DNA of 34,952 nt, from contig JAPPIP010000114.1 in NCBI GenBank assembly GCA_028820595.1, forward strand, positions 1-34,952, given 5' to 3'. Positions 1-34,952 of this stretch are shown piece by piece. The notes below the pieces were generated by a model. It was not told where the DNA came from and searched no databases. It saw only the letters and a list, made by a program, of their open reading frames with translations. The DNA is from Nitrososphaerota archaeon. GTDB lineage: Archaea > Thermoproteota > Nitrososphaeria > Nitrososphaerales > Nitrosopumilaceae. A program made the position numbers and the translations under genes. Positions within the stretch are counted from its first letter, which is position 1; the number at the start of each line of letters is the position of its first letter.

Positions 1-201
1 CTCTTCCCGCCGCTTCTTCTCGTACGCCTTGCAGTCCCGGCACTCCTTGATCTGCAGCCGGCGCTGCTCCTCCCGGTATGCCTTGACGTGGTACGCGTAT
101 TTCCATGTCCGTCTTTTCTTCTCCTTCTTCCTGCCGCGTCTGCCCCTGCACGTGCAGGCCTTGCATCCTTCGCAGGTCTCCTTCCTTCTTCCAGATGTCA
201 T
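1..201 (-). CDS. Small basic Cys-rich protein (partial, runs off left edge)
   Basis: An open frame starts with ATG at 199-201 on the minus strand and runs 67 codons to the window edge without a stop. It begins MTSGRRKETC. Six cysteines are visible: a CxxCxxCxC cluster near residues 10-17 (CEGCKACTC) and a CxxC pair (CRDC) near residues 56-59, separated by a strongly Lys/Arg-rich stretch. This suggests a zinc-binding, possibly nucleic-acid-binding microprotein. It is divergent to the adenosyltransferase gene, with about 190 nt between. An AT-rich element (around 222-236) could be its promoter. I do not recognise the family. The C-terminus is outside the window. Confidence 0.5.
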   Translation of the reverse strand, partial: MTSGRRKETCEGCKACTCRGRRGRKKEKKRRTWKYAYHVKAYREEQRRLQIKECRDCKAYEKKRREE

Positions 202-361
202 TATATGAGCTGAAAATACCGTGATCAATAAGCTTTAGTGGACACATACATAATGATCTTTAAGCTTTTCGCGATCTCGACGGTGAAAGGGTGGACAGCG
301 CCCACGGACTGGCAATGCCTGCAGGTTCCTCGTCGGCGGACTGCCCATCCGGCCCGCCCTA

Positions 362-372
362 CAGTTAAAAGC
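362..372 (+). promoter_or_regulatory. TATA box of the adenosyltransferase gene
   Basis: An AT-rich element, agttaaaagc, lies about 25 nt before the ATG at 393. This spacing places transcription start at or next to the start codon, so the mRNA is probably leaderless. Confidence 0.5.
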
Positions 373-392
373 CGACTGTTCATACGCAGTAC

Positions 393-1007
393 ATGAAGAT
401 TTACACCAGGACCGGCGATGACGGCAACACGGGGCTGCAGGGGGGACTGCGCATATCAAAGTCCCACGTCAGGATCACCGCGTACGGCGCCGTCGACGAG
501 GCGAACGCGGTGCTTGGCATCGTCCTGTCCGGAGAGCGGTGCCCTGATGACGTCCGTGCAGTCCTAGGCCGCATACAGGACGACCTGTTCGTACTTGGCG
601 CGGACCTCTCGAATCCCAATCTGGGCGACCTCGGGATCCGCGTGACTCCGGACATGGCCGAGTCGCTTGAAGAAACAATAGACAAGTTCGAGTCGGAGCT
701 GCCTCCACTTACGAGCTTCGTTCTGCCCGGTGGGGGGACCGCCGCCGCCTCGCACCTCCATCACGCACGCGCCGTTGTGAGAAGGGCCGAGTCCCTTGCG
801 GTGGAACTGAGCGAGTCCGAAGAGATAAACCTCCACTGCTCCATCTATCTCAACAGGCTCTCTGATCTGCTCTTTGTGCTTGCACGCGTCGCGGACAGGA
901 GGGCGGGCCGTCCCGAGACGCCCTGGGTTCCGCCGCCGCGCGGCGACACTCCCGGACCGGGTGCATCGGGGGCCCCTCGGGAGGGGAGCGCAAACGGCAA
1001 ACTTTAA
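393..1007 (+). CDS. Cob(I)alamin adenosyltransferase, PduO/MMAB type
   Basis: The 204-aa protein transfers the 5'-deoxyadenosyl group of ATP to cob(I)alamin, making adenosylcobalamin. The N-terminus KIYTRTGDDGNTGLQGG is the family's ATP-binding signature. The helical-bundle motifs RRAESLAVEL (around residue 130) and YLNRLSDLLFVLARVAD (around 150-168) are also typical. The last 35 or so residues are Pro/Gly-rich and probably disordered. ATG 393 is chosen because the signature begins right there and a TATA-like element lies about 25 nt upstream. The product is the cofactor of methylmalonyl-CoA mutase, whose B12-binding subunit is encoded near 9.5 kb in this window, although the two genes are not in one operon. 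Confidence 0.93.
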   Translation: MKIYTRTGDDGNTGLQGGLRISKSHVRITAYGAVDEANAVLGIVLSGERCPDDVRAVLGRIQDDLFVLGADLSNPNLGDLGIRVTPDMAESLEETIDKFESELPPLTSFVLPGGGTAAASHLHHARAVVRRAESLAVELSESEEINLHCSIYLNRLSDLLFVLARVADRRAGRPETPWVPPPRGDTPGPGASGAPREGSANGKL

Positions 1008-1011
1008 TTTC
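1000..1011 (+). promoter_or_regulatory. TATA-like element of tRNA-Phe
   Basis: The AT-rich run aaactttaattt sits about 25-30 nt before the first base of tRNA-Phe and overlaps the last codons of the adenosyltransferase gene. It is the only AT-rich stretch in the region. Confidence 0.5.
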
Positions 1012-1035
1012 CAAGTCCGGGCCGTCCAACTGAGT

Positions 1036-1109
1036 GCCGGGGTAGCTCAGCCCGGGAGAGCACTCGGCTGAAGACCGAGCTGTCGCGCGTTCAAATCTCG
1101 CCCCCGGCA
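1036..1109 (+). tRNA. tRNA-Phe (anticodon GAA)
   Basis: A 74-nt cloverleaf can be folded by hand. The acceptor GCCGGGG pairs with CCCCGGC, the D-arm is GCTC/GAGC, and the anticodon arm is CTCGG-CTGAAGA-CCGAG with GAA at 1070-1072. The T-loop is TTCAAAT and the discriminator is A. CCA is not encoded. The T-stem has one C-U mismatch (1088/1098); all other stems pair fully. Confidence 0.95.
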
Positions 1110-1320
1110 CCTCCATCCTTTTGTGCTGTTGTGTACGCGCACGATACGCGCGCATGTCGGCGTGATGGCGGCCGTCGGGCTGCGGCATGCGGGATCCCGC
1201 CCTGCAGCCGGCAAGCACCGCCTGCATCTTGGCACGCCGTTTGGCTAGGTTGCACCGCCCGCGCGCACGGCAGATGACGCTAAATTTAATACCCTGCTAA
1301 ATTCCCGTTTTTCGACTTTC
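1110..1320. other. Intergenic, promoter region of the H1-like gene
   Basis: No gene seen. Two AT-rich elements (ctaaatttaat around 1279-1289 and gctaaattc around 1297-1305) precede the next ATG. The second lies at the leaderless spacing from 1321. Confidence 0.5.
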
Positions 1321-1797
1321 ATGTCCAAAAAAGATGCCACCGCAGGCAGTAAACCGTCGGCAGCCGCGTCTGCTGTCACGTCATCTGATTCCAAGCCCAC
1401 TGTCAAGCCCAAAAAGAGGGCGGCCGCTACGGCAAAAAAGCGCCCCGATCCGTCACGGACACCTGCAAAGGCACCGACGAGCGCCGCCAAATCCAGAAAG
1501 GCAAAGGCCGCAGGAGCGGCAAAGGCCGCCACCAAGGCGGGATCCAAATCCTCCTCTGGGGCTGCGGCGTCCAGAAAGAAATCCGGCACCGCTACCAGAA
1601 AGGCTGCAAAGACCGGCAGGGCCGCCGCAAAGGGGAAGACAAAGTCCGGAGGCCGCTCCACCTCTGCATCTGACACGGACATGGCAGATATCGGGATAGT
1701 GATTGTGGATGACACCATAGAAGTCGATCAGGAAAAGATCAACGAGGAGCGCAGGGCCTACCTTGAAGAGGCCCGCTCCCAGGAAGCCTTTGACTGA
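1321..1797 (+). CDS. Histone-H1-like Lys/Ala-rich protein with acidic C-terminus
   Basis: A 158-aa protein. Residues 1 to about 118 are almost entirely Lys, Ala, Ser, Pro, Thr, Gly and Arg with repeated AK/KA/KKR/RK pieces, like eukaryotic H1 tails or bacterial HC1/AlgP-type proteins. The last 40 or so residues switch to a hydrophobic then acidic segment (ADIGIVIVDDTIEVD, then EERRAYLEEARSQEAFD) that looks folded. The charge pattern suggests DNA binding or condensation by the tail, with the C-terminus as the conserved module. This is inference from composition. The coding strand shows strong AAA/AAG and GCC/GCA use, and no stop interrupts the biased composition. It is probably monocistronic. 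Confidence 0.75.
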   Translation: MSKKDATAGSKPSAAASAVTSSDSKPTVKPKKRAAATAKKRPDPSRTPAKAPTSAAKSRKAKAAGAAKAATKAGSKSSSGAAASRKKSGTATRKAAKTGRAAAKGKTKSGGRSTSASDTDMADIGIVIVDDTIEVDQEKINEERRAYLEEARSQEAFD

Positions 1798-2258
1798 GGC
1801 GCCGGCAGCAGAGTCTGTCTGTATGTGTGTACGTGAGCGCAAGGCAGCAGGCCCCTGCAGTGCGTGCGCCTTTTCACACTGCCTGACTTGTGATACGCGC
1901 CCTGCCAGCGCTGCACAATTCGCCGACCTCCCGGGCAGAACGCCTTGCCGCATGCCCGCTAAGCGCGGGCCCTGAGGATGCACAATGCGCCCGCGCGGCA
2001 TCAAGGCGCGTAATGCACCGCGCCTGTCAGTACTATCCGCAGGCTTGGAGGCGCTGCCTGCGCCCTGCTGTCGGTATATGGCACGCCAGTCGATGCCACG
2101 GCCTGGAAGAAGCACGGCGGCACACCCTGTCCGGCTTGCGGGGCAGTAGAGCGACTTGTGCCTGCGGCAAGACCGCACCCTTTCGGTGGACTGCATGGGG
2201 GAACTGCAAACACTGCATCTTGCCAAATGTTTATCCGTGCCGTCCCCGTATCATACAC
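1798..2258. other. Gene-free stretch
   Basis: About 460 nt with no open frame having family-like composition or a promoter-spaced start. Open frames exist on both strands, but they are GC-rich shadows rich in Arg, Cys and Pro. The right end holds a TATA-like element (ccaaatgtttatcc, around 2222-2235) placed for the ATG at 2259. Confidence 0.45.
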
Positions 2259-2498
2259 ATGCGTGCACTGTGCCTGATTACAGTCAGGGCCGGCCAGATC
2301 GAGCACGTGATGGCGATACTCAGAAAAAAGCGCAAGATCATAAAGCAGATGATGGTCGTAACTGGCAGGGCCGACATCAGCGTCCTGCTTCAGGGCAACA
2401 TACACCAGATAAACGGGATGGTGGTGAACTTTAAGAAAATCAAGGACATCTCGTCGACGGAAACCCTGCTTGAGGTGGAGGTGAACATGGGATGGTAA
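2259..2498 (+). CDS. Stand-alone Lrp/AsnC ligand-binding (RAM) domain protein, first of a pair
   Basis: A 79-aa protein consisting only of the effector-binding alpha-beta sandwich of Lrp/AsnC regulators. It opens RALCLITVRAGQIEHVM and has the typical GRADISVLLQG strand and a final LLEVEV strand. There is no helix-turn-helix. In the family, such RAM-only proteins bind small molecules, often amino acids, and can hetero-oligomerise with full-length Lrp proteins. The ATG at 2259 is preceded by a TATA-like element at about 25-30 nt, so upstream extensions of the frame are rejected. The stop overlaps the start of the next gene by 7 nt (ATGGTAA), so the two are probably co-translated. Confidence 0.85.
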   Translation: MRALCLITVRAGQIEHVMAILRKKRKIIKQMMVVTGRADISVLLQGNIHQINGMVVNFKKIKDISSTETLLEVEVNMGW

Positions 2499-2710
2499 GG
2501 GCGATCATACTTGTCAAATCCCCCAAAAAACTCATCGCGGCTAGGCTCAGGAAGATCAAGTCCGTGTCTGACTCTTTCCCCACAAGCGGGCAGTTTGATG
2601 CCGTGGCCATGATCGAGGTGGACGAGCTGGCGAACCTCAAGGACGTGGCATACCAGATACAGACGATTGGCGGGGTGGAGCGCACCGAGACGATGGTCGA
2701 GGTGCAATGA
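2492..2710 (+). CDS. Stand-alone Lrp/AsnC ligand-binding (RAM) domain protein, second of a pair
   Basis: A 72-aa RAM-only protein overlapping the previous gene by 7 nt. It starts VRAIILVKSP, has the central strand FDAVAMIEVDE, and ends VERTETMVEVQ, which aligns with the end of its neighbour (SSTETLLEVEV). The two are diverged paralogues. The tight overlap suggests equal expression and possibly a hetero-oligomer. It has no DNA-binding domain. Confidence 0.85.
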   Translation: MVRAIILVKSPKKLIAARLRKIKSVSDSFPTSGQFDAVAMIEVDELANLKDVAYQIQTIGGVERTETMVEVQ

Positions 2711-2744
2711 AAATGGATTTAAGGCGCCGCTCCGCACCCTATCC

Positions 2745-3158
2745 GTGAACATAAAGCACGTGGGCAACGTCATACTCGCGGTAAAGGATCTTGACAAGTC
2801 GCTAGAGTTCTACCACGAGACCATAGGGCTGCCCATAAAGAACCAGAGGAGGGCGTGGGTCGATCTGGGTGCTTCCGGGGCACTCCTGAGCCTCCATCCG
2901 GCGTCGCTTACGGCCGCACACATCGGCAGCTCCATAGAGAACGGCATCACGATAGGCTTTATCGTGGGGGACGTAAAGTCGGCAGTCGAGGAGCTGAGGG
3001 CGCAGGGAGTTACCATACACCGTGATATCGTGGAAAAGGACGCCGGCAAGAACGCGGTGATCCGGGATCCGGACGACTATCTGATATCCCTGTTTGAGCC
3101 CAACTTTGAAGACAAGGCCGAGCAGACGGGCGGATATCAGGGATTCACTCCTGCATGA
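2745..3158 (+). CDS. VOC-fold (glyoxalase/dioxygenase-like) protein
   Basis: A 137-aa protein. IKHVGNVILAVKDLDKSLEF at the N-terminus is the first beta-alpha module of the vicinal oxygen chelate fold, with a potential metal His. The second module contains GITIGFIVGDVKSAVEELRAQG, and the protein ends with the pattern VIRDPDDYLISLFEPN carrying the usual C-terminal Glu ligand. A GTG start at 2745 is chosen because gatttaag (2716-2723) sits about 25 nt upstream and homology begins right after it. The frame is open further upstream, but that part overlaps the RAM gene and looks non-coding. Substrate unknown; possible roles are methylmalonyl-CoA epimerase-like, glyoxalase or resistance-type. Confidence 0.82.
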   Translation: MNIKHVGNVILAVKDLDKSLEFYHETIGLPIKNQRRAWVDLGASGALLSLHPASLTAAHIGSSIENGITIGFIVGDVKSAVEELRAQGVTIHRDIVEKDAGKNAVIRDPDDYLISLFEPNFEDKAEQTGGYQGFTPA

Positions 3159-3296
3159 GCGACCGCGGCCTTTGCTGAACGGCCGCGGCATGCTGCGCGG
3201 TAGACGGGCTGCCTGCAGGCGACATCGTATGAATGGGCGAGCCCTGCAGTAGTGGGAAGCGGTTGCGATTCACTGTTGTTACCGTTATTGTTGTTA

Positions 3297-3746
3297 CTAC
3301 TGCTGCTGCTGCTGCTGCTGGGGCAGTCCGTGTCCGCTACCTGCCTCGTGTTTTTCAAGGCGCCTTTTGAGGTCGGCGTTCTCTTTTAGAAGACCGTCGC
3401 GCTCGGCCTCTAGCGCGGCGATTGCCCGATGCCCGTCATACAGCGGGTGTCCGGGCGGTATTGGCAGCACTCCTGTGGAAAGCAGGCCTGACGCCTTTGC
3501 GACAAACATTCTCTTGAGCCCTTCTACTGCCTCCCTGGCCTGCAGGTGGGATGCCGTTCCAGCACCGGGCGGCCTGTTCCTTTCTGCCACTGCCCCAATA
3601 CTTGAATCCGGCCCCGGCATCCTGATGGGCCTGCCTAGAGGTTCTGGCGGTGTCCTGCCCGGAGGCTGGACGGCGGGTGGATGCAGCGCGTGCACGCCAA
3701 GCCAGTATGGGTCGTATGCGCGCCTGAACATGTCCGCTTCATACAT
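3297..3746 (-). CDS. Hypothetical protein with coiled coil and C-terminal polyQ
   Basis: A 149-aa product if ATG 3746 is used (MYEADMFRRAYDPYWLG). A Pro/Gly/Arg-rich linker occupies about residues 25-60. A helical segment (AREAVEGLKRMFVAKASGLL) and a short heptad coiled coil near the end (AIAALEAERDGLLKENADLKRRLEKHE, given here as key pattern: leucines spaced by 3 and 4) follow, ending in seven Gln. The Gln codons are an uninterrupted CAG run followed directly by TAG. A minus-strand AT-rich element around 3766-3774 fits start 3746; ATG 3761 is an alternative. I do not recognise the family. It is convergent to the VOC gene. Confidence 0.6.
   Translation of the reverse strand: MYEADMFRRAYDPYWLGVHALHPPAVQPPGRTPPEPLGRPIRMPGPDSSIGAVAERNRPPGAGTASHLQAREAVEGLKRMFVAKASGLLSTGVLPIPPGHPLYDGHRAIAALEAERDGLLKENADLKRRLEKHEAGSGHGLPQQQQQQQ
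3300..3320. repeat. CAG/CTG trinucleotide microsatellite inside a coding region
   Basis: Seven uninterrupted CTG units on the plus strand encode the seven Gln at the end of the minus-strand gene. Next to it, 3275-3299 is a GTT/ATT/ACT-like triplet-biased stretch outside the gene. Confidence 0.85.
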
Positions 3747-3920
3747 GCCCTTCCTCCGCATGCCGCATATTTTTGTCTTAGGCTGGACGGCTGGCCGGGC
3801 CCGTTCGCAGTGGTGTGACTGCGATCTGTATAAAATGTGCATTTGTGATGTAAATTTCCTTGCCACAGGCATGGATTTGTTATTTTTTTGTGATCTCGGC
3901 TCAAGATCGCTTGATCATCG

Positions 3921-3937
3921 ATCTTTATAATTTTATT
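3921..3937 (+). promoter_or_regulatory. TATA box of the 47-aa Cys protein gene
   Basis: A strong AT-rich element (tctttataattttatta) sits about 25-30 nt before ATG 3957. Immediately upstream are four GATC sites within 32 nt (3892, 3905, 3913, 3920). Confidence 0.65.
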
Positions 3938-3956
3938 ACTTGTACCACGTTTGCAG

Positions 3957-4100
3957 ATGGAGTCCAACATGACCTGCCGCAAGTGCAGAATGTCCATAGA
4001 CGCGTCCGAGCTTCACAAGATCGTCATATACGTGGTCCGCGAGAGGTTCACAGAGCACCACTATGAGCATGTTGAGTGTCCCGACAGGTTCACCGTCTAG
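3957..4100 (+). CDS. 47-aa Cys/His microprotein
   Basis: A short open frame starting MESNMTCRKC and ending VECPDRFTV before TAG. It has a CxxC pair (residues 7 and 10), a His-rich middle (FTEHHYEHVEC) and a third Cys at about residue 41, so a small zinc finger is possible. Support for it being real: a clear TATA box at the leaderless distance, an orderly amphipathic helix (ASELHKIVIYVVRERF), and placement between two minus-strand genes. I do not recognise it. Confidence 0.65.
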   Translation: MESNMTCRKCRMSIDASELHKIVIYVVRERFTEHHYEHVECPDRFTV

Positions 4101-4132
4101 GCCGCACGCCGGCAGCGGCGTGCGCGCGGCAG

Positions 4133-5119
4133 TCACTCCTGCGGGTGACCCTGTCTGTCGGATCGCGCGTCGATAGGGCTTACCTCGTATACCGAATAGA
4201 TCCCGCCCGACTTGCGCGAGCGGTACGACCACTCGTCCTTGTCCCACTTCATCAGGCTGCACATATCCTTTGTCTCCGGATGCAGCCTGTCGTAAACGTC
4301 GGATCCTATCAATACGTGGTTGGCGGCCGCCTTGTTCTGGATCTTGGCCGCAATGTTCATCACCGGCCCTATCAGGTCCACGTGGGACGTCTTGGCGTCC
4401 GAGCCGTACCTGACCACTATGCTCTGGCCGCTATCGATCCCGATCTTTGCCTTTAGCTCGGGATAGTCGTACTGATCCAGTATGGGGTTTATGCCGTCGC
4501 GTATGACCGATATCATGGATCTTGCGCAGTTGACTGCATTGTCGGCCGTCAACAGCTGGTTTGCCTCTGCCACAAAGTATCCTATCACTGCGTCTCCCAC
4601 GAACTTTAGCACGTATCCGTTGTACTGCTTTATCACGTATGCCATCTCCTGCGCAAACGAGCTCATTATTATGGCGACCTTTTCGGGGGAGATCTCGAGC
4701 GCCATCTGGGTGGATCCCACCAGGTCCACGTACATCACTGCCATCTCGATGTGCTTGAGGACGTTCTTGCGCAGGTATCGGTCCGATTCGTCCTCGATAC
4801 TTTCATACTCGTAGCCCTCCTTGAGGGATTTCCAGACGCGTATCTGCGTATCTCGTATCATGGTCTCAAAGTCAAGCGTCCTTCCTGCGGCCTTGCCCAT
4901 GAGCATGTCGACTACCGACGCGGTGCTGCCGCCACTACTGCCCTCGCGCGCCTCTGGCGCGCCCTTGCCGGTGTGGTCTGCATCGCCCGCGGCTCCGGTC
5001 GCGTCGTCGTTGCCACCACCGCCGCCGCCGCTGCTGCTGAGAACGCTTGACGTGATGAGCTCCCTTGTTGATTCCTTCTCCGCCGCCGCCGCAGGTTCTG
5101 CATCTGACTGCTCTGTCAA
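4133..5119 (-). CDS. Class III adenylate/guanylate cyclase domain protein
   Basis: A 328-aa protein. Residues 1-70 are a low-complexity Ser/Gly/Ala/Glu segment, 71-120 are helical, and about 122-312 form the cyclase homology domain. Metal-binding aspartates are D132 (MYVDLVGST) and D176 (KFVGDAVIG). The purine-specifying pair is K172 and D248, an adenylate-cyclase-like combination. Transition-state N255 is present, but the usual Arg four residues later is Lys (K259, NIAAKI). No membrane segment is seen, so it is probably cytoplasmic. The start is TTG (5117-5119), 3 nt after the stop of an upstream zinc-ribbon gene, implying one operon. Inputs are unknown, and the product could be cAMP or another cyclic nucleotide. 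Confidence 0.85.
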   Translation of the reverse strand: MTEQSDAEPAAAAEKESTRELITSSVLSSSGGGGGGNDDATGAAGDADHTGKGAPEAREGSSGGSTASVVDMLMGKAAGRTLDFETMIRDTQIRVWKSLKEGYEYESIEDESDRYLRKNVLKHIEMAVMYVDLVGSTQMALEISPEKVAIIMSSFAQEMAYVIKQYNGYVLKFVGDAVIGYFVAEANQLLTADNAVNCARSMISVIRDGINPILDQYDYPELKAKIGIDSGQSIVVRYGSDAKTSHVDLIGPVMNIAAKIQNKAAANHVLIGSDVYDRLHPETKDMCSLMKWDKDEWSYRSRKSGGIYSVYEVSPIDARSDRQGHPQE

Positions 5120-5122
5120 TTC

Positions 5123-5245
5123 TCACTCCAGCGGAAAGTCCACCATGCAGTGCATGCACTTGCCGCGCATGTCCGAATACCTGCGGTTGTAGTACTCTGT
5201 GATTGCGCCGCTGCAGTGCTCGCACCTGGTGCCGGTTTCTTTCAC
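5123..5245 (-). CDS. 40-aa zinc-ribbon microprotein upstream of the cyclase
   Basis: On the minus strand, GTG 5245 opens a 40-codon frame ending in TGA at 5123. The protein has two clean knuckles: CEHC (residues 8-11) and CMHC (residues 30-33), with YYNRRYSDMRG between them, ending MVDFPLE. The spacing of 18 residues between the CxxC pairs is that of a compact zinc ribbon. A TATA-like element (plus strand around 5268-5280, taaataac on the minus strand) lies about 25-30 nt upstream. It ends 3 nt before the cyclase TTG start, so the two are very likely co-transcribed. Function unknown. Confidence 0.68.
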   Translation of the reverse strand: MKETGTRCEHCSGAITEYYNRRYSDMRGKCMHCMVDFPLE

Positions 5246-5832
5246 AGGTATCCGTTTACATCAGTGTTATTTAGATTTATTCTGATCATTTTGTACGCGC
5301 GCGTGACTGCATGAGTGTGCATGCGGGCGGGCCGCCGCCGTCGAGGGCGCGTGTTTTGTACCGTGCGCGGCCTGGCCATGGCCGCGGCGCTATCCTCGAA
5401 GCCAGACGCGAGGCTGACCCCGTTCCTAATTGTGCCGGCGCTTCCGTGGGGGAGGAGTGGGGGAGGGGGAGGGAGGAAAAAGGAGGGGAGGGGAGGGAGT
5501 GGAAGCTTGCGGCTACAAACCCACTGGAAAAATGTAGTGCGCCTGACGCGATTGGCAGCTGGGCGGATAAAATAATCTGAATTTGTGATGCGTTGGCGCC
5601 GCACGCGACGCGCGCTGCGGTACCGTGCCTGTTTGCGCTACTGCATACACTTCTTGATCTTTCTTTGCCGGGGTGCGGTGGCGCGGGTGTAGATGACTGG
5701 CACCTCATAATTCGGCAAACTCATCACAGAGTCAGAGCAGTGTCTTGTCGCAGTTAATCATCGGCGGCCCTTGTACTGTGGGCGCTGTTGCGTTATTATT
5801 TGTGCTTGCGCGAGGGAGGCACGCGCCCGCCG
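5246..5832. other. Gene-poor stretch with a G-rich tract
   Basis: 587 nt with no convincing gene. A purine tract at 5447-5502 contains four or more runs of three to five G on the plus strand. At 5565-5576 ggataaaataat looks like a TATA box, and a 35-codon Arg-rich frame follows it from ATG 5588. That frame has no recognisable features, so I do not call it. The region could hide an untranslated RNA. Confidence 0.4.
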
Positions 5833-6936
5833 TCAGGTGACTATGTCCCCGAGCCTGTCGTCGTTTATGGCGCGCCTGATCTCCATGGCAATCCTTCTCC
5901 CGACGCCGAACGTCTGGCCGTACTGGTACTTTGTATAGGGACTGGTGGTGGCCACTATGGGGTTGCCGGGGACGCGCAGCGACACGTCGTACACTACCAT
6001 CTCCAAGTCCTTCGTTATCACGCTCTGAAGCGAGAACGGCCCTATCACTCCGGGGCTGTACTCCTTTCTGACCGCCTCCACGAACATGTCGCCCATGGCG
6101 AGCACCTTTTCTAGCAGCGACTCGCGTATGCTTGCGGGCGTGTGTCCGACCTCTATGTTCTGAAGGCTTCCGGCCATCCCCATGTCGATCTGCTGCTCGG
6201 CGGGCAGGGCGTTATAGTCGTGTATGTCGGTCTGGAGCCTCCTCTCTATCCCTATAAAGTCGACCTGGTCTGATATCGGGGTGTGGAAGTAGTTAAAGTT
6301 CATGTACGTGCCGATCGCCAGCTCCTCTATGCTTGCCTCTGCCAGTCCCGCTTCTGATACGGTGCCGTCTGAGACCTTGGCTCTGGATTTTTCCTCATAG
6401 TCTGCGTATGATGAGACCGTAAAGAACGCGCGCTCTAGCGGCCTGTCCTTTTCCTGCACCTTTACGATGCACGGCCCTGCTATGTCGACGGGATCCTGCA
6501 CGACCCTCGGGTATCTGATCCCTGCCTTTTCGAGCAGGTAGTACTGCCCCCTTGCGGCATTCCTCTCCTCCGCTGCAAAGAGGGACCTGTTCCCAAATAT
6601 CGGCACCCGCAAGTCGTCCTCTATGGCACCGTATCCGAGATATGCAGTAAGCGACCTGTGCGGTATGATTACGGTGTTTTCCTCCAGCATCTTCTGCTGG
6701 TGCTCCCCTGAGAGCATATCGCCGAACTTGTCTACCACCACGACCTCGTCGGCGATCCTCCCGAACCTCTTGTATGGCGCCTCCCTGCCCCTCTGGCAGT
6801 ATACAGTGGTCTTGAACCCCTCGTCCTTTGCGCCGTCCATTATTTCCAGCGCCGAGTGGCTCCCAAGCACGCATATCCTGATGTCGCCGGCGTCGTACGA
6901 GTCTGCCACGCTGGACATCTCTGACGCGCCTATCAT
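5833..6936 (-). CDS. purP: PurP: formate-dependent AICAR formylase (FAICAR synthetase)
   Basis: A 367-aa ATP-grasp enzyme that makes FAICAR from AICAR, formate and ATP in archaeal purine synthesis. The N-terminal motif ICVLGSHSALEIMDGAKDEG, the internal RVPIFGNRSLF and the formyl-site region GPCIVKVQEKDR are characteristic. The C-terminal half (SPGVIGPFSLQSV, then MVVYDVSLRVPGNP) matches the DUF1297 part of the family. Length is normal (about 360). ATG 6936 has a TATA-like element at plus 6958-6972 (minus aaaataataatat), giving a leaderless start; the first 15 residues are probably a short extension. Monocistronic. Confidence 0.93.
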   Translation of the reverse strand: MIGASEMSSVADSYDAGDIRICVLGSHSALEIMDGAKDEGFKTTVYCQRGREAPYKRFGRIADEVVVVDKFGDMLSGEHQQKMLEENTVIIPHRSLTAYLGYGAIEDDLRVPIFGNRSLFAAEERNAARGQYYLLEKAGIRYPRVVQDPVDIAGPCIVKVQEKDRPLERAFFTVSSYADYEEKSRAKVSDGTVSEAGLAEASIEELAIGTYMNFNYFHTPISDQVDFIGIERRLQTDIHDYNALPAEQQIDMGMAGSLQNIEVGHTPASIRESLLEKVLAMGDMFVEAVRKEYSPGVIGPFSLQSVITKDLEMVVYDVSLRVPGNPIVATTSPYTKYQYGQTFGVGRRIAMEIRRAINDDRLGDIVT

Positions 6937-6957
6937 GCCATGGGTGCCGCCACGCCG

Positions 6958-6972
6958 TATATTATTATTTTA
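6958..6972 (-). promoter_or_regulatory. TATA box of purP
   Basis: The minus-strand sequence ctaaaataataatatacg lies 22-36 nt before ATG 6936. It is the only AT-rich island in a very GC-rich stretch. Confidence 0.7.
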
Positions 6973-7245
6973 GCTGCGGGCGCACGGGCCCGGGCCGGCG
7001 TGTTCCGCGACCCGGGCGCGCGGAGGGGCGTCTAGGCGTGCCGCGGCGATGGCGGCAGTGGCGGAGGCAGCAGAAGGCGTCGCCGCTGCAGCCTACGCGG
7101 ACTGCCCCCACGCGTTCTGGGCAGTCGGGCCACCAGTTACGGCCGGGCCCGGGCGCCAGAACGGCCACCGGCCGCCATGCCGGGACTCCGCGTTGTGCCA
7201 TGTGGGGCGCATAACGCTTTTGAGCGCTGTCTGCGGTGGCAGTGT
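6973..7245. other. GC-rich gene-free stretch
   Basis: About 270 nt of very GC-rich DNA between the divergent purP and the small membrane protein gene. The open frames across it have no family-like features. cataacgctttt at 7209-7220 may be the promoter of the following gene. Confidence 0.4.
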
Positions 7246-7491
7246 ATGCTGTATCACTTTGAGCTGCAGATGGCGGGAATCATACTGCTTAGTGCCATGC
7301 TTGCATGCGGCGTGTTTCTGTATATACGGAGGCGCCGTGAAAGGCTCTTGCAGGAGTCAGAAGAGTCGAGATCCTTGTACGGCGGCGGCGACAATCCTGC
7401 TGCCGCCGCGGGCGATGCCCGCAGTGACGGCACGGAACCCAAAGATCGCGCCGCCGCCGCCGACGACGACCTCGGCGACGGCAGGCCATAA
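7246..7491 (+). CDS. Small single-pass membrane protein
   Basis: An 81-aa product from ATG 7246. One hydrophobic helix (MAGIILLSAMLACGVFLYI, around residues 9-27) is followed directly by RRRRERL, so the C-terminal part should face the cytoplasm. The remaining 45 or so residues are Gly/Ala/Asp-rich and acidic, probably disordered. ATG 7270 is a possible alternative start. No family recognised. It precedes nadM by 121 nt but nadM has its own TATA-like element. Confidence 0.5.
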   Translation: MLYHFELQMAGIILLSAMLACGVFLYIRRRRERLLQESEESRSLYGGGDNPAAAAGDARSDGTEPKDRAAAADDDLGDGRP

Positions 7492-7612
7492 GACCGCGCC
7501 TGCCCCGCCTGCCCTGCGGCGGCAAAAACGGCGGCCGGATTCTGCCTGCCGGACCGCCCGGCGCTTGGGGCTCCAGCTCGCGACTTAATAGCGCCCGTAT
7601 TCAACCACTGCC

Positions 7613-8143
7613 ATGCGCGGGCTTGTGATGGGGCGTTTTCAGCCGTTTCATCTGGGGCACCTTGCGCTGGCAAGGCAGGTCCTGTCCGAGTGCGACGGGC
7701 TGGTCGTGGCGGTTACAAGCGCCCAGTTCAACTATATGGAAAAGGATCCGTTTACCGCAGGCGAGCGGATTGAGATGGTCCACGGCTCGCTTGTCGAGTC
7801 GGGCGCGGACATGTCAAGGTGCTTTGTGACCGCAATTGAGAACCAGTTTAACATCGCCACCTGGGGGGGATACCTGAGGGCCACCCTGCCGGAGTTCGGG
7901 CGCGCGTACAGCGGCAACCCGTATGTCGCAATGCTGCTGTCTGATCTGGGCATCGACGTGGTCACGCCGGACTTTGTTGACCGTCCCAGATATAATGCGA
8001 GTGTGATAAGGCACCTGATACGCTCCGGGGGCCGGTGGGAGGATCTGGTGCCGGACGCGGTGCGCAGGCGCCTGGTCGACATGGACGCCAGGCGCCGGCT
8101 TGCGGCCATTTTCGACTCTGACACGAGGCCGACCGAGCATTGA
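7613..8143 (+). CDS. nadM: Nicotinamide-nucleotide adenylyltransferase, archaeal type
   Basis: A 176-aa nucleotidyltransferase that joins NMN (or NaMN) and ATP to make NAD. The N-terminal GRFQPFHLGH carries the HxGH catalytic motif at residues 15-18. YNASVIRHLI (around 126-135) is the second phosphate-binding motif (ISxTxxR-like). The middle DPFTAGERIEMV and FVTAIEN stretches are typical of archaeal NadM. Length is normal (about 170-180). The ATG is preceded at 25 nt by acttaatagc. The gene overlaps a short zinc-ribbon gene at its stop codon. Confidence 0.93.
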   Translation: MRGLVMGRFQPFHLGHLALARQVLSECDGLVVAVTSAQFNYMEKDPFTAGERIEMVHGSLVESGADMSRCFVTAIENQFNIATWGGYLRATLPEFGRAYSGNPYVAMLLSDLGIDVVTPDFVDRPRYNASVIRHLIRSGGRWEDLVPDAVRRRLVDMDARRRLAAIFDSDTRPTEH

Positions 8144-8316
8144 CGGGACCCGTGCGCGCATGCCCCGTGTGTCCGGAATGCGGTGGAAAAAAGTTTGCCA
8201 GGGTTGCGCGCGGCGACGCCACGCGGCATTCGGCCCAAGAGGACGGCAAGCGCCCCGCCGGGCCCGGGATGATGGCCCTCAGGTGCCGCAACTGCGGCAG
8301 CGTCTCGGGATTCTGA
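8140..8316 (+). CDS. 58-aa zinc-ribbon microprotein coupled to nadM
   Basis: A frame starting TTG at 8140, overlapping the nadM stop (TTGA), or GTG at 8152. The product contains CPVCPEC near the N-terminus and CRNC near the C-terminus, about 35 residues apart, followed by GSVSGF. This is a two-knuckle zinc ribbon like those of many archaeal small proteins. It ends 42 nt before the ilvC start. The overlap suggests translational coupling with nadM. I do not recognise the family and there is no catalytic motif. Confidence 0.62.
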   Translation: MTGPVRACPVCPECGGKKFARVARGDATRHSAQEDGKRPAGPGMMALRCRNCGSVSGF

Positions 8317-8328
8317 GCGCGGTGGTTG

Positions 8329-8341
8329 ATTAATATTAACT
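8329..8341 (+). promoter_or_regulatory. TATA box of ilvC
   Basis: gattaatattaac lies 18-30 nt before ATG 8359. It argues against the longer frame beginning at 8326, because that start would lie inside or before the promoter. Confidence 0.65.
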
Positions 8342-8358
8342 TCGCCAGTCCGCACCGC

Positions 8359-9357
8359 ATGGCCCAGACGTGGAAGGATGACGAGATAAGCCTGGATCCC
8401 ATCCGGGACCAGACTGTGGCCGTCATCGGGTATGGCATACAGGGCGACGCGCAGGCAAACAACATGAAGGACTCCGGGCTTGACGTGGTGGTCGGCCTCA
8501 GGGAGGGCGGCTCTAGCTGGGCAAAGGCCGAGTCCGACGGGCACGCGGTGCTTCCTGTAAGCGAGGCCGTCAAGAAAGCCGACATCGTACACGTGCTGAT
8601 CCCGGACATGATGCAGGCCTCCGTGTACCGCTCGGAGATTGGGCCCAGCCTGTCTGCCGGGAACGCGCTCTCGTTCTCGCATGCTGCAGCGATATACTGG
8701 AAGTGGATAGATCCCCCCTCCGACGTTGACCTGATTATGGTGGCGCCCAAGGGACCGGGCTCCAAGGTCAGGGAGACGTACCTGGAAGGGTTTGGCACGC
8801 CGTCCATAGTTGCAGTCGAGCAGGATCATACCGGGACCGCGTGGGACCGGACGCTTGGAATGGCAAAGGCGATAGGCAGCGCAAGGGCCGGACTGATCAA
8901 GACCACCTTCAAGGAGGAGGTGGAGACTGACTGGTTTGGGGAGCAGGCCGACCTGTGCGGCGGGGCCGCATCGATGGTGACAAACGCGTTTGAAACCCTT
9001 GTGGAGGCGGGATACCAGCCTGAGATTGCCTACTTTGAGGTGCTACACGAGCTGAAACTGATCGTGGACATGATACAGCGGTACGGGATAAACGGCATGT
9101 GGAGGCGCGTAAGCGAGACTGCGAGGTACGGCGGGCTGACCCGCGGGCCGCTCGTAATGGACGACTCCACAAAGGAGCGCATGAAAAAGGTCCTAGACAT
9201 GATCCAGGACGGCACGTTCAACCGCGAGTGGGTGTCCGAGTACGAGAAGAGCGGCAAGGACGCGTTCGAGTCGCACATGCAGAAATACGACGAGCACCAG
9301 ATAGAGCAGGTTGGGAAGAAGATGCGCAAGATGATGTGGCCTGATTCTACCGAGTGA
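8359..9357 (+). CDS. ilvC: Ketol-acid reductoisomerase
   Basis: A 332-aa class I enzyme that rearranges and reduces acetolactate or acetohydroxybutyrate with NADPH, in valine, leucine and isoleucine synthesis. The Rossmann motif VIGYGIQGDAQANNMKDSG is at about residues 20-38; the family norm is GYGSQG, here GYGIQG. The C-terminal knotted domain carries the Mg-binding signature DWFGEQADLCGG with its Asp and Glu ligands, then EVLHELKLIVD. Start ATG 8359 is chosen by the TATA box and by alignment to the family N-terminus (MAQTWKDDE). No other ilv gene is in the window. Confidence 0.95.
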   Translation: MAQTWKDDEISLDPIRDQTVAVIGYGIQGDAQANNMKDSGLDVVVGLREGGSSWAKAESDGHAVLPVSEAVKKADIVHVLIPDMMQASVYRSEIGPSLSAGNALSFSHAAAIYWKWIDPPSDVDLIMVAPKGPGSKVRETYLEGFGTPSIVAVEQDHTGTAWDRTLGMAKAIGSARAGLIKTTFKEEVETDWFGEQADLCGGAASMVTNAFETLVEAGYQPEIAYFEVLHELKLIVDMIQRYGINGMWRRVSETARYGGLTRGPLVMDDSTKERMKKVLDMIQDGTFNREWVSEYEKSGKDAFESHMQKYDEHQIEQVGKKMRKMMWPDSTE

Positions 9358-9487
9358 CGAAAAGGCGCATACGAGCGCCGCCGCGCGCATAACATGAATT
9401 TCTCGACGTTCGTGACTTTCTTTTTACGCGCCCGCCTGCCGTTGTCGGACAGATTACCGCGGCGCGCCCGCCGGCGACAGCCGCCTG

Positions 9488-9913
9488 TCAGAACTCCCGC
9501 AGCTTGGCGACGCCGGTGTTGATGTGGCTTATGATGGCCGGCAGCGGCGTTCCGGGACCAAACACGTGGTCCACCCCCGACTTTACGAGGTGCGCATGAT
9601 CCGCCTCTGGAATCACACCCCCTCCGACAATCAGCACGTCGTCCATGCCCTTTTTCCGCATCTCCTTTACGACCCTTGGAAACAGCGTCCCGTGCGCCCC
9701 GTTGAGCAGGCTCATGGCCACTGCGTCCACGTCCTCGTCCTCTGCAATCTGGGCAATCCTCTTCGGGGTTGCAAAGAGTCCCGAATAGATGACCTCCATC
9801 CCGGCGTCCCTAAAGGCCCTGCAGAGCACTAGGGCCCCCCGGTCATGCCCGTCGAGGCCCAGCTTTGCCACGAGAACCTTTACGCTTCTAGTAGCGGTCT
9901 TCTGCCTGCTCAT
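9488..9913 (-). CDS. Methylmalonyl-CoA mutase, B12-binding (small) subunit
   Basis: A 141-aa stand-alone cobalamin-binding domain. KLGLDGHDRGA (residues 17-27) is the DxHxxG motif, in which His23 is the lower axial cobalt ligand. SLLNGAH and the GGGVIPEAD segment complete the Rossmann-like B12 site. The partner catalytic subunit is not in this window. In thaumarchaea the enzyme interconverts methylmalonyl-CoA and succinyl-CoA in the 3-hydroxypropionate/4-hydroxybutyrate cycle. ATG 9913 is chosen because the minus-strand box gactttaaaatgg (plus 9935-9947) is 25 nt upstream. The frame extends further upstream, but that part is Arg/Cys-rich and would include the promoter. Confidence 0.92.
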   Translation of the reverse strand: MSRQKTATRSVKVLVAKLGLDGHDRGALVLCRAFRDAGMEVIYSGLFATPKRIAQIAEDEDVDAVAMSLLNGAHGTLFPRVVKEMRKKGMDDVLIVGGGVIPEADHAHLVKSGVDHVFGPGTPLPAIISHINTGVAKLREF

Positions 9914-9934
9914 GCGCTGTACTGCGCGCAATGC

Positions 9935-9947
9935 CATTTTAAAGTCT
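9935..9947 (-). promoter_or_regulatory. TATA box of the B12-binding mutase subunit
   Basis: The minus-strand actttaaaatggc element is 22-34 nt before ATG 9913 and fixes that start. Confidence 0.6.
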
Positions 9948-10190
9948 ACGCTGCCTGGCTTGGAGGCGCCGGCGCAAAAAGGCGTCCGGCGCAAAGCGCG
10001 CAGGCGGCAACCGCGATAACGGCAACGGACGCAGCCGTGGCCGCGGCCGAGTTGCGAAAATGGCAACAAAAAGAGGAGGGGCGACTTGCAGGCGCGATTT
10101 ATCCTGGCGCCGCACGCCCGTCTGCCGCCTCTCACGCCGCCGCCCCGGCCGTTTTGAAATCTACTTAAGGCCGCCCCGGCGTCCGTCGTC

Positions 10191-13100
10191 ATGGGTTATT
10201 ATGATTTTGAGCCCCTGCATTACGACCTGGAGTTTGAACCGGACCTTGAGAATTCCGTGTTCTCCGGCAGGGCCTCGATCAGGGCGAAGTGCACCGGCGG
10301 TCCGGCCCGTGCAATAGAGATGGACTGTGCGGAGATTGACGTGCGCTCATGCCGCGTTCGCGTGGCCCGGCAGAAGGGCGCAAGGGGACGCCTGCATACG
10401 GGTGAACCGATAGAAATACCGAGATCGTCTCTGTCGACAAATGAGAAAAAAGAACGGCTTGTGATAAGACTGCCGCGCAGCGTGGTGCTGGACGGCGGCA
10501 GTGTGGGGGGAAGAGGAAGACAGCGCGCCGACTGCAGTCAGGTCATTATCGACCTAGAGTTTGACGGGGTGCTGAATGACCGGCTGCTTGGTTTTTACCG
10601 GAGCAGATCTAGTGGCAGCAGTGCCGGCGGCGGCAGCGACAAAAAGACGTCGTACATGGCCACTACGCAGTTTGAGGCGTCTGACGCGAGGCGCGCATTC
10701 CCGTGCTGGGACGTGCCCTCCGCAAAGGCCACGTTTGGGATCCGCATCACGGTGCCCGGCCCGAGATACTCTGCGGTGTCAAACATGCCCGTGTCTCAGG
10801 TAAGGCGCGATCCGCTGTCTGCAAGGCGCACGTTCTGTTTTGCAACCACCCCGGCCATGTCGACATACCTGGTCTATCTGGGAGTCGGCGAGTTTGCATA
10901 CGTGCAGGACTCCGGCGGTTCCGGGAGGGGGAGGAGGAAGAAGGGGAAGGAAGGAGACACGCTCATACGCGTCATTACTGCAAAGCATGTCGACAGAAGG
11001 CTTGCGCGGTTCGCCCTGAAGTGCGCAAGAACCCTGCTGGGGCTCTACGAGTCGTACTTTGGCATTGCGTATCCGCTGCCCAAGCTAGACCTGATTGCGG
11101 TGCCGGACTTTGCGGCGGGCGCCATGGAGAACTGGGGGGCCATAACGTTCAGGGAGAACCTCCTGCTGTACGACCCGAAAAAATCATCCACGCGCACAAA
11201 GCAGCTTGTCGCCGAGGTGATCTCGCACGAGCTGGCCCACCAGTGGTTTGGGAACCTGGTCACCATGAGGTGGTGGAATGATCTGTGGCTCAACGAGAGC
11301 TTTGCGACCTTCATGGCAACAAAGCTGCTTGACCGGATGTACCCGGAGTGGGACATGTGGGGGCAGTTTCTGACCGACGCCATGAGGACGGGAATGGACC
11401 TGGACTCCATGAGATCGACCCACCCGATAGACGTGGAGGTGGCGTCGCCCTCCCAGATACGCGAGATATTTGATCCCATCTCGTACGACAAGGGGGGGTG
11501 CGTGCTGCGCATGCTTGAGCAGTACGTGGGCGGGGACTCGTTTAGAAAAGGCCTGAGGCTGTACCTACGAAAATTCAAGTACGGCAACGCGGAAGGGGCC
11601 GACCTGTGGGGGTGCATCGAGGCCGAGTCGGGCAAGCCGGTGTCGAGAATGGTGAGGTCGTGGCTGACGACTCCGGGGTTTCCCGTGGTGCACCTCTCGC
11701 TCAAGGGGAACGGCTCAAAGCTGCACGCGCGCCAGGAGCGGTACGTCTCATATTCCAGCAGAAAGCGCCCGCTGTCACTGTCGTCATCCGGCCCCGCGCC
11801 GGCGCCCCCGCCCGGCGGTTCTTCAGGGGCGCCCGACGCGTGGCCCATCCCGCTCTCGCTACGCCGTGTGCCGGGCGGGCGCCCCGCGTCGACCGTGCTG
11901 TTTTCAAGGAGATCAATTCGCGTCGACCCGGACGCGGTAGGCGAAAAGCCCGGCGCAGGGCGCGCGGCCGCAGAGGCCGCTGCCGGCAGGCCACGTCGTA
12001 AGGAGCGGGGCGCCACCAGCGCGATAATTGCAAATCCTGGAAGGACGGGCTTTTACCGCGTGCGGTACGACGGCGCAATGATGCTTGACATGCTCATGCT
12101 TGCCGACTCGGGGCGCCTTGAGCCCTCTGATCTGTGGGCCCTGCAAAACGACCTCTTTGCAATGTGCGTGTCGGGGCTTGCCTCGATACGGGATTACCTG
12201 GAGCTGCTCGACGCGTACCGCAACGTGGACGCCCCCGTGGTGCTTGCAGACGTGGGGCTCAACCTGTCTCGGCTGTTCCGTATGTCGTTTGACAGCCCGC
12301 TGCCAGCCGGCGAGATAAGGTGGCACGCAACCGAGTTTTACAGGCGGGTGCACGGCTTGGTGGGTTGGAAGGTCCGCGGCGGCGAGCCGCACACGGTCTC
12401 GCTCCTGCGCGGGCCCGTCATTACGTCACTGGGGCTCTTGGGCGACCGGGACGTGGTTGAGAGGTGCATGGACATGTATGACGCACTGTCCGCATCCGGA
12501 GGGGCACACGCACGGGGCTCGATTCACCCAGACCTGGTGGATCCCGTCTGCACAGTTGTGGCGTGGAACAGCGGCAGGCGTGGCGGCAGCGGCAATGCAC
12601 CTGCCAAGAGGCGTGAGGCGCCTGCGAAGGTGCACCGCAGGCTTGCGGCGCTGCACAAGGCGGCCGACACCACCGAGCAGAAGATGCGCTTCCTCGGGGC
12701 CATGTGCGGGTTCAGGGACCCTGTACTGCTCGAGCGCACCCTGAAACTCGCACTGTCCTGCGAGGTGCGCTCGCAGAACTTTTTTGCGCCCGTCCTGAGG
12801 GTGTCTGAGAACCCCTATGGATCCCATATGCTGTGGGCGTGGATCCGGAAAAACTGGCCCCTCGTATCGAAAAAGGTGGGCCACGGGAACCCGCTGCTTG
12901 GACGGGTGATCTCTTCGCTTGCAAACGTGTGTGAGCGCGGGGACATACCCGACGTGCGCAGGTTCTTTGCAAAAAACCCCGTACCGGGTACTGAGCGCAC
13001 CGTCGCGCAGGCAATCGAGAGAATAAGAATTGCAGATGCCATGCGCGAGCGCATGAAAAGGGAGTTTGCCGGCCCGGGCGCAGGGGCGCGCGCGTTATGA
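10191..13100 (+). CDS. M1-family zinc aminopeptidase (tricorn-interacting factor F2/F3-like)
   Basis: A 969-aa metallopeptidase that trims amino-terminal residues from peptides, probably cytosolic. The N-terminal beta domain begins YYDFEPLHYDLEFEPDLEN. The exopeptidase motif GAMENWG is at about residues 309-315. The zinc site is HELAHQWFGN (His346, Glu347, His350) plus Glu369 in LNESFAT. The C-terminal ERAP1-like helical domain follows (from about residue 640). The protein is longer than typical archaeal members (about 780-850), because of low-complexity inserts: Ser/Gly at about 140-150, Gly/Arg/Lys at about 242-255, and a large Pro/Ser/Ala/Arg insert at about 525-610. No signal peptide. TATA-like ctacttaagg (10161-10170) precedes ATG 10191. 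Confidence 0.95.
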   Translation: MGYYDFEPLHYDLEFEPDLENSVFSGRASIRAKCTGGPARAIEMDCAEIDVRSCRVRVARQKGARGRLHTGEPIEIPRSSLSTNEKKERLVIRLPRSVVLDGGSVGGRGRQRADCSQVIIDLEFDGVLNDRLLGFYRSRSSGSSAGGGSDKKTSYMATTQFEASDARRAFPCWDVPSAKATFGIRITVPGPRYSAVSNMPVSQVRRDPLSARRTFCFATTPAMSTYLVYLGVGEFAYVQDSGGSGRGRRKKGKEGDTLIRVITAKHVDRRLARFALKCARTLLGLYESYFGIAYPLPKLDLIAVPDFAAGAMENWGAITFRENLLLYDPKKSSTRTKQLVAEVISHELAHQWFGNLVTMRWWNDLWLNESFATFMATKLLDRMYPEWDMWGQFLTDAMRTGMDLDSMRSTHPIDVEVASPSQIREIFDPISYDKGGCVLRMLEQYVGGDSFRKGLRLYLRKFKYGNAEGADLWGCIEAESGKPVSRMVRSWLTTPGFPVVHLSLKGNGSKLHARQERYVSYSSRKRPLSLSSSGPAPAPPPGGSSGAPDAWPIPLSLRRVPGGRPASTVLFSRRSIRVDPDAVGEKPGAGRAAAEAAAGRPRRKERGATSAIIANPGRTGFYRVRYDGAMMLDMLMLADSGRLEPSDLWALQNDLFAMCVSGLASIRDYLELLDAYRNVDAPVVLADVGLNLSRLFRMSFDSPLPAGEIRWHATEFYRRVHGLVGWKVRGGEPHTVSLLRGPVITSLGLLGDRDVVERCMDMYDALSASGGAHARGSIHPDLVDPVCTVVAWNSGRRGGSGNAPAKRREAPAKVHRRLAALHKAADTTEQKMRFLGAMCGFRDPVLLERTLKLALSCEVRSQNFFAPVLRVSENPYGSHMLWAWIRKNWPLVSKKVGHGNPLLGRVISSLANVCERGDIPDVRRFFAKNPVPGTERTVAQAIERIRIADAMRERMKREFAGPGAGARAL

Positions 13101-13127
13101 CGGCGGCGGCAGTGGATGTGACAGTTG

Positions 13128-13610
13128 ATGCGCGACCCTTCTTTTTCCACCCCCGGACGCGGCCGCAAAACCCGTATTCTTGCCGCGACGCTGGCGCCTG
13201 CAGCGGTGGCCGCGATCGCGCTCGCCGTCGTATTCTCTGCGCCCGTGGCGACTGATCTGCCGCGCGGCGGCAACAGCATTGACGCGCGAACCGCGCAGGA
13301 ATCCATACGCATCGACGCGATATACCATGAGCAAAACAAAACCGCGGTAATTGCATACGTCGACGACACCGGCGCAAAAGTCCCGGTGACGGTGGAGGTG
13401 CTTGGAATGGCCGACACGTACAGGAGAGAATTTACCGGCCCCCAGTTTTCCGCGTCTTTGCATTTCCCATCAGTGCCAAAATACGGCTGGGCGGTGAACC
13501 CGGTGGTCTCCGAGGTGCGCCATCCGGTGTTTGGGGACATTCAGATAAAGACGGAGATCCGCGGGGAGGGCCAGCCGGCGCCGCGCACCATATACGCCGA
13601 CCTGCAATGA
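13128..13610 (+). CDS. Membrane-anchored or secreted hypothetical protein
   Basis: A 160-aa product from ATG 13128. A basic N-terminus (GRGRKTR) is followed by a hydrophobic segment (ILAATLAPAAVAAIALAVVF, about residues 18-37). This could be a signal anchor or a signal peptide. The remainder is a beta-rich domain with alternating Val/Ile (TAVIAYVDDTGAKVPVTVEV) that should lie outside the cell. It begins 27 nt after the aminopeptidase stop and may be co-transcribed with it. No family recognised. TTG 13125 is the adjacent alternative start. Confidence 0.72.
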   Translation: MRDPSFSTPGRGRKTRILAATLAPAAVAAIALAVVFSAPVATDLPRGGNSIDARTAQESIRIDAIYHEQNKTAVIAYVDDTGAKVPVTVEVLGMADTYRREFTGPQFSASLHFPSVPKYGWAVNPVVSEVRHPVFGDIQIKTEIRGEGQPAPRTIYADLQ

Positions 13611-13624
13611 CGCCCTGTCGGGGA

Positions 13625-13636
13625 GGGGGGGGGGGG
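13625..13636 (+). repeat. Homopolymer of 12 G
   Basis: An uninterrupted run of 12 G, just after the stop of the membrane-anchored protein gene. It is followed at 13708-13745 by imperfect CATC/CCATC tandem units. Both lie in the 220-nt intergenic region before cdvA. Confidence 0.8.
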
Positions 13637-13817
13637 TGACCCGCCGCACACCGCGCGCGACTCTGCGTAGCAAGCCCCCGCTCCGGCGTGCAACACGCCG
13701 CATACCGTACATCCATCATCCATCCGTCCATCCCCCTCATCCCCCGCTCCCCGCCCCCAAAACGGATTGGTAAAAACAATCTAACAAAACGGATCAACAT
13801 TTCTTACACGCCGTAGG

Positions 13818-13823
13818 TTATAC
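13818..13823 (+). promoter_or_regulatory. TATA box of cdvA
   Basis: ggttatacc is centred about 24 nt before ATG 13844, supporting that start over TTG 13835. Confidence 0.5.
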
Positions 13824-13843
13824 CGAACGCCGCATTGTACGAC

Positions 13844-15049
13844 ATGACACACGACGACACCGAGATCATCGGAAAGTCCGTCAAGGACATCTACGGCTCA
13901 TACATGGGCAAGATAGTCGGCACGATAACTGAGATTGACGGTTCAATCCAGTCCGTCGGCGTCGACTGCGGCTCCAATGGGCTGCAGATGATCCCCGACG
14001 AACACCTGGTGGTCCAGGGCGACGTAGTCATCTTCATACCAAAATGGCGGCTTGACTCGCAGAGGCTGATTCGGGAGAACCAGCTGACGCTGCGCCGCCT
14101 GAGGGCAATGGTCGAGATCGTGGCCGGAAACGACGAGATGCGCGTGGATGCGGAGATCCTAGAGGAGAGATACCGCACCAAGCTCGACTCGCTCCAGAAG
14201 ATGATGGCTGAACTCAAGGCAGCCTTGGATGCAAGGCTTGCCGAGCTTGAGGATCAGTCACGATCTGCCAAGATGCTCTTCTTTGATGCAAAGATCCAGT
14301 ACAAGAGCAGCGAGATCCCAGAGTCGACGTTCGAGTCCGTAAGGATGGCGACGGGCGGCCTGATAGAGAACGCGTCTCATGAGACTGCAGAGATCAGCAA
14401 CATCAAGGAGAGGATCCGCGGACTGGAGACTGAGATACGCGAGGTCAACGATCTTGTGAGAAGCGGAGAGGGAATCACTGCAGGGGATGCGGCGCAACCG
14501 CATGCCGAGCAGCTGGCAGTGTCCTCCGAGCCGATGCAGGCAGTTCTGCCCGAGACGCCGAGGGGCGACTTTGCAGAACACGCGACCGTGCCGGATGAAG
14601 TGGCTATAGGCGCCGCGACAGCAGCTACGACGACGCCGCCGTCGCCGGAGGTAACAGGAATGGTATCTCCGGACGGCGCACAGGGGGCTTTGACACAGGC
14701 AGCAGGGTCCCCCAACGAGGAGCAACCCTCTCCACCCGGGACGTCCAGCATGCCGGATGCCTTCTCCAGCGCGAACCTAAACGCAGGCGCCGCCGCGGCT
14801 GCAGGCGCGGATGGGGCGACTACGATGCCGGACCTGAACGTGCCAAGAGAGGATGTTGCGGCCCCCCCGCCAGCAGAGGCAGAGGCCGCCGACTCCCCGT
14901 ATGCGCCAGGACCGGGAGCCCCGGAACCCGAACCCCCCGCTAGCGCGGAGTTTGCGTTTCCGGAACCCCCGCGCAACACGGCGGTTCGGGACACCCAGAC
15001 GTCTCCAAAGAACGACGACGACTGGCTGTCGCGCATGGAATCCCAGTAA
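13844..15049 (+). CDS. cdvA: CdvA, archaeal cell division protein
   Basis: A 401-aa protein. The N-terminal PRC-barrel-like domain (about residues 5-70) includes IGKSVKDIYGSYMGKIVGTI and IQSVGVDCGSNG. The following coiled coil (about 70-215) contains IPKWRLDSQRLIRENQLTLRR, nearly invariant in thaumarchaeal CdvA as I recall it. From about 216 to 385 the chain is Ala/Pro/Glu-rich and probably disordered. The final ten residues (DDDWLSRMES and Q) look like a short conserved peptide. CdvA recruits ESCRT-III (CdvB) proteins in crenarchaeal division through a C-terminal peptide. cdvB and cdvC are not adjacent here, as expected in thaumarchaea. Start ATG 13844 is chosen by the TATA box. Confidence 0.92.
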   Translation: MTHDDTEIIGKSVKDIYGSYMGKIVGTITEIDGSIQSVGVDCGSNGLQMIPDEHLVVQGDVVIFIPKWRLDSQRLIRENQLTLRRLRAMVEIVAGNDEMRVDAEILEERYRTKLDSLQKMMAELKAALDARLAELEDQSRSAKMLFFDAKIQYKSSEIPESTFESVRMATGGLIENASHETAEISNIKERIRGLETEIREVNDLVRSGEGITAGDAAQPHAEQLAVSSEPMQAVLPETPRGDFAEHATVPDEVAIGAATAATTTPPSPEVTGMVSPDGAQGALTQAAGSPNEEQPSPPGTSSMPDAFSSANLNAGAAAAAGADGATTMPDLNVPREDVAAPPPAEAEAADSPYAPGPGAPEPEPPASAEFAFPEPPRNTAVRDTQTSPKNDDDWLSRMESQ

Positions 15050-15072
15050 CCGCTGCCACCTCTTTTTTTTAA

Positions 15073-15080
15073 CATTTAGA
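15073..15080 (+). promoter_or_regulatory. TATA box of the acetyl-CoA synthetase gene
   Basis: catttaga, after a run of eight T, is 25-30 nt before ATG 15104. This favours 15104 over the earlier in-frame ATG at 15083, which sits immediately next to the box. Confidence 0.55.
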
Positions 15081-15103
15081 TAATGTGGGCGCATGCAGAG
15101 CGC

Positions 15104-17089
15104 ATGTCGGATGCCGACAGCGGCGGCAGCAGCAGCAGCAACAGCAACATTGAACGCGGGGGCGACTCCGACGAGGCTGTGGCGGCCGGTCGCGACGGGC
15201 GCGGCCTCAGGGAGTCGGCCGAGGCCGACCCCGAATCGTTCTGGGCGCGGCAGGCCGAAGAGGGACTGGAGTGGTTCGAACCATTTGACGCGGTTCTTGA
15301 GTGGGACCGCCCGTTTGCAAGGTGGTTCGTTGGGGGCACCACGAACGCCTGCTACAACGCGGTGGACAGGCACCAGCATGAGCGCGCCGACAAGCCGGCC
15401 ATAATATGGGAGGCCGAGGACGGGAACCAGAGGCGCACGATATCATACGGCGATCTGTTCGTGGACGTGCAGCGCTTTGCAAACGTTCTGAAGTCGCTTG
15501 GCGTCCGGAGCGGCGACCGCGTCACCATATGCCTGCCGATGGTGCCCGAGCTTGCAGTCGCGATGCTCGCGTGCGCCAGGATCGGGGCCGTGCACACCGT
15601 GATATTCTCCGGATTCAGCGCCGCGTCCATCAGGGAGCGCGTCTCTGACTCCGGCTCCCAGGTCGTCATCACAGCCGACGGCGGGTACAGGCGCGGGCGC
15701 GTAATAGAGCTCAAGAAGACGATAGACGAGGCCCTGTCCGGACTTGGCTCGGTCAGACACGTGGTGGTGTTGCAAAGGACGCGGCACGAGATCGCAATGT
15801 CGGGGCCGCGCGACAAGTTCTGGGACGACCTGGTGGGCGCGGCGCCCGACGCCTGCCCCGCCGTGCCGCTTGAGAGCTCCCACCCGCTGTTCATACTGTA
15901 CACGTCGGGGACCACGGGCAAGCCCAAGGGGGTGCTGCACGGGACAGGCGGGTACCTGACGCACGTGCACAGCACGTTCGGGTGGGCCTTTGGGGCCGGC
16001 GACAACGACGTGTACTTTTGCACCGCCGACATAGGATGGGTGACGGGACACAGCTACGTGGTGTACGGCCCTCTGATGCACGGGATTACGTCCGTAATGT
16101 ATGAGGGGGCGCCCGACCATCCGGGGCCGTCCCGGATGTGGCAGCTGATACGTGATCATGCTGTAACCATATTCTACACGACACCGACCTTGCTGAGAAT
16201 GCTGATGCGGTTTGACGGTCCGGGGGAAGGCCGCGGCCGGCACGGGGGCCCGTCCGGGCTTGACACCCTGCGGCTGCTCGGCACCGTGGGGGAGCCGATA
16301 AACCCCGAGGTGTGGAGGTGGTACCATGAAAGGGTGGGCCGTGGACGCTGTCCGGTCATAGACACCTGGTGGCAGACTGAGACCGGCGGGATGCTAATAT
16401 CGCCGCTGCCTGCAATTGAGGATACGATACCAAAGCCCGGCTCGGCCGCAAGGCCGGTTCCGGGCGTCGAGATCGACGTGCTTGACGACGAGGGAAACCC
16501 GATCCCTGTAGGCACAAAGGGGCAGCTCGTGGTGAGAAAGCCCTGGCCGGGCATGCTGATGACTTTGTGGGGCGATGATGCCCGCTACAAGGAGGCGTAC
16601 TGGAAGAGGTACCCGGGGCTGTACCACCCCGGGGACTATGCGCGCATAGACGAGGACGGGTACGTGTGGCTGCTGGGCAGGGCCGACGACGTATTGAAGG
16701 TGGCCGGCCACCGGATCGGAACCGCCGAGCTGGAGGGATGCGTGGTCTCCCATGACGCGGTGGCCGAGTCCGCTGTATGCGGAGTCCCCGACGAGGTAAG
16801 GGGCCAGTCCATAGTGGTCTTTGCGGTTCCAAGGAGCGGCGTGCCCGAAGCTGGTCACGACCGCCTTGCGTCCGAGATTGTCAAAAAGATACGCAGCGAG
16901 GTGGGCTCGATTGCCACCCCGGGCGCCGTATACGTGGTGCCGCGACTGCCAAAGACCCGGAGCGGAAAGATAATGCGGAGACTCCTAAAGTCGCTTGCAG
17001 TCGGTGGCGAGGTCGGCGACACCAGCACGCTTGAGGACGCCGATGTGATAGGGGAGATAAGGCGGCTGCTGTTGTCACAAAAACCCTGA
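15104..17089 (+). CDS. acs: AMP-forming acetyl-CoA synthetase (acyl-CoA synthetase)
   Basis: A 661-aa adenylate-forming enzyme that activates acetate, or a similar short acid, with ATP and CoA. The P-loop motif YTSGTTGKPKG is at about residues 266-276. WWQTETGG carries Trp423, the residue that closes the acetate pocket in classical Acs and keeps the site small. GHRIGTAELE is the hinge/CoA motif. The catalytic Lys is Lys622 in RSGKIMRR. The first 45 or so residues are Ser/Gly/Asn-rich low complexity from AGC repeats. The start is chosen by the TATA box. In this lineage a 3-hydroxypropionate role has also been considered for related genes; the Trp favours acetate or propionate. Confidence 0.9.
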   Translation: MSDADSGGSSSSNSNIERGGDSDEAVAAGRDGRGLRESAEADPESFWARQAEEGLEWFEPFDAVLEWDRPFARWFVGGTTNACYNAVDRHQHERADKPAIIWEAEDGNQRRTISYGDLFVDVQRFANVLKSLGVRSGDRVTICLPMVPELAVAMLACARIGAVHTVIFSGFSAASIRERVSDSGSQVVITADGGYRRGRVIELKKTIDEALSGLGSVRHVVVLQRTRHEIAMSGPRDKFWDDLVGAAPDACPAVPLESSHPLFILYTSGTTGKPKGVLHGTGGYLTHVHSTFGWAFGAGDNDVYFCTADIGWVTGHSYVVYGPLMHGITSVMYEGAPDHPGPSRMWQLIRDHAVTIFYTTPTLLRMLMRFDGPGEGRGRHGGPSGLDTLRLLGTVGEPINPEVWRWYHERVGRGRCPVIDTWWQTETGGMLISPLPAIEDTIPKPGSAARPVPGVEIDVLDDEGNPIPVGTKGQLVVRKPWPGMLMTLWGDDARYKEAYWKRYPGLYHPGDYARIDEDGYVWLLGRADDVLKVAGHRIGTAELEGCVVSHDAVAESAVCGVPDEVRGQSIVVFAVPRSGVPEAGHDRLASEIVKKIRSEVGSIATPGAVYVVPRLPKTRSGKIMRRLLKSLAVGGEVGDTSTLEDADVIGEIRRLLLSQKP

Positions 17090-17144
17090 ACCGTGGCTCT
17101 TCTGGGCCGCTGTCGCCGCCATTGCCATTATTGCCGCCACCGGC

Positions 17145-17690
17145 TCATGCGGCGTCGTCCACCATGCCTGCCAGGTCGACGCCTGCCAACATCTCGAACA
17201 TCTGCCTCAGTCCGTCGTACTCGGACTTTGAAGTGTCGTCCATCCCCTCGTACTGCTCCCTTCTGATCTCCTCAAGGCGCCTGTTGGCGTCCCTTATGAA
17301 GTCATTGCATGTCTTGATTAGGGACCTTTTCGCAGCCATCTCCTCAAGGTCAAATATTGCAGTGTTGCTTCCCATCAACACGCCCGTGCGGTCGTAGATG
17401 CTCGTGGCCTGGAGCAGTCCGGGGAACTTGGTGCCGTCCTCCTTGAGAAAAACGATCTTTTGATCAGTGACCTTGCCCGTCTCAAACCACCTGGTCAGCG
17501 ACTTGGTCATGCCGTCCCACGACTCCTTGGGGACGTGCTCAAATACCGTCTTGCCAATTATCTCCGACTTTGCGTACTGGAGCTTTGCAGCATACGTGCT
17601 GTTGCAGTCGATTATGACGCCTATCGAGTTTATCCTCCTCCACATGATGGGCGCGTCCTTGAGCGTCCTCCTGGCCTCTGTCTGGATCAT
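17145..17690 (-). CDS. PAS-domain protein without an output domain
   Basis: A 181-aa protein. A single PAS domain spans about residues 15-120 (INSIGVIIDCNSTYAAKLQY, then GKTVFEHVP, then the FLKEDGTKFPGLLQ strand). A helical C-terminus of about 60 residues follows, ending MVDDAA. No kinase, cyclase or DNA-binding module is present, so it should act by binding a partner. It belongs to the same subfamily as the double-PAS protein at 31.9-32.7 kb: all three PAS copies have IIDCN. The minus-strand box aattaattac (plus 17711-17720) places the leaderless start at ATG 17690. Confidence 0.85.
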   Translation of the reverse strand: MIQTEARRTLKDAPIMWRRINSIGVIIDCNSTYAAKLQYAKSEIIGKTVFEHVPKESWDGMTKSLTRWFETGKVTDQKIVFLKEDGTKFPGLLQATSIYDRTGVLMGSNTAIFDLEEMAAKRSLIKTCNDFIRDANRRLEEIRREQYEGMDDTSKSEYDGLRQMFEMLAGVDLAGMVDDAA

Positions 17691-17822
17691 GCCCTGTGTG
17701 CCAGAGCTTTGTAATTAATTGTTGAGCTGGGGCGGCGGCGGCGTGAGTCCCGCACCTCCACCCCCACTGCATGGAAGCAGAACCATCTGCCGCCGCAGAC
17801 ACCGCAACGGGGCGGCCGTGAG

Positions 17823-18848
17823 TCAGAACCACTTCTCAAGGCTCTGGCCGCGCCTTTCTTGGGCCTTTTCAAGCCTGTGGAGTGCGGACTGTATCCTCTC
17901 CGCGCTAAAGTCCCTCTCGGCTGCCAGATACTCGAGTATGCCGTCGCGGTCAGGCGCGCCGAACTCCAAGGCGTACCCGTCGGGCACCTCGGGCGCGAGA
18001 AATATCCTGCGTATCTCCTCGTACTCCGTCCTGCCCAGCTGCTCCTGTATGGACGGTATGTCCTCCAGCCTCTTGTGCCTCTTGATCAGCTTGAGCGCGG
18101 TCTTCGGACCGATCCTCTCAAAGCCGCGAGGATTAAAGTCCGTCCCTACGAGTATCCCGATGTCGACTATCTGCTCGTGGGTTATGCCCAGCGAGTCGTA
18201 CACCTTCCGCGCCTCGATTATCTCGGGCACGACGTCGACGTACGTGTTGCTGTTCGGGTTCTTCCTCCTCTTGCCGCTTGTAAAGTTCCTGACGAGCCGT
18301 CTTGCCCCGAACAGCACGGAGTCAAAATCCTGGCTTGCGGATGCAAATGCAACCCCCGTGCTTGCCATGTGCGCCGAGACCGCCTCGCCTTCTGACGGGG
18401 CGTCCACGTACGGGATGCCCAGCAGATCCAGCAGCTGCTTTGACTCTTGTATCATTCCGTCCTGAAGTGACGTGGTCTGCTGCGCAAACTTTCTGGCCTC
18501 GGCCATGTCGCCCTTGGATACGGCCTTTTCATATTTTACGGCCGCGTCCCTCTTCACCTGGCGCCTCCTCTCCACCTCTGCAGACTTGAGGGATGGCGGC
18601 TTGCCGTCAAACACGTAGACGGGCTTGACGCCGGTTACAAGAAAGCTGACGTTGCGGTTGAACAGCCCGCTGAGATGGCTTGTCACCCTTCCACTCGAAT
18701 CGGTCATCTGGGCTCCGTCGACGCCGCGTATGCTCGAGAGGAACTGGTATATTGCGTTGTACGCGTCGATTGCCACGACCTTTGAGGCAAAGTATCCTAT
18801 GTCGGTCCTCTCCCTTGTGGTGATTATGTCCTTTATGTTTACGCCCAT
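17823..18848 (-). CDS. fen: Flap endonuclease FEN-1
   Basis: A 341-aa structure-specific nuclease that removes 5' flaps in Okazaki-fragment maturation and repair. Metal ligands visible: Asp28 (VVAIDAYN), Asp about 81 (YVFDGKPP), the two Glu of PSEGEA, the two Asp of SQDFDS, and the Asp of GTDFNPRG followed by the helix-hairpin-helix [11 protein letters not shown]. The C-terminus QSLEKWF is a PCNA-interacting peptide. Length is normal (about 340). ATG 18848 has an AT-rich element (plus 18870-18880) about 25 nt upstream. It is downstream of no other gene and faces the PAS gene in the same direction, 132 nt away. Confidence 0.96.
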
Positions 18849-19055
18849 GCCCCGGTTGCGGGCGCGTCGTTATTTTGTGTTTGTCGCCGTTGCCGCTGCG
18901 GGCAAGTCAGTCCCTCTTGCACGCAGGCGTCTCGGTGACGGTGGACGCGGCAGGAGCGGCAGCGACGGCGCAGGGCCGCGATACGTCGCGCCGCATCGGC
19001 AACGGCGGTCCGGCGTGATCAATCTTTTATGGGGGCATGCACCCCGCCACTAATC
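18849..19055. other. Divergent intergenic region
   Basis: It holds the FEN-1 promoter element (ttattttgtg, 18870-18880, read on the minus strand) and the element caatcttttatg (19019-19030) for the small acidic gene. Nothing else is seen. Confidence 0.45.
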
Positions 19056-19226
19056 ATGGATTCAAACGACGCGGGTCCGGATGCGGACGGCGACGCATAC
19101 GCCTCTGATGATCCGACCGACACGTCTGCTGCCGAACAGGAGAAGATGGCACTGGAGGCGGTAGAGAAGTTCAGGACACTCTGCGGGGCCGGCGACTCTG
19201 ATGACAGTGACAAGCGCGGAACGTGA
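19056..19226 (+). CDS. Small acidic protein
   Basis: A 56-aa product from ATG 19056. The first 25 residues are Asp/Ala/Gly/Ser-rich and very acidic (MDSNDAGPDADGDAYAS). A short amphipathic helix follows (AEQEKMALEAVEKFRTLC), then an acidic tail. The TATA-like element at 19019-19030 has the leaderless distance to this ATG and is too close to the earlier ATG at 19029. I do not recognise it. The evidence is promoter spacing and amino-acid composition only. Confidence 0.5.
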   Translation: MDSNDAGPDADGDAYASDDPTDTSAAEQEKMALEAVEKFRTLCGAGDSDDSDKRGT

Positions 19227-19426
19227 CGCACGTGGCGGCACCCGCAAGCGACCCATAATCGGCGCGGCAAGCGGCACCGGTGTCGCGTCCTTTGGCCGTG
19301 CCCGGCCTTGAGCTGGCTTGCTCTGCTTCCCTGCGCCGCTCCCACCTGCGCCCGCATGCCAGAGCGCGGCGCAGTCATCCGCTCGTGCTGCAATCCCACA
19401 AAATGTAAATTCGTGCCGTATGCAGC

Positions 19427-20290
19427 ATGTGCGTGGGATTCTTCAACTTTGGACGCGGCGGGGACAGTGGCGGCAACCGCATCTCTGAGTCTGACTCAAA
19501 GGAGATCCTGAACAGGGCCGACTCGCTTGCGGGATCCGGCAAGCCCAAGGATGCCATCTCCCTGTACAACAAGATACTAAAGTCCGATCCCCGCAGCACC
19601 CGGGCCTTGTACGGCAAGGGTATGGCGCTCAACATGGCCAAGAAGTATTCTGACGCGGTTACCTGCTTTGACCAGCTGCTTGCCATATCCCCTGACGACG
19701 TCAAGGCCCTCAACAACCGGGGAATCGCAATGGCCGAGATGGGCAACATACAGGACGCTGCCGAGTATTACCAAAAGGCGATAGGCGCCGATCCCAAGCA
19801 CGCCGCGTCGTACTTTAACATGGGGGTCCTGCTTGATCGGCTGCAGGAGCGCGAGGACGCCATCGAGATGCTTGAAAAGGCCCACTCGCTTGATCCGAAA
19901 AAGGCAAACGCGTTATTTTACAAGGGGATAGTGCTCGGAAAGATGAAGATGCACTCCGAGGCCATGGAATGCTTTGAGCGCGTCTTGAAAAAGCATCCTG
20001 ATCACACGGACGCGCGCTTTCACCGAGGGATCGAGCTTGCAGAGACGGGCCGGCACGAGGAGGCCCTTCGGGTGTATGCCCGCCTGCTGTCGTCGCACGG
20101 CTCAAACGTGAACCTAACGTACGCAAAATCCCGCAGCCTTGCCGCACTGGGACGTTACCCGGAGGCCTTGGAACTCTTAAAGCAGGCCGCCGCGTCTCGC
20201 TCAAAGACAATACGCCAGTGGGCAAAAGATGAGCCGGCGTTCGTGCCCCTCCATGACAATCCGCAGTTCAGAAGGATTGCGCGCCTATAG
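19427..20290 (+). CDS. Tetratricopeptide (TPR) repeat protein
   Basis: A 287-aa protein made of about six TPR units from about residue 25 to 250. Examples of the repeat signature are ALYGKGMALNMAKKYSDAV, ALNNRGIAMAEMGNIQDAA and ALFYKGIVLGKMKMHSEAM, each with the W/L-G-Y-A-F-A-P pattern and a Pro at unit ends (SPDDVK, DPKHAA, DPKKAN). It should be a protein-protein scaffold. The N-terminus (MCVGFFNFGRGGDSGGN) is Gly-rich with no clear signal peptide. TATA-like aatgtaaatt (19401-19411) precedes the ATG. Partner unknown; no operon neighbours. Confidence 0.93.
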   Translation: MCVGFFNFGRGGDSGGNRISESDSKEILNRADSLAGSGKPKDAISLYNKILKSDPRSTRALYGKGMALNMAKKYSDAVTCFDQLLAISPDDVKALNNRGIAMAEMGNIQDAAEYYQKAIGADPKHAASYFNMGVLLDRLQEREDAIEMLEKAHSLDPKKANALFYKGIVLGKMKMHSEAMECFERVLKKHPDHTDARFHRGIELAETGRHEEALRVYARLLSSHGSNVNLTYAKSRSLAALGRYPEALELLKQAAASRSKTIRQWAKDEPAFVPLHDNPQFRRIARL

Positions 20291-20588
20291 GGGGTTGGGG
20301 CCTGCGGTAAAGACCCGCGTGCACGCGACTGGGCATGCCTCTCTTGGCGCGGCCCTGCATGTCTGTGCATGCTTGCCGACAATCGTATTCTCATGACTGT
20401 GCTTGCACGGCGCAATTATTCAGAGGCGCGCGTTTGGAACCTGCCTGATCATGTGATTTGACGCGCACTTGTTGCCCCCTGACTGTCAAACCCGGCAGTG
20501 GGGACTGGCCGGCACGGGTTTCCCCGAGACCCGAACCTGCTCTGGTGTCGTGCAAAGAATTATTACGTGCCCTCCCCCTGCACATAGT
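20291..20588. other. Intergenic, promoter of the SHOCT-cupin operon
   Basis: About 300 nt with no convincing gene on either strand. gaattattac at 20556-20565 is the probable TATA box for ATG 20589. A second AT-rich element at 20411-20423 has no suitable start codon downstream. Confidence 0.45.
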
Positions 20589-20954
20589 ATGGCTTCTGAA
20601 AGCGACGGCTATATCGGGAAGTTTCTAAAAAAGGCCGACGAGGCAGTACAGGAAGGCGTCAAAAAGGCCGATGCAGTTCTTGCCGAGGCCGTCGAAGTCG
20701 GCGCAATCTCTGCCAAGGAGGCGGCCAAGACGGGCAGAAAACTTAGCCAAAAAGCCTTGAGAGAGGAATCAAAGATGCAAAAAAAGGCCGAAAAGATGCT
20801 CGGCGACAAACTAAAGAATCTAAAGGGCGGCGGTAGCCGCGACTCGATGCGCGACCTGGAACTAATTGAGAAACTGGGCGAGTTAAAGGACAAGGGCGTG
20901 ATTACTGAGCGCGAGTTCCAGTCCAAAAAGAAAAAGATACTGGATCAGATATGA
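20589..20954 (+). CDS. SHOCT-domain protein
   Basis: A 121-aa Lys/Ala/Glu-rich helical protein. The last 30 or so residues (LIEKLGELKDKGVITEREFQSKK and following) form a SHOCT domain, a short C-terminal oligomerisation or targeting module that typically reads L..L..L.d.G.it.eEF...K..L. Residues 10-85 look like a long amphipathic helix. No signal peptide. Its stop overlaps the cupin start by four bases (ATGA), so the pair is translationally coupled. The function of SHOCT proteins is mostly unknown. Confidence 0.83.
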   Translation: MASESDGYIGKFLKKADEAVQEGVKKADAVLAEAVEVGAISAKEAAKTGRKLSQKALREESKMQKKAEKMLGDKLKNLKGGGSRDSMRDLELIEKLGELKDKGVITEREFQSKKKKILDQI

Positions 20955-21415
20955 GAAAGGCAAACATTAACGGCAAAAGCAACCTGAGAAAGGTCGATCC
21001 AAACTGGTTTACCGGCCGCACTTGGATGCGCTCCGTATCCGACGTGGTAGGATCCAAGGGGCACGACATGTACCATGTCCACTTCGAGTCGGGCTCAAGG
21101 ACCAAGCTTCATGCCCATAACGGCGATCAGATTCTGATGGCCACAAAGGGGGCTGGAAGCCTCGAGGTTTTTGAAAAGCTAGACGGCTCCAGATGCCGCT
21201 TTGCAATAAGGCGCACCCGGACAGTAAAACTCTCGGCCGGGGACGTGGTGTACATTCCGGCCGGCATGCTGCATACGCACGGCTCTGTTGACAGGAAGAG
21301 GACGTTCTCTCATGTGGCCATCAACGTGCTGCCGGGCCGGCGCGGCGGCAGCACTTCCTACAAGACCGTCTGGTATGAATCGGACTTTGAGCGGTCCGTA
21401 TCTGCGATTATATGA
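20951..21415 (+). CDS. Cupin-fold protein
   Basis: A 154-aa single-domain cupin. The first cupin motif is around residues 50-70 (KLHAHNGDQILMATKGAGSL, with two His and a Gln where the family often has H-x-H and E). The second motif is GDVVYIPAGMLHTHG with a His pair. Metal binding is therefore likely. It overlaps the SHOCT gene by ATGA. The substrate cannot be told from the sequence: possibilities are a dioxygenase-like enzyme or a sugar/ligand-binding protein. The unusual RR/RT-rich stretch RFAIRRTRTVKL lies between the motifs. Confidence 0.87.
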   Translation: MRKANINGKSNLRKVDPNWFTGRTWMRSVSDVVGSKGHDMYHVHFESGSRTKLHAHNGDQILMATKGAGSLEVFEKLDGSRCRFAIRRTRTVKLSAGDVVYIPAGMLHTHGSVDRKRTFSHVAINVLPGRRGGSTSYKTVWYESDFERSVSAII

Positions 21416-21502
21416 CTGCGGCGCCGCGTCTTGAATGCTCCCTGCTACCGCATGCCCTGATGGCGGTCCCTGTCCTATCGCGCACGGTTTTGTAGTCAAT
21501 GG

Positions 21503-21584
21503 CGCCGGGAAAGGGACTCGAACCCCTGAACGCTTTCGCGTAGCCGTTTTCGAGACGGCCGCCTTACCACTTGGCTATCCCGGC
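21503..21584 (-). tRNA. tRNA-Ser (anticodon CGA)
   Basis: On the minus strand, acceptor GCCGGGA pairs with TCCCGGC, discriminator G. The anticodon stem GCCGT/ACGGC holds loop CTCGAAA with CGA at 21550-21552. A long variable arm (stem ACGC/GCGT with a GAAA loop) identifies a class II tRNA, as expected for Ser. The three bases after the discriminator (21500-21502) read CCA, so the tail may be encoded. A TATA-like element (ctttattacg on the minus strand, plus 21606-21616) lies about 25 nt upstream. Confidence 0.95.
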
Positions 21585-21706
21585 GACATTCCTGATTTGC
21601 ACTCCGTAATAAAGCAAGACGAACCTGCGTCTGTCTGCTCCCGTTCTTGCCGCGGCAGCCGCGTCCGCGGCAGTCTTTATTACCGCCGTCATGGCGCCCC
21701 CCGCGC

Positions 21707-22057
21707 ATGCCGTATGAGTTTGACGCAACCAAGGTGTTTGCCCACAGGTGGCCCCACGACACTCCCAAGTGGAGCGGGGACTTTCAGGAGACCGTGGATG
21801 CTAAAATCAACACAAGCTCGGCCCTGCGCAAAGTCGAGCTGGCCGACCGGAGCGTTACAATAAACGGGTGCGGTTTTGAAGCGCTGAAGAACGTGGGAGT
21901 CTCCGTACCATTCTTTCGAAAGGAATGCAGGATGATGTTTGAGGGCGTCTGCATGGGTAATTATGCCCATGTCCATGTGTACGCGGCCCTGGGGACGGAT
22001 CGCTATCTGGAAGCTCTTGCTGGCATTGCGGACTGGATGCGCGCTCACGGATACTGA
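21707..22057 (+). CDS. Conserved-looking hypothetical protein
   Basis: A 116-aa protein from ATG 21707, which has the TATA-like cagtctttatta (21671-21682) about 25-30 nt upstream. It opens MPYEFDATKVFAHRWPHDTP, then SGDFQETVDAKINTSS. It has Cys residues at about 55, 74 and 82 and an aromatic/His stretch (NYAHVHVYAALG). The composition is that of a folded soluble protein, with no signal peptide or membrane segment. I do not recognise the family. It is convergent with hemL. Confidence 0.72.
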   Translation: MPYEFDATKVFAHRWPHDTPKWSGDFQETVDAKINTSSALRKVELADRSVTINGCGFEALKNVGVSVPFFRKECRMMFEGVCMGNYAHVHVYAALGTDRYLEALAGIADWMRAHGY

Positions 22058-22164
22058 CGCGCCGCCGTTCCTGCCAGCGTCCCTTGTATCTCGTGACGCG
22101 AGCTGCCATGCGGCGCCTCTGCCGTCTGGGAATGCGCGGCGGCGCCCCGCAGCGGCCTGCGATG

Positions 22165-23472
22165 CTACTTGTGATGCCTCTTGAAATCCTCTGACGCCGC
22201 TATAAGCCGCTCTATGTCGTCGTCCGTATGCGCGCTGGATATTGCACCCATCTTGCCGGGAAGCATGAATATTCCGTCCTGCGCAATCATCTTGAGGTGG
22301 TACTGGTGAAGCTTGTCTTGGTCACACAATGCAGCCTGCTCCGCGTTGCGCACCTCCGCGTGCCTCTTGCCGGGCGCTGCAAAATGCACCATGAATATGG
22401 AGCCCGTGCCAGTCACGTCCGCGGCCTCGTCTCCAAAAACCTCCGTAACTCCAGACCTTGCGCGCTCCCCCATGCTTGACAACCTGTCGTATGTGGACTG
22501 GTTGTCCCTCATGTGCTCGAGCGTGGCCCTTCCTGCTGTCATGGATGCCGGGTTTGCAGAAAACGTTCCTCCTCCGATATAACTGCGGTCCGCGCTTGAT
22601 GCGTCGGCGTGCGCCATTATCTCGTCGGCGCCGCAAACCGCCCCTATCGGCATTCCACCGCCTATTATCTTTCCCAAGGTTATGGCATCCGGTTCAAGCG
22701 GCATCGATTCATACGTGCAGCCATATCTGAGCCTAAAACCGGTCACAATCTCGTCCAGTATGAAGAGCGCGCCGCACCCGTGGGCAAACTCCTGAACGCC
22801 TGCCAGGTATTCGGCCGATGCGGGAATGCCGCCGGCACCGCCCAGCACGGGCTCGACTATGATGCCCGCAAGCCTGCTTTTGCACCCTGACAGGATCTTT
22901 ACCGTCGCATCAAGATCGTTGTACGGGACGGAGACTATGTTGTCCGCGCCCACGAGCCCGGAGCTCTCCGACTCATTGAAGGGCCAGTTTACGCTCTTCA
23001 GTAGATCCGACGCGTACCCGTGCCACCCGCCGTCGACCTTTGCAATCACGTCCCTCTTGGTGTGTGTGCGCGCAAGCCTTGCTGCATACATGACTGCTTC
23101 GGTACCGGATGCGGTGTATCGTATCTTCTCTGCCGCCGGCACCGCGCCTGATATGATTCTTGACAGTTTTATGGTCTGCTCGTTTACCGTCCCGTACATC
23201 CAACCGTCTTCCAACTGGTCGTGCAGGCTGCGTACTATGTGTTTGGGCGCATGCCCCTGTATGAGGCTCCAGTGCCCCATCCAGTAGTCTGTATACCTGT
23301 TGCCGTCGACATCTATTAGGCTGCCGCCCTCCGATGATTTTACGACAAACGGGTACGGTTCAAAGTACCTGATGTTGTGCGACACCCCGTTTATGTGCAT
23401 TTTTGCTGATTCTTCAAACAGCCTGGCCGATGTCGGGGTCTTTCTTGAATATTCTGACTCGTATGCGTTCAA
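22165..23472 (-). CDS. hemL: Glutamate-1-semialdehyde 2,1-aminomutase
   Basis: A 435-aa PLP enzyme that converts glutamate-1-semialdehyde to 5-aminolevulinate, the first dedicated tetrapyrrole precursor (siroheme, heme, B12). LGKIIGGGMPIGA carries the PLP Lys. ASGTEAVMYAARLAR, DGGWHGYASD and LFILDEIVTGFR are class III aminotransferase/HemL motifs. The frame is open to 23604, but the start is placed at TTG 23472: the minus-strand box ggttaaaattac (plus 23493-23504) is 25 nt upstream, the family's N-terminus begins there, and the length equals the usual 430 or so. Any longer start would put the promoter within the coding region. Confidence 0.94.
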   Translation of the reverse strand: MNAYESEYSRKTPTSARLFEESAKMHINGVSHNIRYFEPYPFVVKSSEGGSLIDVDGNRYTDYWMGHWSLIQGHAPKHIVRSLHDQLEDGWMYGTVNEQTIKLSRIISGAVPAAEKIRYTASGTEAVMYAARLARTHTKRDVIAKVDGGWHGYASDLLKSVNWPFNESESSGLVGADNIVSVPYNDLDATVKILSGCKSRLAGIIVEPVLGGAGGIPASAEYLAGVQEFAHGCGALFILDEIVTGFRLRYGCTYESMPLEPDAITLGKIIGGGMPIGAVCGADEIMAHADASSADRSYIGGGTFSANPASMTAGRATLEHMRDNQSTYDRLSSMGERARSGVTEVFGDEAADVTGTGSIFMVHFAAPGKRHAEVRNAEQAALCDQDKLHQYHLKMIAQDGIFMLPGKMGAISSAHTDDDIERLIAASEDFKRHHK

Positions 23473-23492
23473 CAGTTCATTCTTCTGTGCTT

Positions 23493-23504
23493 GTAATTTT
23501 AACC
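23493..23504 (-). promoter_or_regulatory. TATA box of hemL
   Basis: On the minus strand, ggttaaaattac, centred about 26 nt before TTG 23472. It decides the hemL start. Confidence 0.6.
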
Positions 23505-23937
23505 AATCCTGGGCGCGTGCTGATCGTGACGCCGCCGACTGGCTGCTGACGCGGCCATGATTCTTCTGCCTGCCGTAACTCTGCGCCGGCGCGCTGCGGA
23601 CCATCCCTGCTTGAAATCCTGTCGCGGACCATGATCTGTCCGTGCCTCACTATTGTACGGGCGTAATAGACTTGAGGAGCTCGGCGGTGCTTGACATGGC
23701 GCAAAGAGATAACGCGCTGCGCCGCATCGGCGTTAAGTTTTACGAAGCGCTGCGGCCATGCCGGCACCGAGTTCCGGGGCGCGTGTGGAAGGAGAGGGGC
23801 TGCCTTTCCGCCGAAGGGCAGTTACTCGGACCTCCTGAAATTCTTGGGCAGCTGGTGCGCGCGCACTCGCACATGCGCTGGGTACCGTGCCTAGATCAGG
23901 CCCTGGCGGAGGGCTTGCGCGTGCGGCTTCTCGCATG
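23505..23937. other. Gene-free stretch between hemL and the rRNA operon
   Basis: About 430 nt. Open frames on both strands have no family-like features. A TATA-like gttaagttttacg (23732-23744) precedes an ATG at 23758 at leaderless distance, but that frame stops after 26 codons. I do not call a gene. Confidence 0.4.
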
Positions 23938-23952
23938 GTTTATATGCTTTTT
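23938..23952 (+). promoter_or_regulatory. Probable rRNA operon promoter
   Basis: gtttatatgcttttt is a strong TATA-like element in otherwise GC-rich DNA. It would start transcription near 23970-23978, giving a 16S leader of about 210 nt that includes the 5' half of the 16S processing stem. Confidence 0.6.
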
Positions 23953-24003
23953 AGGGGATAATACAATCTGCATGCGTTTCGCAATAGGCGGCGCCTGTGA
24001 TGA

Positions 24004-24024
24004 AGTGTGGCAACATGCCACGTT
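24004..24024 (+). other. Hairpin in the rRNA leader
   Basis: The stem GTGGCA/TGCCAC with loop ACA (24007-24021) extends by one A-T and two G-U pairs on the outside. It lies in the transcribed leader between the promoter and the 16S processing stem. Confidence 0.5.
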
Positions 24025-24099
24025 GTGATTCACGGGCCTCCAGTCACGCATACAGAGATGAGGATTTGATCGAGTGGTCAATATCTGAGATGTGAAGAT

Positions 24100-24118
24100 T
24101 ATGTGCAATAATAGCAAC
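24100..24118 (+). repeat. 5' arm of the 16S processing stem
   Basis: tatgtgcaataatagcaac is the near-perfect reverse complement of 25679-25698 (gttgctgttattatcacata), with small bulges. The pair encloses the whole 16S rRNA, as in archaeal bulge-helix-bulge precursors cut by the splicing endonuclease. Confidence 0.82.
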
Positions 24119-24186
24119 CACCAATTTCGACAACAAACAAAAGTCATACACAAAGACGAACGTATCTTGTGTAATCATCATTTCAG

Positions 24187-25658
<1,472 letters not shown>

Positions 25659-25678
25659 AGAAAACTCGGATGCGGTGC

Positions 25679-25698
25679 GTTGCTGTTATTATCACATA
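25679..25698 (+). repeat. 3' arm of the 16S processing stem
   Basis: gttgctgttattatcacata pairs with 24100-24118 across the 16S rRNA. Confidence 0.82.
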
Positions 25699-25795
25699 TC
25701 TTCTGCAGTACGCCATTAACGTGGCGTATCAAGGATCGAGCGGGCGCCCCCTCCCGGGGCCGCTTGCTGTGAGGTCGTGCATGGTCGTGTAATAT

Positions 25796-25803
25796 GTGGC
25801 TGA
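25796..25803 (+). repeat. 5' arm of the 23S processing stem
   Basis: GTGGCTGA is the exact reverse complement of TCAGCCAC at 28787-28794. Flanking bases (tatgt outside on the left, acata on the right) extend the stem with a bulge. Confidence 0.7.
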
Positions 25804-25804
25804 A

Positions 25805-28786
<2,982 letters not shown>

Positions 28787-28794
28787 TCAGCCAC
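28787..28794 (+). repeat. 3' arm of the 23S processing stem
   Basis: TCAGCCAC pairs with GTGGCTGA at 25796-25803, enclosing the 23S rRNA. Confidence 0.7.
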
Positions 28795-29008
28795 TTACAT
28801 AGAGGCCATGCGCGACACGCCTTACACGTGCCGCGATGACGTCGACTCTCACTTATTACACGACCGCTTGCAAATCCTCATTTTTTTAATTATGATGGTA
28901 CGGTAGCGTAAGCTGCGCCTGCCGGCGCCGGCCTGCCGCCACCCCTTGTTCTTGCACGACCGTTCATGTTCCTGTTTGCTGTAAATGGTTAATATCTGAA
29001 TAAGCCTA
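28795..29008. other. Region after 23S: no 5S, T-rich termination zone
   Basis: No 5S rRNA or tRNA is seen. A T7 run followed by aattatg (28881-28894) is a plausible end of rRNA transcription, since archaeal termination favours T-runs. ggttaatatct (28987-28997) is the promoter-like element of the next gene. Confidence 0.5.
28881..28892 (+). terminator. T-run terminator of the rRNA operon
   Basis: Seven consecutive T then AATTAT, about 95 nt after the mature 23S end. No strong hairpin precedes it; archaeal RNA polymerase can terminate on T-runs alone. Confidence 0.45.
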
Positions 29009-29941
29009 ATGGCTCGTGGCATGCTTGGCGTGTACGACATACTGAAGTGGTCCGTAAGCAGGGATCCGCGCAACGTGGCGGCCATGTACGATGTGCTGTC
29101 GCCGCTCATGTGCGGCATTGCAGGGAGCCGGATGCTCAACTTTGGATACTGGGACGACGCGCACGACACACCGGCGCTCGCGCAGGAGAACATGTGCAGG
29201 GTAGTCTCGGACATGGCGGAGCTTGAAGGCCCCCTTGCGGTGGTCGACGTGGGGTGTGGCTTTTGCGCTCCTGCCGCATACTGGAAGCGCGCCAATCCGG
29301 AACTGGCCGTATACTGCGTGAACACAAGCTATGCGCAGCTGCGCGGGGCATCTGCTTGCGGCGCCGTGTCGGACGGGGGAGACGGCGCCGTCTGCAGGGG
29401 TGATCACGGAGACGGCGCCTCGCCCGTGGAAGCCCCCGTAGCACTCAATGCGATAAACTCGTCGGCGACAGCGCTCCCGCTTGCATCAGGCTCCGTGGAT
29501 CGAATTATTGCGCTAGAGTCGGCCCAGCACTTTAGGCCGCTCGGCTCCTTTGCATCCGAGTGCAGGCGCCTGCTCTCCGAGGACGGAATTCTGGCAGTCG
29601 CGATCCCCGTTGTGGCGCGGAGCCGCATGACCCTGGCCCGCCTTGGCATACTGAATTTCACGTGGGCGTCAGAGCACTATCTGCTCTCGTACGTCCGCAA
29701 AACCCTGCATGACTGCGGCTTTGAAATATCCGACGAGCGGCTTGTCGGCGACTCGGTTTATGGACCCCTTGCAGACTACTACCGCTTGAATCGACACGGC
29801 ATAAGGAAGGCGGTGCGCGGCATGGGATACCCGCCATACCTTGAGCCGATGATGGCCATCTCGATGAGAAAGATGGGCCGGGCATCGAGCGCGGGGATCA
29901 TCCAGTACGCCCTGTTAAAGTGCCGCCCCCGCCCACCCTGA
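29009..29941 (+). CDS. SAM-dependent methyltransferase (class I)
   Basis: A 310-aa protein. Motif I VVDVGCGFCAPA is around residue 79-90 and binds S-adenosylmethionine. The acidic end of strand 2 is replaced by VYCVNTSYAQL. Post-motif segments SSATALPLASGSVDRIIALESAQHF and ECRRLLSEDGILAVAIPVV fit the UbiE/tocopherol/sterol small-molecule methyltransferase group. A Gly/Asp/Ala-rich insert (about residues 113-142) separates strands 2 and 3. The C-terminal 90 residues (HYLLSYVRKTLHDCGF, then MGYPPYLEPMM) would form the substrate lid. Substrate unknown; a quinone or lipid is plausible. ATG 29009 has a TATA-like element at about 20-24 nt. Confidence 0.88.
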   Translation: MARGMLGVYDILKWSVSRDPRNVAAMYDVLSPLMCGIAGSRMLNFGYWDDAHDTPALAQENMCRVVSDMAELEGPLAVVDVGCGFCAPAAYWKRANPELAVYCVNTSYAQLRGASACGAVSDGGDGAVCRGDHGDGASPVEAPVALNAINSSATALPLASGSVDRIIALESAQHFRPLGSFASECRRLLSEDGILAVAIPVVARSRMTLARLGILNFTWASEHYLLSYVRKTLHDCGFEISDERLVGDSVYGPLADYYRLNRHGIRKAVRGMGYPPYLEPMMAISMRKMGRASSAGIIQYALLKCRPRPP

Positions 29942-30285
29942 TGCTCTTTTTTCTCTCATGTGTGGCCGACGCTCGCTGTGACGGCGCGACCGTGGCCATG
30001 CGCCGCCCGGATGCGGACTGTGCCACATCGGTGTCCCGGAGGCGCCGCTGCTTACGCCGGGCCCTTCTGACCTGAAAATTCTGCACACCAGAACCTCTGC
30101 AGCGCTCGTGCGTGCCAATGCCCCTGAAGGCTGTGGTTCGGGCGGACGCAGACGCATCCGTCTGCACTCTGCGGGCGGTGAGGCAGGGGTGGGGGCGGAG
30201 AACCCGTTGATGCTCCAAGAGGGCTGCAAAACCTAGTGCCTCGCGACGTTTGTATGCATATGGAACAACCTTGATCAAATACGAC
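29942..30285. other. Gene-free stretch
   Basis: About 345 nt of GC-rich DNA after the methyltransferase. Open frames on the minus strand are long but have shadow-like composition (Arg/Cys/Pro/Ser). A TATA-like tgtatgcatatgg at 30251-30263 precedes the small frame listed next. Confidence 0.4.
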
Positions 30286-30408
30286 ATGACAGTTTCCTGC
30301 ATGGCCGAATGCCTTGACACAATGCCGCCCCGCGCCGTTTGCTGGCAGTATTGCGGGCATCTGTCGTCCCGGGGCACCGAGCGCGGCCCCGGACACTCGG
30401 CCGCTTGA
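30286..30408 (+). CDS. Candidate 40-aa Cys-containing microprotein
   Basis: A short frame, ATG 30286 to TGA 30408, beginning MTVSCMAECLDTMPPRAVCW, with four Cys (residues 5, 9, 19, 23) and then GHLSSRG. The two Cys pairs and GC-rich third positions (about three-quarters) are compatible with coding. An AT-rich element (30251-30263) is at the leaderless distance. There is no homology I recognise, so it is tentative. Confidence 0.35.
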   Translation: MTVSCMAECLDTMPPRAVCWQYCGHLSSRGTERGPGHSAA

Positions 30409-30510
30409 TGGCGTGCCTCGCCTGGCCGTTCCTTCCCTCCCCCCACGCATGCGTGTATTCACACTGCCTGCATGCTCTAGGTTTTTATCGCAGGCGTGCG
30501 TATTTCATGC

Positions 30511-31008
30511 ATGCATTCTGTCGATCCCGCGCCGGGGCTGTACGCCCAAAAATGCAGCAAGCTGCTCTCCGAGGATGAGATCAGGTTTGCGGGAATCGTG
30601 AACTCCGACGGCAAGCTGATTGCCGGGGGCTTTAAGGATGGCATCACCCCACACGAGAACGACGAGACGCGCCTGCAGTCATTTTTGGAGTTCGTATCCC
30701 GGGTGTCCATACGCAAGGAGCACGACGAGAGCCTGGGACCGATAAACTATCTTGCAGCCAGACGCGACAAGGCGGTGCTGGTGAGCTTTCCGTTTCCGGT
30801 GACTCGCGTACTGCTGCTGATCTCTGCGGAACCCACTGCAAACATCGAAAAGTTGGCCAAAAAGGCCGTGGACATGTTTACTTCTCCTATTGACTGCCAA
30901 TTGCCGTTGACAGCTGCCGGGTTGGGGGGAGACCTTGGCCGGGAACCGCCACCGGGCACGGGTGACGACAATGCATCCGCCGAAAATCCCCAAGAGGTAT
31001 CGTCGTAG
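30511..31008 (+). CDS. Conserved thaumarchaeal hypothetical protein (possibly DUF6659-like)
   Basis: A 165-aa protein from ATG 30511. The core is [53 protein letters not shown] and [20 protein letters not shown]. The alternating strands around [14 protein letters not shown] resemble a Roadblock/profilin-like sensor fold. I recall a protein family with this pattern in many Nitrososphaerota (I believe DUF6659) but could not verify it. The last 40 residues are low-complexity ([19 protein letters not shown]). ctaggtttttatcg (30477-30490) is about 25 nt upstream, so ATG 30511 is preferred over GTG 30496. Function unknown. Confidence 0.8.
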
Positions 31009-31181
31009 ACTGGATTCTGCCGCCTGCTGGGGAGAGGGGGCAGTCCGCAGGATCCGATGCGCATCTGACGCCTCGTCCCTGCAGGATTTCTCACACGCGC
31101 CGATGCCGGGATACGCGCGGGATGGACCCGCAGTGCGCCACATCCGATCATCTTTTAATGCCCCTGCCTCCTTGCATACTC

Positions 31182-31637
31182 ATGAAGGCCACGTTTGGCG
31201 CGGGATGCTTTTGGCACGTCGAGCACATCTTTGCAAACACAAAGGGCGTTACATCCACCGCGGCGGGGTATACGGGCGGCCGCGTGGAGGATCCGACCTA
31301 CGAGGAGGTATGCACGGATCGGACGGGCCATGCGGAGGCAGTCCAGGTCGAGTACGACCCCGACCAGGTGTCCTACGACGACCTGCTTGACATATTCTGG
31401 TCAAACCATGATCCCACGACCCTCAACCGGCAGGGCCCCGACATCGGCATCCAGTATAGGTCGGCCGTCTTTTGCCACGACGACGGGCAGAGGCTTGCCG
31501 CCGAAAAGTCGCGCGACGCGCTTGCACGGTCGGGCAGGTACCGCGGCCCGATTGTGACCGAGATTGTGCCCGCTGCGCCGTTTTACCGTGCCGAGGAGTA
31601 CCACCAGAGGTACTTTGCAAAGCGCGGCATCGCATAG
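31182..31637 (+). CDS. msrA: Peptide methionine sulfoxide reductase A
   Basis: A 151-aa MsrA that reduces methionine-S-sulfoxide in proteins. The N-terminal motif ATFGAGCFW carries the catalytic Cys (residue 8). The segments [28 protein letters not shown] and [20 protein letters not shown](I)QYRS are diagnostic. The C-terminus [18 protein letters not shown] is short: no trailing resolving-Cys cluster is present, so recycling may use another Cys (for example the one in YEEVC) or an external thiol. ATG 31182 is preferred over the longer frame because catcttttaatg (31149-31160) is a TATA-like element about 25 nt upstream. Confidence 0.95.
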
Positions 31638-31654
31638 CGCCAGACGCCGTCCAC

Positions 31655-31840
31655 TTGGCCGAAGGCCGGCCCGTGCCCCCGGAAGTGGATGAGTTTGTAG
31701 CGGCGCTCGGCGGGCTTCTACCTGATCCCGAGCTCAAGCCCGGGTCGCCGCCGGAGCTGTTCGGGTTGGGTCCGTTTGAAGTACTTCTTTTGCGTTACTT
31801 GTTCCATACGCCCTCAGGCCGGTTGAGATCACAGGCATAA
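31655..31840 (+). CDS. Candidate small ORF after msrA
   Basis: A frame open through the msrA end and on to TAA 31840. From TTG 31655 it gives 61 aa, with the soluble-looking stretch PPEVDEFVAALGGLLPDPEL and then ELFGLGPFEVLLLRYLF. GTG 31673 is an alternative start. No promoter element lies at the right distance, so it would need to be co-transcribed with msrA. Composition is more protein-like than in usual shadow frames, but nothing else supports it. Confidence 0.3.
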   Translation: MAEGRPVPPEVDEFVAALGGLLPDPELKPGSPPELFGLGPFEVLLLRYLFHTPSGRLRSQA

Positions 31841-31911
31841 AGTTTATGAATGACACGTCACTTTGAGCATGGATTTGGGAACAACCTGAGGGCATACCTT
31901 GCTCCGTTACA

Positions 31912-31926
31912 TAAATTTTAATATAG
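31912..31926 (+). promoter_or_regulatory. TATA box of the double-PAS gene
   Basis: taaattttaatatag, 22-36 nt before ATG 31948, is one of the strongest AT islands in the window. Confidence 0.65.
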
Positions 31927-31947
31927 TACGGGTTTTGTTCACTGACA

Positions 31948-32673
31948 ATGAGCCGCAGCATTGGGACGTCGATTCCCGAGATGTTTCGCTCCGTCGATCT
32001 AGGCGGAACCATAATTGACTGCAATTTGGCGTATGCGGAAAGGCTGGGGTACACTCTTGAGGAGGTAATCGGCAGGTCGTTTCTTGATCACACGCCCGAG
32101 AAATACCGCGACGCTTTGGTGGCCAACTTTGAGGAATGGAAGAAGACTAGGGCGCACTCTGCCGGGCACATAGTCCTCGCGACCAAGTCCGGCGAGGAGT
32201 TCGAGGTTATGCTGGCGGCGATGAGCCTGTATGACGACAACAGGAACCTCATAGGCCGCAACTCCGTCATAAGGGAGATCGCGCACCTCGAAAAGATGAG
32301 CAAGATGTATGACGTCTCTTCCAGGGAGGGATACGAGCACCCGGAGATCCTGCACAGGTCGGTAAACTACAACGGCATCATCATAGACTGCAACCAGACG
32401 TACGTTGACAGTCTGGGATACACAAAGGAGGAGGTGATAGGCGTCAGCCTGCTGGAGCACACGGCCCCGCGCTCGCGCGGTAACATAAGCGCCCACATGG
32501 AGAACTGGAGGAACGGGATACACGACACTGCAAAGATCTGGATGCTGCGAAAGGACAAGAGCGAGTTTCTCGTGTCCCTTACCGCCACGGACGAGCGTGA
32601 CGAGGACGGCGCTCTGGTCGGCAGGACCGTCGCGCTCAGGCCCATGTCCGGGCCCGCCTGCCCGGTACAGTAA
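31948..32673 (+). CDS. Double-PAS protein without an output domain
   Basis: A 241-aa protein with two PAS domains: about residues 10-110 (VDLGGTIIDCNLAYAERLGY, GRSFLDHTP) and about 132-235 (VNYNGIIIDCNQTYVDSLGY, GVSLLEHTAP). They are joined by a linker containing EKMSKMYDVSSREGYEHPE. Both copies end with a strand of the type NLIGRNSVIREI or ALVGRTVALRPM. There is no kinase, receiver or HTH module, so it would be a sensory adaptor. It is closely related to the single-PAS protein at 17.1-17.7 kb. The ligand cannot be inferred. Monocistronic with its own promoter. Confidence 0.88.
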   Translation: MSRSIGTSIPEMFRSVDLGGTIIDCNLAYAERLGYTLEEVIGRSFLDHTPEKYRDALVANFEEWKKTRAHSAGHIVLATKSGEEFEVMLAAMSLYDDNRNLIGRNSVIREIAHLEKMSKMYDVSSREGYEHPEILHRSVNYNGIIIDCNQTYVDSLGYTKEEVIGVSLLEHTAPRSRGNISAHMENWRNGIHDTAKIWMLRKDKSEFLVSLTATDERDEDGALVGRTVALRPMSGPACPVQ

Positions 32674-32986
32674 CCGTGCGCCGCCGGGTAAGGGGCCTTC
32701 CAGCAGATGGTACTCACCATAAGCGGGCTGAAATGCAAATGGACAGGCTGGGAGACGCAAAGGGTGGCCGCATGAAGGCCGTTACGGATGAAGGAAGAGC
32801 CTGCCGGTGGGGGACAGTACGGGATGTCTTGCGGGGTGGATAGTTTTGCATAAAAAATTCATGCAGGATGGATCCTGCTTCTTGATTCGCCCCATGACGC
32901 CTGCCGGGATCTAATGTGTTCGGATTTTGTTCCATACACTGCCCGAACGACTAGACTTATCAATGCATGGTACGTGCGTCCTGTGG
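32674..32986. other. Intergenic region before the hydrolase
   Basis: About 310 nt without a gene. ttttgcataaaaaattcatgc (32842-32862; AT-rich core at 32846-32857) is a promoter-like island without a suitable downstream start. gacttatcaatg (32953-32964) is the probable TATA region of the hydrolase gene. Confidence 0.4.
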
Positions 32987-33790
32987 ATGAAGGAGCGCTT
33001 TGTCGATGTGGGGGGCCACCACATCCGCTACCTTGAGGGTGGTGATCCGACTGACGGCACGATGGTCCTGCTGCACGGGCTTGGAGGCTCCGCGGAGCGG
33101 TGGGACAAGGTCTCTCCCATATTTGAAAAGAGGTTCAGGGTGGTGGTGCCCGACATGATCGGGTTCGGGCTCAGCGACAAGCCGCCGTCTGACTACACGC
33201 CGGGCTTTCTGACCTCGTTTCTTGGGGATTTTGTGCGCGCCACCTGCGGACAGCGCATATTTCTGGTGGGCTCGTCGCTTGGCGGCCAGGTCGCTGTCAT
33301 GTATGCGGCCTCGCATCCGGCCAGCATAGACAGGCTCGTCCTAGTCTCGCCTGCGGGCACGATGAAGAGGACTACGCCGGCGTTTGACCTGTATATGATG
33401 GCCGCAATGTACCCCGGCGAGCAGTCCGTGTCCAGGGCCTTTGAGGCGATGGAGGCCTCCGACCAGAGGGCGGACGCGGATCTGGTACGGGGCTTTATCA
33501 GGAGGATGAGGCTCCCAAACGCAAAGATGGCGTTCATGTCGGCCGTGCTGGGGCTCAGTAACTCCGGGCTCACGGAGGCGATGCTGCACTCGATAAGCTC
33601 CCCCACGCTGCTGGTCTGGGGCGAGGACGATCCTGTCGTTCCAGTCCAGAACGCCGGATTCTTCCTGTCCTCTGTAAGGGACTGCACCATGTTTAGAATG
33701 AAGGGCTGCGGGCACACCCCCTATGCGCAGAGCCCCAAGGCCTTTGCAAAGCTGGTGCTCGAGTTTCTGGAAAGATCCACGGCCGGGTGA
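32987..33790 (+). CDS. Alpha/beta-hydrolase fold protein
   Basis: A 267-aa hydrolase. Oxyanion motif LLHGLGGSAERWD is around residues 27-39. The nucleophile elbow is VGSSLGGQ (GxSxG, Ser about 94). The acid is in LLVWGEDDPVVP and the catalytic His in GCGHTPYAQSP. The lid region (FDLYMMAAMYPGEQSVSRAF) is Met-rich. Substrate unknown: an esterase, C-C hydrolase or haloperoxidase-like enzyme are all possible. It is immediately upstream of the AbrB/phasin-like pair, so a role in ester or polyester turnover is a tempting but unproven guess. ATG 32987 is chosen over 32963 and 32927 because acttatc (32955-32961) would be its TATA box. Confidence 0.9.
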   Translation: MKERFVDVGGHHIRYLEGGDPTDGTMVLLHGLGGSAERWDKVSPIFEKRFRVVVPDMIGFGLSDKPPSDYTPGFLTSFLGDFVRATCGQRIFLVGSSLGGQVAVMYAASHPASIDRLVLVSPAGTMKRTTPAFDLYMMAAMYPGEQSVSRAFEAMEASDQRADADLVRGFIRRMRLPNAKMAFMSAVLGLSNSGLTEAMLHSISSPTLLVWGEDDPVVPVQNAGFFLSSVRDCTMFRMKGCGHTPYAQSPKAFAKLVLEFLERSTAG

Positions 33791-33935
33791 CTCTGCGAAC
33801 GGCCATGCCTCACCGACGCGTCTCCGGTCCCCCATGAGGCGGCTGCCTGCAGGACGCGGCCAGACTAGTGTCCGGCCGACCGCGCGCGGACGCGTTTCCG
33901 GGTGTTCTACCCCTACAATTCTGCCAGACCGGTTG

Positions 33936-33947
33936 CTATTTATACCT
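33936..33947 (+). promoter_or_regulatory. TATA box of the AbrB/phasin-like operon
   Basis: gctatttatacc is 21-32 nt before ATG 33968. It fixes this start rather than the longer frame from 33902. Confidence 0.65.
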
Positions 33948-33967
33948 CTTATTTCACACCATTACCA

Positions 33968-34405
33968 ATGAATGGTAATAGCAACCAGTATGATCCTACA
34001 AGGATGTTTCAGGACTGGATACAGAGAGGCGGGGCGGCACAGGCCGAGTTTGTCAAGAACTTCGGCTCGCTGATGACCGCCGCAGGCCAGACTCCCGGGA
34101 CGTTCAACCCGCTTGAGACGCTGCGTCAGATGTCCGAGACGGCGCAGAGCGCGCAGTCTAGGATGATAGAGAACGTTTCTAGCATGCAGAGCAGGGGCAT
34201 GGATGCCGTGATCGGCATGGGGCAGGACATGATCTCCTCCATTGCCGGCTGGGGCGCCTACAAGACCACTGTCAGCAGCAACGGGCGGATCTCCATACCG
34301 GAGGCCGAGCGCAAAGCGCTCGGAATCGGGGAGGGAGACCTGGTGCAGGTGATCATACTGCCTATTCCTAACAGACAGAAAAGGGAGGTGAACAAGCAAA
34401 TATGA
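33968..34405 (+). CDS. Phasin-like helical protein with C-terminal AbrB/SpoVT domain
   Basis: A 145-aa protein. Residues 1-95 are Gln/Met/Ala-rich helices (MFQDWIQRGGAAQAEFVKNFG, TLRQMSETAQSAQSRMIENV, RGMDAVIGMGQDMISS) with the amphipathic, Cys-free character of granule-associated phasins. Residues 100-135 are a swapped-hairpin AbrB-type domain: TTVSSNGRISIPEAERKALGIGEGDLVQVIIL. AbrB domains bind DNA or oligomerise. The ATGA overlap with the next gene shows a tight operon. In haloarchaea, polyhydroxyalkanoate clusters pair an AbrB-like regulator with a phasin; here both features appear in one chain. A PHA role is inference, since no PhaC is in the window. Confidence 0.72.
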   Translation: MNGNSNQYDPTRMFQDWIQRGGAAQAEFVKNFGSLMTAAGQTPGTFNPLETLRQMSETAQSAQSRMIENVSSMQSRGMDAVIGMGQDMISSIAGWGAYKTTVSSNGRISIPEAERKALGIGEGDLVQVIILPIPNRQKREVNKQI

Positions 34406-34854
34406 CTGACAAAAACAACAGCAACAACAGTGGCAACAACACGTCAAGGCCGTCCTCAAACGACTCGTTTGGCGTATTCAGGCAGAACCTTGACAAGATG
34501 TTCAACGGCATACGGCAGTCGGTACCGCAGTACCACCAGGCCATAACAAACGTGCAGCAGGAGTACCTGCAGGCATGCGAGAACGTTGCAAACTCTGCAT
34601 TTGAATTCCAGAGGGAGGTGGCGCGCAAGTCGGGACTGTCCACGGGCATCCCGGAGGCTGCAGTACGCACAATAGGCGGAACGACTGAGGAGATTGCAAA
34701 GATTGCATCCATAAACAACCAGGTCATACTGACCACGATCGATGCGACTCAGCAGAACATCAAGACGTTCAACGACAACGCAAAGTCCTTTTCGAGCATC
34801 AACCACGACATACTAAAGTCCTGGATATCGGCATTCCGTTTCAGGGCCAACTAG
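34402..34854 (+). CDS. Phasin-like / PHA-synthase-subunit-like protein
   Basis: A 150-aa protein. A Asn/Ser-rich N-terminus (residues 2-20) is followed by long amphipathic helices: FGVFRQNLDKMFNGIRQSV, QYHQAITNVQQEYLQACENV, ANSAFEFQREVARKSG, and IASINNQVILTTIDATQQNI. No membrane segment, signal peptide or catalytic motif is present. The helical, Gln-rich make-up resembles phasins and PhaE-like subunits that coat or assist PHA granules. Start ATG overlaps the upstream stop by four bases, so the two proteins are made together. A hairpin terminator follows within 10-30 nt, closing the operon. Alternative: a coiled-coil structural protein of another role. Confidence 0.65.
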   Translation: MTDKNNSNNSGNNTSRPSSNDSFGVFRQNLDKMFNGIRQSVPQYHQAITNVQQEYLQACENVANSAFEFQREVARKSGLSTGIPEAAVRTIGGTTEEIAKIASINNQVILTTIDATQQNIKTFNDNAKSFSSINHDILKSWISAFRFRAN

Positions 34855-34860
34855 TCGCGG

Positions 34861-34886
34861 CAAAAAGCCCGCAAGGGCGTTTTTCT
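34861..34886 (+). terminator. Hairpin plus T-rich terminator
   Basis: aaaaagcccgcaagggcgtttttc: stem AAAAA-GCCC/GGGC-(G)-TTTTT with a GCAA tetraloop, then cttttatttttgattt. It lies just after the phasin-like stop codon. Confidence 0.75.
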
Positions 34887-34952
34887 TTTATTTTTGATTT
34901 GTAAGTGTTAACCTGATTTGCGCTGTCTAGACGTACCTTGCAATCTCTTGGA
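34887..34952. other. Right edge, no gene seen
   Basis: The last 66 nt are a T-rich tail followed by mixed sequence. No start codon with a promoter, and no continuing frame I can support. Confidence 0.4.

Follow-up and report, generated by a model that had tools for sequence, protein, structure and literature searches.

A predicted PhaR-type repressor and its phasin-like operon partner at a locus of ammonia-oxidising archaea

What do two small, overlapping genes at the end of an archaeal contig encode, and are they connected to the storage of PHA? The window analysed here is the whole contig (C40, 34,952 nucleotides) from a 1.99-Mb Nitrosopumilaceae MAG that is 92% complete and whose closest public relatives are Nitrosopumilaceae MAGs of ammonia-oxidising archaea (AOA). 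Gene A (33968-34405, plus strand) encodes a PhaR-like protein of 145 aa with amphipathic helices (aa ~10-95) and a C-terminal AbrB domain (aa 98-133), and gene B (34402-34854, plus strand) encodes a phasin-like, all-helical protein of 150 aa. The two reading frames share an ATGA, with the start codon of B at 34402-34404 and the TGA stop of A at 34403-34405. This layout, a helical part joined to an AbrB hairpin in A followed by an all-helical B, had been read from the letters by a first-pass annotation and was borne out; both genes are conserved across the family and are therefore real. The same annotation had the operon closed by a terminator. A GCCC-GCAA-GGGC stem followed by a T-rich tract is present (34860-34899, plus strand; 4-bp GC stem at 34867-34878) and has been retained in L027 and L028, the two nearest relatives, but a terminator scan did not call it, and we list it as putative. 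The contig ends 98 bp past B. Right past the terminator the sequence diverges abruptly from both close relatives, and the last ~50 bases (34901-34952) differ, which reflects either a rearrangement or an artefact of the assembly end.

In profile searches the AbrB domain of A passed the curated cut-offs of TIGR01439 (E 9.5e-8, 31.6 bits with a cut-off of 28.3, residues 99-129) and PF04014 (E 1.7e-5, 25.1 bits with a cut-off of 24.7). Within the AbrB/SpoVT swapped-hairpin segment (YKTTVSSNGRISIPEAERKALGIGEGDLVQVIILPI, 34259-34366, plus strand) the core is 67% identical to PhaR of Haloferax larsenii over 36 aa. A tblastn search of 72,556 plasmid records with A returned three haloarchaeal AbrB genes as the only good matches (E 5e-7 to 1e-6). 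Two of these, in Haloferax larsenii and Haladaptatus caseinilyticus, lie in the gene order maoC, AbrB-hypothetical-phaE-phaC, which is that of the published maoC-phaR-phaP-phaE-phaC cluster, and the third, in Haloarcula sp. JP-L23, precedes a PhaP homologue. In a profile-profile comparison, A and these haloarchaeal PhaRs matched with a probability of 99.6% and an E-value of 1.7e-23 across 84 columns, some of them within the helical region. The C-terminal AbrB-like domain of A is thus homologous to that of haloarchaeal PhaR, and this homology makes a haloarchaeal-type PhaR the best classification for A. Residues 10-95 of A are amphipathic (mean hydrophobic moment z = 3.8 relative to shuffles), although none of the profile libraries searched called the N-terminal part a phasin. 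AlphaFold modelled A as helices (mean pLDDT 50.5) and B as a two-helix hairpin (mean pLDDT 60.0), both with low confidence and too weakly to support claims about the fold.

PHA itself is plausible in this archaeal group. A Raman PHA band and expression of PhaC and PhaE were reported for Nitrosopumilus maritimus (PMC11082331), a PHA synthase was reported in almost all Thaumarchaeota (PMC4084955), and Ca. N. ianthellae is described without one (PMC6790972). In 21 of the 22 same-genus genomes in which both were located, a class III PhaC gene faces A-B convergently at a distance of no more than about 2 kb, as in G007 (A 604589-605008, plus; B 605011-605436, plus; PhaC 605477-606508, minus); in the exception, G019, A and PhaC are on different contigs. 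A Nitrososphaera-type genome (G031) carries PhaC convergently ~20 bp past A, with no B between them. Wherever the flank was read, a separate gene directly 5' of phaC encodes the true PhaE (e.g. L031:7936-8511, PF09712 E 7.5e-12), so that relatives have the linked phaE-phaC pair, while the contig of the window ends before that stretch. We also compared the lists of A and PhaC matches in 296 Nitrososphaeria genomes. Both were found in 191, neither in 88, A alone in 4 and PhaC alone in 13, counts that do not represent independent events since the genomes are related. The four A-only cases comprise the present assembly, G253 and two weak matches. Six genomes of the window's own genus lack A as well as PhaC, and in genus g29 seven of ten lack both and three have both. 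That both genes are repeatedly missing together within genera would be difficult to account for if A and PhaC had no functional link. The PHA role, which had been offered as a guess, is now supported by synteny with PhaC and PhaE, by co-occurrence and co-loss, and by the homology of A to PhaR.

The absence of phaC from the genome had been named as an observation that would speak against this role, and taken literally it was made: a search of the assembly for PhaC with TIGR01836 found nothing. Yet the two closest relatives, whose A proteins are 96% (L027) and 94% (L028) identical, continue past A-B with a small gene, D, then BirA and then phaE-phaC on the plus strand, about 4.7 kb downstream. 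At the DNA level, a search of the assembly for this D-BirA-phaE-phaC stretch recovered only the 37 bases that directly follow B and, in other places, short scattered matches. Because BirA is missing too and two close relatives have PhaC 4.7 kb downstream, the absence of PhaC from this MAG is likely an assembly gap, with true loss as the alternative. A minus-strand QEIARYV* at the contig end was considered as a PhaC C-terminus and rejected, as PhaC of the relatives ends in ...WLAERS or similar.

A TATA-like box (TTTATACC, 33939-33946, plus strand), a putative promoter element, lies ~25 nt before the ATG of A with similar spacing in relatives, and this distance suggests a leaderless transcript. 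The start codon is covered by a perfect 7-5-7 palindrome, ATTACCA-ATGAA-TGGTAAT (33961-33979), which is conserved in relatives and which we predict to be the operator. Its 17-bp core, TTACCA-N5-TGGTAA, occurs once in the whole 1.99-Mb assembly, at this very start codon, and stands at the start of A in 7 of the 17 other genomes searched. Of 23 A loci, 16 have retained the upstream half-site (as TACCA or TGGTA) at -12..0, as compared with 0.018 per random 13-bp window, although the motif was found after viewing alignments and its significance values are post hoc. Since the downstream half of the palindrome also encodes Gly-Asn, the upstream half alone counts as independent evidence; and since 4 of 16 genomes that lack A contain the palindrome by chance, the evidence lies in its position rather than in its mere presence. 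An outer inverted repeat (33925-33992; 16-nt arms at 33925-33940 and 33977-33992 with 88% complementarity, perfect over the inner 10 bp) flanks the TATA box and the start codon and was seen only in this species group.

The same half-sites also recur as direct repeats with a period of 10 bp. TTACCA-N4-TTACCA was found 23 times in 18 genomes, about fourteen times in the promoter of A, of B or of B2, an unlinked B paralogue, mostly just upstream of the TATA box, and in most genomes that contain the repeat it marks the promoter of B or B2. The B2 genes (L072-L075, L077-L079, L084, L085) have one to three upstream TTACCA sites, with the 10-bp period where the site is repeated. Given the post hoc significance of the motif, its genome-wide match at B2 serves as independent confirmation, and the repeated half-sites upstream of unlinked B paralogues predict a PhaR regulon. 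Most of the more diverged B paralogues, e.g. those of G013, lack the motif, and none was found at phaE promoters. The region upstream of a Haloferax larsenii phaR has an ATACCAT...ATGGTAT pair of similar appearance. Two further TTACCA-N5-TGGTAA palindromes occur ~740 bp apart in G018 (L076:1268-1284 and 2005-2021), upstream of a zinc-ribbon/cyclin-like gene (TFB-like by eye) and of another small gene, which may be extra targets.

Hairpins of the AbrB-like superfamily can act as oligomerisation modules, and together with its long amphipathic helices A could be a purely structural protein, i.e. a bivalent coat or scaffold of granules whose hairpin dimerises without regulatory binding of DNA. We consider this unlikely. 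The hairpin residues are near-invariant from AOA A to haloarchaeal PhaR, whose AbrB domain is reported to be critical for repression, and a conserved palindrome at the start of A with half-sites repeated at the promoters of B and B2 is better accounted for by DNA binding, which we predict for A. Slightly less likely still is that A uses DNA binding mainly to tether granules to the nucleoid in the manner of PhaM or PhaF rather than to repress. A does join helices to a domain of DNA-binding type as these tethers join a helical granule-binding part to a DNA-binding part, but theirs consists of Lys/Ala/Pro-rich tails in place of an AbrB domain, and the single operator core in the present assembly points to a regulator more than to a nucleoid anchor. 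We found no evidence for the tethering by A that the first-pass annotation had envisaged. A better tether candidate is protein D (L028:5446-5955, L027:2996-3496; relatives L031:10983-11441, L029:11951-12409), whose gene comes directly after A-B in the closest relatives and is about 4 kb away in Nitrosopumilus. D had no match in Pfam; it combines a helical-looking N-terminal part with a Lys/Arg-rich, histone-H1-like tail (KPKSKSKPKSK...) reminiscent of PhaM/PhaF.

Context and physical character, rather than family membership, make protein B phasin-like. Its two helical regions are amphipathic relative to shuffles (mean hydrophobic moment z = 3.9 for residues 22-77 and 3.3 for 85-145), and a Foldseek search with the B model returned nothing below an E-value of 2.8. 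B shares length and amphipathic helices with bacterial phasins (Phasin_2, PF09361; TIGR01841), and some B-family members match their profiles weakly. However, no member tested passed a curated phasin cut-off (Phasin_2, TIGR01841 or PhaP_Bmeg): the best Phasin_2 match among relatives of B reached 22.7 bits with a cut-off of 24.9, B of the window itself matched only TIGR01985 (E 0.12), and PF09650 had no match in its own genome. In the functional sense B qualifies as a phasin, being small, amphipathic, helical and confined to PHA-producing genomes, insofar as B-family genes are absent from G021 and G167, the two genomes without PhaC that were checked for them. The family can be large, with nine matches in G013 alone. 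B had further been called PhaE-like, and a diverged PhaE subunit of the PHA synthase would indeed be helical and adjoin PhaC, as B does; one B member even matched PF09712 marginally (E 0.032). But B of the window had no match to PF09712 (PHA_synth_III_E), relatives possess the separate PhaE described above, and some genomes hold several unlinked B paralogues, all of which makes this identity very improbable. PhaE of the closest relatives (L028:8181-9890, L027:6838-8286) has a ~370-aa Pro/Gln/Arg-rich tail with RRRRRR clusters that is missing from the ~192-aa PhaE of Nitrosopumilus. Finally, a toxin-antitoxin pair of a MazE-like antitoxin A and a toxin B is scarcely credible, for although the genes are small and overlapping and the PF04014 (MazE) match is barely above the cut-off, profile searches found no MazF/PIN-type toxin beside A, B is amphipathic and helical with no convincing toxin family match, solo B paralogues exist unlinked, and the A-B pair tracks PhaC across the 296 genomes.

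We therefore read A-B as the thaumarchaeal counterpart of haloarchaeal phaRP, a PhaR-type repressor with a phasin-like granule-coat protein, with a probability of about 0.83. The gene structure, the AbrB domain, the homology of A to PhaR, the linkage and co-occurrence with PhaC and PhaE, and the motif with its genomic distribution were computed here; granule binding, repression and titration by A are proposed by analogy with haloarchaeal PhaR and PhaP. According to reviews (PMC9049629, PMC7137286, PMC10948481), haloarchaeal PhaR has a C-terminal AbrB-like domain that is critical for repression, its gene is cotranscribed with the phasin gene phaP and PhaR represses phaRP at its own promoter, and both PhaR and PhaP are located on granules. 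The notion of a granule protein that also binds DNA, raised in the first-pass annotation, hence agrees with what is reported for haloarchaeal PhaR (PMC9049629, PMC7137286) and was already known there.

Transferred to AOA, the amphipathic helices of A would attach to PHA granules or to phasin B, and its C-terminal AbrB hairpin, probably dimeric, would bind TTACCA/TGGTAA half-sites. When no free granule surface is available, A would occupy the palindrome over its own leaderless start and repress the A-B operon, and in relatives it may also repress the unlinked B2. Accumulating PHA would then draw A to the granule surface and lift the repression, upon which phasin B would be made and coat the new surface. 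With less confidence than in the reading as phaRP, but still as the probable case, we propose that this amounts to a previously undescribed, complete control circuit of AOA PHA granules: an AbrB-type PhaR acting on 10-bp-phased TTACCA/TGGTAA operators, one of them over the leaderless phaR start, would repress the phasin operon to which it belongs as well as phasin paralogues that are unlinked, and the B proteins, as a new phasin family, would coat the granules, in a scheme that is shared with haloarchaea and old in archaea.

A resembles PhaR of Haloferax mediterranei in its helical N-terminal part and C-terminal AbrB domain, in the position of its gene ahead of a phasin-like gene in the same operon, and in its linkage to class III phaE-phaC. 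In contrast, the helical part of AOA A is longer (about 95 vs 60 aa), its operator is a prediction, and its operon either converges with phaEC or lies apart from it, whereas the haloarchaeal operon is upstream of and co-directional with phaEC. B, like PhaP, is a helical protein of ~150 aa encoded by the second gene after phaR, but a comparison with the haloarchaeal PhaP profile detected no similarity (probability 1.9%), and the Asp/Glu-rich C-terminus that PhaP is described as having (PMC7137286) is missing from B. Haloarchaea are already known to possess this kind of system; new here are the different phasin partner, the gene arrangement and the predicted operator. The logic proposed for A also recalls bacterial PhaR, the PHB/PHA accumulation regulator of Ralstonia and Paracoccus, a granule-titrated repressor that controls phasin. 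Bacterial PhaR is not known to be of the AbrB type and is thus, as far as known, analogous rather than homologous to A.

AOA count among the most abundant cells of the sea and of soils, and there are reports, from Raman and electron microscopy, of PHA granules in them. Full-text search, with partial coverage of the literature, found no paper on a link between AbrB and PHA in Thaumarchaeota; none of the literature searched, likewise with partial coverage, names granule-coat proteins or a carbon-storage regulator of AOA; and the titles and abstracts found for phasin with Nitrosopumilus or ammonia-oxidising archaea held nothing on topic. The present assignment supplies candidates for both, together with a specific predicted operator and regulon, and extends the AbrB-type PhaR of haloarchaea to a second archaeal phylum, where its phasin partner is a different one.

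The gene upstream of A may belong to the same metabolism. As the first-pass annotation had stated, it encodes an alpha/beta hydrolase (32987-33790, plus strand; PF00561 E 2.7e-29); the reading frame opens at 32927, and relatives align from the Met at 32987. It matches PHA depolymerase models below their cut-offs (NF050089 E 1.4e-20, TIGR02240 E 6.7e-10) and is a possible intracellular PHA depolymerase or esterase. Nearly every AOA locus, those of Nitrososphaera (L025/L038) included, has conserved it as the upstream neighbour of A. Homology to the hydrolase of the Haladaptatus pha cluster in particular was rejected, as the similarity (26% over 97 aa) is that of generic alpha/beta-hydrolases. 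Further upstream, a MsrA-like ORF (31122-31637) and a PAS-repeat-like ORF (31948-32673) were recognised by eye.
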